This document shows, piece by piece, positions 1-64,000 of a stretch of 64,000 nt of DNA. The stretch comes from Gloeobacter kilaueensis JS1. GTDB lineage: Bacteria > Cyanobacteriota > Cyanobacteriia > Gloeobacterales > Gloeobacteraceae. A program made the translations under genes and the position numbers. The stretch spans positions 744,001 through 808,000 of the forward strand of contig NC_022600.1 of the NCBI RefSeq assembly GCF_000484535.1, written 5' to 3'. The notes below the pieces were generated by a model that did not search any database, was not told where the DNA came from, and was given only the letters and a program-made list of their open reading frames with translations. Position 1 is the first letter of the stretch. Each line of letters starts with the position of its first letter.

Positions 1-1
1 T

Positions 2-3000
2 CCGCTGCCCCAGGTGCAAGAGACGACGCAGACCGACGCAAAAGAGCAGGTAGATCAAGCTACCGACGCCCAGGGACAAGTCTGGAAGCGGACGGCCCGC
101 AAGTGGTCGCTTACCGTACCGCTTCTTAAAGAAGAACAGGCGTCCTCGCGTTCGAGTCATTCGATGCAGTCGCTATCAGTGGCTGAAAGCGGCGGGTTAC
201 AACTGGTTCTCTCCGTCCGCCCCGTGCAAAGTGGGGTGCCAGTACCGGCGGGCACGCGCTCGGTGTCGATTTTTCTGGTCAACAATCGGCGACCGGCAGG
301 AGATGGTGAGCGCGACACTGCTTTTATCTTCCAGGCGGCCCTGAGCATCCACTGCGCAGCAGGGTTCGTGGCCCGCCCCGATCCCAGGGGCCAGGGCGGC
401 GATGCGGATGAGCAGGTGGCGGATCTGCAGTTTCGAGACGCCTGCGAGTACGCGGTGGGCCACAACGTATCGGCGGTGGCCCGGCTAAATGCCGATGGCC
501 GCTGCCGCTGCGTCAGCACTGCCTGGCTGCCCACAGCCGAAGTGGAGAAGGTGGTGCCCGTCTCGATCGCCGGTGTCGAGCTGGGTATGGAAAATCTGGC
601 GGCGGCGAAGGATGCAGATGCGGTGGCGGCGATGCTGGCGGCCCTGCCCGATCGGTACGCGGACTGGATTGCTGAGCAGCGGGCGAAGCGGCCCGACGGA
701 GAGCAGCGACGCCAGGTGGCCGACCGGCTGCTCCACCGCGCTTCGGTGGCCAGACAGCGCATCGAAGCGGGGATCGCGTGCCTTGCCGACCCTCAAGTGC
801 TGGAGGCGTTCCGGATTGCCAACCGGGCGGTAGCGAGTGCGATTCGCCGGCGAGCGAGCTTCGATGGCACCTGTACGCCCGAAACCGCCAGGGCTCCTGC
901 CTGGCGGCCTTTTCAGCTGGCTTTTATTTTGATGAACCTGCGGGGCATCGCCGAGCCGTCCCACCCGGATCGCGAGGTGGTGGATCTGTTGTTCTTCCCG
1001 ACGGGCGGCGGTAAGACCGAAGCCTATCTGGGCCTGGCGGCGATCACCCTCGTTCTGCGGCGGCTCAAGAACCCGAGCATCGCCTCGGCGGGCCTCAGCG
1101 TCCTGATGCGCTATACCCTGCGCCTTTTGACCCTCGACCAGTTGGGCCGCGCTGCCACTCTCATCTGTGCCCTCGAACTGGAGCGGCAGGCAAACGTTGC
1201 CAGACTCGGACCCTGGCCGTTCGAGATTGGCCTCTGGGTAGGCCAGTCCGCAACTCCCAACCGCATCGGCAAAAAAGGCGATAACGACCGCTACAGTGCT
1301 CGGGCCCGGACGATTGCCTTTCAAAACAACGATCGCAAACCCTCGCCCATCCCGCTGGAGAACTGCCCCTGGTGCAACGAAAAATTCAAGACGGCCTCCT
1401 TTCAACTTTTGCCCAACGCCGACAGCCCGACCCGGCTTTCGGTTGTCTGCCTTAACCGCAAGCGCACTGCCAGCGGCCAGTTTATCTGTCACTTCCGCTC
1501 GAATAATCCGTTGCCGGTGCTGGCGGTAGACGACGAGATTTATCGGCGACTGCCCTGCTTTGTGATCGCCACGGTCGATAAGTTTGCCAACCTGCCCTGG
1601 GTAGGCGAAACTGGGGCGCTCTTTGGCAAAGTCGAGCGCTACAGCGACCAAGGCTTCTTTGGACCGACAGATCCGGGCAAGGGCCAGCCGTTGGGCGGTT
1701 CCCTTGCCCCGCCGGATCTGGTCATTCAAGACGAGTTGCACCTGATCTCCGGTCCCCTGGGCACGATGGTCGGGCTGTACGAGACGGCGATCGACGCGCT
1801 GTCGAGCCGCTTCGACGCAGAAGGCCGGTCGATTCGGCCCAAGATTATCGCTTCGACGGCGACGGTGCGGCGGGCAGAAAAACAGATCCGCGCCCTGTTT
1901 GGCCGCACCCAGGTGGATGTCTTTCCACCGCCTGGCCCGGATCGGCGCGATGCCTTCTTCGCCCGAACCGTTCCGACCAGTGAGAAGAACGGGCGACTGT
2001 ATCTCGGAGTGGCAGCCCAGGGCAGATCCCTCAAGGTCATCCTCCTGCGGGTCTATCTGGCGCTGTTGGGTGCGGCGATGCGCGAATGGCAGCGGGCGGG
2101 CGGCAAGAAAAGTCTGACCAATCCTGCCGATCCCTACATGACCCTGCTCGGGTACTTCAACGCCTTAAGAGAACTGGGCGGCAGCCGCCGCATCGTCGAG
2201 GACGAAGTCAAGTCGCGCCTGGCTCGCTGCAGTATCCGGCGGCGCGTGGGCGAGGCGGAGGACGAGGGACTGTTTGCCGACTGGGTGATGGGTGAGCCAC
2301 GAGAACTCACCTCGCGGGTCTCCACCAGTGAGGTAGCCGATACCAAGCGTCGCCTCGCTCTCCCCCATGCACACAAAGAACACATCGATGTGGCCCTCGC
2401 CACCAACATGATCTCAGTTGGTCTTGACATCACCCGCCTGGGCTTGATGGTGGTCCTGGGTCAGCCAAAGACCGCCTCCGAATATATCCAGGCCACCAGC
2501 CGGGTCGGTCGCGACGACGAACGCCCAGGGCTGGTCGTGACCTTGATGAACGTGCATCGCCCCCGCGACCGCTCGCACTATGAGCGCTTCGTTGCCTATC
2601 ACGAGAGCTTCTACCGGGCAGTGGAAGCAACCAGTGTTACCCCCTTCTCGCCTCGGGCTGTCGATCGCGGCCTCGCCGGGGTAGTCGTTGCCCTCGCCCG
2701 TTTGGGAGATGGCAGGCTCACCCCACCGCTCAACGCCCACGAGATCCTCACCTACTGCAAAGATCTAGATTTTGTCGTCGAGGCAATTGCCCGCCGCGCC
2801 GAAGCCTCCGACCCAGATCTGCGGGCAGAAGAGGCAGCCAGCCTGCGCAGCCATATTCGAGCCAGGGTGAAAAACCTGCTCGACGACTGGCAGACGATCG
2901 CCCGCGACCGGGGAGCCTTGCAGTACCAGCGGGAAGTAGGGGGTGCTCCGCCGCTACTCTACGACCCTCTGGACCCGGAACTGGAACTGCAACCTGCGGT

Positions 3001-3106
3001 CTGCCGCAAATTCAAGGCCGGGCGCTCCCTTAGAGATGTCGAGCCGACAGTCAACCTGTGGATTCGCAATGTCAACGGTCAGGAAGTGCAAGGAGAGGAC
3101 GACTGA
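2..3106 (+). CDS. drmA: DISARM helicase DrmA (5' end beyond window)
   Basis: Superfamily 2 helicase-type protein, the core ATPase of the DISARM restriction-like phage defence. Counting from the GTG at 14, a Walker A motif FPTGGGKTEAY lies near residue 330, a DEAH-like box QDELH near 573, motif III ASTAT near 615, and the late helicase motifs SVGLDITRL and QATSRVGRD near 803-833. A CPWC pair near residue 452 may help bind zinc. The frame stays open leftward to the window edge (codons PLPQ before the GTG), so the true start may be outside and the gene is treated as partial. The stop overlaps the ATG of the next gene (TGATG), indicating translational coupling. The identity rests on motifs plus the drmB/drmC neighbours. 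A generic DEAD/DEAH helicase would be the fallback. Confidence 0.88.
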   Translation, partial: PLPQVQETTQTDAKEQVDQATDAQGQVWKRTARKWSLTVPLLKEEQASSRSSHSMQSLSVAESGGLQLVLSVRPVQSGVPVPAGTRSVSIFLVNNRRPAGDGERDTAFIFQAALSIHCAAGFVARPDPRGQGGDADEQVADLQFRDACEYAVGHNVSAVARLNADGRCRCVSTAWLPTAEVEKVVPVSIAGVELGMENLAAAKDADAVAAMLAALPDRYADWIAEQRAKRPDGEQRRQVADRLLHRASVARQRIEAGIACLADPQVLEAFRIANRAVASAIRRRASFDGTCTPETARAPAWRPFQLAFILMNLRGIAEPSHPDREVVDLLFFPTGGGKTEAYLGLAAITLVLRRLKNPSIASAGLSVLMRYTLRLLTLDQLGRAATLICALELERQANVARLGPWPFEIGLWVGQSATPNRIGKKGDNDRYSARARTIAFQNNDRKPSPIPLENCPWCNEKFKTASFQLLPNADSPTRLSVVCLNRKRTASGQFICHFRSNNPLPVLAVDDEIYRRLPCFVIATVDKFANLPWVGETGALFGKVERYSDQGFFGPTDPGKGQPLGGSLAPPDLVIQDELHLISGPLGTMVGLYETAIDALSSRFDAEGRSIRPKIIASTATVRRAEKQIRALFGRTQVDVFPPPGPDRRDAFFARTVPTSEKNGRLYLGVAAQGRSLKVILLRVYLALLGAAMREWQRAGGKKSLTNPADPYMTLLGYFNALRELGGSRRIVEDEVKSRLARCSIRRRVGEAEDEGLFADWVMGEPRELTSRVSTSEVADTKRRLALPHAHKEHIDVALATNMISVGLDITRLGLMVVLGQPKTASEYIQATSRVGRDDERPGLVVTLMNVHRPRDRSHYERFVAYHESFYRAVEATSVTPFSPRAVDRGLAGVVVALARLGDGRLTPPLNAHEILTYCKDLDFVVEAIARRAEASDPDLRAEEAASLRSHIRARVKNLLDDWQTIARDRGALQYQREVGGAPPLLYDPLDPELELQPAVCRKFKAGRSLRDVEPTVNLWIRNVNGQEVQGEDD

Positions 3107-4974
3107 TGCCCAACCCGTCTAAGCACCCACCCGGTGAACTGCGTCGCAGCCAGATCCTTACTACTTACGGTCCGGGCTCGATGATCGATATGCCCAATCA
3201 CTCGGTGGTGATCGGGGGGCTCAACCACTGGTCGGAGGCAGGTAGAAAGCTGGTCGAAGAGGAGCGCCTCGCCGCCAAGGTCGCCAGGCTGCTCGAGGTG
3301 AGTTCGATTCAGCTCTATACACCGCCCTGCGACGGCTCCGACCCGAATGCTCCCCGCACGGGCATCACGGCCTTTACCTTTCCAACCTGGTTTTTGGCTC
3401 AGGTCAACCAGAGCCTCACCTACGCCGGCAGAGAATACCGGAGCCGTCCCCTGGTTCCCGCCAGGCAACTCGTCGATGGGGGCAACAGTTATTTTGGCGA
3501 AGATCGAAAAAAAGTGCCGGTGGTGCCGGTGCGCTTTGTGCGCTCCTGTATCAACGGTCATCTCGCTGACATCGATTGGCCGGCGTTCGTCCACGACGAT
3601 TTTGCCTCCAGTTGCAGAGGCCCCCTGTGGCTCGACGAGGGCGGCTCCGGCTCCGATTTTGCCGATATTTTCGTGCGCTGCGAGCGCTGCAGCAAGCGCC
3701 GTCCCCTCTCCAACGCCACCTTAGCGAAGGTGCTCGGTCCCTGCCGGGGAGAACGGCCCTGGCTCGGTCAGGGACAGACAGCAAGCGAGCCCTGTCGCGG
3801 TGAACACGATCAGGTGCAGTACGCACGGTTACTGGTGCGTTCGGCCTCCAACGCCTACTTCTCACAGACTCTGAGCGTTATTTCGCTGCCGGACAACGAT
3901 GCGAAGGTGCGCGAAGCGGTGGGCAAAGTCTGGCAGAACACCTTGCAGGTTGTGGAAAATATCGAGACTTTGCGGATGCTCCGCAACCTGCCCCAGGCCA
4001 AATCAGCCCTCGAAGGTCTGGCTGAAGAAGCGATCATGGCCGAGATCTTTCGCCGCCGCGCCGGAGGCAGTTCCGACACCGAACCCGGTAAAAGCATCAA
4101 GCAGGTGGAGATTGAGACGCTTCTTTCAAGTCCTGATTCTGAGCGCGAGGACGTGCTGGAGGGCGACTTCTACGCCACCACCCGCGATCTTTCGGGTCTG
4201 GAGCCCGGTTTTGCTGAACGCATCGATCGGGTGGTACTCGTCCACCGCCTCAAGGAAGTGATCGCCCAGGTCGGCTTTACCCGCTTTGAACCGGTCATGC
4301 CCACCATCGACGGAGAACTCGATATCGGTGTGCGCCGCGCTGCCCTCGACATCGAGCCGAGTTGGGTGCCTGCGATCGAAAATCGCGGTGAGGGTGTATT
4401 CATCGCTTTTAAGAAGCAGGCGATCGATGCCTGGCTGGCTCGACAGGAGGTCAGAGCCAGGGGCAAAAAGCTAAAAGCAGGTTTCGATACCTGGCGGCGG
4501 CGACGCGGTATTACTGAACACCAGTTTCCTGGTCTACCGTATGTAATGCTCCACTCACTGTCGCACCTGCTCATCACTGCTGTTTCGCTGGAGTGTGGTT
4601 ATAGTGCCACTGCCATTCGTGAACGCATCTATGCCGGCGATGCGGGCCACGGCATCTTGCTCTATACCGGCTCCACCGGCAGCGAAGGCACCCTGGGCGG
4701 CCTGGTGGGCGTCGGTAAACACATCGAAGGACACCTGCGCTTTGCCCTCGAACTTGGGCAACTGTGCTCCAACGACCCGGTCTGTGCCGGGCACGACCCC
4801 GACAGTCATCAGGAGGAGCGCTTCCTGCACGGGGCTGCCTGCCATAGCTGTCTACTCATCGCCGAGCCCTCCTGCGAGCGGGGCAACGAGTTTCTCGATC
4901 GGGCTCTGGTCACTCCCACGGTCGAAGGTCTGGGAGCCGAGTTCTTCTTTGAGAAGAACCTGAACCTGCTATGA
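3106..4974 (+). CDS. drmB: DISARM protein DrmB (DUF1998)
   Basis: Protein of 622 residues with the C-terminal DUF1998 region typical of DrmB. It includes the segment LHSLSHLLITAVSLECGYS, a GSEGTLGG glycine-rich turn, and a closing cysteine cluster (HGAACHSC followed by a further Cys) that resembles a metal site. A CERCSKRR pair near residue 205 suggests a second zinc-binding spot. The ATG at 3106 was chosen because it overlaps the drmA stop and is preceded by AGGAGAGG. A longer in-frame start at 3058 exists but lies inside drmA. In the family DrmA and DrmB form a complex that binds DNA and blocks incoming phage DNA. Its stop overlaps the drmC start by four bases. Confidence 0.9.
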   Translation: MPNPSKHPPGELRRSQILTTYGPGSMIDMPNHSVVIGGLNHWSEAGRKLVEEERLAAKVARLLEVSSIQLYTPPCDGSDPNAPRTGITAFTFPTWFLAQVNQSLTYAGREYRSRPLVPARQLVDGGNSYFGEDRKKVPVVPVRFVRSCINGHLADIDWPAFVHDDFASSCRGPLWLDEGGSGSDFADIFVRCERCSKRRPLSNATLAKVLGPCRGERPWLGQGQTASEPCRGEHDQVQYARLLVRSASNAYFSQTLSVISLPDNDAKVREAVGKVWQNTLQVVENIETLRMLRNLPQAKSALEGLAEEAIMAEIFRRRAGGSSDTEPGKSIKQVEIETLLSSPDSEREDVLEGDFYATTRDLSGLEPGFAERIDRVVLVHRLKEVIAQVGFTRFEPVMPTIDGELDIGVRRAALDIEPSWVPAIENRGEGVFIAFKKQAIDAWLARQEVRARGKKLKAGFDTWRRRRGITEHQFPGLPYVMLHSLSHLLITAVSLECGYSATAIRERIYAGDAGHGILLYTGSTGSEGTLGGLVGVGKHIEGHLRFALELGQLCSNDPVCAGHDPDSHQEERFLHGAACHSCLLIAEPSCERGNEFLDRALVTPTVEGLGAEFFFEKNLNLL

Positions 4975-5777
4975 ATCCGGCTGTATTGCGGGGACTGAGC
5001 CGGACGAACCTGGAGGCTCTGGCCGCTGCCCTCGAATCGGGTCGGATAGTACCGCCTTACTCCCGCCTTGGGCTGCAGGCGCTGGTAGGCGCTCTTCAGG
5101 CAGAACCTGCGGCAGCAGAGATGGCGCACCTGGCAGCCCAGGGAATGCAACCCATTCACATCGCTTATCTGCTGCGCGCTTTGGTTGCCGAACGGGCGGA
5201 CGCCCAGCAACTGCGCGATCAGATAGAAATTGTCTGGACTGGAGACGATTTGCTGGCAATCACGGGCCGCGATACCGCCGTAGTCGTGCGGGAACTCTTT
5301 GCGGCGGCCCGTAAAAGTGTCTTGATCGCCAGTTACGCCCTCGATCGGGGCGAAAAAGCAATGGCACTGTTTGGCGAACTGGCAGCCAGGCTGGACAATG
5401 AGCCGGGCTTTACCGTGCGCGTGTGCCTCAATATTCATCGTCCTACTCAAAGTAACCAGAGCGAAGCGCAACTGGTAGAAGCGTTTGGGAAACTTTTTCG
5501 CGAAGAGATCTGGCCGGGCTCGAAGCTGCCGCAGGTATTCTACGATCCGCGTGCCCTGCAAAAAGGCGGAAACGAACGTGCCTGTCTCCATGCCAAGTGC
5601 GTGGTCATCGATCAGCAAAAAGCCCTGGTCACTTCCGCCAACTTTACCGAGGCGGCCCACAAAAGAAATATCGAAGTGGGTGCGCTCCTGAGCGATCAGG
5701 CCACCGCCAGTGCGCTGTGGCAGCAGTTTGCGTTGCTGATTCAAAAAAGGAACCTGCTGGCGCTGTATCCGGTGTGA
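4971..5777 (+). CDS. drmC: DISARM phospholipase D-like protein DrmC
   Basis: Protein of 268 residues with one PLD-superfamily HKD motif: HAKCVVID followed by TSANFTEAAHKRN, in the last third of the chain. The single motif implies dimerisation for activity, as in other one-motif PLD nucleases. The start ATGA overlaps the drmB stop, so drmA-drmB-drmC form one coupled operon. In DISARM, DrmC is a core gene whose contribution is smaller or phage-dependent compared with drmA and drmB (family knowledge). The next gene is convergent 6 bp away, so the operon ends here and any methyltransferase or drmD/drmE would have to be upstream, outside the window. Confidence 0.88.
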   Translation: MNPAVLRGLSRTNLEALAAALESGRIVPPYSRLGLQALVGALQAEPAAAEMAHLAAQGMQPIHIAYLLRALVAERADAQQLRDQIEIVWTGDDLLAITGRDTAVVVRELFAAARKSVLIASYALDRGEKAMALFGELAARLDNEPGFTVRVCLNIHRPTQSNQSEAQLVEAFGKLFREEIWPGSKLPQVFYDPRALQKGGNERACLHAKCVVIDQQKALVTSANFTEAAHKRNIEVGALLSDQATASALWQQFALLIQKRNLLALYPV

Positions 5778-5782
5778 GCGTG

Positions 5783-6889
5783 TTATCCCAGTACCCTTAG
5801 ATACTCGCGGTCGAAGGCCGCCGCCAACCCTTCGCGCTGGGCGTAGGGGCCGGGGCGGTAGGCGGAGGAGCGCACACCCTGCTGGGTACGTTCACAGATC
5901 TGCCAGTCCTGGCGGTTGATCTCATCCCAGAACAGCACCGCATCGCTTGCATCGAAGTCCGGCTTTGCCATCTCTGTCGGATCGAAGTACCACTCACAGA
6001 CGATCCGGGTCCGGTCCACCGCCTCCGGCCAGAGAGAATGGACCATCGCGTAGTCGGGATGGAGACTAAATAGCAGATTGGGAAAGAACGTGTAGTAGTA
6101 GGCCCGCTCCAGGTCTGCGCCTGAGACCGTACCCACCGCCGGACGGGAGCGGCGGCCACTTGTCGTCAGTCCGGCCCCCGGCTGTACGCTCATATAGCCC
6201 CCCAAAATCGGGCCAGAAAGAAAATCGTTGCGGCCACTGTCGGCGGGCGAGAGCGGCACCAGGCCGGGATGGATGGGCGGGCAGTGGTAGCACTCGCTGT
6301 AGTTCTCGAAGATCATCTTCCAGTTGGCGGCCACCTCGTAGTGAATGTGCGCACCCCGGCGCAAGCGGTCCAACTGCCAGGGAGCGAAGCGGCCCACGAG
6401 GGGAGCCATCGCCTGCTCGAAAGCCTGTGCCTCCGAATCGAGGTTGACCCAGAGAAAACCTTCCCACTCGGCGATGGCACAGCCCACCAGCGGCCAGTGG
6501 GCGATGTCAAAATCGGGCACCTCGTCCATGTGGGGGGCGCTCACCAGGCTGCCGTCGAACCGGTAGCTCCAGGCATGGTAGGGACAGCGGATGGTGCCGC
6601 TAAATTGGCCCTCACCTGAACGACACAGGCGCGTTCCCCGGTGGCGGCAGACATTATAAAAGGCGCGAATCGCCCCATCGTGGCCGCGAACGATAATCAA
6701 GCTCTCCCCATCGACATCGACAAGAAAGTACGCACCGGGGCTTTGTAGCTGCTCAGCGCGACCGACGCACAGCCAGTGACGGCGGGTAATCATCTGGCGC
6801 TCCCGCTCGAAGATGGCCTCAGAAGTGTAGTAGATGCCTTCGAGGGTGCGATCGCCCGCTTCGATGCGCGCTCGCTGAAAGGTCGTCAT
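5783..6889 (-). CDS. Rieske-type aromatic-ring/choline-like oxygenase, alpha subunit
   Basis: Protein of 368 residues. The N-terminal Rieske [2Fe-2S] domain shows CRHRGTRLC (Cys-x-His) and CPYHAW (Cys-x2-His), near residues 83-110. The catalytic domain carries the mononuclear iron motif ENYSECYHCPPIHPGL near residue 195, with a distal Asp-rich stretch as candidate third ligand. Such enzymes hydroxylate or demethylate small organic substrates using electrons from a separate reductase. No reductase or ferredoxin gene is adjacent, so the substrate cannot be assigned. It converges on drmC with 5 bp between stops and is probably unrelated to the defence operon. Confidence 0.85.
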   Translation of the reverse strand: MTTFQRARIEAGDRTLEGIYYTSEAIFERERQMITRRHWLCVGRAEQLQSPGAYFLVDVDGESLIIVRGHDGAIRAFYNVCRHRGTRLCRSGEGQFSGTIRCPYHAWSYRFDGSLVSAPHMDEVPDFDIAHWPLVGCAIAEWEGFLWVNLDSEAQAFEQAMAPLVGRFAPWQLDRLRRGAHIHYEVAANWKMIFENYSECYHCPPIHPGLVPLSPADSGRNDFLSGPILGGYMSVQPGAGLTTSGRRSRPAVGTVSGADLERAYYYTFFPNLLFSLHPDYAMVHSLWPEAVDRTRIVCEWYFDPTEMAKPDFDASDAVLFWDEINRQDWQICERTQQGVRSSAYRPGPYAQREGLAAAFDREYLRVLG

Positions 6890-6941
6890 TGCCCTGGTAC
6901 CTGTAAATGCCCGGCACCACTCTAATAGAGAAGCCCCGCTT

Positions 6942-7316
6942 CTAGACGAATTCGTAAGTAATCAGCAGACAGGCAGCAGCCATGGCACATAGCCCGAGTA
7001 GAAAGCAGACATCGGCGATGCTCTCCAGCCGTTCTTTGAGGGTCTGACGCGTGGAGCGCGTTCTCAGGCCAAAGTAAGCAAGAACGCAGGCCAGCAAAAA
7101 AATAATCGAGTCGATAGCGAGCAGATCGTCGCCCAGTGTACTGACCAGTTTGATCCGGTGGCTTATCTGCAACAGGCCAATCGCCGTCAGACAGACGCCC
7201 AGCATCGCTGCCGACGTCGAAAAGATGTAGATCGATAGATCCTGGTCCAGCTTTGCCTGCGAACGCGGTCGCTTGACAAGGGAGTCTCTAAGACCTTTCA
7301 CCGCTGAAGCTCGCAT
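6942..7316 (-). CDS. Small membrane protein, unknown function
   Basis: Protein of 124 residues with a basic N-terminus and three hydrophobic segments (about residues 30-50, 65-85 and 101-122), so probably an inner-membrane protein with three spans. The loop between spans 2 and 3 is basic (RTRSTRQTLKER). I do not recognise the family. It lies between a Rieske oxygenase gene and a GNAT gene on the same strand with gaps of about 50 bp, so co-transcription is possible. No catalytic motif is visible. Confidence 0.6.
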   Translation of the reverse strand: MRASAVKGLRDSLVKRPRSQAKLDQDLSIYIFSTSAAMLGVCLTAIGLLQISHRIKLVSTLGDDLLAIDSIIFLLACVLAYFGLRTRSTRQTLKERLESIADVCFLLGLCAMAAACLLITYEFV

Positions 7317-7364
7317 CTAATTGCAGCTATTGTCCGCCATCGGAGCCAATATGCGCTGCTTCGA

Positions 7365-7940
7365 TCAGGCGCTGAGTTTTTTGTGCAGCAGCAACTTGCG
7401 GTCGCCCAAGAGGGGCCATTCCTGCTCGGTGCGCTCGAGTTGATAGCCCAGGCCGTAGTAGAGGGCGAGCGCTCCCCGGTTACGTTCCATGACGTGCAGG
7501 TTGACGGTGGACTGGTTCCAGCGCCGCACCAGCTTCTCGACTTCAAGCAACAGAGCGCGGGCGACGCCCTGGCGGCGATAGGTGTTGCTCACCGCCAGAT
7601 TCGAGATGTAGGCGAGTCGAGTCGAGCCGCCCAATCCCGGCGGCATCCACCACTGCTGGGGCAGGCTGCGCAGGGCCACCTCGACCGTACCGGCGGTGTG
7701 CTCCTCCACCAGGGCCACCAGGCAACTGTAAAAGGCAGGGGGCGTGCGCAACCGCAGGCTGATCTCCGCTTTCAGCCCCGCCTGAATCCAGGGTTGAATC
7801 CAGCGCGTCAGCCCCACCGGCGGATGGAAGCACTCAGTCAGGATGGCAGCGATGCTGCCCGCGTCCTCGGCTATCGCTGGCCGGATCGTAAAGGCGGGCT
7901 CGTTCGCTTCCTGCTCGCTGCTGAGTTCAAAACTTTTCAT
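7365..7940 (-). CDS. GNAT family N-acetyltransferase
   Basis: Protein of 191 residues. The acetyl-CoA binding core is seen as ISNLAVSNTYRRQGVARALL (motif A, Arg-x-x-Gly-x-Ala) near residues 111-130, followed by the motif B segment NRGALALYYGLGYQ. Residues 1-20 are a polar extension and residues 21-100 the more variable N-terminal half. GNAT enzymes move acetyl groups from acetyl-CoA to amines or protein N-termini. The substrate cannot be read from sequence. A related plant/cyanobacterial GNAT group includes plastid acetyltransferases, but this placement is tentative. Confidence 0.8.
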   Translation of the reverse strand: MKSFELSSEQEANEPAFTIRPAIAEDAGSIAAILTECFHPPVGLTRWIQPWIQAGLKAEISLRLRTPPAFYSCLVALVEEHTAGTVEVALRSLPQQWWMPPGLGGSTRLAYISNLAVSNTYRRQGVARALLLEVEKLVRRWNQSTVNLHVMERNRGALALYYGLGYQLERTEQEWPLLGDRKLLLHKKLSA

Positions 7941-8108
7941 GCGGGATGGGGGCGGGTTTGCGCTGCGAGGCTCTCAGGCTGGGATCGTACTTCTCGCCAT
8001 TTTACGCCCACCGCTTTATAGTCCGCTGCCTCGGGTAGGGGAGACAGTGGCGGAGGCGACTGCCCGCTAACGTAGAATCGATCCGACGCTTCAACGCTGG
8101 GTGCGGCT

Positions 8109-9938
<1,830 letters not shown>

Positions 9939-10006
9939 GAACAGTGGACGTGGTCCAGCTTTGTATTCGAGGGCTGGGTACCGGCAGCTGTTGTCTTTTT
10001 AAGAAT

Positions 10007-10869
10007 TCAGGCAAAAGCCGCAGAGACAATATCTATCAAGATTGAACGCAGTGTCATATCTGCTGTTCTTTCGTAGACTGTAGATGTGAAACTTGCTTCT
10101 TTTAAAAACTCGATGATGCTGTGATTCTCTGGCTCATGACTTGTGTACCATTTGCAAGCTGCCAGTTGCTTTAGAACGCTTTGAGCGGCTCTTATACGCT
10201 CCAATGACAAATTAAAAGCTCTGCTCTCTGATTGATCGTTGAGCATGACAATCCCACCAACATTTCTTGTAATTTTACGAATGTTGATCCAGTTATCGCG
10301 TCTTGGTACTCTAACAACATGTACTATGGCTTCGCTAACTAATAAGTGTTCCAAAAATCCAGAAATAGAAAGGAAGGGATTGTCCCAGTAAGACAGTAAT
10401 CTTTCATCCTGAATACTAATTGGAAAAACTTCCTCCAGCACGCCCGGCTCACTCTCTTGCAGAAAGCTATAGTATCTATCGCGACTGAATCCGGCGACTG
10501 CTTTGTTGAAATCTTCTATGTACGAATTATTAGCTCTCGCCAAAACTCTGTTGACTCGACCTTCAACCTGCTCAATATAATCTTTCACATTGTCGTAGAA
10601 ATCTGTGTGAGCGAGATTGTTTAACAGCAACTTAACGTGAAATGTACGGTTGAGTTCATCGAAAAAACAGGGATTTTCGTTTCAGGCAGAGAATAAATTC
10701 CAAATTGCTTAAGCAATTCGAGAGCAAAGTCGTAATGTGTGAAACATGCCAGGTAAGTGATGTAATTGCTTTCATGTTTAGGAAGGTGCTGACGCTCGTT
10801 CAAAGCCATTTCAAGCACCTGCATATCAGGTCTCTCAAGAGCAGTTATAATTCTCGAAAATTTGCTCAT
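10007..10869 (-). pseudogene. Frameshifted AT-rich gene of unknown function
   Basis: Two overlapping minus-strand frames read as one protein. The first (10869 to 10621, 82 residues) begins MSKFSRIITALERPDMQVLE. The second (10630 to 10007) continues as LLLNNLAHTDFYDNVKDYIE and ends ...IDIVSAAFA. Above the TTG that opens the second frame, that frame continues through FDELNRTFHVKLL, and one extra T in the T6 run (A6 at 10662-10667 on the plus strand) would join the frames as IPVFFDELNRTFHVK. The joined product would have about 288 residues, mostly helical, with no motif I know. Base composition is clearly more AT-rich than the flanks, suggesting acquired DNA. A sequencing error or slippage expression are alternatives to true decay. 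Confidence 0.62.
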
Positions 10870-10944
10870 AATCCTGGTACCTCTGCCTATTCAAGTATAA
10901 GGGTACGAAAACACAGCGTCTTTTAGGTTGCCCCATCGCGCTTT

Positions 10945-11178
10945 CTACTGGGCCAGTGGTTCTGGCTTCTCATTACCCAGGAGCATTGGATCGCGTACGG
11001 AACCGTTATCTTCCAATACGTCGTGGTAGGCCCAGGGTCCTTCATTCTGTGGATAACCGCCTTGCGGCTCGGGCAACCAGGGTACTTCCAGGGAGGGGGC
11101 AGGCTCGACGCGCAGGATCTGGCCGCCAAATCTGCTTTGTAGACCCTGGGCAATCTCTGTACAATCTTTGTCTGCCAC
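10945..11178 (-). CDS. Small hypothetical protein (77 aa)
   Basis: A 77-residue frame with GTG start, acidic and proline-rich (LEVPWLPEPQGGYPQNEGPW), without membrane segment or signal peptide. A competing longer frame on the same strand (11183-10923) has a less protein-like composition. There is no strong ribosome binding site, so this remains a modest call. It sits beside the frameshifted AT-rich gene with the same orientation and may belong to the same acquired segment. Confidence 0.45.
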   Translation of the reverse strand: MADKDCTEIAQGLQSRFGGQILRVEPAPSLEVPWLPEPQGGYPQNEGPWAYHDVLEDNGSVRDPMLLGNEKPEPLAQ

Positions 11179-11462
11179 GGCACCGGTTCTTAAGCTGGAG
11201 CGAGAGTCTCTCCTGGAAGTTTGGCTTCATCGTCTTTTGTACGCCAGTACTGCAGAAGGTCGCTATCTTGAAGTGACAGGGCCGATGGTCAGGTGCAAGG
11301 ACTTTGAACTCGATATCCTCAGTGGGGGATAAAGCAAGAAGAGATTTGTTCGATTCTCGCTCTGCGCAGATGGTAGCTTCTCGTTAACTTTCTACAGCGT
11401 TGTCTTCCGCATCGGGACGGGACGTGTATCATTCCTCATTGTTCCGTAGAGAGTGTGGTGTG

Positions 11463-12689
<1,227 letters not shown>

Positions 12690-12753
12690 CGGGCTGTTTC
12701 GAGGCGGAGCGCCGGGCGTATACTCGTCGGCAGGTGAGAGCGGGGACGGCGCG

Positions 12754-14427
12754 ATGAAGCGGGTATTCTGGCTGGGGGTTGGGCTCGCGCTGGCCTGGGT
12801 AGCGCAGATGGTCGCACGCGGTGCAGGCCCGCCTGCAAGCGATGGGTGTCCTCGTCCGGAAGCGGGCAGTGTTGCTGGTGCGCCGGCACTGCTGCGCAGC
12901 CGCAACGGTAAATTGGAAGCAACTTTTGTGTTGCGCAACGCCGGGAGTGAGCGCTTTTGCTTGCTCTACAACGGTGCGGTGCAATCACCGACGCTCTGGG
13001 TCGCGCCGGGCGATAAGGTCGTGCTGCGCATCCACAACGCCCTCGATCGCACGGCGATTCTGCCCGGTGCGCACCAGCATCCGGCTGGCCGCCTGCGCAA
13101 TCCCTGTTCTGGAGCCAGTGCCGACACGAGCCTGCTGCGCACCAACCTGCACTACCACGGTCTGAATATTCCGCCCACCTGTCACGGTGACGATGTGCTG
13201 GGCACGACGATTGCGGACGGGGCGACTTTTGAGTACCGCTTCCAGATTCCGGCCAACGAGCCGCCGGGGCTGTACTGGTACCATCCCCATCCCCACGGCC
13301 TGAGCGAGCCGCAGGTGCTGGGCGGAGCGTCGGGGGCACTCGTCGTGCGCGGCATCGAGCAAATTAACCCAGCAGTGCGAGGTCTGCCGGAGCAGATCTT
13401 GATCTTGCGCGACCTCGCGCCCAAAACAGAGGCGAGTGCTCAGGGGCCACGGCTCTGCCCTGACCAGGACGGGTCCACCCGGCCCGCCAAGGACGTTTCG
13501 CTCAACTACGTGCCAGTGGTCTACGGCGACAAGCGGCTTGCCCAAATTCCGTTAAAAGCGAACCAGCGCCAGTTCTGGCGGGTGCTCAACGCTGCTGCCG
13601 ACACCTACTTTGATCTGCAGTTGCGCTACGACGGTGAGCCTCAACCACTAGAGGTGGTGGCAGTGGATGGGGTGCCGACGCGCAAGGACGACCTGGGGCG
13701 GGCCTATCCGGTGACGCTACGGGCAACCCATGTGTTGCTGCCGCCCGCCGGACGCGCCGAATTTATCGTCCGGGGGCCGACAAGCCCGGTGCGCGAGGCG
13801 AAGCTGTTGACCCTGGCCTACGACAGCGGCCCGGACGGCGACTGCGATCCCGAGCGCGACCTGGCCCGGATCGTAGTTGCTGCAAAACAGAAGCTACCCG
13901 CCCTGCCCGTCGTCGGAGCCGCAGAGCGACCGGTGCGCTCGATGCGCTTCAGCCGGATCTCGGTGGTCCAGCCGGTGCGCACGCGCCGACTCTATTTTTC
14001 GGAAAATAACGACAAAGGCGAGTTTTATATTACTGAGGACAGGCCAGGCGTGGAACCGAAACTGTTCGATCCCTTCTTCAGCCAACCGAACATCACCGTT
14101 CAGCAGGGCAGCGTCGAGGACTGGATCGTCGAAAATCGCAGCCGGGAGTCCCACGCCTTTCATATCCACCAGATTCACTTTCAGGTGCTGGAGCGGGACG
14201 GTAAGCCAACGGGCGATGCAACCCAGTTGCGCGACACCGTCGATGTACCGTTCTGGGACGGCAAGGCGACGGCCTACCCGAGGGTGAAGCTGCGCATGGA
14301 CTTTCGCGATCCGGAAATTCGCGGTACCTTTGTCTACCACTGCCACATCCTGGAGCACGAGGACGGCGGCATGATGGGCACGATCGAGGTAGCGCGCCCC
14401 AATACAGTTGGGGCGCGCCGCCCGTAA
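12754..14427 (+). CDS. Multicopper oxidase (laccase-like), exported
   Basis: Protein of 557 residues with an N-terminal signal sequence (MKRVFWLGVGLALAWVAQ). All four copper-site segments are present: LHYHGLN near residue 133, YWYHPHPHG near 175, HAFHIHQIHFQV near 470, and YHCHILEHEDGGMMG near 528. The last gives the Cys-His T1 ligands and a Met as possible axial ligand. Three cupredoxin domains fit the length. Likely roles are oxidation of metals (Cu(I), Mn(II), Fe(II)) or phenols in the periplasm. The Met is not followed by a Met-rich segment, so a CueO-type copper role is not specifically supported. Confidence 0.92.
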   Translation: MKRVFWLGVGLALAWVAQMVARGAGPPASDGCPRPEAGSVAGAPALLRSRNGKLEATFVLRNAGSERFCLLYNGAVQSPTLWVAPGDKVVLRIHNALDRTAILPGAHQHPAGRLRNPCSGASADTSLLRTNLHYHGLNIPPTCHGDDVLGTTIADGATFEYRFQIPANEPPGLYWYHPHPHGLSEPQVLGGASGALVVRGIEQINPAVRGLPEQILILRDLAPKTEASAQGPRLCPDQDGSTRPAKDVSLNYVPVVYGDKRLAQIPLKANQRQFWRVLNAAADTYFDLQLRYDGEPQPLEVVAVDGVPTRKDDLGRAYPVTLRATHVLLPPAGRAEFIVRGPTSPVREAKLLTLAYDSGPDGDCDPERDLARIVVAAKQKLPALPVVGAAERPVRSMRFSRISVVQPVRTRRLYFSENNDKGEFYITEDRPGVEPKLFDPFFSQPNITVQQGSVEDWIVENRSRESHAFHIHQIHFQVLERDGKPTGDATQLRDTVDVPFWDGKATAYPRVKLRMDFRDPEIRGTFVYHCHILEHEDGGMMGTIEVARPNTVGARRP

Positions 14428-14435
14428 AAACCGGC

Positions 14436-14888
14436 TCAGCCCCGCTGGGCCAGCGCTGCCTCGAAGCGCTTTTGCAACTCAGCAGGCGGTACATCTTCAA
14501 AGTGGGTGGCGATCCACCAGGAGTTGCCGGCGGGATCTTTGATACCGGCGTTGCGGTCGCCGTAGAACTGGTCGGCGGGTTCCATCAGCGAGGTAGCCCC
14601 AGCCTCAAGGGCGCGCCGATAGGCCGCATCGGTGTCTTCGACGTAGAGATAGATCGAGGTGGGCGTGGGCGGCCAGGCTTCGCTCGCCTCGGAGAACATC
14701 ACGATCGAGTCGCCAAGGCGCACCTCGCAGTGGGCGAAGGTGCCGTTTGGATGGACGGTGCGGTGCAGCTCCTGGGCACCGAAGGCCCGAGCGAGAAAAT
14801 CGACCAGCCCGGCCACATTCTGCACGCTCAGATAAGGGGTGACGGTGTGATAGCCGGTGGGAACGGCCTTGACGGCTGTCTCTGTCAT
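14436..14888 (-). CDS. VOC (glyoxalase/PhnB-like) family protein
   Basis: Protein of 150 residues with two beta-alpha-beta-beta-beta halves. It begins YHTVTPYLSVQNVAGLVDFL, followed by AFGAQELHR, and the second half has YVEDTDAAYRRALEAGA and DRNAGIKDPAGNSWWIATH, the usual PhnB-like VOC signature. Members bind a metal and act on small molecules or resistance substrates. Activity here is unassigned. It converges on the multicopper oxidase gene with only 8 bp between stops. Confidence 0.85.
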   Translation of the reverse strand: MTETAVKAVPTGYHTVTPYLSVQNVAGLVDFLARAFGAQELHRTVHPNGTFAHCEVRLGDSIVMFSEASEAWPPTPTSIYLYVEDTDAAYRRALEAGATSLMEPADQFYGDRNAGIKDPAGNSWWIATHFEDVPPAELQKRFEAALAQRG

Positions 14889-15002
14889 CGCGCTTCTCCT
14901 ATATTTGTTGTGGAACGTCTGTCCATGTCCCGTGGCTGCATTCTCGCACGCGGACAGGTGTCCAGATCATGAACATTTGTACCAAATTTGTCCGGCAGCG
15001 GC

Positions 15003-16121
15003 TCAGGGCGTGAAGCGGGGTCCAGAGACTTCACCCCGGCTGTCGAACGAGCGCACCCGGCCAGCGACATCTTCGAGGACGAGGTGGGCAAATTCGAGAT
15101 CGTCGTAGTCGATGACGTTGCCGGCCATCGTCCCGGCCATCCCTCCACCCATGCCAAAGACGCCCAGCAGACCCATCAGGCCGCCGCCGCTCATCGCCGC
15201 CGGTTGGCTGAAGACGTGGGTCTCAAGGCGCAACTGGTTGCTGCCGGGCTGCAGGAGCCAGCGCGGCAGTTTGACGGCGATGTTGTCGGCGTTGACGTAG
15301 ACCTGGCTTACAAGGCTGCCGTTGAGGTAGATCTTCAGCCCATCCTGCTCGGTACCAAAAAAGCTCACCTGGGTCTGACCGGCGGCGGCGGACTGGGGCG
15401 TATCGAGACCGATGACCGAGCCGATGCGCAGGAGCAGATCGCCGGTAGGCGGCGTCCGCAGGGTAAAGTTGCGGGTGTAGGCGGTGCCTTCGGCGTGCAG
15501 GCGAAAATCGCTGGCGTTCGCCGAGCCGCGCCCGTACTGGTCGTCCCCTAAGTGGTGCAGTTCGTCGTCGAGCACCTGCAGGCGGGGCGAGAGCCGCTCC
15601 AGCTGAAGCTGATAGCCTCCGGCCCCGGCTTTGCCGGAAAGGGCGGTAGGGGCGTAGTTGCTGGCCCTGGCGGTGAGAATCTTGCCGGCGGAGGCGTGGG
15701 GCAGGCTAAAGCGGCCCTCACTGTCGGTGCGCACGGTGATCCCTTCGTCCGGCAGCGAGACTTCGACCCCGGCAAGAGGCTGGCCGGTCTGCTTATCGAC
15801 GACTACGCCGCTGTCGGCACTTTGAAGGTCGATCTGGCCCCGGCCACCGTCGCGGACAGTATCGGCTTTGGCCCTGAGGCTCAGACCTTCGACCCGGCGC
15901 TTGAGGATGTCGCGGTCGCGGCCTGTGATCTTTTTGTCACCGTCGGCGTCGGCGGCGGCAATCTGGCTGTCCTGCAGCACGGTGGTGCCGTCGAGGTAGC
16001 CGTCGAGCAGTTGAATATCCTGGCTATCGACGTGGCCGTCGCCGTTGAGGTCGCCCGGTTCGGCAGCAAGGACAGCGATGGGCAGGCTCAAAAGAGCCAG
16101 CCAGGGGAGAATCCTTTTCAT
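15003..16121 (-). CDS. Exported dockerin-like protein with CarboxypepD-type domain
   Basis: Protein of 372 residues. A signal peptide (MKRILPWLALLSLPIAVLAA) is followed directly by two EF-hand-like dockerin type I loops, GDLNGDGHVDSQDI and ADADGDKKITGRDRD. Then comes a carboxypeptidase-regulatory-like domain (VVDKQTGQPLAGVEVSLP ... TVRTDSEGRFSLP) near residues 105-165 and a long beta-rich region with a glycine/methionine-rich stretch near 320. Dockerins bind cohesins in scaffolds, but no cohesin gene is in this window. The DNA near 15150-15200 encodes the GGGLMG/GMGGGMAG stretch. Function unknown beyond an extracellular binding role. Confidence 0.75.
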   Translation of the reverse strand: MKRILPWLALLSLPIAVLAAEPGDLNGDGHVDSQDIQLLDGYLDGTTVLQDSQIAAADADGDKKITGRDRDILKRRVEGLSLRAKADTVRDGGRGQIDLQSADSGVVVDKQTGQPLAGVEVSLPDEGITVRTDSEGRFSLPHASAGKILTARASNYAPTALSGKAGAGGYQLQLERLSPRLQVLDDELHHLGDDQYGRGSANASDFRLHAEGTAYTRNFTLRTPPTGDLLLRIGSVIGLDTPQSAAAGQTQVSFFGTEQDGLKIYLNGSLVSQVYVNADNIAVKLPRWLLQPGSNQLRLETHVFSQPAAMSGGGLMGLLGVFGMGGGMAGTMAGNVIDYDDLEFAHLVLEDVAGRVRSFDSRGEVSGPRFTP

Positions 16122-16212
16122 ATCGACTCTCCGGACAATGGACGGGTGAGCGGGTTGGCTCTGTAGACGAGATCGCGCCTGAAAAGTTCACCTTAAAAAG
16201 CTGCGACGCCGC

Positions 16213-16584
16213 TCAAGGTTTCTGTTCAGGATAGCCCGCCAGCCGCCAGCCGCGCATCCCACCGTCCATCGAGAGGACGCGGGTATAGCCCATCTTCTGC
16301 AGGGCGTCCGCTGCCAGGGCTGAGCGGTAGCCGCCGCCGCAGTAGAGCACGATCGGCGCGTCGTGGTCTGGGATGGCCACCTCGATGTCGCGCTCGATCA
16401 CCCCTTTTCCCAGGTGTCGGGCACCAGGAATGTGGCCTGCCTGCCACTCGGACTCCTCGCGCACATCGACGAGGACAAAGGGCCTGTCCTGCTCTTTCCA
16501 GGCGTAGACCTCTGCGACGTTGCACTCTTGAATGCGGGTCTTGGCGTCGTCCACCAGTTTCAAAAAGCCAGAGGAATGATCCAT
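16213..16584 (-). CDS. Rhodanese-like domain protein
   Basis: A single rhodanese domain of 123 residues: VLVDVREESEWQAGHIPGA near residue 38, and an active-site loop YCGGGYRSALAA whose Cys would carry the persulfide. It ends GGMRGWRLAGYP as in many single-domain rhodaneses. It moves sulfane sulfur in the cytoplasm. It is divergently oriented to the ClpS-like gene. No sulfur-metabolism gene is adjacent. Confidence 0.88.
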   Translation of the reverse strand: MDHSSGFLKLVDDAKTRIQECNVAEVYAWKEQDRPFVLVDVREESEWQAGHIPGARHLGKGVIERDIEVAIPDHDAPIVLYCGGGYRSALAADALQKMGYTRVLSMDGGMRGWRLAGYPEQKP

Positions 16585-16672
16585 AAATTCTCGATCCAGG
16601 CACGCTCTGAGCGGATCCTAGCGCGGTTTGGGTTCGCTACACTGGCTAAAAGCGTTTCTAACATCTACTTTT

Positions 16673-17011
16673 ATGGAGCGACTGCACCCTGCATCGACGG
16701 CGATTTCTGCGCCGACGAAACTGCCCACCCGCACTCCGGTCGATCCGGTCAAGACGCCAGAAAAGACGCCCCTGCGCTGGCGGGACTGGGTGGTGCGCAT
16801 CTGGAACGACCCGTTCAACAAGTTCGAGCACGTCGTCGAGAGTCTGGTGCGCCACGTACCGGGGATGTCGGAGGACATGGCCTGGTCGGTGGCCTGGCAG
16901 GCGCACCGGGAGGGGGTGGCCGCCACCTACCAGGGGCCGCGCGAGGTGGCCGAACTGGTCTGCGAGAAGCTCGTCCGCGAGGGGTTGATGTCCGACTGCT
17001 GCGAGAGCTAG
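16673..17011 (+). CDS. clpS: ClpS-type ATP-dependent Clp protease adaptor
   Basis: Protein of 112 residues. A flexible proline/threonine-rich N-terminus (residues 1-40) precedes a ClpS core: IWNDPFNKFEHVVESL, then MSEDMAWSVAWQAHREGVA and REVAELVCEKLVREGL. The core aligns with the N-degron adaptor fold, with an Asn-Asp pair at the start of the core and a His in the middle helix. ClpS delivers N-end-rule substrates to ClpAP/ClpCP. The start at 16673 gives the usual length, and an upstream in-frame start (16628) lies in the promoter region. Two ClpS paralogs are common in cyanobacteria, and which one this is cannot be told here. Confidence 0.82.
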   Translation: MERLHPASTAISAPTKLPTRTPVDPVKTPEKTPLRWRDWVVRIWNDPFNKFEHVVESLVRHVPGMSEDMAWSVAWQAHREGVAATYQGPREVAELVCEKLVREGLMSDCCES

Positions 17012-17015
17012 CCCT

Positions 17016-18734
17016 CTACAGGCCGTAAAAGTCTGGCCCGGAACCCTCGTAGGTGGGGTTGACCCGCAAATTCACAGCCGGACAGACGATCTCGCAGGTG
17101 CGGCACTGGATGCAGTTTTCGAGGGACATGCCGTGGACCCGAATGCCTTCGTGGGCATCGATGCGGTGGACCTCGGCGGTGCAATCGGCGACGCAGGGGG
17201 TCGGTTTGCCGAGCCGGTCGTAAGTTGCGATGCACTGGCGGCAGGTCTGGGGGTCGAACTCCTCGATGTGGCGGTTGCCCTCGTGGTAGCGGGGAGCGGC
17301 AAAGAAGACGGCGTCGGGACGACTTACGAGGGTCTCGGCGCGGGCGGCGGGGCTCACGGCGACGGCAGCGGGGCTGTAGGCGGGGTCGATATTTTCGTGG
17401 CAGGGCGTGTAGCGAAAGATGGCGTCGCTGTTGGTCTTGCCCAGGATGTGCCCGAGCGCCTGCAGGGTCTCACTTGATCGCTGGATCGGTTTACCCAGGC
17501 CAAATTTGAGGCTGCCCAGCCAGGGGTGGCCCTGATCGACGCTCTTGCAGACAGCGGGCAGATATTCGCCCAAAAGCCGGTCGTTTTCTAAAAATGCCCG
17601 CCGGAAGTGGCGGCTCGTATAAAGTTCCTGGCCGATAAAGCCGCCCAGCACCGCCTCGCGGTAGCGCGCCGCCAGATCGCCAAACTGTTTGTCGCGGAAG
17701 GCATCGTGCAATAGACCGGCGGCAATGTAGCCGGTCTCCATCGATTTATCGAGCCCGGAGAGACTGGCGGCATCGAGCACCCCCAGCGCGTCGCCCAAAA
17801 GCAGCGCCCCCTCGACCCCGAAGCGGGTGGGCAAACTGTAGTAGCCGCCCTCGGGAATGACAGCCGCGCCGTACTTGAGCAACCGGCCCCCCTTGATCAG
17901 CTCCTGAATCCAGGGGTGGGCCTTGAACTGCTGCAGGCGCAGCTGTGGGTTGAGGTTGGAATTTTTGCTGTCGAGGCTCACCACCAGCCCGATCGAGAGG
18001 CGCTTGTTGGCGAGGCCATAGACGAAGCCGCCGCTGAAGGTGCCATCTAAGATCGGATAGCCGATCGTGTGCCAAACGACGCCCTGGTAGTCGAGGTCCA
18101 CCTCCCAGAGTTCTTTGATTCCCACCGACCAGAGTTGCGGGTTGGGCCTGAGGGCAAAGCGCTCGACGAGATCTTTTGAAAGAAAGCCCTTGTCACCGAA
18201 GCAGGTGGTCTGGGCGTAGATCGCATCTTCGCTGAGGGTGCCGGAGGCGCTGACGCGCACACCCACCACCCGCTCGCCCTCGTAGAGGATCTCCTGAGCG
18301 GCGAAACCTGGAAAGACATCGAGGACGATGTTGGCAGCTGCCTTCGCCCTGGTTTGCAGTTCGTCGGCCAGCCAGCGGATGGCATGGCTGAGGGTCAGGA
18401 TGAGCTGGCCTTCCTTGCGGAAGCCTTTGGGTACGACCGCCTGGGGCAGATCCCACTTTTCTTCGGAGCCCAGCACGCTGAAGTGGCTGTGGCTCACGGT
18501 TCCCTCGATCGGGAAGCCAGCTTCTTTGAGGTTGGGAAAAATTTTTTCGAGGACGTGGGGGCGGGTGATCGCCCCGCTCACGATGTGGGCACCGAACTGG
18601 GCACTCTTTTCGACCAGGGCGATCGCAAGGGGCAGACCGCTCGCACTGGCCAGATCGATGAGCCGGTGGGCAAGAATCAAGTTCGAGGCGCTACCGCCGA
18701 CTAAAAGCAGGTCATAGCGTATGGGAGATGGCAT
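17016..18734 (-). CDS. Electron-transfer flavoprotein:quinone oxidoreductase (FixC/ETF-QO like)
   Basis: Protein of 572 residues with an FAD domain, a quinone/membrane-associated middle part, and a C-terminal ferredoxin-like [4Fe-4S] motif CIQCRTCEIVCP near residue 545. The segment EKSAQFGAHIVSGAITRP matches the ETF-QO hallmark. The N-terminal dinucleotide motif is unusual: VGGSASN occupies the place of the canonical GxGxxG. It would pass electrons from reduced ETF to plastoquinone or menaquinone at the membrane. Its start overlaps the etfA stop by 23 bp, so the three genes form one operon. Confidence 0.85.
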   Translation of the reverse strand: MPSPIRYDLLLVGGSASNLILAHRLIDLASASGLPLAIALVEKSAQFGAHIVSGAITRPHVLEKIFPNLKEAGFPIEGTVSHSHFSVLGSEEKWDLPQAVVPKGFRKEGQLILTLSHAIRWLADELQTRAKAAANIVLDVFPGFAAQEILYEGERVVGVRVSASGTLSEDAIYAQTTCFGDKGFLSKDLVERFALRPNPQLWSVGIKELWEVDLDYQGVVWHTIGYPILDGTFSGGFVYGLANKRLSIGLVVSLDSKNSNLNPQLRLQQFKAHPWIQELIKGGRLLKYGAAVIPEGGYYSLPTRFGVEGALLLGDALGVLDAASLSGLDKSMETGYIAAGLLHDAFRDKQFGDLAARYREAVLGGFIGQELYTSRHFRRAFLENDRLLGEYLPAVCKSVDQGHPWLGSLKFGLGKPIQRSSETLQALGHILGKTNSDAIFRYTPCHENIDPAYSPAAVAVSPAARAETLVSRPDAVFFAAPRYHEGNRHIEEFDPQTCRQCIATYDRLGKPTPCVADCTAEVHRIDAHEGIRVHGMSLENCIQCRTCEIVCPAVNLRVNPTYEGSGPDFYGL

Positions 18735-19794
18735 GGTCCGCCTCGGTGGAGTGGATAGGTTGCATCTGCAGTTGCCGAATCAACTCCGGCACGATCTGAT
18801 AGAGGTCGCCGACGATGCCGTGGTGGGCAAACTTGAAGATCGGCGCACCCGCGTCCTTGTTGATGGCCAGAATCGTCGCCGACTTGTCCATGCCGACGCG
18901 GTGCTGGATCGCCCCGGAGATGCCGCAGGCGATGTAGAGTTTGGGCCGGACGGTCTTACCGGTCTGGCCTACCTGGTGGGCGTGGGCGATCCAACCGGCA
19001 TCGACCGCCTTGCGCGAGGAGCCGACGGCGCTGTTTTTGAAGCAACCGGCCAGCTTGTAGAGCAGGGCAAAACCTTCTGGCGTACCCAGGCCAAAACCGC
19101 CCGAGACGATCACCTCGGCGCGCTGCAGTTCGACCTGCGAACCGGTGGCGCGGATCGTCTCGGCCACCACCAGCTTGAGATCGTCCGGCTGGAGGGTGAC
19201 CGGGATGGACTGAACGCTGCCGGTGCGGTCGCTGTCAAAGGGCAGGGGCAGCATCACACCGGGGCGCACCGTCGCCATCTGGGGGTTCTTCCAGGGACCG
19301 AGGATGCGGGCTTTGAGCGATTCGCCGAAGCTTGGGCGGATCGCGTAGAGGCAGTCGGGGTAGAGGCCGACTTTGCTGGGATCTTGAGCGTTGGTGTGCT
19401 CGTAGGGGCCGATGTCCAGTTCGGTGCAGTCGGCGGTCAGCCCCGTCTCGAAGTAGGCGGCGATGCGCGGGGCAAGGTCGCGCCCGGTGGTGGTCGAACC
19501 GAAAAGGACGATGTGGGGCGGTTCGCCCATGCTGCTAATCAAGTCGATGAGCACCCGCCGAAAGGGCAGCGTGCGGTAGGTGGCAAGCTCCGGATCCTCG
19601 GCCACGTAGACTTGATCCGCGCCGTGGGCGATAAGAACGGCGGGCAGTTGCCCGGCGACGTCGCAGGCGAGAATCGCTGCGAGACTGGCACCGAGCTTGT
19701 CGGCGAGCATCCGGCCCGCACCCAAAAGCTCGAAGGCGACCGGCTGGATTTCGCCGGCGACCTGTTCGACGAAGATCAATACTTGCCTGGTCAT
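18712..19794 (-). CDS. etfA: Electron transfer flavoprotein alpha subunit (FixB)
   Basis: Protein of 360 residues. The C-terminal FAD-binding domain shows the ETF-alpha signature around [39 protein letters not shown], with the [22 protein letters not shown] stretch near residue 315 that binds the FAD ADP part. The N-terminal half carries the ETF alpha/beta fold. It pairs with the beta subunit encoded just upstream (4-bp ATGA overlap), and accepts electrons from flavin dehydrogenases to feed the quinone oxidoreductase encoded downstream. Confidence 0.92.
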
Positions 19795-20618
19795 CTTTTC
19801 ACCAAATCGGGTGCAATGATCTCGGCTGTGAGCACGTCGCTCACCAGTTGGGCAGCCGCCTTGCCCTGGTAGAAGGTGCAGTGGCCGCCAATTTCGCCCA
19901 CTTTTTCGGTGGCAGCGACGATCGTGGGCGAGCCCTTGAGGCCGCAGCGGGCCGGGTCGGCTTCGATGTCATCGAGGGTGACGGTGCGGATTGCCCGGCG
20001 GCGCTCCGCCTCGTCGCGCTGCAGCTGCTGCACCCGCTGAGCGCCGCGCAGCGTCTTGTAGGCGAGCCGCTCGTAGGAGTTGGCGACAGTCACTACCGCC
20101 GGAAGCGGGCAGCGCACGCTCTGGGCTCCTCCTTCGATGACGCGGCGGGCGAGCAGGGCCGTATTTTCTTCGATCTCAAAGTCTTCGCAGTAAGTCACCT
20201 GGGGCACCTGCAGCCGCTCCGCCAGTTGTGGCCCGACCTGGGCGGTGTCGCCGTCGGTGGTCTGTAAACCGCAGAAGACGAGATCGAAGGGTCCGGCGTA
20301 GCGCACCACCTTAAACAGGGCGTAGGCGGTGGCCAGCGTGTCGGAGGCAGCCAGGCGGCGGTCACTCAACAAAATGGCCTGATCGACGCCGTGGGCGATC
20401 GCCTCGTAGAGAATTTCGATGGCGGGCGGTGGTCCCATCGTGATCGCCGTCACCCTGCCGCCGTAGGTGCGCCGGGTGTGCAGGGCCGCCTGCAGGGCGT
20501 AGCGGTCGAAGGGATTGAGCATCCGCCGCGCTTTCGCTCGGTCGATCGTGCCATCGGCGTTGATGCCCGCCTTCGCTCCCTGATCGGGCACCTGCTTGAT
20601 CAGTACAAAGATGTCCAC
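19791..20618 (-). CDS. etfB: Electron transfer flavoprotein beta subunit (FixA)
   Basis: Protein of 275 residues with GTG start and the ETF-beta opening IFVLIKQVPDQGAKAGINADGT. LNPFDRYALQAAL follows near residue 36 and the AMP-binding stretch FCGLQTTDGDTAQVGPQLAE near 115. First gene of the operon etfB-etfA-ETF-QO. ETF modules are common in fatty-acid, amino-acid or choline-oxidising bacteria and uncommon in cyanobacteria, so the partner dehydrogenase is an open question. No acyl-CoA dehydrogenase is in the window. Confidence 0.92.
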   Translation of the reverse strand: MDIFVLIKQVPDQGAKAGINADGTIDRAKARRMLNPFDRYALQAALHTRRTYGGRVTAITMGPPPAIEILYEAIAHGVDQAILLSDRRLAASDTLATAYALFKVVRYAGPFDLVFCGLQTTDGDTAQVGPQLAERLQVPQVTYCEDFEIEENTALLARRVIEGGAQSVRCPLPAVVTVANSYERLAYKTLRGAQRVQQLQRDEAERRRAIRTVTLDDIEADPARCGLKGSPTIVAATEKVGEIGGHCTFYQGKAAAQLVSDVLTAEIIAPDLVKR

Positions 20619-20755
20619 AAGAATTTCAATAGAGAGTTTGTCTTGCGGACGCTATACTAACTTGATCCCCTGGGCGGACCGGACTTCCTCATATTTTTTT
20701 ATCAATCTGGAGATTGACCGGCAATCCCATCGGAAACAGCCGCTTTAGAAGCGCT

Positions 20756-21163
20756 CTAGCGGCGCAACAGACGCGAGAGGACAAAACCGACCGCAAAGGC
20801 GATCCCGACGGTGAGCAGGGGCTGTTTGCGAATGTTGTTCTCGACGGAGCCCGTCAGATCATCGACGTGGGTTTTCTCAAGCACCTCCGCTCCGCGATGC
20901 AGTTGCTCGGCTACTTTGCCGCTCAATTGCGCTGTCTGCGAGCCGGGTTGGGCACTGTTTTCGAGTTTGTGAGCGGCGCTGCGCAGTTTTTTTGCGCCGG
21001 CATCGATTGCCTGATCGATGCGCTCTTTGGCGGCTGCGGCTGGTTTTGCTGTATCCGACTCTGGCCGGGCTTCGGAGGCTGGGCTGGTGTGGCTCGATGG
21101 GGCAGGGGAACTGGCTGGCTCCCTGTGCAGATAAGAGGTGAAATCGGCGTAATTGTTCTCCAT
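20756..21163 (-). CDS. DUF883/ElaB-like membrane-anchored protein
   Basis: Protein of 135 residues. A disordered Ser/Pro/Ala-rich N-terminus is followed by an amphipathic helix region (AAKERIDQAIDAGAKKLRSA) and a single C-terminal membrane span (PLLTVGIAFAVGFVLSRLLRR) ending in Arg residues. This matches the DUF883/ElaB-YqjD style of tail-anchored proteins, some of which bind ribosomes in stationary phase. No enzymatic motif. Family call from architecture only. Confidence 0.65.
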   Translation of the reverse strand: MENNYADFTSYLHREPASSPAPSSHTSPASEARPESDTAKPAAAAKERIDQAIDAGAKKLRSAAHKLENSAQPGSQTAQLSGKVAEQLHRGAEVLEKTHVDDLTGSVENNIRKQPLLTVGIAFAVGFVLSRLLRR

Positions 21164-21237
21164 GACTGGCTCCCCAGTGTCTGGTCTCCAGCCTAGAACA
21201 CTGCCTGCCAGCTGCCACCCGACGATGGAGAGAAGTT

Positions 21238-21516
21238 TTACTGCTCCTGGGGCAGATTTATAGCTTTGCGCAGTCGCTCAGGTGGCACCGCTCCCCGGTA
21301 CGCTCCGCAGTAGTGGAGGCTGAGAACGGCTCTGTAAGCCCAGTGGGTCGGGCTGAGGTCTTTATAGGGGTTGGGCAGACTGGCGGCGGTGTTGCGGGCG
21401 CACGCCTGGAGGATTTGTTCCTCGGTCGGCTCCGACGATTGGGCAAAAGTAGCGGGCGGCAGGGTGCTCAAGAGGGCCAAAAGGGCGGCCAGAACAGTTA
21501 CAGGATGCAGTTTCAT
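21238..21516 (-). CDS. Small exported protein with SLH-like segment
   Basis: Protein of 92 residues. A signal peptide (MKLHPVTVLAALLALLSTLPPATFAQ) precedes a short domain with the SLH-like phrase YKDLSPTHWAYRAVLSL and two cysteines (QACARN and HYCGAY) that could form a disulfide. SLH modules normally come in threes, so one partial copy suggests a small periplasmic protein rather than an S-layer protein. Function unknown. Confidence 0.6.
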   Translation of the reverse strand: MKLHPVTVLAALLALLSTLPPATFAQSSEPTEEQILQACARNTAASLPNPYKDLSPTHWAYRAVLSLHYCGAYRGAVPPERLRKAINLPQEQ

Positions 21517-21629
21517 ACAGTCGGCAGTTGTCGTTCCTTTCAGGATAACCAGGGACTCGATAGGCCCAGGGTCGCGCCAAAATCATGAAATTATTATGAG
21601 TTCTAGAGCAACGGAGGCAAAATGCCGGT

Positions 21630-23000
21630 TCAGTTGCCGCCTACGACAATGTTGCGGATGCGCAGGCTGGGACCGCCGCAACCCACGGCCAGGCCGTCCT
21701 GGCCCCCTTTGCCGCAGCCGCCGGATTCGTCCCACTCAAAGTCGTCGCCGATCGCCTCGATATCGGCGAGGCTCTGAAAGACGTTGCCCGAGAGGGTGAC
21801 ATCGCGCACGGGTTCGGCGAGCTGGCCGTCTCGGATCATCCAGGCTTCACCGGCGCTGAAGGTGAACATCTCGCCGTTGGTCATGCCGCCCAACCAGTTA
21901 CGGGCGTAGACGCCTTCTTTGATATCGAGGGGCAGGTCGGCGAGCGGTACATCGCCGCGATCGATCCAGGTGTTGGTCATCCGGACAATCGGCGCGTAGT
22001 TGTAATCGAGGCAGCGGGCGTTGCCGGTAGGCGCTTCTTCGAGCTTGCCGGCGGTCTCGCGCGAGTGCAGCCGCCCCACCAGTTCGCCCTCGCGAATCAA
22101 GGCGGTGGTGGTGGCAGGTACGCCTTCGTCGTCGTAGAGATAGCTGCCCCGGTGCCCCCCGATCGCCGCCCCGTCATAAATATTGAGGGAGGGTGGACCG
22201 AAGCGCCGCCCGAGGCTCATCACTTCGATGAGATCCGGGTTTTCGTAGACCATGTCGGCCTCGGAGAGGTGGCCGAAGGCTTCGTGGACGAAGAGCCCGG
22301 TGAGGATCGGGTCGATGACGACGGTGTAGAGGCCGCCTCTCACCGGCGGCAGGGCAAGGGCGGCTACGGCGCGCGAGGCGGCGGAGCGCACCTTATCGTC
22401 CAGTCCCAGCAGATCCTCGAAGCCCCGGCGCGAACCGCCCGTCTCCCGCCCGGTCTGGACGGTGCTCCCGTCGCGGGCGGTGGCCGCAAAGCGCATCTCG
22501 AGGTCGATCCACTCCTGTTCTAAGAGGGTGCCCTCGGAGGTGACGATGAGCACTTTTTGGTAGCTGTCGCTGTAGTGGACGCTGGTGGTCGCCACCTGGG
22601 GCGAGTAGGCGGTGAGGATCTGGTTGTAGTGATCGCAGAGGGCTTTTTTTTCGGCCAGCGGCACGCTGCGCGGGTCGCGGCCACCCAGTTGCAGGGCAAC
22701 AGAGCGGCGCACCGGTTCGATGGGGGCAAGCTGGGTCTGTTCGCTGCCGGTGAGGCGGGCCGCTGTCACCGCCTCGGCCAGGCGCGCTTCGAGATCTTGC
22801 AGGCGATTGAAACTGGCAAAGCCCCAACCGCCCTTATAACAGGCCCGCACATGGCCGCCTACCGCCAGCGCCTCGCTCAGCGTCTCGACGAGGGGGCCGC
22901 GCAGGCTGATGTCGGTGCTCTGGGCCTGCTCAAGGCGAATTGCCAGAAAATCGACCTTCGGGCGGTAGGTGCGAATCAGCTCTTCGAGGCGCTCTTGCAT
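21630..23000 (-). CDS. tldD: TldD metalloprotease
   Basis: Protein of 456 residues from the ATG at 23000 (an in-frame start at 23117 adds an unlikely Trp/Arg-rich leader). The metal site HEAFGHLSEADMV lies in GLFVHEAFGH near residue 260, and the C-terminal TldD half includes TNTWIDRGD and GGMTNGEMFTFS. TldD works with TldE/PmbA to degrade unfolded peptides and mature peptide modifiers. The pmbA partner is not in this window. Confidence 0.9.
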   Translation of the reverse strand: MQERLEELIRTYRPKVDFLAIRLEQAQSTDISLRGPLVETLSEALAVGGHVRACYKGGWGFASFNRLQDLEARLAEAVTAARLTGSEQTQLAPIEPVRRSVALQLGGRDPRSVPLAEKKALCDHYNQILTAYSPQVATTSVHYSDSYQKVLIVTSEGTLLEQEWIDLEMRFAATARDGSTVQTGRETGGSRRGFEDLLGLDDKVRSAASRAVAALALPPVRGGLYTVVIDPILTGLFVHEAFGHLSEADMVYENPDLIEVMSLGRRFGPPSLNIYDGAAIGGHRGSYLYDDEGVPATTTALIREGELVGRLHSRETAGKLEEAPTGNARCLDYNYAPIVRMTNTWIDRGDVPLADLPLDIKEGVYARNWLGGMTNGEMFTFSAGEAWMIRDGQLAEPVRDVTLSGNVFQSLADIEAIGDDFEWDESGGCGKGGQDGLAVGCGGPSLRIRNIVVGGN

Positions 23001-23007
23001 GGCACAG

Positions 23008-23322
23008 TCACAAATTGGTAACGCTCGGCGGCCCGACCGGATCGGGCCGCTTTCCAGTATGGCGGTATTCGACCACCAGATCGAACAGGACCGCCTCGGC
23101 TGCCAGCACAGCCGCAACTGGCCGCTCGTCCGCCGGAAAAAACCAGACCAGTTGCCCGCCCAGCGCCTCCACCCGCTCTAAAAGACCGCCCACCCCCCGA
23201 CAGATAAGGGCAATGCGCTCACCCTGGCTCGCCCGCAGATAGGCGAGGGCCGGCAGCGGAAAGAGGCTGTCCGCCGAGTGGACCATCGGCGGCTCAGAAG
23301 CGTTCACGGCTGTTACTGGCAT
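23008..23322 (-). CDS. Hypothetical protein (104 aa)
   Basis: Protein of 104 residues ending 8 bp before tldD starts, so probably co-transcribed. It has an alpha/beta look (GERIALICRGVGGLLERVEALGGQLVWFFPADERP) with no motif I recognise, no signal peptide and no membrane span. Codon use is like its neighbours. An alternative Met at 23286 would shorten it to 92 residues. Confidence 0.55.
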   Translation of the reverse strand: MPVTAVNASEPPMVHSADSLFPLPALAYLRASQGERIALICRGVGGLLERVEALGGQLVWFFPADERPVAAVLAAEAVLFDLVVEYRHTGKRPDPVGPPSVTNL

Positions 23323-23373
23323 ATTGAGGACATTTGTTCATTTAATGCCTCGATTGTAGCACCGCTCGGCGGC

Positions 23374-24096
23374 TTAGAAGCTCAGGCGATTGAGCAGGCG
23401 GGCGATGACGCGCGGCGGCAGGCCCAGGCGATCGCGCAGGTCGGCGAGGTTTTTGTACTCGCCATTTTGTTCGCGCTCGCACACGATCCGCACCGCGAGG
23501 GTGGAGTCGATGCCCTCCATCTGTTCGAGTTGGACGACGCTCGCCTCGTTGGCGTCGAGGATGGCAGGCAGGGGCAGAGGGGGCTCGTAGTAGCAAAACA
23601 TCAACAGTGGTTCCAGGCGGTAGACCTTGGCCGAGGACAATTCGGCGCGGTCGATGAGCTCGTCCGCCGACAGAAACGGCCCACCGTTGCGGCGCGCCTC
23701 GATGATCCGACGCGCTTCGATAATCGACATGCCAGGCAAGCGCAGCAGATCATCGACGCTGCAGCGGTTGATATCGACGCCCATACCCAACTCCTTTGCC
23801 AGTAGCGCGTCCTGCTCGGAGCGCAGGCGCTGCCGGGGATCGCCCATCATCAGCAAGCGGTTGCGGTACTCGGCCTGTACCTGAAAGGTGTGGGCGACGA
23901 CGACCGCCCAGACGGACCAGAACAAAAACCACTCCCCAAGGGCGGCACCGGCGGCAAGCCCGAGGCAGCTCAAGACGGCATAAAGGATGCTCCAGCGCAC
24001 CCAGTCCGCCTTACGGGTTTGTTGACCGGCAAGAAACAATCCCAACCAGCTGAGGGCGGGGATCGCTGTCAACCACTTCCAGCTGCGCGCCTCCAC
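23374..24096 (-). CDS. Helix-hairpin-helix membrane protein (ComEA-like domain)
   Basis: Protein of 240 residues. The N-terminal half has two to three hydrophobic segments (residues 8-25 and 35-72). The C-terminal half has two helix-hairpin-helix units: DINRCSVDDLLRLPGMSIIEARRIIEAR (residues 109-136, split as two hairpins) and NEASVVQLEQMEGIDSTLAVRI near 188. The HhH pair resembles ComEA/T2SK DNA-binding domains, but full competence identity is not shown. It may bind DNA or another partner at the membrane. Confidence 0.7.
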   Translation of the reverse strand: MEARSWKWLTAIPALSWLGLFLAGQQTRKADWVRWSILYAVLSCLGLAAGAALGEWFLFWSVWAVVVAHTFQVQAEYRNRLLMMGDPRQRLRSEQDALLAKELGMGVDINRCSVDDLLRLPGMSIIEARRIIEARRNGGPFLSADELIDRAELSSAKVYRLEPLLMFCYYEPPLPLPAILDANEASVVQLEQMEGIDSTLAVRIVCEREQNGEYKNLADLRDRLGLPPRVIARLLNRLSF

Positions 24097-24111
24097 AGGT
24101 GTTCTCCCGCC

Positions 24112-24459
24112 TCAACCGATGCGCTCGATCAGCTTGCGGCGCTTTTCCTCGAATTCTTCGTCGCTAATCAGCCCTTCCTGGCGCAGGGCTTCGAGGCGGC
24201 GCAGCGTGTCGATCGGATCGCCTAAGAATTTGGGCTGCTCGTAGGCCAGTTGCGGGTTGAATTTTTTGCCAAATTCGGCGTCGCTCTGGAACAGATAAAT
24301 CAGCCCTTCGGCGAAGGCGATTAGACCCGGCAGTCCCGTCCAGAAAAACAGCATATAAAAGACACCGGCGACCGGTCGGCCCAGGTAGAACTTGTGCGCA
24401 CCCAGCGAACCGAGCAGCATGGCGAGTATGGCTGCTGTCTGACGGTTTTTCTCACTCAT
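24112..24459 (-). CDS. TM2 plus SHOCT domain protein
   Basis: Protein of 115 residues. The TM2 domain has two membrane spans around a GAHKFYLGRP turn (residues 10-60), and a SHOCT-type helix pair LRRLEALRQEGLISDEEFEEKRRKLI closes the chain. This combination is widespread and of unknown function. Same strand as the HhH gene with a 15-bp gap, so likely one transcript. Confidence 0.8.
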   Translation of the reverse strand: MSEKNRQTAAILAMLLGSLGAHKFYLGRPVAGVFYMLFFWTGLPGLIAFAEGLIYLFQSDAEFGKKFNPQLAYEQPKFLGDPIDTLRRLEALRQEGLISDEEFEEKRRKLIERIG

Positions 24460-24605
24460 CGATCACGCACCTGTTGACTGACATGCCGCTCCTCCATCTT
24501 AGTCGTCCTCGCCCCGGCTGGTGGAGTTGCCGTTGATCCCCGGCCTGCCGCTCGCTGAATCGACCATTTGTTAGACTCTAACGAGTACAAAAGATAGAGA
24601 AGAAC

Positions 24606-26747
24606 ATGATCGAGTACAGAAAGTCTGTCACAGTCCATGGACGCGAGATCGGGTTAAGTACAGGCGTCCTGGCACAGCTGGCAGGCGGATCGGTATTGGT
24701 GCAGTCGGGAGAGACTGCCGTTTTAGTAACTGCGACGATGGCCCGCCAACCGCGCGAGGGAATCGACTTTTTTCCTTTGCTGGTTGACTACGAGGAGCGC
24801 CTCTACGCCGCCGGTCGCATTCCCGGTAGTTTTGTCCGCCGCGAAGGCCGCCCGCCCGAAAAGGCAATCCTGGCAGCCCGCCTCATCGACCGCCCGCTGC
24901 GGCCACTGTTTCCCAAAGGTTTTATCAACGACGTGCAGATCGTGGCGACTGTTCTCGCCCTCGATATGAACGTTCCGCCGGACATTCTGGCGATTCTCGG
25001 AGCCTCCAGCGCGACGATGCTCGCGGGAATTCCCTTCGATGGGCCGGTAGCAGCGACCCGCGTCGGCCTTATCGGCGACGATTTCATCATCAATCCCACC
25101 TACAAGGAGATCGAAGACGGGGATCTCGATCTGGTGGTGGCCGGCACCAAAAACGGAATCATGATGGTCGAGGCGGGAGCGAACGGCCTTTCCGAAGAAG
25201 ACATCCTCGATGCGATCGACTTTGGCTACGAGGCGGTGCAGGCGATGCTCACCGCCCAGGAAGAGTTCATCAAAGAACTAAAAGTCGAACCGCTCGCATT
25301 TACGCCCCCCGCCAACGACCCGGTGCTCGTCTCCTTCGTCGAGCAGAAGGTAGCTGACCCGGTGGCAGAAATTCTCCACAGTTTTGATCTGAGCAAAGAC
25401 GAGCGCGACAAACGGCTCGATGGGATCGAGGCAGAGCTGAAAGCAACTTTTGAGACCCTGGGCGAGGACGATCCACTCCGCGAGAAGCTGGCGGCCAATC
25501 CCAACAAACTCGGGGCGCTTTTTAAGTCAGCCACCAAAAAACTGATGCGCAGGCAGATCCTCGACGAGGGCAAGCGCGTCGATGGCCGCGCCTTGGGCGA
25601 GGTGCGCCCGGTAAGTAGTGCCGTGCGCGTCATCCCGCGCGTCCACGGCTGCGGACTGTTTACGCGGGGGACGACCCAGGTGCTCTCGGTGGTCACTTTG
25701 GGCACCGGCTCCGACGCTCAAGAACTCGACGACCTGCACCCGGACGAGTCCAAGCGCTACATGCACCACTACAACTTTCCCGGCTTCTCGGTGGGCGAGG
25801 TCAAGCCCCTGCGCGGGGTGGGTCGGCGCGAGGTAGGCCACGGAGCCCTGGCGGAGCGGGCGATCGTGCCGGTGCTGCCGGAGTACGAAGCTTTCCCCTA
25901 CGTGATCCGCGTCGTCTCCGAGGTGCTCTCCTCCAACGGCTCGACCTCGATGGGTTCGGTCTGCGGCTCGACTCTAGCGCTGATGGACGCGGGGGTGCCC
26001 CTGCGCGAACCGGTCTCCGGGGTGGCGATGGGACTTATCAAAGAAGGCGACGAGGTGCGCATCCTCACCGACATCCAGGGCATCGAAGATTTTCTGGGCG
26101 ACATGGACTTCAAGGTGGCCGGTACCCGCGACGGGATCACAGCCCTGCAGATGGACATCAAGATCCAGGGGATTACCCTTTCCATCATGGAATCGGCGCT
26201 GCAGCAGGCCAAAGCCGGGCGGCTGCATATTCTTGAGAAGATGCTCATCGCCATCGACAAGCCCAGAGCGGAGCTGTCGCCCTACGCTCCGAGACTGCTG
26301 ACCCTCAAGATTCCGGTCGATATGATTGGCCTGGTCATTGGTCCCGGCGGCAAGACGATCAAACGGATCGTAGAAGAGACCGGCGCAAAGGTCGATATCG
26401 AGGACGACGGCACGGTGATCGTCTCCTCGGTAGATGGAGCCAAAGCCCTCGCCGCCCGCCAGATCATCGAAGGGATGACCCGCACCGTCGAGGTGGACAA
26501 AGTCTACCTGGGCACCGTTACCCGGATCATTCCCAACCTCGGTGCCTTCGTCGAGGTTCTACCCGGCAAAGAAGGGCTGGTGCATATTTCGCAGCTGGCC
26601 GAGCACCGGGTGCGCAAGGTCGAGGACGAACTGAACGTCGGCGACGAAGTGGTGGTCAAAGTCAAGGACATCGACCAGAAAGGCCGGATCAACCTCACCC
26701 GCCGGGGTATCCACCCGAGCGAGGTGGAGGCAGCGCGGGGCCAGTAG
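24606..26747 (+). CDS. pnp: Polyribonucleotide nucleotidyltransferase (PNPase)
   Basis: 3'-5' phosphorolytic exoribonuclease, full length at 713 residues. Two RNase PH domains (about 1-215 and 320-545) flank an alpha-helical linker. [15 protein letters not shown] marks the second, and the catalytic acidic segment [16 protein letters not shown] is near 495. A KH domain ([22 protein letters not shown], about 575) and an S1 domain ([29 protein letters not shown], about 640) close the chain. Its last 53 bp overlap the end of the convergent gene. Confidence 0.97.
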
Positions 26748-27267
26748 CCGGGTGGTGTTCTAACAGGCCATCCGGCCCCATCTGGCGCACGGTGCGCCCG
26801 GCTCGCCGCCGGGTCCTTGCGGCCATCGGAACGATGCCGGTGCGCCGCTGGGCCTCCCCGAGCGTGAGGGGCAACACCGCCTCGATGCTGTAGACCCCCG
26901 GCTGGCCGGTGACGATCTTTGTCGGGCAGTGCAGGTGGCGGTCGTAGCCCCGCAGCATACTGAGCAGCATCTCCCGGCGCGGCATTCGATCAAAATCGGC
27001 GTCGAGGCGGCAGATCACAGCAAAACCGACGATGGCCGCGAGCCTCGGGATCCCGAGGCTCGCGGCCTCCGCGCCGCCCACGTAGGCTTCGCCCAGAGGC
27101 GTGTTGGGCGCTTCCATCAAAATATGGGTGACATCGTGGCGCTCGATATGAAAGCGAATCGCCCAATCGACCGGCGCGACGCCGGTGAGGGGAATGGCGT
27201 TATCTGGCCTGTCGAAGCCATGCTCGGCAAAACGTCGCCGCAACAGTTCGCCAACCGTCAGATTCAT
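26695..27267 (-). CDS. Hypothetical protein overlapping the pnp 3' end
   Basis: Protein of 190 residues, unknown family. The first 140 residues look like a folded protein ([35 protein letters not shown]). The last 45 are Arg/Pro/Gly-rich and partly antisense to pnp, so the natural stop may have been lost by a small frameshift. No motif is recognised. The strand is opposite to pnp, and the stop lies inside it. Confidence 0.5.
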
Positions 27268-27342
27268 AGCCCTGTCGCTGAAGGTTTTTTTCTAACCTAG
27301 CGCAACGAGCTTACATTAGACAGCAAGGCAAGCGAGGAGAGC

Positions 27343-28023
27343 GTGATCGCCTGGTGGTGGCAGTCTGTCTGGATCGGCCTGTACGTGGGCGGCGTGCTGG
27401 CGATTGCCCAGTGGCTTGCCAATCACCGCACCGCCAACGAGTACACCCGCAAGTTCGTCCACATCGCCACCGGCAACATCATCCTGCTTGCCTGGATGCT
27501 CCAGGTCACCCGCCCGGTAGCCCTCGGCTTTGGTTTGCTTTTTTGTGCGGTGACGCTGCTTTCTTATCGCTATCGGTTCTTAGGGAGCCTGAGCGGTGTC
27601 AACCGCCGCAGCTTCGGTACATTTTTTTATGCCCTCAGCATCAGCCTGCTGGTAGCCTGCTTCTGGTACCCTGACCGGAAGATCGTCGCCGTGCTGGGCA
27701 TTCTGGTGATGACCTGGGGGGATGCGCTGGCGGCGCTGGTGGGCCAGAGCCTTGGCCGACGCACCTACAAGGTGCTGGGAGTTCGCAAAACCCTCGAAGG
27801 TTCGCTCACGATGGCTGCCGTCAGCTTTGTCGTTGCGCTGCTGCTGGTGGGCATAACCTGCGGCTGGGGAGGGTCAACTATTTTTGGTGCCGGCACTATC
27901 GCCGTCGTCGCGGCGGCCTTAGAAGTGATTTCGGTGGGCGGCGTCGATAATCTGACAGTCCCCGTCGGTAGCGCTATCCTGGCGAATATCCTCCTTTATG
28001 AATGTTTGTTGCCGGGACGCTGA
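27343..28023 (+). CDS. Phytol/polyprenol kinase family membrane protein (VTE5-like)
   Basis: Protein of 226 residues with GTG start preceded by GAGGAGA. Six or so hydrophobic spans and the family phrases NEYTRKFVHIATGNIILL near residue 30, a GDALAALVGQSLGRRTYKVLG loop near 125, and KTLEGSLTMA near 150 match the CTP-dependent phytol/dolichol kinase superfamily. In phototrophs such enzymes salvage phytol released from chlorophyll for tocopherol synthesis. Substrate choice is inferred. Confidence 0.82.
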   Translation: MIAWWWQSVWIGLYVGGVLAIAQWLANHRTANEYTRKFVHIATGNIILLAWMLQVTRPVALGFGLLFCAVTLLSYRYRFLGSLSGVNRRSFGTFFYALSISLLVACFWYPDRKIVAVLGILVMTWGDALAALVGQSLGRRTYKVLGVRKTLEGSLTMAAVSFVVALLLVGITCGWGGSTIFGAGTIAVVAAALEVISVGGVDNLTVPVGSAILANILLYECLLPGR

Positions 28024-28095
28024 TGCAGAGAGAACATTTTTTACGTAGAATACGCTTTAGCTTCAAAAATAGATGTCACTGACGGGCCTACTTTC

Positions 28096-28815
28096 GTGAA
28101 CCGAACCGACGAATCAACAGCCGCAGGCGCACCGGCCCTGGACTACCGCTCCGAAACCTACCGGGATGCCTATTCCCGGATCAACGCGATCGTGCTGGAG
28201 GGTGAGCGCGAAGCCTGCGCCAACTACCTGGCACTGGCTGAGTTGCTGCCGGACCACGCCGATGCCCTCAAAAAATTGTCGGCCATGGAAAACCGGCACT
28301 TCAAAGGCTTTCAATCCTGTGCCCGCAATCTGGAGGTGACGCCCGACGACGAGTTCGCCCGGCGCTACTTCGCTGGGCTCGACGCCAACTTTCAAAGGGC
28401 CGCCGCCAGCGGCGACATCGCTGCCTGCATGGTGATCCAGGCTCTGATCATCGAGTGCTTTGCGATCGCTGCCTACAACATCTACATTCCGGTGGCCGAC
28501 CCCTTCGCCCGGCGCGTCACCGAAGGCGTCGTCAAAGACGAGTACACCCACCTCAATTTTGGCCAGCAGTGGCTCAAAGACCACTTCGAGGCGGTGCGCC
28601 CTGGGATCGAGCAGGCGAACGCCCAGAATCTGCCCATCGTCTGGCGGATGTTGGGGGAAGTCGAAGACGATGCAGCGACGCTGCAGATGGACAAAGAAGC
28701 GATCGTCGAAGACTTTTTGATTCAGTACGGCGAAGCCCTCTCAGACATCGGCTTTACCACCCGCGATGTGATGAAGATGTCGGCTCGCGGCCTGGCTGCC
28801 GCCCCCCGCGCCTAA
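28096..28815 (+). CDS. ado: Aldehyde-deformylating oxygenase (alkane synthase)
   Basis: Ferritin-like di-iron enzyme of 239 residues, GTG start. Iron ligands are visible in the helices as [10 protein letters not shown] (near 36), [10 protein letters not shown] (ExxH), [12 protein letters not shown] and [13 protein letters not shown] (ExxH). It cleaves C1 from fatty aldehydes to give alkanes plus formate. The aar gene starts 7 bp downstream, the standard cyanobacterial order. The product alkanes act in membranes. Confidence 0.95.
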
Positions 28816-28821
28816 ATAAAC

Positions 28822-29874
28822 ATGTTTGGTCTGATCGGACACCTCACCAACCTCAGCCACGCCCAGCGGGTCGCCCGCGATCTGGGCTACGACGAATACG
28901 CCTGCCAGGATCTGGAGTTCTGGTGTATGGCCCCGCCCCAGGCGGTCGATGAAATCACGATCACCAGCGTTACCGGCCAGGTGATCCATGGCCAGTACGT
29001 CGAGTCGTGCTTTTTGCCGGAGATGCTTGCCCAGGGCAAGTTCAAGACCGCGATGCGCAAGGTGCTCAACGCCATGGCCCTTGTGCAAAAGCGCGGCATC
29101 GACATCACCGCTCTGGGTGGTTTCTCATCGATTATCTTCGAGAACTTCAGCCTCGAAAAATTGCTCAACGTCCGCGACATCACCCTCGATATTCGCCGCT
29201 TTACTACCGGCAACACCCACACCGCCTACATCCTCAGCCAGCAGGTCGAGCAGGGAGCGGCCCGCTACGGCATCGACCTGCACAGGGCGACTGTCGCCGT
29301 AGTTGGAGCCACCGGCGACATCGGCAGCGGCGTCTGCCGCTGGCTGACCCGCCACAGCGGCCCAAAAGAATTGCTCCTGGTCGCCCGCGACTACGAAAGG
29401 CTCGAACGACTGCAGCAGGAGTTGGGTTCCGGCACAATCCTGCCGGTCGAGGAAGCTCTATCTAGAGCCGATATCGTCGTCTGGGTCGCCTCGCTCAACC
29501 AGGGCATGGCCATCGACCCGGCGACCCTGCGTACCCCCTGCCTGCTCATCGACGGCGGCTATCCCAAGAACATGGCCGGTGCCCTGCAGCGCCCCGGCGT
29601 CTACGTCCTCGACGGCGGCATGGTCGAGCACTCCCTCGACATCGACTGGAAGATCATGTCCTTTTTGAACGTGCCCAACCCGGCCCGCCAGTTCTTTGCC
29701 TGCTTCGCCGAGTCGATGCTGCTCGAATTTGAGGGGCTACACTTTAACTTTTCCTGGGGCCGCAACTACATCACGGTCGAGAAGATGGAGCAGATTGGCT
29801 CCCTCTCCCGCAAGCACGGCTTTCGCCCCCTCCTCGAAATCAGCGGTGCCGGCAGCGAGCCTGTCATCCAATAA
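28822..29874 (+). CDS. aar: Long-chain acyl-ACP reductase
   Basis: Protein of 350 residues (complete). It reduces fatty acyl-ACP to the aldehyde used by the upstream enzyme. An NADPH-binding Rossmann motif [14 protein letters not shown] lies near residue 165, and a candidate catalytic Cys is in [13 protein letters not shown] near 292. Operon with ado (7 bp gap). A rho-independent terminator follows 26 bp after the stop. Confidence 0.95.
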
Positions 29875-29899
29875 GCGGGGCTTATCTTAAAAATAAGAC

Positions 29900-29934
29900 A
29901 TAAGAAAGAGGGGCTGCGTCCCCTTTTTTCTTAT
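29900..29934 (+). terminator. Rho-independent terminator after aar
   Basis: Left arm ATAAGAAAGAGGGG (29900-29913), loop CTGCGT, right arm with CCCC then a T6 run and CTTAT (29920-29934). The GGGG/CCCC core plus A/T pairs extend the stem through the T tract, so it could act in both directions. It separates ado-aar from psbA. Confidence 0.75.
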
Positions 29935-29991
29935 CTTTGTTACATTGGTTAACAAATACAGTCCATCAACCTTTATCGGATTCATACAACC

Positions 29992-31074
29992 ATGACTGCA
30001 ACACTTGAGCGTCGTTCGACTCAGGGATTGTGGGAGCGCTTCGCCGACTGGGTCACCTCCACCAACAACCGCTTCTACGTCGGTTGGTTCGGCGTCTTGA
30101 TGATCCCCACCCTGCTTTCGGCTACCATCTGCTACATCGTCGCCTTCATCGCCGCCCCGCCGGTGGACATGGACGGCATCCGCGAGCCGATTTCCGGCTC
30201 CTTGCTTTACGGCAACAACATCATCACCGGCGCTGTCATTCCCAGCTCCAACGCTATCGGTCTTCACTTTTATCCGATTTGGGAAGCAGCCAGCATGGAT
30301 GAGTGGCTCTACAACGGCGGGCCTTACCAGCTTGTCGTCTTCCACTTTTTGATTGGGGTGTTTTGCTACCTGGGTCGGGAGTGGGAGTTATCGTATCGTC
30401 TGGGCTTGCGTCCCTGGATCTGCATTGCCTACAGTGCGCCTGTGGCGGCAGCGACGGCGGTGTTTTTGATTTACCCGATTGGTCAGGGCAGTTTCAGCGA
30501 TGGGATGCCGTTGGGTATCTCCGGCACGTTCAACTTCATGTTTGTCTTTCAGGCGGAGCACAACATTCTCAACCACCCCTTCCACATGCTGGGAGTGGCG
30601 GGAGTGTTCGGTGGTTCGCTTTTCAGTGCGATGCACGGTTCGTTGGTGACCAGCAGCCTGATTCGTGAGACTTCTTACGAGGAGTCGCAGAACTACGGTT
30701 ACAAGTTTGGTCAGGAAGAGGAGACGTACAACATCATTGCGGCCCACGGCTACTTTGGTCGTCTGATTTTCCAGTACGCGAGCTTCAACAACAGCCGTTC
30801 GTTGCACTTTTTCCTGGCGGCGTGGCCGGTTGTAGGGATCTGGTTCACGGCGCTGGGCATCAGCGTGATGGCGTTCAACCTGAACGGGTTCAACTTCAAT
30901 TCGAGCATCGTGGATTCGCAGGGCCGTGCGATTTACACGTGGGCGGACGTGGTGAACCGGGCGAACCTGGGAATGGAAGTGATGCACGAGAGGAATGCGC
31001 ACAATTTCCCGCTGGACCTGGCGTCGAGCGAGAGTGTGCCGGTGGCGGTGAGCACCGCTGACCTCAACGGCTAA
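29992..31074 (+). CDS. psbA: Photosystem II D1 protein
   Basis: Full-length D1 of 360 residues, the PSII reaction-centre subunit with five membrane helices that binds P680, Pheo, QB and the manganese cluster. Key residues by count are Y161 (TyrZ), D170, E189, H190, H198, H215, S264, H272, H332, E333, D342 and A344. Residue 130 is Glu, as in high-light D1 forms. The 16 residues after A344 are the CtpA-cleaved tail. Codon use shifts near base 30345: Val goes from GTC to GTG and Ala from GCC to GCG, which suggests a mosaic gene. A strong terminator follows. Confidence 0.98.
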
Positions 31075-31096
31075 GCGCAACCGATCTTGCGAAGAA

Positions 31097-31121
31097 GGGC
31101 TCCCTCTGGGAGCCCTTTTTT
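31097..31121 (+). terminator. Rho-independent terminator of psbA
   Basis: Perfect 8-bp stem GGGCTCCC / GGGAGCCC (31097-31104 and 31108-31115), 3-nt loop TCT, then T6. Typical strong intrinsic terminator 23 bp after the psbA stop. Confidence 0.9.
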
Positions 31122-31181
31122 GTGTGAGAATCTGCTCGGCTCCTAAAAAAGGCCACTTACCGAGCTACAGGAAGGTTCAGT

Positions 31182-31670
31182 ATGAGGAAGTTGGTGAAGT
31201 TCATGCTGGCAGTGCTACTCATCTTCGGATGGAACGCTGCTGCCTTTGCAGAAACCTATACCTATCAGCTTGCCAAAGTCCAGTTTACCGTCCCCAATGA
31301 CTTCAAAAAATCCCAGAGTGGTGACGCTCTGACGATCGCAACCCCCGATCGAGGACTGTCGATGGTTTTCGACTCGGTGGCCGGTGAGGATCTAGCAACA
31401 GCGGTCAAGGTGCTCAATGAGCGGGCTGCCCAGATGGTCGGCAACCTCAAGTTCAAGAATCCGCCCAGAAATGTGACGATCAACGGGCTTGCCGGACAGA
31501 CGCTCACCGGCACGGGAGTGCTCAAAAATATCCCGGTCGTCGTCAACTATACAGCTCTCAAGACCCCTGCCGGTCGTGTGCTGCTCGTCATCAGCCTGGT
31601 CAACGCCAAAGCAGCGGAGACAGAAGCGCCGGTGCTCAAGAAAATTCTCTCCAGCATCAAAGCGGCTTAA
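31182..31670 (+). CDS. Exported hypothetical protein
   Basis: Protein of 162 residues with signal peptide MRKLVKFMLAVLLIFGWNAAAFA. The mature part opens ETYTYQLAKVQFTVPNDFKKSQ and is a compact alpha/beta protein without cysteines or recognisable motif (ASN-rich turns, KKILSSIKAA end). The stop overlaps the convergent FGGY kinase stop by 4 bp. Periplasmic location is inferred. Confidence 0.7.
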   Translation: MRKLVKFMLAVLLIFGWNAAAFAETYTYQLAKVQFTVPNDFKKSQSGDALTIATPDRGLSMVFDSVAGEDLATAVKVLNERAAQMVGNLKFKNPPRNVTINGLAGQTLTGTGVLKNIPVVVNYTALKTPAGRVLLVISLVNAKAAETEAPVLKKILSSIKAA

Positions 31671-33079
31671 GTTTCTAGATTGGGGTCTGTTCGATCGTCG
31701 TGTCTATGGGGCGAGGAGCGATCCTCGCTCCTTTTTTGCCAGCGCTCGACGAACCGGCGGTAGATCGGTGCGCAGGCGGCTTTCAAGGTTCTATCCGGCT
31801 CGATAGATTGGACAGCACGGGTCATGCGGGCCGCCGTTTCGGCGACGGACAGGCCGGACGCCCCAGCCGCTGCCAGAATAGCCGCTCCAAGGGCGGGTTC
31901 TGCCTGGAGGGGCAGGTGCAGGGTGGTACCGAGCACAGCCGCCCGCAGCCGCAACCAGAGCGGACTGCGGTTGCCGCCACCGACACAAAAATGGCGGCCC
32001 GTTCGTGGCATTCCCAACCGTTCCAACTGTTCCAACCCCAGGCGTTCGACGAAAGCGACCCCTTCTAGAAGCCCAGCAAAAAAGCGCGGGTCCGTTACGG
32101 CAAACTCGGGCAGAGCACCGCTAAACGTGCTTTCTGTGATCGGAAAACGTTCGCCGGGACGGCTTAGAGGATAGGCGGTGCTCCCGGTTGGAATGCAACC
32201 TGTCGCCAGCCCGTTGAGGGTGTCCCAGCTTTCTTTTGGATAGAACTGCTCAAGAATCGCCCCGCCGCAGGCGGAGGCGGCTCCCGGCAACCACAAGTTG
32301 CCGTCGGGATGGAGGTGGCTGTAGACCGCGCCACCGGCTCCCTCGATCCGCTCCGTACTCACGCCCTTGAAGATCAGTGTGCTTCCCAGACTGAGGCAGA
32401 CCTCTCCGACGCTGAGCGCACCGGCAGCGATCTGACCGGCAACCCCGTCCGTACAGCCTGCCACCAGTTGCACCCCATCTCCCAGATTCCACCTCGGATC
32501 GAGCCTGCCGAGCACCGTGCCGGGTCTGACGACGGCGGGCAACTGGTGGGCGGGAATACCGGCGGCGAGTGCCCGCCGCCACTCGCCGCTTTCGGGGTCG
32601 TAGCCGCTTTTAAGGGCACAGGTATGGTCGGTCCAGCCGGGGGCTGCGCCCATCGCCATCAGCAAAAAGTCACTCGGATGGACCAGCAGGCAGTCGGCAG
32701 GCCCATGGTCCTGCCACCAGAGCCAGCGGCTCAGTCCCCAACTGGCTGCGATCCCAAAGCGGGCCGCGATTTTGGCCCCCCGGCAGTCGCTGTAGAGCCA
32801 GGCGGGGCTTATGGGCCGGCCCTGCCGGTCGGTGGCAAGGACGGTCCCGGAGGTGCTGGTGATAGCGACGGCCCGCACGGGCGCGGCGAGTTGGCGGCAA
32901 AAGGCGGGCCAGAGCGTCTCCAGCGCCACGAGCCAGCCCAGCGGATCTTGTTCGGTCCCCACAACAGGCCAGCCGCAGCGACTTTCAGCAGCAGGCTGAC
33001 CGCTGCTATCGACAGCAAGCAATCGCAACCCGGAGCTTCCGAGGTCGATTCCGATAAACAACTCAGCGTGCGATAGCAT
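31667..33079 (-). CDS. FGGY carbohydrate kinase (D-ribulose/xylulose kinase-like)
   Basis: Protein of 470 residues. The N-terminal ATPase lobe starts FIGIDLGSSGLRLLAVDSSGQ, and a second lobe shows AGCTDGVAGQIAAGAL (near 228) and SLGSTLIFKG. Near 360 comes FCVGGGNRSPLWLRLRA, the conserved adenosine/FGGY signature region. The shape and length match the plant/cyanobacterial XK-1 group reported as D-ribulose kinase, so that substrate is favoured over xylulose (inference). Confidence 0.8.
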   Translation of the reverse strand: MLSHAELFIGIDLGSSGLRLLAVDSSGQPAAESRCGWPVVGTEQDPLGWLVALETLWPAFCRQLAAPVRAVAITSTSGTVLATDRQGRPISPAWLYSDCRGAKIAARFGIAASWGLSRWLWWQDHGPADCLLVHPSDFLLMAMGAAPGWTDHTCALKSGYDPESGEWRRALAAGIPAHQLPAVVRPGTVLGRLDPRWNLGDGVQLVAGCTDGVAGQIAAGALSVGEVCLSLGSTLIFKGVSTERIEGAGGAVYSHLHPDGNLWLPGAASACGGAILEQFYPKESWDTLNGLATGCIPTGSTAYPLSRPGERFPITESTFSGALPEFAVTDPRFFAGLLEGVAFVERLGLEQLERLGMPRTGRHFCVGGGNRSPLWLRLRAAVLGTTLHLPLQAEPALGAAILAAAGASGLSVAETAARMTRAVQSIEPDRTLKAACAPIYRRFVERWQKRSEDRSSPHRHDDRTDPNLET

Positions 33080-33108
33080 GGAAGAGTGCCGGTGAACCGA
33101 GAACTACC

Positions 33109-33426
33109 ATGGGATTTTTCGATTCTGAGATCGTCCAGCAAGAAGCTCGAGAATTCTACCAGGAGTATCAGGAGCTTATGCGCATCGGCAGCAACTACGG
33201 CAAGTTCGACCGGGAAGGCAAAAAACTATTTATCGAAAAGATGGAAGACTTGCTTGAGCGGCAACGGATCATGCTCAAGCGCATGGAGCTTTCAGATGAT
33301 TTTATGGCCCAGATGGCGATGAAACAGATGACCGAACAGCTCAATACAGTTGGGATGACTCCTCAGCAAATGTTTCAGCAGATGGAGAAGACCCTCGAAG
33401 AGATGAAAGCCCAGATCAAGGAATAA
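33109..33426 (+). CDS. DUF1825 family protein
   Basis: All-helical, charged protein of 105 residues (GFFDSEIVQQEAREFYQEYQ; QMFQQMEKTLEEMKAQIKE end) of a family found essentially in cyanobacteria and plastid lineages. Function is unknown. It has one base between its stop and the next start, so it is in an operon with zur and phr. Confidence 0.85.
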   Translation: MGFFDSEIVQQEAREFYQEYQELMRIGSNYGKFDREGKKLFIEKMEDLLERQRIMLKRMELSDDFMAQMAMKQMTEQLNTVGMTPQQMFQQMEKTLEEMKAQIKE

Positions 33427-33427
33427 G

Positions 33428-33829
33428 ATGTCCGTGCGCAAACTGACCAAGGGCCAGCAGGCTGTTCTGGAGGTGCTCGTTCATTCGCACCGGCCTCTTT
33501 CTGCCCAGGATATCTATCTCGAATTGCGGGGCACCGAGCAGGAAGTGGGACTGGCTACGGTCTATCGCTCGCTCGAAGCGTTGCACGGCGGTGGCCGGGT
33601 TCAGATTATCGACGTGCGCGACAATCAGGCCCACTATCTGATCGGCAAGGCCAGTCACAGCCAGCACCATCTTATCTGTCTCAATTGCAAGCGGGTCGTC
33701 CCCCTCGATCACTGTCCGGTGGGGGACCTCGAAAAGCACCTTTCCCAGGACCACGAATTTCAGATCGAATATCACGTTCTCGATTTTTATGGTACCTGCG
33801 GCGACTGCCGTCAGGTGGTCGGGGTCTAG
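33428..33829 (+). CDS. zur: Fur family regulator, probably Zur
   Basis: Protein of 133 residues with an N-terminal winged helix (QDIYLELRGTEQEVGLATVYRSLEAL) and a zinc site built from two Cys pairs, CLNCKRVVPLDHC and CGDC near the C-terminus. The spacing and the RSLEALHGGGRVQ turn match Zur rather than Fur/PerR in cyanobacteria. Zur represses zinc-uptake and zinc-independent paralogs. The phr start follows 3 bp after its stop. PerR is the main alternative. Confidence 0.8.
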   Translation: MSVRKLTKGQQAVLEVLVHSHRPLSAQDIYLELRGTEQEVGLATVYRSLEALHGGGRVQIIDVRDNQAHYLIGKASHSQHHLICLNCKRVVPLDHCPVGDLEKHLSQDHEFQIEYHVLDFYGTCGDCRQVVGV

Positions 33830-33832
33830 ACT

Positions 33833-35269
33833 GTGCCATCGCTCGCCATCGTCTGGCATCGCCGGGATCTGCGCCTGCAGGACAATCCGGCTCTGGCAAG
33901 GGCAGCGGAGCAATTCCAGCAGGTACTCGCCGTCTTCGTGATCGATCCGGCGATTATAGGTCGCGACGACACTGCCCCGGCGCGGGTCCATTTTTTGCGC
34001 GAATCGCTCGCCGAACTGCAGCGCGCCTACGCTAACCTCGGTGGCCGCCTGGTCGTCTGCCGGGGTGAGCCTGCCGAACAACTGGTGGTGCTCGCCCGGA
34101 CCCTCGGGGCGGAGGCGGTGTTCTTTAACGACGACATCGAGCCCTACGCCCGCACCCGCGACCAGAAGGTGATCGAGGCTCTCGCAGGCGCGGGTGTCGC
34201 CGCCCACCCCTGCGCTGAGATCCTGCTGCATCCTGCCGCAGAGGTCCTCACCGGCCAGGGCAAACCCTATACGGTCTTTACTCCCTTCTGGCGCAACTGG
34301 TCCGCTAAGCCCAAGCCCAGGCCGTTTGCTGCTCCTGAGCGGCTGAGCGCTCCGAGCGTCGAGACTGGCACATTTATAAGCCTGGACGAACTGGGCAAGC
34401 CGTTCTCCGGCAAGCTGCTGGTCACACCGGGGGAGCAGGCAGGGATCAAGTTGCTCGATCACTTCTGCGAGGCGGCTCTCTACCGCTACGACGAGCGGCG
34501 CGACCACCCGGCGGAGCCCGGCACCTCGTTGCTGAGCGCCCATCTCAAGTTTGGAACCATCGGCATCCGCGCTGTCTGGCAGCGCACGATCGAAAGCTGG
34601 CGCAAGGCACCAGCCGATCGAGAGCGGGCCAACCTGGCGGTCTGGCAGCAGGAATTGGGCTGGCGAGAATTTTATAAATACGAACTTGCCCACTTTCCGG
34701 AGCTGGCGGAGCGGCCTTTTCGGCGTGCCTTCGAGCAGTTTCCCTACGACCACGACCGCGAGCGCTTCGAGCGCTGGTGCCGGGGCGAAACGGGCTTTCC
34801 CTTCGTCGATGCGGCGATGCGCCAGCTCAACACTGTCTCGTGGATGCACAACCGCCTGCGCATGGTCGTCGCCAGTTTTCTGACCAAAGATCTGCTTTTG
34901 CCTTACCAGTGGGGCGAGCGCTACTTTATGCAAAAACTGGTAGACGGCGATCTGTCGGCCAACAACGGCGGCTGGCAGTGGGCCGCTTCGGTGGGGACCG
35001 ATCCCAAGCCGCTGCGCATCTTCAACCCCTCGACCCAGGCGCGCCGCTACGACTCCGAGGCCACTTACATCCGCCGCTGGCTACCGGAACTTGCCCCAGT
35101 CGATACCGCCATGCTCGTCGAATCTGAGCGCTTCTCGCCCTTGTTTCGCTCGCGCTACGGCTATCCCCAGGCGATCGTCGAGCACAAGAGCCAGCAGCAG
35201 ATCTTCAAGGAGCGCTACCGGCAGATCCACTCCACCGAAAAACAAGCAGATACCTCTACCAGTGACTGA
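33833..35269 (+). CDS. phr: Deoxyribodipyrimidine photolyase
   Basis: Photolyase of 478 residues, GTG start. The antenna-binding domain (IVWHRRDLRLQDNPAL) is followed by the FAD domain with WQQELGWREFYKYELA, WMHNRLRMVVASFLTKDL, and the NGGWQWAASVGTDPKPLRIF core that holds the flavin. It repairs CPD lesions under blue light. The conserved Trp chain positions are consistent. Third gene of the DUF1825-zur-phr operon. Confidence 0.95.
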   Translation: MPSLAIVWHRRDLRLQDNPALARAAEQFQQVLAVFVIDPAIIGRDDTAPARVHFLRESLAELQRAYANLGGRLVVCRGEPAEQLVVLARTLGAEAVFFNDDIEPYARTRDQKVIEALAGAGVAAHPCAEILLHPAAEVLTGQGKPYTVFTPFWRNWSAKPKPRPFAAPERLSAPSVETGTFISLDELGKPFSGKLLVTPGEQAGIKLLDHFCEAALYRYDERRDHPAEPGTSLLSAHLKFGTIGIRAVWQRTIESWRKAPADRERANLAVWQQELGWREFYKYELAHFPELAERPFRRAFEQFPYDHDRERFERWCRGETGFPFVDAAMRQLNTVSWMHNRLRMVVASFLTKDLLLPYQWGERYFMQKLVDGDLSANNGGWQWAASVGTDPKPLRIFNPSTQARRYDSEATYIRRWLPELAPVDTAMLVESERFSPLFRSRYGYPQAIVEHKSQQQIFKERYRQIHSTEKQADTSTSD

Positions 35270-35360
35270 CGATCAGATAGCCCCAGATCTGCTAAAACGG
35301 AAGATAATGGCCCGAAATATTTGCAATGGTGAGCTTTTCGCCTGAGCAGACTTTCTTTTT

Positions 35361-36779
35361 ATGGTAGAACCTCCTTTATTGCTGATGGCCGCGACGGCGA
35401 CCGATATCGTGCTGTCGTGGCCTGAGGTGTTGTTCCGGCTCGTTGCGGTTCTGTTGCTGGTTTTGCTCAACGGCTTTTTTGTCGCCACCGAATTTTCGCT
35501 CGTCTCGGTGCGCCGCACCCGCATCGAGCAGTTGGTCGAGGAAGGCAACCGCAGCGCCCTGGCGGTGCAGCGCTCGCAAAAGGACCTCGACCGCTATCTC
35601 TCGGCCACTCAGCTTGGGATCACGATCGCTTCGCTCGCTTTAGGCTGGATCGGCGAGGGAACCATCGCTTCTCTGCTGGAGGGAGTGGTGAGCTTTCTGT
35701 CGGTGCAGGCGGCACCGGCGTTGCTCCATACCCTGAGCACGGCCCTGGCCTTTTTGCTAATTACTTATATGCATATCGTGCTCGGAGAACTCGCCCCCAA
35801 GTCGGTGGCGATCCTGTATCCGGAGCGCACGGCCCTGGTCTTTGCCTGGGCAAACGAAATCTTCTACAAGCTATTTGCGCCATTTTTGAGTCTGCTTAAC
35901 TGGTCCTCGTGGCTGGTGCTGCGCAGCTTCGGCATCCGGGCCACCCTCGACACCCACACCAACCCGATCAGCCCCGAGGAGTTGCAGTTGCTCATCGCCT
36001 CTCCCATCGCCTCCGGCCTCGACAGGGATGAGCAGGTGCTGCTTGAAAATGTCTTCGAGTTCGGCGATGCGGTCGCCGTCGATGTAATGGTGCCGCGCAC
36101 CTCGATCGATGCGCTGCCCGTCGATGCGACGATTCAGCAGGTGCTGACGGAGGTGGCCCAGACCGGCCACTCGCGCTATCCGCTCTACCAGGACTCCCTC
36201 GATGTGATCAAGGGCATGATCTCGATCAAGGACGTGATTGCCCGGCTGGGCGATCAGAGTGTGCAACTGAGCGATACCGTCGGTCCCCTCGCCCGGCCCA
36301 TCCAGTTCGTGCCCGAAAACAAGCGCATCAGTGAGCTGTTGACCCAGATGCAGCGCGAGCGCCAGGCGATGGTGATCGTCGTAGACGAATTTGGCGGCAC
36401 AGCGGGCCTGCTGACGATGGAAAACCTGCTCGAAGAACTGGTGGGCAACATCACCGACGAGGGCGAAGCGGTGTCCCTCGACATCGTCCGGCTCGACGAG
36501 CACACCGCGATTATCCAGGCCCAGACCGATCTTGAGGAGGTCAACGAGCATCTGGGCCTTGATCTGCCGCTCTCAGACGAGTACAAGACCCTGGGCGGCT
36601 TCTTGATGTACCAGCTCCATAAGGTGCCTGAACCGGGCGAACAGCTCCTCTACGACGAACTTGAATTGAAGGTGCTCGAGATGGAAGGACCGCGCCTCGA
36701 GCGCATCCAGCTGGTTCTGCCCCGCCGCATCGAACCCGAGGCGGCCAGCCCCTCGACCCGCCTCGATGGCTCTGGATAG
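35361..36779 (+). CDS. CNNM/CorC-family transporter (hemolysin-like, CBS domains)
   Basis: Protein of 472 residues. The N-terminal DUF21 membrane domain with about four spans (1-190) contains GFFVATEFSLVSVRRTRIEQ and LGITIASLALGWIGEG. A CBS pair follows (about 210-345, VMVPRTSIDALPVD to VIARLGD) and a C-terminal CorC_HlyC domain (QAMVIVVDEFGGTAGLLTMENLLEELVG near 350). Such proteins export Mg2+/Co2+ or divalent ions. The name hemolysin is historic. Confidence 0.9.
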   Translation: MVEPPLLLMAATATDIVLSWPEVLFRLVAVLLLVLLNGFFVATEFSLVSVRRTRIEQLVEEGNRSALAVQRSQKDLDRYLSATQLGITIASLALGWIGEGTIASLLEGVVSFLSVQAAPALLHTLSTALAFLLITYMHIVLGELAPKSVAILYPERTALVFAWANEIFYKLFAPFLSLLNWSSWLVLRSFGIRATLDTHTNPISPEELQLLIASPIASGLDRDEQVLLENVFEFGDAVAVDVMVPRTSIDALPVDATIQQVLTEVAQTGHSRYPLYQDSLDVIKGMISIKDVIARLGDQSVQLSDTVGPLARPIQFVPENKRISELLTQMQRERQAMVIVVDEFGGTAGLLTMENLLEELVGNITDEGEAVSLDIVRLDEHTAIIQAQTDLEEVNEHLGLDLPLSDEYKTLGGFLMYQLHKVPEPGEQLLYDELELKVLEMEGPRLERIQLVLPRRIEPEAASPSTRLDGSG

Positions 36780-36952
36780 TAATATATTTTCTTGTCGATT
36801 GCGCAGCAAAAATTTACCTCGATATTTTTAATTGCAACCGTGAGCGCCAGTCGCGGATGCTAACGTGAATGGAACAGAAAACGCCCTGACATCGCAGCTG
36901 AAAAGCAAGTGGGCTGCTGTCGGGTGTAGCGTGTCACCACAGGAGGCTGTGT

Positions 36953-37516
36953 ATGCAATTTGCCATCCACGGTAAGAACATTGAAGTCACCGAGCCCATT
37001 CGCGAATACGTCAGCTCCAAGCTGGAAAAGGTTTTTTCTCACTTCGATCAAATTACAATGGGTGTAGATGTTTATCTATCCGTGGCACGCAATCCGCGCA
37101 TTTCCCGGTGTCATTCTGCTGAGGTGACGGTGCAGGCGAACGGTGCGGTGATCCGCGCCGAAGAGGAGACAGAAAATTTGTATGCAAGCATCGATCTGGT
37201 GGCTGACAAGTTGCACCGGCAACTGCGCAAGTACAAAGAACGAATCCAAAAAAAACCAAAGCCAAAGACAGCCCTGGCGGTGGCCGGTCAGGAGCCGATT
37301 AGCCTTCCTAACGGCAACGACCGCGCCAGGGGGTTACCCAAAGAAGTCGTGCGCACCAAGTACTTTGCCATGCCTCCGATGACCCCCGAGGAGGCGCTCG
37401 AACAGCTAAGCCTGGTCGATCACGATTTTTTTGTCTTTCGCAACGTCGAGACAGGCGAGATCAACGTGCTCTACGAGCGCAACCACGGCGGTTTTGGCCT
37501 GATCATGCCGCGCTAG
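36953..37516 (+). CDS. hpf: Long-form ribosome hibernation promoting factor
   Basis: Protein of 187 residues, long HPF/LrtA type. The N-terminal S30AE domain ([20 protein letters not shown]) binds the 30S decoding region, and the C-terminal dimerisation domain ([20 protein letters not shown], residues ~130-187, including DHDFFVFRN) promotes 100S formation. A Lys/Pro hinge KKNQSQ-like linker sits near 105. It is expressed in the dark or in stationary phase in cyanobacteria. Ends at the convergent rsfS. Confidence 0.95.
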
Positions 37517-37885
37517 CTAGATGAGCACACCCGCCAGATCGACGCGCTCAGCGTGGCCCCAGAACGCTTCGAGTTGATAAAAGGCGCGCTCCGAGGGCAG
37601 CATGATGTGGACGATCACATCGCCGTAATCGACCAGCACCCAGCTGCCCTCGCCCAACCCTTCGACGCGCACCGGTTTGCGCTCGCACTCAAAGCGGATC
37701 TTCTCTTCGATCGCGCCACCGATTGCCCGGACCTGGGCGCGGGAATTGCCTGTGACGATCACAAAATAATCGGCCAGGATCGTTACCTGGCCCACTTCGA
37801 GGACGACGATCTCCTCGCCTTTTTTATCGTCGGCGGCCCGGACGGCGGCGACAGCGAGGGCGAATGCAGCGGGATCGATCAGCAA
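37517..37885 (-). CDS. rsfS: Ribosome silencing factor RsfS
   Basis: Protein of 122 residues using the TTG at 37885, which has CAGGAG about 12 bp upstream. A TTG at 37912 would overlap yqeK by more. Core phrases are VTILADYFVIVTGNSRAQVRAI and SWVLVDYGDVIVHIMLPSER. RsfS binds L14 and blocks subunit joining under starvation. Operon with yqeK, its usual partner. Stops 1 bp from hpf stop on the other strand, so two ribosome-hibernation genes converge. Confidence 0.88.
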   Translation of the reverse strand: MLIDPAAFALAVAAVRAADDKKGEEIVVLEVGQVTILADYFVIVTGNSRAQVRAIGGAIEEKIRFECERKPVRVEGLGEGSWVLVDYGDVIVHIMLPSERAFYQLEAFWGHAERVDLAGVLI

Positions 37886-38487
37886 CGTTGCGACGGCTCC
37901 TGTAGAGAACAAAGCGCCCAGTTGCGGGTGAGCAACGTGCGCGGATGAATAAGACGGCGATTATGGATGAGTTCCAGGATAGTCTGCTCGGCTCCGCTCA
38001 GCACTGCCGACCGTAGACTGCCCATCGCCGCCTTGCGCACGATCTCGACATCTTCGCCCCGCCGCGTCGGCTCAATCCAGTCGGCGACGTAGAGAATCTG
38101 ACTCAAGATATCGAGGTCGCTGTTGCCCAGGGTGTGGTTGGCGATCGCTGCGAGCACGCTCGGGTCGGTTTCACCAAAAAGCTCGCGGGCAAGGCCGGCG
38201 CTGACATCGGCGTGCAGCAGGTGGGGAGTGGAGCGCTGGATCGCATCGATGGGGATACCAAGGCGCTCCGCCTCACTCAGGAGCTGCTCCGGCCCAAAGT
38301 ACTTGGCCAGATCGTGCAACAGCCCGGCCCGGCCCGCTCGATCGAGATCCGCTCCCCAGCGCTGGGCCAGCTCGATCGCTGTCGCCTCGACACCGAGGAT
38401 GTGAGTGAGCCGTCTGGCCGGCACGTGCTGCTCCAGCCATGCGAGCACGGGGGTGCGCCAGGTTGTCTTGAGTGCTGGACCCGGCAT
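37879..38487 (-). CDS. yqeK: YqeK-type HD-domain diadenosine tetraphosphatase
   Basis: Protein of 202 residues from the ATG at 38487, which has CAGGAGAG upstream. The HD metal motifs HILGVEATAIELA and GLLHDLAKYF are near residues 30-60, with HLLHADVSAGLA and NHTLGN following. The family hydrolyses Ap4A symmetrically. Overlaps rsfS by several bases, a conserved pairing. Confidence 0.85.
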   Translation of the reverse strand: MPGPALKTTWRTPVLAWLEQHVPARRLTHILGVEATAIELAQRWGADLDRAGRAGLLHDLAKYFGPEQLLSEAERLGIPIDAIQRSTPHLLHADVSAGLARELFGETDPSVLAAIANHTLGNSDLDILSQILYVADWIEPTRRGEDVEIVRKAAMGSLRSAVLSGAEQTILELIHNRRLIHPRTLLTRNWALCSLQEPSQRC

Positions 38488-38665
38488 CGAACTCTCCTGC
38501 AAACGCAATGCCTCGATCTTAGCAGCGTCAACGGGTCTGCCTCCCCACATCGGACCAATCTGGAGCAGGTCAGAGGACTCTCAAGGACGAGCCACTTCTG
38601 TCACCGGCCAGGGGAAAAGCGATCCAGTCCCACCCTGCAGGCAGCAGCTCGTTCCGCAAAAGACG

Positions 38666-40666
38666 TTAATGTTCAACTGCCCCTAACGTTTTAAGGGCGA
38701 TGGTTTGCGTGGCAGTCAACCCGGTTGCTCCCTGAATGTTCATGCCCTCATAGAGACGATTGACTCGTATCGTTTTGAGGCACTCTCCTGTTGTCGAATT
38801 CCACAGCCTGATCGTTTCATCTTGACTACCGCTGAGCAAGATCGAAGCTGTGTCCGATGCCGGGCTGAACTGAACTGAACTGACCCGGCTTGCGTGCCCT
38901 TGCAGGACTTTCTGGCAGGTGTGCTCATCGACATTCCACAGGCGGATGGTTTGATCGTCGCTGCCACTGGCCAGGATACGGCCACTGGCGCTGAAGGCAA
39001 CGGAGCGCACTCCACTGGTGTGATCGTGTAATGTTGCCAGGCAGGTGCCGTCCTGCACATTCCAGAAGCGAACTGAGCAGTCCAGGCTACCAGTTGCGAG
39101 AGTTTGACCGTCGGGGCTGAAGGCGGCGGACAAGACCCAACCGGTATGTCCCCGTAGGGTTGTGAGGCAGGTGCCATCCCGCGCATCCCATAGCCGCACG
39201 GTGCAATCGTTGCTGCCACTTGCCAGAGTGTAGCCATTTGGGCTGAACGTAACGGCCCAAACCCAACCCGTATGGCCCTGTAGGGTTCTACGGTGAGCGC
39301 CATTGCGCGTATCCCATAGGCGCACAGTTTGATCGTTGCCGGTACTTGCGAGAGTCTGACCGTCGGGACTAAACGCAATCGACAAAACCCAACCGGTATG
39401 ACCTTGTAGGGTTGTGAGGCAGGTGCCGTCCCGCACATCCCATAGCCGCACAGTTTGGTCATTGCTACCACTGGCCAGCATCTGGCCCTTCGGACAAAAC
39501 GCCACTGTCCAGATCCAGTTTGTGTGTCCTGGCAGATCTCTAGAGCACGTTTCTTGCTGCACATCCCAGAGCCGCACCAGGGCGTCGTAACTGCCACTGG
39601 CGAGCAGGGAGCCATCTGGACTGAATTTGACCGAAGTGACCCCGCTGGTTTGCCCTTGAAATGTCTTAAGACAGGTGCCATCCTCGATATCCCACAGGCG
39701 AGCTGAAAGGTCTGCACTGCCACTGGCGAGGGTTTGACCATCGCCGTTGAAGGCCACATCCCAAACACAACTGCTGTGGCCTTGCAGCAGTTTGAAGCAG
39801 GTTCCATCCTGTACATTCCACAACCGCACTGAGGCATCTTCGCTACCAGTGGCGAGCGTCCGGCCATCGGGACTGAAGCTGAGTGAGGTAACCCAACCCG
39901 TATGCCCCCGCAGTATCTGGCGGCAGGTGCCTGTTTGTATCTCCCACAGTCGAACCGTGCGATCGTCACTACCGCTGGCGAGGGTTTGACCATCGCGGCT
40001 AAAAGCAACCGCCCTCACCCACCGGGTATGTCCCTGCAAGGTTTTGAGGGAGGTTCTGTGAGCAACGCTCCACAACTGGATCGAAGCGTCCTCGCTCGCA
40101 CTCGCAAGCAGCTGTCCATCGGGACTGAAGCGGATTGCAGTCACCCCGCCCGTGTGGCCCTGCAAAATCGCTACACAGGTGCCGTCGTGTACATTCCAGA
40201 GCCGAATCGTTCGGTCGTCACTGCCACTGGCAAGCATTTGGCCATCGGGGCTGAACGCGATCGCCCAGACCCGACTCCGATGACCGTGCAGTGTTCTAAG
40301 ACAGGTTTTTGGGAGATGACTGGGAGCACTCGCTTCGATCAAATTTGACGGATGGGACTGTTCAAAATCGAGGCTCTGCACATCCCACAACCGGATCAGC
40401 GAGTCATGGCTGCTGCTTGCGAGAGTTTTTCCGTCAGGACTGAAGGTGACTGCCCAGATCCAACCGGTATGTCCCTGCAATCTCAAAAGCTGTTGACCAC
40501 TGGCCACCCGCCACAGGCAAATCTTACCGTCCAAATCGCCCGTTGCGAGCAAACTGCCATCCGGGCTAAAGCTGACTGACATAACGCTACTTAAGGTTTC
40601 TGCAAACACAGATGTGGCGAGATCTGCGTTCCGAAAGTTGACTCCTGCCAGGTTGACCTGCCGCAA
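38666..40666 (-). CDS. C-terminal fragment of NB-ARC/WD40 protein (14 WD repeats)
   Basis: C-terminal fragment of 666 codons of a split gene, in frame from codon TTG at 40666. A short pentapeptide-like stretch ([16 protein letters not shown]) leads to 14 consecutive WD40 repeats (e.g. [19 protein letters not shown]) that could form two seven-bladed propellers. It ends with the typical cyanobacterial tail LKTLGAVEH. It should be continuous with the NB-ARC part at 41932-43598. The IS between blocks that. If translated alone it would be a soluble propeller without its ATPase. Confidence 0.8.
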
Positions 40667-40670
40667 GTCG
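40667..40670. repeat. Target-site duplication, left copy (GTCG)
   Basis: 4-bp direct repeat flanking the IS. The other copy is at 41928-41931. Deleting one copy plus the element restores the host frame. Confidence 0.88.
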
Positions 40671-40718
40671 TGACGTGCAACCGCTAAAGTGAACCGCGTA
40701 GAATGTGAGTCTTCCAGC
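40671..40718 (+). repeat. Left inverted repeat of the IS
   Basis: About 48 bp whose ordered blocks (TGAC, CCG, TGAaCCGC, GAATGTGAGT, TTCCAGC) recur in inverted form at 41882-41927 with small indels. Confidence 0.85.
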
Positions 40719-40741
40719 CGACACCACTGACGAGGAAGACC

Positions 40742-41008
40742 ATGAAGAAAAGCCGTTTCACGACTGAACAGATCATTGCCATCCTGGGTGAGGGGCAGGC
40801 CGGTGCTAACGTGGCAGAGCTATGCCGCAGACACGGTATCAGCGAGCAGACCTACTATCGCTGGAAGGCCAAGTACGGTGGAATGGAAATCTCTGAAGCT
40901 CAGCGCCTGAAGGATCTCGAAGCAGAAAACCGCAAACTCAAGCAGATCGTCGCCGACCAAGCTCTCGACCTTCATGCCCTCAAGGCGGTGCTGTCAAAAA
41001 AATTCTAA
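40742..41008 (+). CDS. IS3-family transposase OrfA
   Basis: Protein of 88 residues with a helix-turn-helix ([20 protein letters not shown] followed by [17 protein letters not shown]) and a leucine-zipper-like coiled coil ([20 protein letters not shown]). It binds the IS ends. Near its 3' end lies A7 (40996-41002); a -1 slip there would fuse it to OrfB. Confidence 0.93.
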
Positions 41009-41871
41009 CCCCAGCAGCCAAACGCCAGGCTGCCGCCTACCTGCAAGCCGACCTGCAGGTTTCCCAGAGGCGAGCCTGTCGGTTGCTGGGGTTGCACCGC
41101 TCCACCGCCCGGTTAGTCGGTCATCGCACTGAAGATCCCGTGTTGCTAGCACGGCTGAAGCAGTTGGCTGCCGAACGTCCGCGTTATGGCTATCGACGGC
41201 TGACACTGCTGCTGAGAAGGGAAGGCAGGCTGGTCAACGCCAAGAAAATCTACCGACTGTGCACCAAGGAGGGATTGCTGGTGCGCCCAAAAAAGCGTAA
41301 ACCCCGCTTCCGACCGTCTGGGAGGCCGGAAGCACCGGCTTTAGAACGCCCTAACCAGCTATGGAGCCTGGACTTTGTCGAGGATGCCCTGGCCGACGGA
41401 CGCAAACTGCGGACCTTGACGATCATCGATGTCTACAGCCGGGAGTGCCCACAAATTGAAGTCGATACCTCCCTGCCCTCAGCGCGGGTGGTGCGGGTGC
41501 TGGAAACCCTGGCGGCCCAGCGGCAGTTGCCGGAACGATTGCTGGTTGATAATGGGCCGGAGTTCGTCTGTCGAGCACTGGCGGAGTGGGCAACGCGGCG
41601 TGGGGTGCTCATCGCCTTCACTCGTCCGGGCAAGCCAACGGACAAGCCGCACATCGAGAGCTTTAATGGGAAATTTCGGGATGAATGTCTTAATGCCCAC
41701 TACTTCTTGAGCGTGCCGGATGCCAGACGAATCGTCGAGGCTTGGCGGCTGGATTACAATCACTACCGTCCGCACAGTGCCCTGGCAGGAGCAACGCCGA
41801 TGGAGTTTTTGCAACAGGTGAATGCCATCGCGGCTCCGCTGTCGCCGCAACGGCATCCACCTGTACGATAA
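41002..41871 (+). CDS. IS3-family transposase OrfB (DDE integrase domain)
   Basis: Read in the -1 frame after the A7 tract ([20 protein letters not shown] then CRLLGLHRSTARLV). The rve-type catalytic triad is LWSLDFVEDAL (D), LLVDNGPEF (D) and KPHIESFNGKFRDE (E), with the usual spacing between the last two. The fused OrfAB would have about 376 residues, normal for IS3. A standalone start at TTG 41083 is less likely. No frame break is seen, so it may be active. Confidence 0.9.
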   Translation: MLTPAAKRQAAAYLQADLQVSQRRACRLLGLHRSTARLVGHRTEDPVLLARLKQLAAERPRYGYRRLTLLLRREGRLVNAKKIYRLCTKEGLLVRPKKRKPRFRPSGRPEAPALERPNQLWSLDFVEDALADGRKLRTLTIIDVYSRECPQIEVDTSLPSARVVRVLETLAAQRQLPERLLVDNGPEFVCRALAEWATRRGVLIAFTRPGKPTDKPHIESFNGKFRDECLNAHYFLSVPDARRIVEAWRLDYNHYRPHSALAGATPMEFLQQVNAIAAPLSPQRHPPVR

Positions 41872-41881
41872 GGAAAACCAA

Positions 41882-41927
41882 GCTGGAAACTCACATTCTC
41901 AGCGGATCATTATTCGGGGCCAAGTCA
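41882..41927 (-). repeat. Right inverted repeat of the IS
   Basis: Inverted partner of 40671-40718. Reads TGACTTGGCCCC outward-in on the minus strand, close to the IS407-type end. Confidence 0.85.
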
Positions 41928-43598
41928 GTCGGCCTGCCATACGGTGAGTTCTGAAAAGTTACAGCCGCGCAAGTTGCTTTGCAGATGCACCAGCAGGTTG
42001 AGAAGGTTACCGGCCAGATAATCTGGCTGCGGCGCTTGCCGCTGTTGCTGCTCCAACATGGTCTTCAAGCGCTGTTCAAGAACCTGCGAATGACCAAACT
42101 GGAGCCGCAATTGCTCAGCTATCGGCTCCAGAATCAACCGCTTCTGTATCTCGCGCACATAGTCTTTTGCCTGGGCTTTGAGCAGGGCATGAGTTTTGAG
42201 CCGCCCTGGCGTCTGGCCAGTAATCTCTTCAGTAATGCACTGCACGAACTGATCGGTCGCGTACTCCAGTACTACTGGCTGGAGAAAGAACTGCTCACCC
42301 GCTTCGAGAGGCGTAGGCGCAGCCTTTTCGATGAGACAGCGGCGCAACAACGACTGCATCGCATCCGGCAACCTGCGCTGAGAAGCTTTCGTCACAAGAT
42401 CCTCGTTTAGCTCAAATAGCGAGACTGACTCCCGGTGGATGGCTAACCAGAAGAGCATCGTCTGCTCAACTTCGGAGAGGCGCTCGAACTGGTGCTGAAG
42501 CAAGTCTCGAATGTCCTCAAAGACTGCTGATCCCTGCTGCACATAGTTCAATATTTGAGCGATGTTGCCACTAAAAAGATCCTGAGTTGTGGCTGCCAGA
42601 AGCTTCAGCGCCAGGGGATTGCCGCTGTAGTAGGCCACCAGTTGCTCCCATTCTGTATCTGTTCCGCTGAATGAGCCTTTATAGAGAAATAGTTCCCGTC
42701 CGGCCTCTGAATCCAGCCCTTTGAGCAGGAAGGTTCGGGCCGATCGCTGCTTCCCTTCGAGTAGACCGACCTCTCTGGGCTTTTCGCGACCGGTGAGCAG
42801 CAGGCAACTCTGGTGGAGAACTTCTCCGACCGCCTTGAACAATTGCCCATATTCCCCACAGCCGACTCGATACTGGGCTGGCTGGCCTGCACTGAAGATC
42901 GTCTCGACATTATCTAGAATCAACAAACAACGACGGGAGCGCAACCCTTCCATCAGCTTCAGCAGTTTCCCATCCAGGCTGCCCGCAAGGGCAACGTCCT
43001 CTCCCTGGGCCCGCAGCAGAACAGGCAACACTGACTCTAACCACTCTTCAAAGGGTGGAGCATTTTGCAGCGATCGCCACACCACCACCTCAAACTCTGA
43101 TTGAACTTGCTGCACCAATCTGGCCGCCAGCGTACTTTTGCCAATTCCACCGATGCCCAGCAGCAGGACAAGGCGACATTGTTCCTCCAGCACCCACTGC
43201 CTAAGACACAGCAGTTCTTCACTGCGTCCACAGAAAGTAGCTGTATCAATAACACTCCCCCAATCCGGCGACTCCGGTTGGGTAATCGGTCGTGCAACGG
43301 CTGGAGTTTGGGGCTGGGCCGCACCAACCAGCGACCGACGCCACTGCTGTTCTAGCGCTCCTCGAAAGTTGGTTTTACGAACGGGTTCTCCGCAGGCTCG
43401 CTCCAGCAAGCTCCAGAGTTTGGGACCGACGTTGCGCTTGATATAGCTGAGTGAGTAGCCGGACTCCTCGGCAATTTGCTCGTAGGTCTGCTCCTGCAGG
43501 GCTCCCAACAAAATGACCGATTCCAGTTCACTGAGCCGCCTGCCCACTTTGGCAAAGACGACGGAATTAGCAACTTGCAGAGCTTGCTCTAAATCCAT
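41925..43598 (-). CDS. N-terminal fragment of NB-ARC/WD40 protein (STAND NTPase)
   Basis: N-terminal fragment of 557 codons. Residues 1-85 are an effector or HTH-like domain (EQTYEQIAEESGYSLSYIKR). The NB-ARC ATPase has Walker A GIGGIGKSTLAARL near 150, Walker B RCLLILDNVETIF near 225, and a winged-helix/arm region to 480. It stops (TGA 41925-41927) only because the IS end supplies that stop. The original ...VWQAD|LRQVN... continues into the WD40 fragment. STAND proteins of this kind act as switch-like sensors, some in phage defence or cell death. Confidence 0.8.
   Translation of the reverse strand: MDLEQALQVANSVVFAKVGRRLSELESVILLGALQEQTYEQIAEESGYSLSYIKRNVGPKLWSLLERACGEPVRKTNFRGALEQQWRRSLVGAAQPQTPAVARPITQPESPDWGSVIDTATFCGRSEELLCLRQWVLEEQCRLVLLLGIGGIGKSTLAARLVQQVQSEFEVVVWRSLQNAPPFEEWLESVLPVLLRAQGEDVALAGSLDGKLLKLMEGLRSRRCLLILDNVETIFSAGQPAQYRVGCGEYGQLFKAVGEVLHQSCLLLTGREKPREVGLLEGKQRSARTFLLKGLDSEAGRELFLYKGSFSGTDTEWEQLVAYYSGNPLALKLLAATTQDLFSGNIAQILNYVQQGSAVFEDIRDLLQHQFERLSEVEQTMLFWLAIHRESVSLFELNEDLVTKASQRRLPDAMQSLLRRCLIEKAAPTPLEAGEQFFLQPVVLEYATDQFVQCITEEITGQTPGRLKTHALLKAQAKDYVREIQKRLILEPIAEQLRLQFGHSQVLEQRLKTMLEQQQRQAPQPDYLAGNLLNLLVHLQSNLRGCNFSELTVWQAD
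41928..41931. repeat. Target-site duplication, right copy (GTCG)
   Basis: Direct repeat of 40667-40670, immediately outside the right inverted end of the IS. Confidence 0.88.
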
Positions 43599-43910
43599 TG
43601 TCTTTTACCCCGTTGACGGTAGTGACCTGATTTTACCTGCGGCAAAGTGAACTTTTTGTTGCGGGCATGACGAGGCTGGAATTGCGGTAGGCGAGGGTGC
43701 GCAGCCAATTTAAACCAAAATAAATGACGAGATAGTTCACCTGCCTTTGAGTATTTAGACGCATTATATCGACAGCAAAGTGGTGAACTTATAGGTAACG
43801 ACAAACCTCAAAAGCTTTCCTAAGGTAGTGACATCGGCGCTAAAGGCGCAGGGGAAGCTCTCCTTCATTCATTGAGCAAGCAAAACAACAAACTAAACAG
43901 GAGATTCGAT
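43599..43910. other. 312-bp intergenic region with GTGAACT repeats
   Basis: No credible gene. AAAGTGAACTTT is at 43644-43655, and an inverted pair AGTTCACC (43734-43741) / GGTGAACT (43782-43789) is 40 bp apart. These may be half-sites for a regulator of the divergent NB-ARC or NmrA genes. AT-rich stretches (TTTAAACCAAAATAAATGA, TTATATC) would suit promoters. Confidence 0.4.
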
Positions 43911-44666
43911 ATGAAGATTGTAATTATCGATGGCAGCGGACTTATCGGAAGTAAGCTCGTGAACAACCTTCGTCAACTTGAGCACGAAGTGGTGGCAGCA
44001 TCACCGCGATCGGGCATCAACACGATCACCGGCCAAGGACTGGCAGGGGCGCTGACAGGCACCCAGGTTGTTATCGATGTGGCGAACTCGCCTTCCTTCG
44101 AGGACAAGGCAGTTCTGGAGTTCTTCGAGACATCCGGTCGCAACCTCCTTGCCGCAGAAGTGGCCGCCGGTGTGGGACAGCACGTCGCACTCTCGGTTGT
44201 CGGTGCCGATCGCTTGCCCGACAGCGGTTACATGCGTGCAAAAATGGCCCAGGAAAAGCTGATCAAAAATTCCAAAATTCCCTACACGATCCTCCGCTCA
44301 ACCCAGTTCTTCGAGTTTCTGAGCGGCATCGCCGATGCGGCCACCGATGGACAAACCGTTCGCCTCTCACCTGCCCTTGTGCAGCCAATTGCGTCGGATG
44401 ACGTTGCTGCTGTGCTCACCGAGATCGCGCTCGGGGCACCGGCGAACGGCACGATCGAGGTGGCTGGCCCCGAAAAGTTCCGTCTCGATGAACTCGTCCA
44501 GCGATTCTTAAGCGCAAACCAGGACGCCCGCAGGGTGAGCACAGACATCCACGCCCGCTACTTTGGCGTAGAACTAAGCGATCACTCCCTCACTCCCGGC
44601 GACAGGCTGCGTGTGGGGAGGATACGGTTCGAGGAGTGGCTCGGTCGCCAGGCGCAGGTGGCCTAG
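43911..44666 (+). CDS. NmrA-like NAD(P)-binding (SDR-type) protein
   Basis: Protein of 251 residues from the ATG at 43911, preceded by CAGGAG. A 13-residue longer start is less likely. Rossmann fold: MKIVIIDGSGLIGSKLVNNL has DGSGLIGS in the nucleotide-binding position of GxxGxxG, and YMRAKMAQEKLI holds the Lys of a YxxxK-like arrangement. RSTQFFEFLSGIADAATDG follows. Atypical SDRs of this type act as redox sensors or quinone/lipid reductases. Substrate unknown. Confidence 0.8.
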   Translation: MKIVIIDGSGLIGSKLVNNLRQLEHEVVAASPRSGINTITGQGLAGALTGTQVVIDVANSPSFEDKAVLEFFETSGRNLLAAEVAAGVGQHVALSVVGADRLPDSGYMRAKMAQEKLIKNSKIPYTILRSTQFFEFLSGIADAATDGQTVRLSPALVQPIASDDVAAVLTEIALGAPANGTIEVAGPEKFRLDELVQRFLSANQDARRVSTDIHARYFGVELSDHSLTPGDRLRVGRIRFEEWLGRQAQVA

Positions 44667-44815
44667 CTGAGCCTTGTTCCTGCCATAAACCTGTGCCGTG
44701 CGTCCGCTATCTCGTCGCAACGGACCAAGAGCCTCGATCGGCGGCTCCGCCGCCCTGTCCGCGAACTGTCCGGTAGATTATTACTCCCTATCCGCATCCA
44801 CACAGGAGAATCTGA

Positions 44816-45265
44816 ATGTTTACGAGATTTCGGCATAGAGTCGCACTCGCAGCACTCTCCCTGTTCGCAGCTTTTTCTGTACCTGCAGGACTCTCCCTAC
44901 TTGCAGCTCCAGGCGGCAGTCCATCTGGTGAAAAAGTAACGTTGGTTTTCGATCACGTCCTTCCCAATGTGCCCGGCAAGAGCATCAAAGGCGTGCTGGT
45001 CGAATACCGGCCCGGCGGCTCATCGCCCGCCCACACCCACCCAAACTCGGCCTTCGTCTATGCAACGGTCCTGGAGGGTGCAATTCGCAGCAAAGTCAAC
45101 GATGGCCCAGAAAAGGTGTACCGCGTCGGCGATAACTTCGCCGAAGTTCCCGGCGATCATCACGGCGTCAGCAAAAATGACAGCGACACCAGACCCGCAC
45201 GTCTGCTGGCTGTCTTTGTGGTCAATACGGACGAAACAAACCTGACCACAAATGAAAAAGGCTGA
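44816..45265 (+). CDS. Exported cupin-domain protein
   Basis: Protein of 149 residues, with a signal peptide (MFTRFRHRVALAALSLFAAFSVPAGLSLLAA) followed by a single cupin barrel. Metal-type motif: PAHTHPNSAFVYATVLEGAI has the HxHxxxxxxxxxxEG layout, and EVPGDHHGVSKN supplies the second His motif. Binds a metal or small ligand in the periplasm. Downstream of the NmrA-like gene in the same direction. Confidence 0.82.
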   Translation: MFTRFRHRVALAALSLFAAFSVPAGLSLLAAPGGSPSGEKVTLVFDHVLPNVPGKSIKGVLVEYRPGGSSPAHTHPNSAFVYATVLEGAIRSKVNDGPEKVYRVGDNFAEVPGDHHGVSKNDSDTRPARLLAVFVVNTDETNLTTNEKG

Positions 45266-45647
45266 GATGTTTTTTAGAAATGCACTGGCAGGGAGTTATA
45301 CCGCTGTGGCCCCTTGCTGGATCTTAAAGGAGAGCGATGTCATAGATCCAGACAGTGCAGACCGGGCACGACCTGTAACGATGGGGAGTTTTTATCGCTT
45401 CCTCCCCTTTATTGCCGCCAAAGGCAGGCGAAACCCTGCATCAGAGCGGTCAGAGGCGGCACTCGTCTCAGGTCGTGCCTGCCTTTTAGTGAGCCCTTTG
45501 GCCGCGTTTGCAGGTTCTAGCTGGCCACTTGCGGCTTTTGGAGCCTGTCTGCAGAATCCGAGCGAGCCGACTCGCAGCAGTGTAGTTCGCGACAGGGCCA
45601 ATAGCGGATAGGATGCATGGAACGGTTCTTCCTGTCGGTACACGCTC
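45266..45647. other. 382-bp intergenic region upstream of metF with hairpins
   Basis: No strong gene (a 119-residue frame at 45252-45611 looks non-coding in composition and overlaps the cupin end). A 10-bp perfect inverted repeat AAAGGCAGGC / GCCTGCCTTT (45420-45429 and 45477-45486, followed by T) encloses a structured loop. A short GGGGAG/CTCCCC hairpin precedes it (45383-45407). Could be terminators or a leader for metF. Confidence 0.45.
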
Positions 45648-46550
45648 ATGGCTCAGACGACGCGGCTTGAGAAGGCAATTGCGGGCAAAGCATTTTTGAT
45701 CACCGCCGAGGTCATGCCCCCAAAAGGCCCAGACATGGTTGCCTTTATTGAAAAAGCATCGCTCCTCAAAGACCGCGTCCACGCGATCAACGTCACCGAC
45801 TCCAATCGGGCCGTCATGCGGATGAGCCCGCTCGCCGCCTCCGCCCTCCTGGTGCAGGTGGGCCTTGAACCCATCTGTCAGCTCGCCTGCCGCGACCGCA
45901 ACCGCATCGCGCTGCAGGGCGATCTGATCGGAGCGGAGGCGCTGGGCATCCACAATATCCTGGCCCTCACGGGCGACCCGGTCGATTGCGGCGACCACCC
46001 CCGCGCCCGCGCCGTCTGCGATCTCGAGTCGGTGCGCCTGCTGCAGGTGATCGACGGGCTGAATCGGGGCGTCGATAGCGCCGGTAACGCCCTCAACGCC
46101 CAGACCCACCTGTTCGCCGGGGCGGCCATCGATCCGCAATCCGGCAGCGAGTCCGGCCTGCGCAGCCGCTTTCGGCGCAAAGTCGAAGCGGGCGCACGCT
46201 TTTTTCAAAGCCAGCTCATCACCGACTTCAAGCGGCTGGGTTGGTTTATGGACAACATCGCCTGCGAGTACGAGCGGCCCGTTCTGGCCGGTGTCTTTTT
46301 GCTCAAGTCGGCCAAAAATGCGCTCTACATCAACCGCAACCTGCCCGGTGTGACGATCCCGGAGGCGATTATCGAGCGGCTGGAGCGGGCCGGTGCCCAG
46401 GCCCAGCAGGAAGGCATCGTCATCGCCGCCGAGCAGGTGGCCGCCGCCAGACAGATCTGCGACGGCGTGCATCTGATGGCAATTCGCAGGGAAGAGGTGA
46501 TCCCCGAAATTCTCGATCGAGCCGGGGTAGCGGCGCTCACCAGTTTTTGA
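45648..46550 (+). CDS. metF: Methylenetetrahydrofolate reductase
   Basis: FAD-dependent reductase of 300 residues with a TIM barrel, making 5-methyl-THF for methionine synthesis. Sequence hallmarks are FLITAEVMPPKG (active-site Glu), PICQLACRDRNRIALQGDL, HNILALTGDPVDCGDHP and LAGVFLLKSAKNALYINRNL. Length is normal for the single-domain bacterial enzyme. Preceded by a long gap with inverted repeats. Confidence 0.9.
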   Translation: MAQTTRLEKAIAGKAFLITAEVMPPKGPDMVAFIEKASLLKDRVHAINVTDSNRAVMRMSPLAASALLVQVGLEPICQLACRDRNRIALQGDLIGAEALGIHNILALTGDPVDCGDHPRARAVCDLESVRLLQVIDGLNRGVDSAGNALNAQTHLFAGAAIDPQSGSESGLRSRFRRKVEAGARFFQSQLITDFKRLGWFMDNIACEYERPVLAGVFLLKSAKNALYINRNLPGVTIPEAIIERLERAGAQAQQEGIVIAAEQVAAARQICDGVHLMAIRREEVIPEILDRAGVAALTSF

Positions 46551-46604
46551 GAGCGGCGGCAGCGATCATGATACGATGTCCCCAACTTTTGAGTCGGGTT
46601 GCTC

Positions 46605-47750
46605 ATGTCTGGCCTTCGGCAACGGCTAACCACCCTCGCTATCCTGGGCGGGGGACTGGCGGTAATCGCCAGCAGCGTTCTGGCCGCTCCGACGATCGAG
46701 AGCCTGCAGATGCGACAAAACCAGTTGCAGCAGCGCATCGTATCGGCGCGCCAGCAGGCCCAGCAACTGCGCCGCCGCGAAGTAGCCGCCCGTAACCAGT
46801 TGGGCTCGATCCGCCAGAATCTGCTCGCTACCACCAATAAACTGCAGGATACGCGCTTTCAGCTCTCGGTGGCCCAGAAGCGACTCGTCTATCTGGCGCG
46901 CGATCTCGGGGCCCTCGAGGTGCGCTTTGCGGACCAGCAACGGGCCACGACCCAGCGGTTGCGCTTTTTGCAGCAGCAGCGCCCCGAGCAGTGGTGGGCC
47001 TTGATTCTGGCAAGCCGCGACCTCAACACGATGATGGATCGCCGCTACCAGATGGGCCGGGTCTTTGACCGCGACCAGCAGATGCTCCTTGCCCTCGAAG
47101 AGCGCCGCCGCGAGCTGAGCCGCAAGCGCTTCGCCGTCGAAAACCAGAAAAACGACATCGCCCTTATTGCCCAGCAACTGGCGACCCGCCGCTCGCAGGT
47201 CGCCCAGCAGGCCACCATCCAGTCGGAGCTGGTGCGCCGCCTCAGCAGCCAGCGCGCCGCCTACGAGGCCGCCCAGCGGCGGCTGGCCTCCGATTCGCAC
47301 CGGATCACGGCGATGATCCGCACGCTCATCGCAAGCCAGAATCGCCTCAACAGCGTCCAGGGCAGTGGCCGCATGATCCTGCCGACGACGGGCCGCTTTA
47401 GCAGTGGTTTTGGCCTACGCTACCACCCGATCTTTCATGTGCGGCGGATGCACACTGGCCTCGATATTGCCGCCCCCAGCGGTACACCGATTCGCGCCGC
47501 CGACGACGGCACGGTGCTGTTTGCCGGTTGGTACGGGGGGTATGGCCGCTGTGTGATCGTGAGCCACGGCGGTACGCTCTCGACGCTGTACGGCCACACC
47601 AGCCGCCTGTACGTGAGCGTCGGTCAGGCCGTCCACAAGGGCGACACGATCGCCGCCGTCGGCTCCACCGGTTTTGCCACTGGCCCCCACCTGCACTTCG
47701 AGGTGCGCGTCAACGGCTCCCCCGTCAACCCCGTACCCTACCTGCCCTGA
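46605..47750 (+). CDS. EnvC/NlpD-like M23 peptidase (murein hydrolase activator)
   Basis: Protein of 381 residues from ATG 46605. Signal peptide, then a long coiled coil of Gln/Arg-rich helices (residues 35-240) and a C-terminal M23 domain with the zinc motif MHTGLDIAAPSGTP (HxxxD) and HLHFEV. Cell-wall hydrolase or its activator in septation. The stop overlaps the next start by one base (TGATG). Confidence 0.85.
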   Translation: MSGLRQRLTTLAILGGGLAVIASSVLAAPTIESLQMRQNQLQQRIVSARQQAQQLRRREVAARNQLGSIRQNLLATTNKLQDTRFQLSVAQKRLVYLARDLGALEVRFADQQRATTQRLRFLQQQRPEQWWALILASRDLNTMMDRRYQMGRVFDRDQQMLLALEERRRELSRKRFAVENQKNDIALIAQQLATRRSQVAQQATIQSELVRRLSSQRAAYEAAQRRLASDSHRITAMIRTLIASQNRLNSVQGSGRMILPTTGRFSSGFGLRYHPIFHVRRMHTGLDIAAPSGTPIRAADDGTVLFAGWYGGYGRCVIVSHGGTLSTLYGHTSRLYVSVGQAVHKGDTIAAVGSTGFATGPHLHFEVRVNGSPVNPVPYLP

Positions 47751-48739
47751 TGAGCCGCTTCGATGTCTTTGCCCTCTGCAATCCCCTCTACGATCTGCAG
47801 GTCCAGGTACCCGACAGTCTGCTTACCAGCCTGGGGTATCCAAAGGGGGGCGTGAGCCTCATCGACCGCGAGCAGTACGACCAGCTCATCCCCCGGCTCG
47901 CGGGCCTGCCGATCCACGCCACACCGGGCGGTTCGGCGGCGAACACCGTGATCGGCATCCAGCAACTGGGCGGCACCACCTGCTACACCGGCAAGATTGG
48001 CGCTGACACCTACGGCAGCGCCTACAAGAACGGCATGGTGCGCTGGGGCGTCCACGCCAATCTGGCGGCAGGCAGCCTGCCTACCGGTCTAAGCGTGATC
48101 TTGATCACCCCGGATGCCCAGCGCACGATGTTTACTTACCTGGGAGCCTGCCAGCAACTGGACCCCAGCGACATCGACACGGATCTTATCGCCCGCTCGC
48201 GCTACCTCTACGTCACCGGCTACTGCTGGGACACCGCGAGCCAGAAAGCAGCGGTGCTCCTTGCGATGGAGCAGGCCCGCGCCGCCGGTGTGCCCATCGC
48301 CCTCAGCCTTTCCGACCCGTTTGTCGTCCGCCGCCACAAACAGGAACTGCGCCAGATCGTGAGCGAACATGTCGATCTGCTGTTTGGCAACCAGGAGGAG
48401 GCGGAAGTCTTTACTGAGACCAGCTCCGCCGAGGCCGCCATCGAGGTGCTGCGCGCCTGGTGCGAGACGGCAGTGGTGACGATGAGCGCCGCCGGTTCCT
48501 ACATTGCCCAAGGGAACCGCCTGCAGCGCATCGAACCTTTTGCTGTGGCAGCGATCGACTCGACCGGAGCCGGGGACAGCTACGCCGCCGGTCTACTCTA
48601 TGGCCTCACCCACGATCTGCCCCTATTGACCACTGGCCGCCTCGCCTCGTATCTGGCCGCCCAGGTCGTTTCTCAGCTCGGTCCGCGCCTTGAGGCGATC
48701 GATGAACGGGCGATCGAGCAGATCCTCGCTGCAGATTGA
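47750..48739 (+). CDS. PfkB family sugar/nucleoside kinase (adenosine-kinase-like)
   Basis: Protein of 329 residues. The start overlaps the previous stop (TGATG). N-terminal NPLYDLQVQVP, then GGSAANTVIGIQQLG (PfkB signature 1) and IDSTGAGDSYAAGLLYGL (signature 2, catalytic Asp). Closest in style to adenosine kinases. Other sugar kinases are possible. A 12-bp inverted repeat follows. Confidence 0.85.
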   Translation: MSRFDVFALCNPLYDLQVQVPDSLLTSLGYPKGGVSLIDREQYDQLIPRLAGLPIHATPGGSAANTVIGIQQLGGTTCYTGKIGADTYGSAYKNGMVRWGVHANLAAGSLPTGLSVILITPDAQRTMFTYLGACQQLDPSDIDTDLIARSRYLYVTGYCWDTASQKAAVLLAMEQARAAGVPIALSLSDPFVVRRHKQELRQIVSEHVDLLFGNQEEAEVFTETSSAEAAIEVLRAWCETAVVTMSAAGSYIAQGNRLQRIEPFAVAAIDSTGAGDSYAAGLLYGLTHDLPLLTTGRLASYLAAQVVSQLGPRLEAIDERAIEQILAAD

Positions 48740-48745
48740 ACCCAC

Positions 48746-48779
48746 AGCAAAGGGCAGTCCTCGCGGGCTGCCCTTTGCT
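48746..48779. terminator. Bidirectional hairpin terminator
   Basis: 12-bp perfect stem AGCAAAGGGCAG / CTGCCCTTTGCT with a 10-nt loop (48758-48767), between the convergent PfkB and rpmF genes. There is no long T run, but it is suited to ending both transcripts. Confidence 0.7.
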
Positions 48780-48794
48780 ATGGTCCCTGTAGAA

Positions 48795-48980
48795 CTACTC
48801 CTCAGCCTGCTCTTCTTCGTCCGCGTCGGGCTGCGGGTAAATAAAACTGGTGTTGTTGCCCGAGAGAATCGACTTTCCGAGGGCAAGCGCCTTTTGAGCC
48901 TGGGTGTGCGCCTTGCGCTTCCAGACGGCGCGACGCTGGTCGCGCTTGGCGTTTGAGGTCTTCTTTTTAGGCTGAGCCAT
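48795..48980 (-). CDS. rpmF: Ribosomal protein L32
   Basis: L32 of 61 residues with the diagnostic [20 protein letters not shown] start. The start at 48980 is set by this motif; the open frame to 49052 is not coding. It lacks the zinc cysteines of other bacterial L32 proteins, as is normal for cyanobacteria. Confidence 0.93.
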
Positions 48981-49006
48981 GACTATCGATGCGCAAAAAA
49001 GCTTTT

Positions 49007-49231
49007 TTATGATAGCGCACCGGAGATGGCCCGCAAACTCACAAGACACCACTGACCGCGCCCAGGGGCGTAGACGACGGCACCCAGCCGGTTGAGATTG
49101 TGGACAGCCCTGAAGACCACCCAGGGTGGCTGGCCCAACTCGTAGGTCAGCTGTACGATGGAGCGCGGCTGGCGGGCCAGTTCCGCCAGGATCCGCTCCT
49201 GAAGCTCCGATTCCACCATAACGTTAGACAT
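49007..49231 (-). CDS. Small winged-helix-like hypothetical protein
   Basis: Protein of 74 residues with GGAGG 8 bp before the ATG at 49231. [20 protein letters not shown] and [23 protein letters not shown] read as a winged-helix fold (three helices plus a wing). Possibly a DNA-binding protein. Same strand and upstream of rpmF. Confidence 0.55.
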
Positions 49232-49427
49232 ATATAGCCGCCTCCAAACCGCTTTTCACCAAAAACTACTAAAGCAACTGTGTATCGGGTCTCTCCCTTA
49301 TAGCCGGGAATACTGGAGTATGGATCACTTTTGCTCTTGAATTTTTGTTGCATGGGGATCAACAGAGAAAGCCGCTTACAAAAGTTTAAACTAGCGCTAT
49401 TCTAAAAATGGGCTAAACAGGAAGCCA

Positions 49428-49949
49428 ATGAGCAAGCAAACAGTTTACAAGCTGTCAAAGAGTTTCACAGCAATATTTCTGGCTTTTTGCGCGATCATCT
49501 CGCTGGCGGGGATCACTTTTGCTGCGATCACCGATGATTCCTATGAGGGCAATATCTTCTCGCTGTATGGCAACAATGGTGCTTTGATCCCACCCCGTCT
49601 CAGCCTGGCCGAATCGGTGCGGCGTGGGCAGCCTGCCTTCGTCATCCTCTACGTCTTCGACTCGCGAGACTGCAAAAAGCAAGCGGCGGAAGTGACTGCT
49701 CTCCAGGCGCGCTTTGGTCAGGCTGTCAACTTTATTGCCGTAAACGTAGACGCCTTTCCGCAGGATCAGCCCGAGCTACAGCCCTATTTCAAGGGGGAAG
49801 TGCCGCGCCTGCTGCTGTTCGACGGCCAGGGTCGTCTGGCCTACGACGCCACCGGCTTCACCCCGGCGCGCCGGGTCGAACCGCATCTTAAGGCAGTGCT
49901 CCGCCAGGTGCCGACGAACCGTCCCATCCCGGCTCCCCTCGGACAATAG
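49428..49949 (+). CDS. Thioredoxin-like membrane-anchored protein without CxxC
   Basis: Protein of 173 residues. One N-terminal signal anchor (FTAIFLAFCAIISLAGITFA) is followed by a thioredoxin fold (FVILYVFDSRDCKKQAAEVTAL ... NFIAVNVDAFPQDQP ... VPRLLLFDGQGRLAYDATG). Only one Cys (DSRDC) is at the active-site spot, so disulfide exchange is unlikely. Cyanobacterial relatives are linked with photosystem I accumulation, a tentative link here. Confidence 0.75.
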   Translation: MSKQTVYKLSKSFTAIFLAFCAIISLAGITFAAITDDSYEGNIFSLYGNNGALIPPRLSLAESVRRGQPAFVILYVFDSRDCKKQAAEVTALQARFGQAVNFIAVNVDAFPQDQPELQPYFKGEVPRLLLFDGQGRLAYDATGFTPARRVEPHLKAVLRQVPTNRPIPAPLGQ

Positions 49950-49950
49950 T

Positions 49951-50136
49951 TCAGGTGGCCAATCGAAAAGCCTGGGACTCGAGGGCCAGCAGGACCGGGC
50001 CGTACTCATCTCCCTCGTCGAGTTCGATAATCCAGAGGCCCGTGCGATCGAGGGCACGGATACGGCCCAACTGGCCCCAGTAGCACTCGTAGAGGACGAT
50101 CACCTGTCTGCCCGGAAAGCTGAGCCCCTGCAACAT
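49951..50136 (-). CDS. Small hypothetical protein (61 aa)
   Basis: Protein of 61 residues, beta-rich (RQVIVLYECYWGQLGRIRAL and LWIIELDEGDEYGPVLLALESQAFRL), an SH3/KOW-like look. Its stop is 2 bp from the convergent thioredoxin-like gene. It may be a conserved small protein. No function assigned. Confidence 0.5.
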   Translation of the reverse strand: MLQGLSFPGRQVIVLYECYWGQLGRIRALDRTGLWIIELDEGDEYGPVLLALESQAFRLAT

Positions 50137-50266
50137 CTGCGCCTCCTTCTCAAGTGCCCCGGTGCCTGGGCTCGCTCCATCACCAATAATTTAGTCTAAG
50201 AAACTTGCCTTATGGTGTATTTTACATAGCAAAAGTACGATCGCAACAGACCCTTATACTGGCGCT

Positions 50267-50743
50267 ATGCCCAAGGCAACAGGCGAGAAAAAAAAGGGCA
50301 AGACCGGGCGACCGAAGAAGTTTGGCCGCCCGTCGAAGTCTTTTTATCTGGTGCTGCCCGACGATGTGGTGATGCGGCTGCGGCTCATCGATCCGGATAT
50401 GGCGACGGCGATCGTCAAGACGGTAGAGAACCTCGAAGTTGCCCAGCCGCCCGATCTTGTCGAGGTCCAGACACTCTCCGAGCATCTGGCTGTGCTCTGG
50501 GTGGGCGAGATTGCACCGCTGCACAACTGGCCGGGAATTTTCCTGCACAAAGTCGAACCGGGCCGCTATCTGCTGGTGCTCGATCGCCACTACGACCTGG
50601 CCCGCTTTGAGCTGGACGTGCGCGATTGGCTGGAGGCCAGTAGATCCGTAGGCGCAGAGGCAGCCGCCTTCGAGAAACTCGCAGCGACGCTGCGGCAACT
50701 GCGCCAGCAGAGCCAGGCACTGCACGGTGCCATTTCTGTTTGA
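50267..50743 (+). CDS. Hypothetical protein with basic N-terminus
   Basis: Protein of 158 residues. The Lys/Arg-rich tail (KKKGKTGRPKKFGRPSKS) resembles an AT-hook or nucleic-acid-binding extension. The rest is an alpha/beta domain with FYLVLPDDVVMRLRLIDPDM and a long C-terminal helix. No known family recognised. 81 bp before fur in the same direction. Confidence 0.6.
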   Translation: MPKATGEKKKGKTGRPKKFGRPSKSFYLVLPDDVVMRLRLIDPDMATAIVKTVENLEVAQPPDLVEVQTLSEHLAVLWVGEIAPLHNWPGIFLHKVEPGRYLLVLDRHYDLARFELDVRDWLEASRSVGAEAAAFEKLAATLRQLRQQSQALHGAISV

Positions 50744-50824
50744 GATCCCGGTGCGACAGGGACTGTCACTGGCCCCAGCCGTCGTGTATATTGTCAATAA
50801 GCAAAGCTTTTTGAGAACGGCCCT

Positions 50825-51286
50825 ATGGTCAACACAACATCATACACCCCGGCGGCCCTCAAAGCTGAACTCAACTCGAAGGGCTGGCGGATGACTCCCC
50901 AGCGCGAGGTCATCCTCAAGGTTTTTCAAGAATTGCCCGAGGGCAACCACCTCAATGCCGAGGAGTTGCACGCCCGTCTGGAGGCCACCTCCGGCATCAG
51001 TCTTTCTACTGTCTACCGCACCTTGAAGCTGATGGCGCGCATGGGCATCCTGCGCGAACTGGAGCTGGCCGAGGGCCACAAGCACTACGAGCTGAATCAG
51101 CCCTATCCCCACCACCACCACCACCTCGTCTGCGTCAAGTGCTACCGCACGATCGAATTTAAGAGCAACCCGATTCTCACGATCGGCTCTAAAGCCGCTC
51201 AGGAGCGGGGCTTCAAGCTGCTCGACTGTCAGCTTACGATCCACGCGGTCTGTCCCGAGTGCCAGCGCTCGATCGTACCGCTCTGA
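50825..51286 (+). CDS. fur: Ferric uptake regulator Fur
   Basis: Protein of 153 residues with Fur architecture. Winged helix WRMTPQREVILKVFQ and GISLSTVYRTLKLMARMG, then the metal region PYPHHHHHLVCVKCYRTIEF and CPECQRS (two Cys pairs). It represses iron uptake with Fe(II) and in cyanobacteria is the FurA type. The second Fur-family protein in the window is the Zur-type at 33428. Confidence 0.9.
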   Translation: MVNTTSYTPAALKAELNSKGWRMTPQREVILKVFQELPEGNHLNAEELHARLEATSGISLSTVYRTLKLMARMGILRELELAEGHKHYELNQPYPHHHHHLVCVKCYRTIEFKSNPILTIGSKAAQERGFKLLDCQLTIHAVCPECQRSIVPL

Positions 51287-51291
51287 CCCGG

Positions 51292-52968
51292 ATGATTTCT
51301 CGGCGGACATTTCAGGTGCTCCTGCTTGCGAACCTGCTGCCGGGGGCAGCCAGGGCGCGCAACAGCTGGGTCGAGCAGACGCTCGCAAAGCTCAGCCTCG
51401 AAGCGAAGATTGGCCAGCTGATGATGCCGATGCTCGAATCGAGCGAGCAGGCGGACGAACTGGTAAGGCGCTACGGCGTCGGCGGATTTATCATCTTTCG
51501 CACCGCCGCCCAGCCGCTGGTCCGCCAGCTCAACCGCCTGCAGGCGCTGAGCCGCCTGCCGCTTCTTGTGAGCGCCGACTTTGAGCGGGGAGCCGGAGCC
51601 TACATCGACGGGGCCACCGACCTGCCAATTGCGATGGCTCTGGGCGCGGCGAACGACCCGCAACTCGCCTACCAGGCCGGGACGATTACTGCCTTGGAGG
51701 CGCGGGCTCTGGGTGTTCACGTCATCTTTGCCCCGGTGCTCGATATCAACAACAACCCCCATAACCCGATCATCAACGTCCGCTCCTTCGGCGAATCGCC
51801 CGATCTGGTGAGCCGCCTGGCAGCCGCCTACATTGCCGGCATCGAAGAACACGGAGCCCTCGCCACGATCAAACATTTTCCGGGCCACGGCAACGTCAGT
51901 ATCGACACCCACCGCGAATTCGGCGCGGTGCGCGGCAGGCTGAGGGAACTGGAGCAGGTAGAGTTGAAGCCCTACCGCCAGGTGCTCGCCGCCCGAGCGC
52001 CCCACGGATTGATGGCCGCCCACCTCTGGGTCGAGGCGATCGACTCGAAGCCTGTACCGGCGTCGCTGTCGCGGCGGGTAATAGGAGAGCTTTTGCGCCG
52101 GGATCTGCGCTTCTCGGGCCTCGTCTACACCGATTCGCTTGGAATGCAGTCGGTGCTCGATTTTGCCGGCGATCCGGGCCGGGCACAACGGATGGCGATC
52201 GAGGCCGGGTGCGATGTGCTCGTTACGCCAACGGGCCGCGACGCCAAAGGCGACCCGTCGCCGCTCGCTGGGGTGGCGGCAGGGATGCAGGCTATCCTCC
52301 AGGCCGTGCGGCGCGGCCAGATCCGCGAGAGCCGCCTCGACGCGTCCGTGCGGCGCATCCTGGCTGCCAAAGCTTTGCTCGGGCTCGATCGCGGTGCCCA
52401 GGTCGATCCGGCGGCTCTCGCTTCGATCGTGGGCACCCCCGCGCACCAGCGCACCGCCCAGCAGATCGCCCGCCGGGCGCTCACTCTGGTGCAAAACCGG
52501 GGAGGACTGCTGCCCCTTGCTGCCGGCCAGCGCCTCGGGGTACTGACGCTCACCAACTTTCCAGGAACCGGTGCCTTCGGGCGCGACAGTGCCGAGTTCG
52601 CTCCTGCTCTGCAGCCTGCCCGCTCGCTTGCCTGGTCCGTGCAGCCAGAGGCGGCGGAACTGGAGGCCGCCCGTACCCTCGCCCGAGACTGTGAGGTGCT
52701 GGTGGTGGCTGCTTACTTAAAAGTTTTCGTAGGCGACAACAGCGCCGGTCTATTGGAGGCCCATCGTACCGCCCTCCAGCAACTGCTGCAGATCAATCCC
52801 CGCATCGTCTTTATTTCCTTTGGCAGCCCCTATGCCCTGGCAGCACTCCGCGAATTGCCGGTGCTCATCTGTGCCTACGACAATTCAAAGGCGAGCCAGA
52901 CGGCAGCGGCGGCGGCCCTTTTTTCGAGCGCCGCCTGGACGGGCCACCTGCCGGTGGCGATTAGCTGA
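51292..52968 (+). CDS. Glycoside hydrolase family 3 (NagZ-like beta-N-acetylglucosaminidase)
   Basis: Protein of 558 residues from the ATG at 51292. Probable twin-arginine signal (MISRRTFQVLLLANLLPGAARA). The GH3 barrel has the NagZ His loop KHFPGHGNVSIDTH near residue 195 and the nucleophile Asp in YTDSLGMQSVLDFAG near 280. A second domain (from ~360) is longer than in cytosolic NagZ. Role in peptidoglycan amino-sugar turnover. Confidence 0.88.
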   Translation: MISRRTFQVLLLANLLPGAARARNSWVEQTLAKLSLEAKIGQLMMPMLESSEQADELVRRYGVGGFIIFRTAAQPLVRQLNRLQALSRLPLLVSADFERGAGAYIDGATDLPIAMALGAANDPQLAYQAGTITALEARALGVHVIFAPVLDINNNPHNPIINVRSFGESPDLVSRLAAAYIAGIEEHGALATIKHFPGHGNVSIDTHREFGAVRGRLRELEQVELKPYRQVLAARAPHGLMAAHLWVEAIDSKPVPASLSRRVIGELLRRDLRFSGLVYTDSLGMQSVLDFAGDPGRAQRMAIEAGCDVLVTPTGRDAKGDPSPLAGVAAGMQAILQAVRRGQIRESRLDASVRRILAAKALLGLDRGAQVDPAALASIVGTPAHQRTAQQIARRALTLVQNRGGLLPLAAGQRLGVLTLTNFPGTGAFGRDSAEFAPALQPARSLAWSVQPEAAELEAARTLARDCEVLVVAAYLKVFVGDNSAGLLEAHRTALQQLLQINPRIVFISFGSPYALAALRELPVLICAYDNSKASQTAAAAALFSSAAWTGHLPVAIS

Positions 52969-53359
52969 AGCCTCTGGCGCGAAAAGCGTCGAATTTGAGC
53001 GGTTCTCGAATTTTTTGGCTAAAAAAGACGCGAACGTTAAAAGGAACAGTGCGGCCATGGTCGAGATCCGGCAGGTTGCCGATGCGGCCTTCGCGGACGA
53101 TCGTGCCCTCGGCGTCCTCGATCACGCCGTAGAGGTTGACCTTGCGCAGGTCGCGGCTGCTCGCGTTGTGGGCGGTGCCCTGAATTTCGTAGCAGATGGC
53201 CCGACGCTCGTCCGGCGGCAACCCGAGCAGGCTCTCAGGGCTGCAGGAGCGGGCGGTGAGGTTGGCAATCTCGACTTTGACCGGCTCGATGCGCAGGTTG
53301 TTGCAACTGCAAAGTGTGAGCGCACCGACGCTCAAGACTGCCCAGCCAGCCCGACCCAT
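52961..53359 (-). CDS. FxLYD-like lipoprotein
   Basis: Protein of 132 residues from ATG 53359, with a signal sequence ending LTLCSCNN, a lipobox-like C. The mature part has YEIQGTAHNASSRDLRKVNLYGVIEDAEGTIVREG, an FxLYD beta-sandwich pattern seen in surface lipoproteins. Convergent with the GH3 gene, overlapping by 8 bp. Confidence 0.7.
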   Translation of the reverse strand: MGRAGWAVLSVGALTLCSCNNLRIEPVKVEIANLTARSCSPESLLGLPPDERRAICYEIQGTAHNASSRDLRKVNLYGVIEDAEGTIVREGRIGNLPDLDHGRTVPFNVRVFFSQKIREPLKFDAFRARGFS

Positions 53360-53433
53360 AGAACGCCCGCAAAAGAGTGATTCTCTCAAGCTACCAGGAC
53401 TCTCGAAAACCGGTGAGGCCGGCCCGAGCGAGT

Positions 53434-53856
53434 TCACTTCAACTTGAACCGCTCCGGTAGAGCAACTTCGAGCCACGGATAAACCGAAGGAGCGCCCAGA
53501 AAATACCACAGCGCCAGGACCGCATCGCAGATCGCACAGCCGAAGGAGGACTCCGGCACAAAAGGCACGATCGGGTTGCCGTAAAGGTGGTGCATCACAT
53601 CCCAGCCGGTATGTAAAAGCCAGCCCAGGCCGACGAAGCGATAATCACCGAGGCCCCGGTAGGCGACAAAGGTCATGAGGGTGCAGAAGACGAATTCCCA
53701 GACCCCCAGCCCACCGCTCAGGTAGGCAGCCCCCGCCCCGGCGATCAGGATTGCGCTGAAGTTGCGGCGGGCAGGTTCCTGCAGGAGCGAGCAAAGTGCG
53801 ATGAAGATGCCTGCGACGAGCACAGGCGAGAGGAGTTGAACAGGTGTGAAGAGCAT
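53434..53856 (-). CDS. DUF6010-type integral membrane protein
   Basis: Protein of 140 residues with four to five hydrophobic spans. The phrase HTGWDVMHHLYGNPIVPFVP followed by SSFGCAICDAVLALWYFLGAP is the family hallmark. AAGGAAA precedes the ATG. Same strand as the TetR gene, 26 bp downstream of it, so probably its target and in one operon. Confidence 0.78.
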   Translation of the reverse strand: MLFTPVQLLSPVLVAGIFIALCSLLQEPARRNFSAILIAGAGAAYLSGGLGVWEFVFCTLMTFVAYRGLGDYRFVGLGWLLHTGWDVMHHLYGNPIVPFVPESSFGCAICDAVLALWYFLGAPSVYPWLEVALPERFKLK

Positions 53857-53882
53857 CGTGAATTTTCCTTCTTGAATGGATT

Positions 53883-54482
53883 TCAACTTTGGCGCGAGCG
53901 GTCCAGCAACGCCCCAAAGGCTATCTGCGCCCGCTCGTCGGCGCGGGGATCTTTTAGAAAGCGATAGGAGGCGTGGTGACTTAGATAAATACCGCACAGC
54001 TCCCAGACAAACTGATCGGCGTCGAGATCCGCCCGCAGATGGCCAAGTTCGACCGACCGACGGACCAGTTGCCCCAGAAGAGCGCGCCACCGCGCCTCCA
54101 GTTCGAGCACGCGCGATCGGACGTTGCCTGCGATGTCGTCCAGTTCAAAGAGGGCGGCTGAGATCGGACAGCCCCCCCGCAGCCCTGCCTTCGCGGGCCA
54201 GCCGAACCAGCGGGAGACAAGCGCTTCGAGCCGGGGCAATCCCTCGGCTGCCTGGAGGGCCGGCTGCAGGACGCAGGCATCGGCGATCACGCTCATGTGC
54301 TCCAACAGCGCCAGTTGCACCTCTTCTTTGGAGCGAAAGTGAGCGAACAGGCCGCTTTTGGACATGCCGACCTGCTGGGCCAGCACCCCAAGGGTGACGC
54401 CCGGCAGGCCCGCTTCACTGAGCAGATTAAGCCCGGTTTGCAAGATGCGCTCGCGGGTCTGGGCAGCAGCGGAGGTTGTCAT
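53883..54482 (-). CDS. TetR family transcriptional regulator
   Basis: Protein of 199 residues from ATG 54482 (the open frame continues upstream to 54725 but without a good start). N-terminal HTH TRERILQTGLNLLSEAGLPG and VGMSKSGLFAHFRSKEEVQLALLEH. The ligand domain is C-terminal. It faces fumC divergently, with a perfect 24-bp palindrome between them as likely operator. Confidence 0.88.
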   Translation of the reverse strand: MTTSAAAQTRERILQTGLNLLSEAGLPGVTLGVLAQQVGMSKSGLFAHFRSKEEVQLALLEHMSVIADACVLQPALQAAEGLPRLEALVSRWFGWPAKAGLRGGCPISAALFELDDIAGNVRSRVLELEARWRALLGQLVRRSVELGHLRADLDADQFVWELCGIYLSHHASYRFLKDPRADERAQIAFGALLDRSRQS

Positions 54483-54491
54483 GACCCTCAG

Positions 54492-54515
54492 AATAGCACG
54501 ACCGGTCGTGCTATT
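54492..54515. promoter_or_regulatory. 24-bp perfect palindrome, likely TetR operator
   Basis: AATAGCACGACC followed by its exact inverted copy GGTCGTGCTATT, 9 bp upstream of the tetR ATG. The centre ACGACCGGTCGT is like known TetR-family operators. A simple autorepression site for tetR-DUF6010 is the best reading. fumC starts 114 bp further and may or may not be controlled. Confidence 0.75.
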
Positions 54516-54628
54516 GTCAGGCAACGCCCACCCCGCTCCGGCTCCCAGGAGGCACCCGCGCAGTCTTGCCTGAGCAATCGGCACCGGGAATATGTCAGAT
54601 TGAAACCGCAGAGGCGAGGGGCGAGCAG

Positions 54629-56038
54629 ATGGACTTTTCAGCAAGTAAGCGGATTGAAACCGACAGCATGGGTGCGATCGAGGTACCAGCGGACCGCTAC
54701 TGGGGGGCCCAGACCCAGCGCTCACTGCAGTACTTTTCTATTGGCGACGATCTGATCCCTCGGGAGATGATCCGCGCCTTTGGCCTTCTCAAAAAGGCGG
54801 CTGCCCTCGTCAACCAGCAGCTGGGACAATTGAGCGAAAAAAAGGCGCAGCTTATCGTCCAGGCGGCGGACGAGGTGATCGCAGGCCGCCTCGACGACCA
54901 CTTTCCGCTGCGGGTCTGGCAGACCGGCAGCGGCACCCAGACGAACATGAACGTCAACGAGGTGATCGCGAACCGGGCAATCGCGCTGGCCGGCGGCGTA
55001 TTGGGAAGCAAAGATCCGATCCACCCGAACGACGATGTCAACTGCTCCCAGTCCTCCAACGACACGTTTCCGACGGCGATGCACATCGCGGCTGTCGAGC
55101 AGTTGCACTACCGGTTGCTGCCAGAAGTAGGCCGCCTGCGCGAGGCGCTCGCTCAAAAGGCCGACGCTTTCGAGGCGATCATCAAAGTAGGGCGAACCCA
55201 CCTGATGGACGCAGTGCCCCTTACGCTGGGCCAGGAGTTCTCCGGCTACGTCGCCCAGATCGATCAGGCCCTCGAGCGCCTGCGCGCCTGCCTGCCTGCC
55301 CTGTTGGAGCTGGCTCTGGGCGGAACGGCGGTCGGTACTGGCCTTAACAGCCACCCGCGCTTCGCCGTCGCGGTGGCCCAACAGATCGCCGATTTAACTG
55401 GTCTGTCCTTTATCAGCGCTCCTAACAAGTTTGCCGCCCTCGCGGCCCACGAGCCGATCGTGGCCACGAGCGGAATGCTGCGGACTCTGGCTGTTGCTCT
55501 CATCAAGATCGCCAACGACCTGCGCTGGCTCGGTTCCGGTCCCCGCTGCGGACTGGCGGAGCTGATCTTGCCGGCAAATGAGCCGGGCTCCTCGATCATG
55601 CCGGGCAAGGTCAATCCGACCCAGTGCGAGGCGATGACGATGGCCTGCGTGCAGGTGCTGGGCAACGACGCTGCGATCGCCATCGCCGGCTCCCAGGGCA
55701 ACTTCGAGTTGAACGTCTTCAAGCCCCTGCTCATCCACAATCTGCTCCACTCGATCCGGCTTATCGCCTCGGCCAGCGCGAGCTTTACCGACTATCTGGT
55801 GGTGGGGCTGGAGCCGAACCACGCCCAGATCCAGCACTACCTCGACAACGCCTTGATGCTGGTCACCGCCCTCAACCCCCACATCGGCTACGACCGGGCG
55901 GCAGCGGTGGCCAAAAAAGCCTACAGCGAGCGCAAGACCCTGCGCGAAGCCTGTCTGGAACTGGGGTTTTTAACGGCAGAAGAATTTGATCGCTGGGTGC
56001 GCCCCGAACGGATGCTTGGGCCAGCGGCAGAGCCTTAA
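54629..56038 (+). CDS. fumC: Fumarate hydratase class II
   Basis: Protein of 469 residues from ATG 54629, the start that gives the FumC N-terminus [20 protein letters not shown]. Signature [19 protein letters not shown] (catalytic Ser loop) near residue 322, and [19 protein letters not shown] near 190. Converts fumarate to malate in the TCA cycle. Homotetramer. Confidence 0.95.
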
Positions 56039-56052
56039 AAAATATCTTGTGA

Positions 56053-56340
56053 CTACTGGGCGGCCTGGGGCTGGAGAGCGACTTCGGCGACCGGGTAGAC
56101 GCTCACTTTTTTGCGGTCGCGCCCGTAGCGCTCGAAGGTGACGACCCCTTCGATGAGGGCAAAGAGGGTGTCGTCGGAGCCGCGTCCGACGTTTTTGCCG
56201 GGGTGAATCTTGGTGCCGCGCTGGCGAATCAGGATGTTGCCCGCTTTGACCAGCTCCCCGCCGTAGCGCTTGACGCCCAGCCGTTGGGCGGTGGAGTCGC
56301 GACCGTTGCGGGTGCTGCCTGTGCCTTTTTTGTGTGCCAT
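56053..56340 (-). CDS. rpmA: Ribosomal protein L27
   Basis: 95 residues, [20 protein letters not shown] and [21 protein letters not shown]. Located 14 bp after rplU in the usual L21-L27 pair. Confidence 0.97.
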
Positions 56341-56354
56341 GGTGGGTTACTTCC

Positions 56355-56708
56355 TTAGGTGCTGGTGGCCGGTTGGGCGCTAAAGCTCTGGCCGTCAAAG
56401 TCGATGGCCTCGATCATCAGCCGGGTGAAGGGCTGGCGGTGGCCCTTTTTGCGGCGGTAATGCTTTTTGGGGCGCATCTTGTAGACGATCACTTTGGGAG
56501 CCTTGCCGTGCTGGAGAACGCGGGCCTGGACGCTCGCACCGGCGACGAGGGGCTGACCGACGCTCACGCCGCCGTCGTGGCGCACCAGCAGTACGCGATC
56601 GAGGGCAACGGTGCTTTCGACTTCGAGAGCCAGTAGCTCGACATCGTAGAAGCGGCCCGGCTCGACGCGCACCTGCTTGCCGCCTGTTTCAACAATTGCG
56701 TAAACCAT
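56355..56708 (-). CDS. rplU: Ribosomal protein L21
   Basis: 117 residues from ATG 56708 (MVYAIVETGGKQVRVEPGRF), set by family length. The frame extends further upstream but is not coding. The KKHYRRKKGHRQPFTRLMI end is typical. Confidence 0.95.
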   Translation of the reverse strand: MVYAIVETGGKQVRVEPGRFYDVELLALEVESTVALDRVLLVRHDGGVSVGQPLVAGASVQARVLQHGKAPKVIVYKMRPKKHYRRKKGHRQPFTRLMIEAIDFDGQSFSAQPATST

Positions 56709-56821
56709 CGAGACTCCTGCCGCCTTACAGGTGTGCCCGGAAGCACTTACCAACCTGTTTCGAGCGGATGACAACAGCCATCTATTCTGCCAAATCAGAT
56801 CGAGCTTTGTCAAAGCCCTGC

Positions 56822-58030
56822 TCAGCGGCGCGGGCGAAACAGGCCAAATGCGGAGGTGTAGCCGTGCAAAAACGTCGTCGCTCCGACCGGGCCGATTTCG
56901 CCGCTGCAAAAAAAACCAGCGAGGGGCACCTGCGGGCCAAAGATTCCGGCAAAAAGGCGGCTATCGACGCTCGGCTCGCCGTAAAGATATTCTCCCCGGC
57001 CCAGGCACGAAAAAAGCAGCGCCCCTGCGGGGGGATTGCCGGTGTGTTCGAGCCGGTAGCGCTGCAGGACGAGCTTGAGATCTTCGCGGGAGGTGAGGGC
57101 GTCGCGCAGGTGAAAGCGGATCGTCTGGCCGGAGCGCAGCCACTCGCCTACAGCGAGTCCGCCGTTGCGCGGTTCGATGCCCATCAAGTTGCGCACCAAA
57201 AAGTCGCCCTGGCCGTTGCCCATCTGAAACTCGCTCATCCGGATGCCGACGAAGAGCGAATGGCTCGCCAGTTGCCGATCGTGCTCGTCCAGGGCACTGA
57301 TTACTTCCTGGAGAACCTGCAGCGCCGGTTTTCCGCCCAGTTCCCAGATCATGTTGCCCTCGACGTGGGTGATCTGGAAGGTGTCGCCGATGGGCCGGCA
57401 CCCCTGGGCCACCGCCGCTGTCACAGCGATATTGCCGGTGAGCGCAACGCCCACCAGGCCCCGACTGGCCGAACGCTCGCCCAGAAAAAGCCGATTGCCG
57501 CCGGGCCGGTTGCCGCCGCTGGCGAGGCCGCCGACTTTAACGGCATCGGCAAAAGCAAAATCGAGGCCGCCCAGCAGGCTCTCGACCGGAAAGCTGGCAC
57601 CGTCGGCCAGCAGTACAAAATGGGGGCCGGCGGTCGCTGGAACTTTGACCAGGGCTTCCCAGGCTTTCGGTGGACTGTCGAGGTCGGGTAGACCTTCGGC
57701 TTCCAGCCAGAAAGGCACCAGCTCGACTTCGGGCAGGTGGGCCGCAAGGAGGGCGAGGGCCGGTGGCTGCTCGACTTCGCTGCCCGCACCGATAATCCCG
57801 CCGCCGGAGCAGCCAAGCTGCACCCGGCTTGGCAACTGCAGCTGTAACTGGGCAAGCCAATCGCCGGCCATGCGGGCCAGATCCGCCGAAGCAAAGACAA
57901 ACAACAAATCGACCGGCAATCCTTCTAGCTGATCCAGGATGCGCTCGACACACTCGCCAATCGCCGCCTCCGGCTGGCTCTGACGGGAAAGGGCGCTTGC
58001 CCAGCGCATCGTGCTATCACAGGCAGTCAT
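56822..58030 (-). CDS. FIST-domain signal-sensing protein
   Basis: Protein of 402 residues from ATG 58030. N-terminal FIST domain with VDLLFVFASADLARMAGDWL and LGCSGGGIIGAG, and FIST_C with GDFLVRNLMGIEPRNGGL and LLFSCLGRGEYLYG. FIST domains are small-ligand sensor modules, usually fused to kinases; this one stands alone. Function unknown. Confidence 0.8.
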   Translation of the reverse strand: MTACDSTMRWASALSRQSQPEAAIGECVERILDQLEGLPVDLLFVFASADLARMAGDWLAQLQLQLPSRVQLGCSGGGIIGAGSEVEQPPALALLAAHLPEVELVPFWLEAEGLPDLDSPPKAWEALVKVPATAGPHFVLLADGASFPVESLLGGLDFAFADAVKVGGLASGGNRPGGNRLFLGERSASRGLVGVALTGNIAVTAAVAQGCRPIGDTFQITHVEGNMIWELGGKPALQVLQEVISALDEHDRQLASHSLFVGIRMSEFQMGNGQGDFLVRNLMGIEPRNGGLAVGEWLRSGQTIRFHLRDALTSREDLKLVLQRYRLEHTGNPPAGALLFSCLGRGEYLYGEPSVDSRLFAGIFGPQVPLAGFFCSGEIGPVGATTFLHGYTSAFGLFRPRR

Positions 58031-58078
58031 AGAGATCGCGAGATTTGTTCGTGGGCAGCACCCATATAATATGTCGCC

Positions 58079-58609
58079 ATGACCCGTGAACCTGTCGAAA
58101 TTCTTTCTGCCATCGAGTTGCGCCGCACACTGCAGCGGCTCGCAACCCAGATCGTCGAGCACAACCGGGGCACCGACGATCTGGTGCTCTTAGGGATCTA
58201 TACCCGTGGCGTGCCCCTGGCCAGACGCCTGGGGCAGCTCATCGCCGGCTTAGAAGAAACGGCGGTGCCAGTTGGTGCCCTCGACATCACCCTCTACCGC
58301 GACGATCTGCGCGACATCGGCGTGCGGCCCCTCACCCCGAGCGAGATTCCCGTCGATATCACCGCCCGCAACGTCTATCTCATCGACGATGTGATCTATC
58401 GGGGCCGCACCGTGCGCGCCGCCCTCGACGCCCTCAACGACTATGGCCGTCCAGCTGCCATCCGGCTGGTCAGCCTGATCGACCGTGGCTGGCGGGATCT
58501 GCCCATCCATCCGGATCTAGTAGGCCGCAAACTGCCCACCGCCCGCCACGAGCAGGTGAAGGTTCTGCTGGAGGAGACCGATGGCCGCGATGGGGTGCTG
58601 CTGTACTGA
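58079..58609 (+). CDS. pyrR: Bifunctional PyrR (pyrimidine regulator / uracil phosphoribosyltransferase)
   Basis: Protein of 176 residues with the PRPP-binding loop YLIDDVIYRGRTVRAALDAL near residue 100. GALDITLYRDDL and ARHEQVKVLLEETDG complete the family pattern. Either binds pyr mRNA with UMP or acts as UPRTase; in many cyanobacteria PyrR is present without clear attenuators. Confidence 0.92.
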   Translation: MTREPVEILSAIELRRTLQRLATQIVEHNRGTDDLVLLGIYTRGVPLARRLGQLIAGLEETAVPVGALDITLYRDDLRDIGVRPLTPSEIPVDITARNVYLIDDVIYRGRTVRAALDALNDYGRPAAIRLVSLIDRGWRDLPIHPDLVGRKLPTARHEQVKVLLEETDGRDGVLLY

Positions 58610-58674
58610 GCTTGCTGCCTGGTGTTCAAAGTGATAGGCTGGGACACTGTTGAGCAATTGCAAAGATTACTGAT

Positions 58675-59040
58675 ATGAATGCCCAGGAGATCATCCGCTC
58701 GATCGAGGCGGAGCAGCTGAAGGCAAAATTACCCGATCTGCACATCGGCGATACCGTCAAGGTCAACGTCCGGATCCGCGAGGGCGGCAAGGAGCGCATC
58801 CAGGCTTTCGAGGGCACGATCATCTCGATGGCCCACGGCGGGATCAACCGGACGATCACCGTGCGCCGCATCTTTCAGGGCATCGGCGTCGAGCGCGTCT
58901 TTCTGGTGCATTCGCCGCGCGTCGAGAGTCTGACGGTGACGCGCCTGGGCAGCGTCCGCCGCGCCAAGCTCTACTACCTGCGTCAGCGCGTCGGCAAGGC
59001 AACCCGCGTCAAGCAAAAAGTGACGCGCAAGAGCAGCTAG
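58675..59040 (+). CDS. rplS: Ribosomal protein L19
   Basis: 121 residues; [41 protein letters not shown] and [20 protein letters not shown]. 87 bp before tRNA-Trp. Confidence 0.97.
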
Positions 59041-59127
59041 GTGCTTCTCCGGTTTTGCCTTGACGCAAGGATCGGCACTCTTTATGATCAGTAGTTGCAC
59101 ATCCGCTGTCTGGGCGGGTGCGGCGAT

Positions 59128-59203
59128 GCGTGGTTAGTTCAGTTGGTAGAACGCAGGTCTCCAAAACCTGATGTCGAGGGTTCGAGTCCTTCACCACGCG
59201 CCA
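59128..59203 (+). tRNA. trnW: tRNA-Trp (CCA anticodon)
   Basis: Cloverleaf of 76 nt. Acceptor arms GCGTGGT / ACCACGC, anticodon stem CAGGT / ACCTG with loop CTCCAAA giving anticodon CCA at 59161-59163. T loop TTCGAGT; D arm around TTCAGTTGGTAGA. The 3' CCA is encoded. Lies between rplS and secE as in other cyanobacteria. Confidence 0.96.
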
Positions 59204-59208
59204 CTTTT

Positions 59209-59439
59209 ATGTCGGAGTACCCGTCAGTGACTACCGAGCCGAGATCTACTCCCGCCGCGAAATTTAATCCCCGGCAATTTCTCGCCGAGGTGCGGGGCGA
59301 ACTCGACAAGGTGGTCTGGCCGGATCGCAAACAGGTGATCGCCCAGTCGGCCTCCGTTCTGCTCATCGTCGTGGCGATGGCGAGCTTTATTTACCTGCTG
59401 GACGAATTGTTGAGATGGTTATCGGGGCTGATCTTCTGA
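59209..59439 (+). CDS. secE: SecE translocase subunit
   Basis: 76 residues from ATG 59209, 5 bp after the tRNA end. A short Sec E-type helix FLAEVRGELDKVVWPDRKQV (the conserved hinge) is followed by one membrane span. The nusG start overlaps its stop by one base. Confidence 0.92.
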   Translation: MSEYPSVTTEPRSTPAAKFNPRQFLAEVRGELDKVVWPDRKQVIAQSASVLLIVVAMASFIYLLDELLRWLSGLIF

Positions 59440-60032
59440 TGGAAACCGCCAAAAAGCCTGAGCAGATTGAACCGCACTGGTACTTTGTCCAGGTTGCCTC
59501 CGGCTGCGAAAAAAAAGTAAAAGCAAATCTTGAGCAGCGCATTCAGACCCTCGAGATGAACGACCGCATCCTCAAAGTCGAGATTCCCGAGCGCCAGGCG
59601 ATCCGCATCCGGCAGGAAGGCTCCCGCGCCTCCAGCGCTGAGAAGATTTTTCCGGGCTACGTGCTCATCCAGATGGTGATGGACGACGAATCGTGGCAGG
59701 TGGTCAAAAACACCCCCAACGTGATCAACTTCGTCGGCACCGAGGAGCGCCGCCGCTACGGTCGGGGCCGTGGTCACGTCACCCCGCGTCCGCTGGGTTC
59801 AGCCGAGGTCAACCGCATCTTCCGGGCTGCCGAGCAGGAGGAGCCGGTGATCAAGGTCGATCTCGAACCGGGCCACAAGATCGAAGTCACCGCCGGTCCT
59901 TTTCAGGACTTCAACGGCGAGGTGGTCGAGGTCAACCCCGAGCGCGGCACCCTCAAGGCACTCATCTCGATCTTTGGCCGCGACACGCCGGTCGAACTGG
60001 GCTTCAGCCAGGTCCGCAGACTCGACGAATAG
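59439..60032 (+). CDS. nusG: Transcription antitermination factor NusG
   Basis: 197 residues from ATG 59439. NGN domain with HWYFVQVASGCEKKVKANLE and AEKIFPGYVLIQMVM, and C-terminal KOW domain (VDLEPGHKIEVTAGPFQDFNG). Binds RNAP and links it to ribosomes/Rho. Confidence 0.96.
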   Translation: METAKKPEQIEPHWYFVQVASGCEKKVKANLEQRIQTLEMNDRILKVEIPERQAIRIRQEGSRASSAEKIFPGYVLIQMVMDDESWQVVKNTPNVINFVGTEERRRYGRGRGHVTPRPLGSAEVNRIFRAAEQEEPVIKVDLEPGHKIEVTAGPFQDFNGEVVEVNPERGTLKALISIFGRDTPVELGFSQVRRLDE

Positions 60033-60044
60033 GAGAATTTTTCG

Positions 60045-60377
60045 ATGACGGTCCTGGTGATCATTTTGCGGATAGTCTGGTCGCTGCTGGCGGTGGGGAT
60101 CATCGTCACCGTGCTGCTGCACGCTGCCAAGGGCGACGGCATCGCAGCCATCGGCGGCAGTGCCCAGATGTTTGCCAGTCAAAAGACCGCCGAGAGCAAC
60201 CTCGATCGGGTGACCTGGGCAATCACCGCCGGGTTTGTTGCCCTGACAGTCGTGCTCAGCGCCGGCTGGCTCGATCGATCGACAGCCACCCGCGTTCCTG
60301 CCGGAGGGCCGACTCAGAGTGCTCCCCTCGCGCCCACAGTGCCAGGAGCGCCACCCCCTCAGCCTCCAAAAAAGTAG
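60045..60377 (+). CDS. secG: SecG-family translocase subunit
   Basis: 110 residues, two membrane spans (VLVIILRIVWSLLAVGIIVTVLL and ITAGFVALTVVLSAG) with the HAAKGDGIAAIGGSAQMF loop of SecG. A Pro/Thr-rich C-terminus follows. 12 bp after nusG, giving a secE-nusG-secG cluster; rplK/rplA are not here. Confidence 0.85.
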   Translation: MTVLVIILRIVWSLLAVGIIVTVLLHAAKGDGIAAIGGSAQMFASQKTAESNLDRVTWAITAGFVALTVVLSAGWLDRSTATRVPAGGPTQSAPLAPTVPGAPPPQPPKK

Positions 60378-60399
60378 GGATGCGCACAGGACGCACCCC
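60371..60399 (-). terminator. Terminator hairpin between secG and hup
   Basis: On the minus strand GGGGTGCG / CGCATCCC with loop TCCTGTG (60377-60399), then TACTTTTTT. A plausible intrinsic terminator for hup. It overlaps the last codons of secG. Confidence 0.6.
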
Positions 60400-60420
60400 C
60401 CTTCTCAAAAACAAAAATTT

Positions 60421-60705
60421 CTACTTGTTGTTGCTTAATACGGCTTCTTTGAAGGTCTTGCCCGCACTGAAGGCCGGGGCCACCGTCGCCGGAATGATCA
60501 TCTTTTCGTTGGTCTTGGGATTGCGCCCTTCCCGTTCGGCCCGCTTGCGCGCTTCGAAGGTGCCAAAGCCTACCAGCGTCACTTTTTCGCCGCTTGCGAC
60601 AGTTTCTTGAATCTCGTCGAAGACGGCACTGATCACAGCGTCCGCCTCCTTGAGGGTGATTTTGGTCTTTTCGGCCACGGCCTTCACCAGTTCGCCTTTG
60701 TTCAT
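60421..60705 (-). CDS. hup: HU family DNA-binding protein
   Basis: 94 residues; MNKGELVKAVAEKTKITLKEA and VTLVGFGTFEARKRAEREGR NPKT with the HU/IHF arm. Nucleoid protein. Convergent with secG. Confidence 0.96.
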   Translation of the reverse strand: MNKGELVKAVAEKTKITLKEADAVISAVFDEIQETVASGEKVTLVGFGTFEARKRAEREGRNPKTNEKMIIPATVAPAFSAGKTFKEAVLSNNK

Positions 60706-60860
60706 GTAGTCGACTTCTCCTCAGATCGCTCTTGGACCATTAAAGCACGAAAGCCTTGAGTAGAGCCGATTTGAGCGCTTCCTCCCTCAATATTTAGCAA
60801 CAACAGGCCCATTTTCCCTGTTAGTGTAAGCCTGGGAAGTTCACCATCGGGTCTGCTGGG

Positions 60861-61715
60861 ATGCCAATTACATTGCTCGTTCTCGACCTCGACGGCACGA
60901 TTATCGGCAACCGGCCAGAGGTGCGCCAGGCGGTGCTCACAGCGATCCAGGCGGCCCGCCGCCAGGGGGTGAAGGTGGCGATTGCTACCGGCAGGATGTA
61001 TCGCGCTGCGCTGCCCTTCTACCGGATGGTCGGCTCGGAGCTGCCGCTCATCTGCTATCAGGGCGCACTGATTAAAGATCCAGCAGATGGGCGAGTATTG
61101 CTCCACAGACCGGTTCCGATCGAGCGGACCTTTGAGGTGCTCGATTTTTTGGAGGGCGAGGGGCTGGCGGTCCATCTTTACCTCAACGACACCCTCTACG
61201 TAAACGAGATCACGCCTGCAATTCGCCGCTACGGCGAGCGCACCGGGGTCGAACCGGTGCCGGTAGGCGACCTGCGCCGGGTGCTCACCGCTGAGCCGAC
61301 GAAGATCTTGGGCCACACCGACAGCGAACAGACGACCGACGCGCTGCTCAAAAGGCTCGGCGAACGCTACAGTCGAGATGTCCTCTATCTCACCAAGTCC
61401 GATCCAACCTTCGTCGAGGTGACCCATCCCGAGGCCGATAAGGGGCTGGCAGTGCGTTTTCTGGCCGAGCAGCACCTGCAGATTTCCCCAGAGCAGGTGA
61501 TGACAGTAGGTGACCAGCTCAACGATCTTGAGATGATTCGCTACGCCGCCGTGGGGGTGGCTATGGGCAGGGCTCCCGCCGCTGTTCAGGCCGAGGCGGT
61601 CTGGGTTGCTCCCGACGTCGAAGCGGACGGTGTGGCCCAGGCGATCGAAAAGTTTATACTCCTGCCCGACCCTCTCCCATGCACGCCCACTTCCGCCATT
61701 ACCCCTGCCTGCTGA
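60861..61715 (+). CDS. HAD superfamily (Cof-type) hydrolase
   Basis: Protein of 284 residues. Motif I LDLDGTIIGNRP, motif II-like ATGRM, Lys region, and motif IV GDQLNDLEMIRYAAVGVAMG. Cof-type phosphatases act on sugar phosphates or similar small molecules. Its stop overlaps the start of the next gene by 37 bp. Confidence 0.88.
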   Translation: MPITLLVLDLDGTIIGNRPEVRQAVLTAIQAARRQGVKVAIATGRMYRAALPFYRMVGSELPLICYQGALIKDPADGRVLLHRPVPIERTFEVLDFLEGEGLAVHLYLNDTLYVNEITPAIRRYGERTGVEPVPVGDLRRVLTAEPTKILGHTDSEQTTDALLKRLGERYSRDVLYLTKSDPTFVEVTHPEADKGLAVRFLAEQHLQISPEQVMTVGDQLNDLEMIRYAAVGVAMGRAPAAVQAEAVWVAPDVEADGVAQAIEKFILLPDPLPCTPTSAITPAC

Positions 61716-62644
61716 TTGCCCTGCTTGCCCTTGCTGCCCCCGGCCCCTGCCAGACCACCCTCAATATCAGCGACGTCACCAGCGATTACAGCGGTCCAGC
61801 GCCCATCAATCTCTCTGCCCTGCGCACCCTACCCGGCGACGCGCGCGCCCTGCCGCTCCGGTTGCCCTTTCGCTACGGAAGCTGCTATCGCGTGAGCCAG
61901 GGCAACAACGGCGGCTACAGCCACCACGAGCGCTCCAACCGCTACGCCTGGGATTTTGCGATGCCCGTAGACACCCCCGTCACCGCCGCCGCCGCCGGTC
62001 GGGTGGTGCCGGTACCAAAAGTCGAGGAGGGCATCGGCAAAAGCGTCGTTCTCGATCACGGCCACGGCTACTACACGCTCTACGCCCACCTCAGCCGGCT
62101 CCAGGTGTCTCCCGGCCAGCGGGTACAGGCCGGTCAGCTCATCGCCTTGAGCGGGCGGGATGTGGGTGTCGCCCCCCACCTGCACTTTATGGCCGCGACG
62201 CTGTTGCCGGTGCTGACTGCCCTGCCGGCCCGGCTGACGGACAGCGGCAGCCCCGACGGTGTTCCAAAGGAGAACCAGCAGGTCTGCGCCCGGACCGCCA
62301 GAAGCAACGGTGCCTTCTTCGACACGCCCATCAGCGCCGATGCCTTCGCTGCCCAGGGTATTCTGCTCACCAAGGCTCCGCCGGCCCACGCCCTGGTGAT
62401 GAATCGGGCCTACGTCGTCGAAGGGGTGACAGCCAAACCCTTCGGTGCCGTCTTCTACCAGGTGCGCTCCCAAAAAGGTTTGATCTACACCAACAACTCG
62501 ATCTTCAGCGACGAGCGGGGCCACTTTCGGCTGGTGGTCGAATCGCCCCTGGGCCGCCCCGGTGAGCAGGTGCAGCAGCTCATCTTCAGCCACCTGAGCG
62601 AGCAGGGAACAGCGGTCTCGACGGTGGTGCTGGTCAACCGCTAA
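61679..62644 (+). CDS. M23 family metallopeptidase, exported
   Basis: Protein of 321 residues. Signal peptide, then a lysostaphin-type domain with HERSNRYAWDFAMPVDTPVT (metal His/Asp) near residue 83, HLHFM near 165, and a long C-terminal beta-rich part. Cuts peptidoglycan or activates it. Convergent with the 62641 gene by 4 bp. Confidence 0.85.
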   Translation: MHAHFRHYPCLLIALLALAAPGPCQTTLNISDVTSDYSGPAPINLSALRTLPGDARALPLRLPFRYGSCYRVSQGNNGGYSHHERSNRYAWDFAMPVDTPVTAAAAGRVVPVPKVEEGIGKSVVLDHGHGYYTLYAHLSRLQVSPGQRVQAGQLIALSGRDVGVAPHLHFMAATLLPVLTALPARLTDSGSPDGVPKENQQVCARTARSNGAFFDTPISADAFAAQGILLTKAPPAHALVMNRAYVVEGVTAKPFGAVFYQVRSQKGLIYTNNSIFSDERGHFRLVVESPLGRPGEQVQQLIFSHLSEQGTAVSTVVLVNR

Positions 62645-62949
62645 TCGGCGCTGCCCGATTGGATGAGCCGGCCAATCAGGGTGCGCAACTGGGTGCGGGG
62701 CAGGTGGGGCCAGTTGCCCTGCTGCTCCATCTGCATCAGCAGATCGAACAGTTCCTGGCGGTTGGTGGGCAGCGCCTCCATGTAGTAGTTGTCCCGCAGC
62801 CACAGGTGCAGATTTTCAAGAAAGCGCAGCATCTTTAACAGTTCGATGGCATCGCCGGTCCGTTTGTCGGCGGCATCGACCAGGGCGTCCAGGATCGGTT
62901 GGAGGTCGTTTGGGATGGGATCAGCAAAAGCCGGGCGTGCGCTGGACAT
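62641..62949 (-). CDS. Conserved hypothetical helical protein
   Basis: Protein of 102 residues from ATG 62949, with several helices (DLQPILDALVDAADKRTGDA and LRFLENLHLWLRDNYYMEAL). No motif recognised. Overlaps the 5' region of the next divergent gene only slightly. Confidence 0.65.
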   Translation of the reverse strand: MSSARPAFADPIPNDLQPILDALVDAADKRTGDAIELLKMLRFLENLHLWLRDNYYMEALPTNRQELFDLLMQMEQQGNWPHLPRTQLRTLIGRLIQSGSAD

Positions 62950-63026
62950 GGTGGCCAACAATTGGATATCCGCCGTTATTATGGCCTGGGAAGGCTATTT
63001 CTTTGCATCCCGTCCGGACTGCACCT

Positions 63027-63881
63027 GTGGAACCAACACCTGAGTACCTGCTTGAGATAGCCCGTCAGACTGCCTGGGGAGCGGCGGATATCGTTCTTGA
63101 TTATTACAAGCAGCCCATCGCCATCGAAGAAAAGCTCGATGGCCCGGTCACGACCGCCGATATTGCCGCCGATCGCTTTATTCTCGAACAGTTGCGCTCG
63201 GAGTTCGGCACCCGACAGTTTGCTTATCTGAGCGAAGAGACGATAGGTGGCGGCGAGCGCTTCGACCGGCCTCTTGTCTGGGTCATCGATCCGATCGACG
63301 GCACGCGGGACTTTATCGACGGCACGGGCGAATTTGCCGTTCACATCGCCCTGGTGGAGGAGGGCCGCCCGATTCTGGGGGCGGTGGCCTGGCCGGTGCG
63401 CGAGTGCGTTTACTTTGCCCGCAAAGGGGGCGGAGCCTTCGTCGAGGACCGGGCGGGCAGGCGCGAACGCATCCGGGTCAGTGAAGTGACTGTGCCCAAA
63501 GAGTGCCGGATTATCGTGAGCCGCGCCCACCGCGACTGGCGGCTGGACGCACTCTTAGCCAGGCTTCCTAAAAAAGAACAGATTATCCACGGCGGGCTGG
63601 GCTGTAAGCTCTGCTCGATCGCCGCCGGAGAAGCAGAAGTCTACATTGGTCTATCGGGCAAGACCGCTCCGCGCGACTGGGATCTGGCCGCTCCGCAGCT
63701 GGTGCTCGAAGAGGCGGGCGGCACCGTCAGCCGCTTCGACAGCGAGCCGCTTATTTATAATCGGGCCGACATGCGCCTGTGGGGAGGGCTCATCGCCTCC
63801 AACGGCCTCACCCACGCCCGCTGGTGCGCCCAATTGCCGGGGCTGCTCGAACAGGTTGAACAGGCCGGACCGAATCTATAG
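63027..63881 (+). CDS. Inositol monophosphatase / CysQ-family phosphatase
   Basis: Protein of 284 residues from the GTG at 63027. Motif A WVIDPIDGTRDFIDGTG (near 90) and motif B PRDWDLAAPQLVLEEAGG (near 230) form the lithium-sensitive metal site, with SEETIGGG before them. Acts on inositol phosphates, PAP or similar. An earlier TTG (63003) is possible. Confidence 0.85.
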   Translation: MEPTPEYLLEIARQTAWGAADIVLDYYKQPIAIEEKLDGPVTTADIAADRFILEQLRSEFGTRQFAYLSEETIGGGERFDRPLVWVIDPIDGTRDFIDGTGEFAVHIALVEEGRPILGAVAWPVRECVYFARKGGGAFVEDRAGRRERIRVSEVTVPKECRIIVSRAHRDWRLDALLARLPKKEQIIHGGLGCKLCSIAAGEAEVYIGLSGKTAPRDWDLAAPQLVLEEAGGTVSRFDSEPLIYNRADMRLWGGLIASNGLTHARWCAQLPGLLEQVEQAGPNL

Positions 63882-64000
63882 CTTTTGAATGCGCGCCAGC
63901 AGGGCACTGGTAGACGTTTGCCAGCGAAAGGGAATCAACACGATCTTGCCGCCGCCCGCCGCCACCGCCTGGGCCTCGGGCAGATCTCTAGTCGCGTAGT
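63876..64000 (-). CDS. C-terminal end of HldE/RfaE2-type nucleotidyltransferase (partial)
   Basis: The last 40 or so codons, cut by the window edge: LPEAQAVAAGGGKIVLIPF then RWQTSTSALLARIQKL, stop at 63876-63878. Resembles the C-terminus of ADP-heptose synthase / RfaE2. Overlaps the preceding convergent gene by a few bases. Name is tentative. Confidence 0.5.
   Translation of the reverse strand, partial: YATRDLPEAQAVAAGGGKIVLIPFRWQTSTSALLARIQKL

Follow-up and report, generated by a model that had tools for sequence, protein, structure and literature searches.

A perfect palindrome before a TetR_C_13 regulator gene of Gloeobacter kilaueensis is very probably the autoregulatory operator of tetR and its DUF6010 partner

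Introduction

Among the described systems closest to the locus reported here is that of NemR in Escherichia coli, in which the regulator gene is followed by nemA and is shortly preceded by the palindrome TAGACCGACTGGTCTA, which we take to be the NemR operator. Another regulator, the product of Listeria fepR, is presumably also of the TetR type. For NemR, Cys106 is described as crucial for the sensing of hypochlorite, and a bond between Cys106 and Lys175 is doubted (PMC8748444). A variant of the operator core described below, ACGAACGGTCGT, stands within a PCR primer for Listeria fepR (PMC9195947). It may be a further case of the same operator. On the plasmid pAt of Agrobacterium fabrum C58, a TetR protein (ATU_RS25300) approximately 53% identical to the one studied here has the site AGAACGACCGTTCGTACTATT before its start codon and small genes of unknown function downstream, although these encode DUF3817 and CopD/UPF0093 proteins instead of DUF6010, and a co-directional SDR gene lies upstream. 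Similar cores and helices are also found, at 40-46% identity, in loci such as L109 and L113, which differ in having a gene for an alpha/beta hydrolase downstream. A literature search on TetR, operator and core sequence together found no paper.

Here, we describe a palindrome of Gloeobacter kilaueensis JS1, located in a 64-kb stretch of DNA that was analysed as a whole (hereafter, the window), between a tetR gene and a divergent fumC gene. The features of the locus are as follows.

53434-53856, minus strand: DUF6010 gene, 140 aa, 26 bp after tetR; product predicted from its model to be all-helical, putatively in the membrane
53883-54482, minus strand: tetR, 199 aa, with TetR_N and TetR_C_13 domains (Pfam), recognition helix at residues 42-49 (AlphaFold2 model) and a conserved cysteine, Cys105; the core lies 15 nt before the start codon
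54490-54495, minus strand: predicted -10 box TATTCT of the tetR promoter, with TGC before it, overlapping an outer arm of the palindrome (promoter score 9.5)
54492-54515, no strand: perfect, self-complementary 24-bp palindrome, read as operator core plus outer arms; consensus TAGCACGACCGGTCGTGCTA over 21 close sites, the window's included
54498-54509, no strand: putative 12-bp operator core ACGACCGGTCGT, present with at most two mismatches upstream of 59 of 80 tetR homologues
54512-54517, plus strand: mirror -10-like box TATTGT towards fumC, with a good -35 box absent (score 4.8, null median 5.0)
54515-54520, minus strand: predicted tetR -35 box CTGACA, at 5 bp from the core and with a 19-nt spacer
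54629-56038, plus strand: fumC, class II fumarate hydratase, divergent neighbour, probably outside the regulatory unit

Compared with NemR, the window TetR has the same Pfam C-terminal family, TetR_C_13, is 29% identical over 126 aa, and its Cys105 aligns with the NemR cysteine counted as 106; in both cases the regulator gene is followed by another gene. However, the downstream gene is here DUF6010 and not a reductase gene, the recognition helix and the operator core are unlike those of NemR, and NemR Lys175 stands opposite Arg174 in a profile alignment counted by hand.

Results

The sequence AATAGCACGACCGGTCGTGCTATT at 54492-54515 is its own reverse complement and is separated by 9 bp from the ATG of tetR (54482, minus strand), which bears out the exact inverted repeat 9 bp from the tetR start described in the original prediction. 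When mismatches are allowed, the repeat grows to two 18-nt arms (54486-54521) with 89% complementarity. Five perfect palindromes of at least 14 bp occur in the window, among which this one ranks second by length. Because the number of palindromes of at least 24 bp expected is approximately 0.007 per 64 kb and approximately 0.5 per genome of 4.72 Mb, the length alone is notable in the window and not in the genome, and the case for a function is made by position and conservation and not by length alone. The longer palindrome of the window, perfect over 34 bp (27034-27067), lies inside an ORF of the minus strand (26695-27267); its central 20 bp occur once in the genome and are absent from four relatives searched with up to two mismatches.

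The regulator belongs to the TetR_C_13 branch, with 36.3 bits for TetR_N (cut-off 24) and 100.5 bits for TetR_C_13 (cut-off 27), and its AlphaFold2 model is all-helical (mean pLDDT 93.2), in which residues 42-49, KSGLFAHF, form a helix of the N-terminal domain where the recognition helix is expected. A genome scan with the single protein gave no match; homologues were found through the peptide KSGL[FY]AHF in a profile scan of genome contigs, from which the best 80 of 548 relatives were kept, and the invariance of the helix among these 80 loci is therefore by construction. The residue at position 105 is Cys in 76 of the 80 homologues, and it is also Cys in the distant paralogues of the helix-operator comparison below, for which reason Cys105 may be structural.

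The 150 bp upstream of the matched stretch, from which distances were measured rather than from a mapped start codon, hold the core ACGACCGGTCGT with at most two mismatches in 59 of the 80 mutually related loci; the corresponding numbers are 58/2767 for control pieces taken from these loci and 9/1600 for shuffles. Exact cores occur in 11/80 loci (1/2767 control pieces and 0/1600 shuffles), cores with at most one mismatch in 34/80 (15/2767 and 1/1600), and cores with at most three in 73/80 (315/2767 and 132/1600). The best sites of the remaining 21 loci have three (14 loci), four (4 loci) or five (3 loci) mismatches, and among the loci with at least 50% identity 17/19 have the core with at most two. 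In L104, L105 and L106 the operator is missing (five mismatches) and Cys105 is replaced (by Ser, Ser and Ala, respectively); the tetR homologue of L106 also carries an in-frame stop.

Among 30 relatives, close tetR orthologues were found in G196 and G198 only. The congener G196 has an orthologue 70% identical with two upstream cores, G198 one 64% identical with a single upstream core, and the core is also present on two Agrobacterium plasmids, with one mismatch in every case. In G196 (L064, orthologue starting at 4983), the two cores stand 39 nt (end of the nearer one) and approximately 105 nt ahead of the start codon. The palindrome thus adjoins the regulator gene and its core is conserved with the orthologues, as befits an autoregulatory operator. 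The original prediction had assigned it to the TetR-DUF6010 pair, and was to be abandoned if orthologous tetR genes had no such conserved site upstream; the site is kept in G196, G198, the two Agrobacterium plasmids and the 59 loci, and this comparison, with DUF6010 as a recurrent partner, supports the assignment.

The arms were compared in sites with at most two mismatches only (four loci of our own and the 59 of the 80), with L140 dropped as it has no upstream sequence. The outer arms are kept in the 21 close sites, 18 of which have an exact TAGC or GCTA on one side or on both (both in four), while in the 41 remoter sites the left arm is weak and the right arm mostly retained. No other of the 21 close sites is as symmetric as that of the window, and in nine of the 21 the perfect palindrome spans 10 bp or less.

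The pairing of helix and operator was followed in 39 fetched tetR-like loci, mostly stronger matches, of which 33 were counted, L015 and L022 being left out for want of a match and L043, L054, L055 and L056 for carrying other helices. With at most one mismatch, ACGANCGNTCGT occurs at 11/15 loci with the helix KSG[LV][FY][AG]HF and at 0/18 with KGG[IL]YN[HY]F, whereas AGACCNNNNGGTCT, which resembles the palindrome before E. coli nemR, occurs with at most two mismatches (at most one) at 18/18 (15/18) of the latter and 2/15 (0/15) of the former. Upstream of the window tetR, the best site of the AGACCNNNNGGTCT type has three mismatches. The exceptions are the KSG-type helices without operator in three related genomes (L037, L038 and L053) and that of L030, with a 3-mismatch site. 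The operator appears to change with the recognition helix, a strong association that is not independent evidence, because the two helix groups also differ in their overall kinship to the query, and this difference may explain part of the covariation.

The sites with at most two mismatches (the same four loci and 59 of the 80, with L140 left out of the -35 count) also share a promoter-like layout. A perfect TTGACA lies within 24 nt before the core in 21/62 sites and in 0/372 control pieces, and five or six matches to it in 37/62 sites against 17/372 control pieces; where present, these boxes mostly stop 3-6 bp short of the core. On the other side of the core, most sites have a -10-like CTATT, and in 37/63 sites the first in-frame start codon comes 14-16 nt past the core, the window value being 15 nt (54482-54497). 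The best tetR-ward promoter match in the window, CTGACA and TATTCT separated by 19 nt, scores 9.5 against a 95% point of 8.1 for 300 random window pieces, and a second candidate scores 6.8. A sigma-70 consensus scan with spacers of 16-18 found no promoter at the palindrome on either strand, the spacer predicted here being 19. Core and arm would fill the spacer of this putative promoter. Transcription would then be expected to begin on or beside the start codon, so that the tetR mRNA is probably leaderless, as are probably the tetR mRNAs of the group of TetR genes with the core 14-16 nt before the start codon.

Concerning the downstream partners, the genes on both sides of tetR in the homologue loci are longest-ORF guesses, of which only those with a Pfam match were relied on. 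DUF6010 follows tetR in 7/19 loci of at least 50% identity and, besides these, in G196, where a DUF6010 gene 74% identical adjoins the tetR orthologue, although the family is rare among relatives (2/30 genomes, the present one included). DUF3817 with UPF0093 is found downstream in 5/19 of the closest loci, and DUF6069 in L090 (above the cut-off) and L091 (below it), while the search assigned no family to the downstream ORFs of L093, L099 and L103. Below 50% identity, the next ORF encodes an alpha/beta hydrolase in 11/12 sampled loci, most of them chosen for an ORF of approximately 300 aa. The predicted model of DUF6010 is all-helical (mean pLDDT 83.6) and had no counterpart among solved structures at E <= 0.001. 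By a crude hydropathy count, DUF6010 homologues have only one or two segments and two DUF6069-like proteins four, and with so few segments DUF6010 is placed in the membrane tentatively. Residues H82, W85, D86, H89 and C107 of DUF6010 are invariant in eight sequences, which suggests that it might bind a metal or cofactor. A literature search for DUF6010, alone or with TetR, found no paper.

On the other side of the palindrome, fumC starts 113 bp away in a divergent arrangement. It was beside tetR in none of the 80 loci (fetched flanks of at most 3 kb, shorter where a contig ended), and in G196 it lies approximately 2 Mb from tetR. Each of the nine genomes compared has one fumC at E <= 1e-100, yet that of the window is only 42-46% identical to those of its eight order-mates. 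Closer matches come from other cyanobacterial families, where identity reaches 76% (47 other genomes of 194 at E <= 1e-120), and from plasmid-borne bacterial genes, where it reaches 67%. On this evidence the gene looks like a xenolog, although an old copy kept here and lost elsewhere is possible, and the divergent arrangement seems lineage-specific. No empty insertion site could be delimited, since the genes that border the region here lie far from each other in both G194 and G196. The fumC-ward promoter match on the palindrome scores 4.8, which does not exceed what random window pieces give (null median 5.0). Neither conserved adjacency nor a good fumC promoter on the palindrome was found; a weak divergent promoter sharing it is possible. 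The gene upstream of tetR runs in the same direction as tetR in G196, G198 and Agrobacterium and, backed by a Pfam match, in L086, L087, L088, L089 and L091, which leaves the operator of those loci without a divergent target. Of the 20 loci looked at, 10 have their longest upstream ORF on the opposite strand, so that a divergent target is possible in some.

The genome, searched as a single contig of 4,724,791 bases, holds no second exact copy of the core, and its sole copy with one mismatch (4677634) sits within a 304-aa ORF; the further copies for which the original prediction proposed a scan thus come to this one near-match, without an exact one. In searches for a regulon, counts were lower than those of reversed-pattern controls for all three patterns, namely the core with one mismatch (2 against 29), the half site ACCGGTCGTGCTATT with three (51 against 97) and ACGAHCGDTCGT with one (45 against 116). 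Three near-matches were looked at individually. Besides 4677634, that at 2381698 is also located within an ORF, and that at 1378994 lies between ORFs but has C in place of the conserved G at core position 3. TetR may have a weak second target elsewhere in the genome.

Discussion

We consider it very probable, at roughly 0.88, that the palindrome is the autoregulatory operator of the adjacent TetR protein of the TetR_C_13 branch, controlling tetR and DUF6010, with fumC as a chance neighbour. It would then be a switch of an ordinary type that recurs in many distant bacteria. The sequences directly show the palindrome and how far it is conserved, the way it pairs with the helix, the constant distances between -35-like box, core and start codon, and the recurrent tetR-DUF6010 pair; from these we infer how the switch would work. 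TetR, as a dimer or a pair of dimers, would bind ACGACCGGTCGT through the helix KSGLFAHF and, with the core occupying the spacer of the predicted tetR promoter and an outer arm overlapping its -10 box, would keep RNA polymerase off, repressing tetR and the downstream DUF6010 gene. Transcription of tetR would start on or beside the start codon, probably giving a leaderless mRNA in this genome. TetR would be freed from the DNA by a ligand, which may be an electrophile or oxidant that acts at Cys105; this class of signal is only a lead, suggested by the likeness to NemR.

We regard it as distinctly unlikely that the palindrome also overlaps a divergent fumC promoter and that TetR and its ligand control fumC as well. 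The divergent layout, with 113 bp from the palindrome to the fumC start, would suit such a shared operator, and the symmetry yields an extended -10-like TGCTATTGT on the fumC side; however, the symmetry breaks at the would-be -35 box (CCTCAGA against CCTGACA), the score of 4.8 is below the null median and nearly equalled (4.7) by a candidate at 54566-54593, the two genes are neighbours in 0/80 loci, and this xenolog-like fumC, the sole one in the genome at E <= 1e-100, stands in a neighbourhood that seems lineage-specific. The suggestion of the original prediction that fumC answers to the same ligand was thus not supported by adjacency, by the descent of the gene or by its promoter match, which is at the random level.

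That the element acts as RNA, as a terminator or regulatory stem-loop in the tetR leader and not as a protein site, is very improbable. A perfect palindrome can fold as a stem once transcribed, but the scan gave no terminator-like site, nine of the 21 close sites have perfect palindromes of 10 bp or less, the site varies with the recognition helix, and the -35-like box and the start-codon spacing place it upstream of transcription. With approximately 0.5 palindromes of at least 24 bp expected in a genome of this size, one could also think of a chance or mobile palindrome without function, a reading to which its position, the lack of a second exact core and above all its conservation in the homologues leave next to no probability.

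Beyond the autoregulatory operator, a broader and rather speculative picture, probably not true as a whole, would be that of a TetR_C_13 module, widespread and moving horizontally, that has a single fixed KSGL[FY]AHF-ACGANCGNTCGT code, a built-in leaderless promoter and possibly a redox- or electrophile-sensing cysteine and has been repeatedly coupled to small, probably membrane proteins (DUF6010, DUF3817-UPF0093 and DUF6069); its symmetric operator would here lend a weak promoter under the same signal to a newly arrived fumC. If this picture were true, DUF6010, DUF3817-UPF0093 and DUF6069 would share one stress-related role. The pairing with tetR gives a guilt-by-association lead to DUF6010, and for uncharacterised TetR proteins of this kind, which form a large group, a useful outcome of this work would be a testable helix-to-operator rule with a fixed promoter layout.
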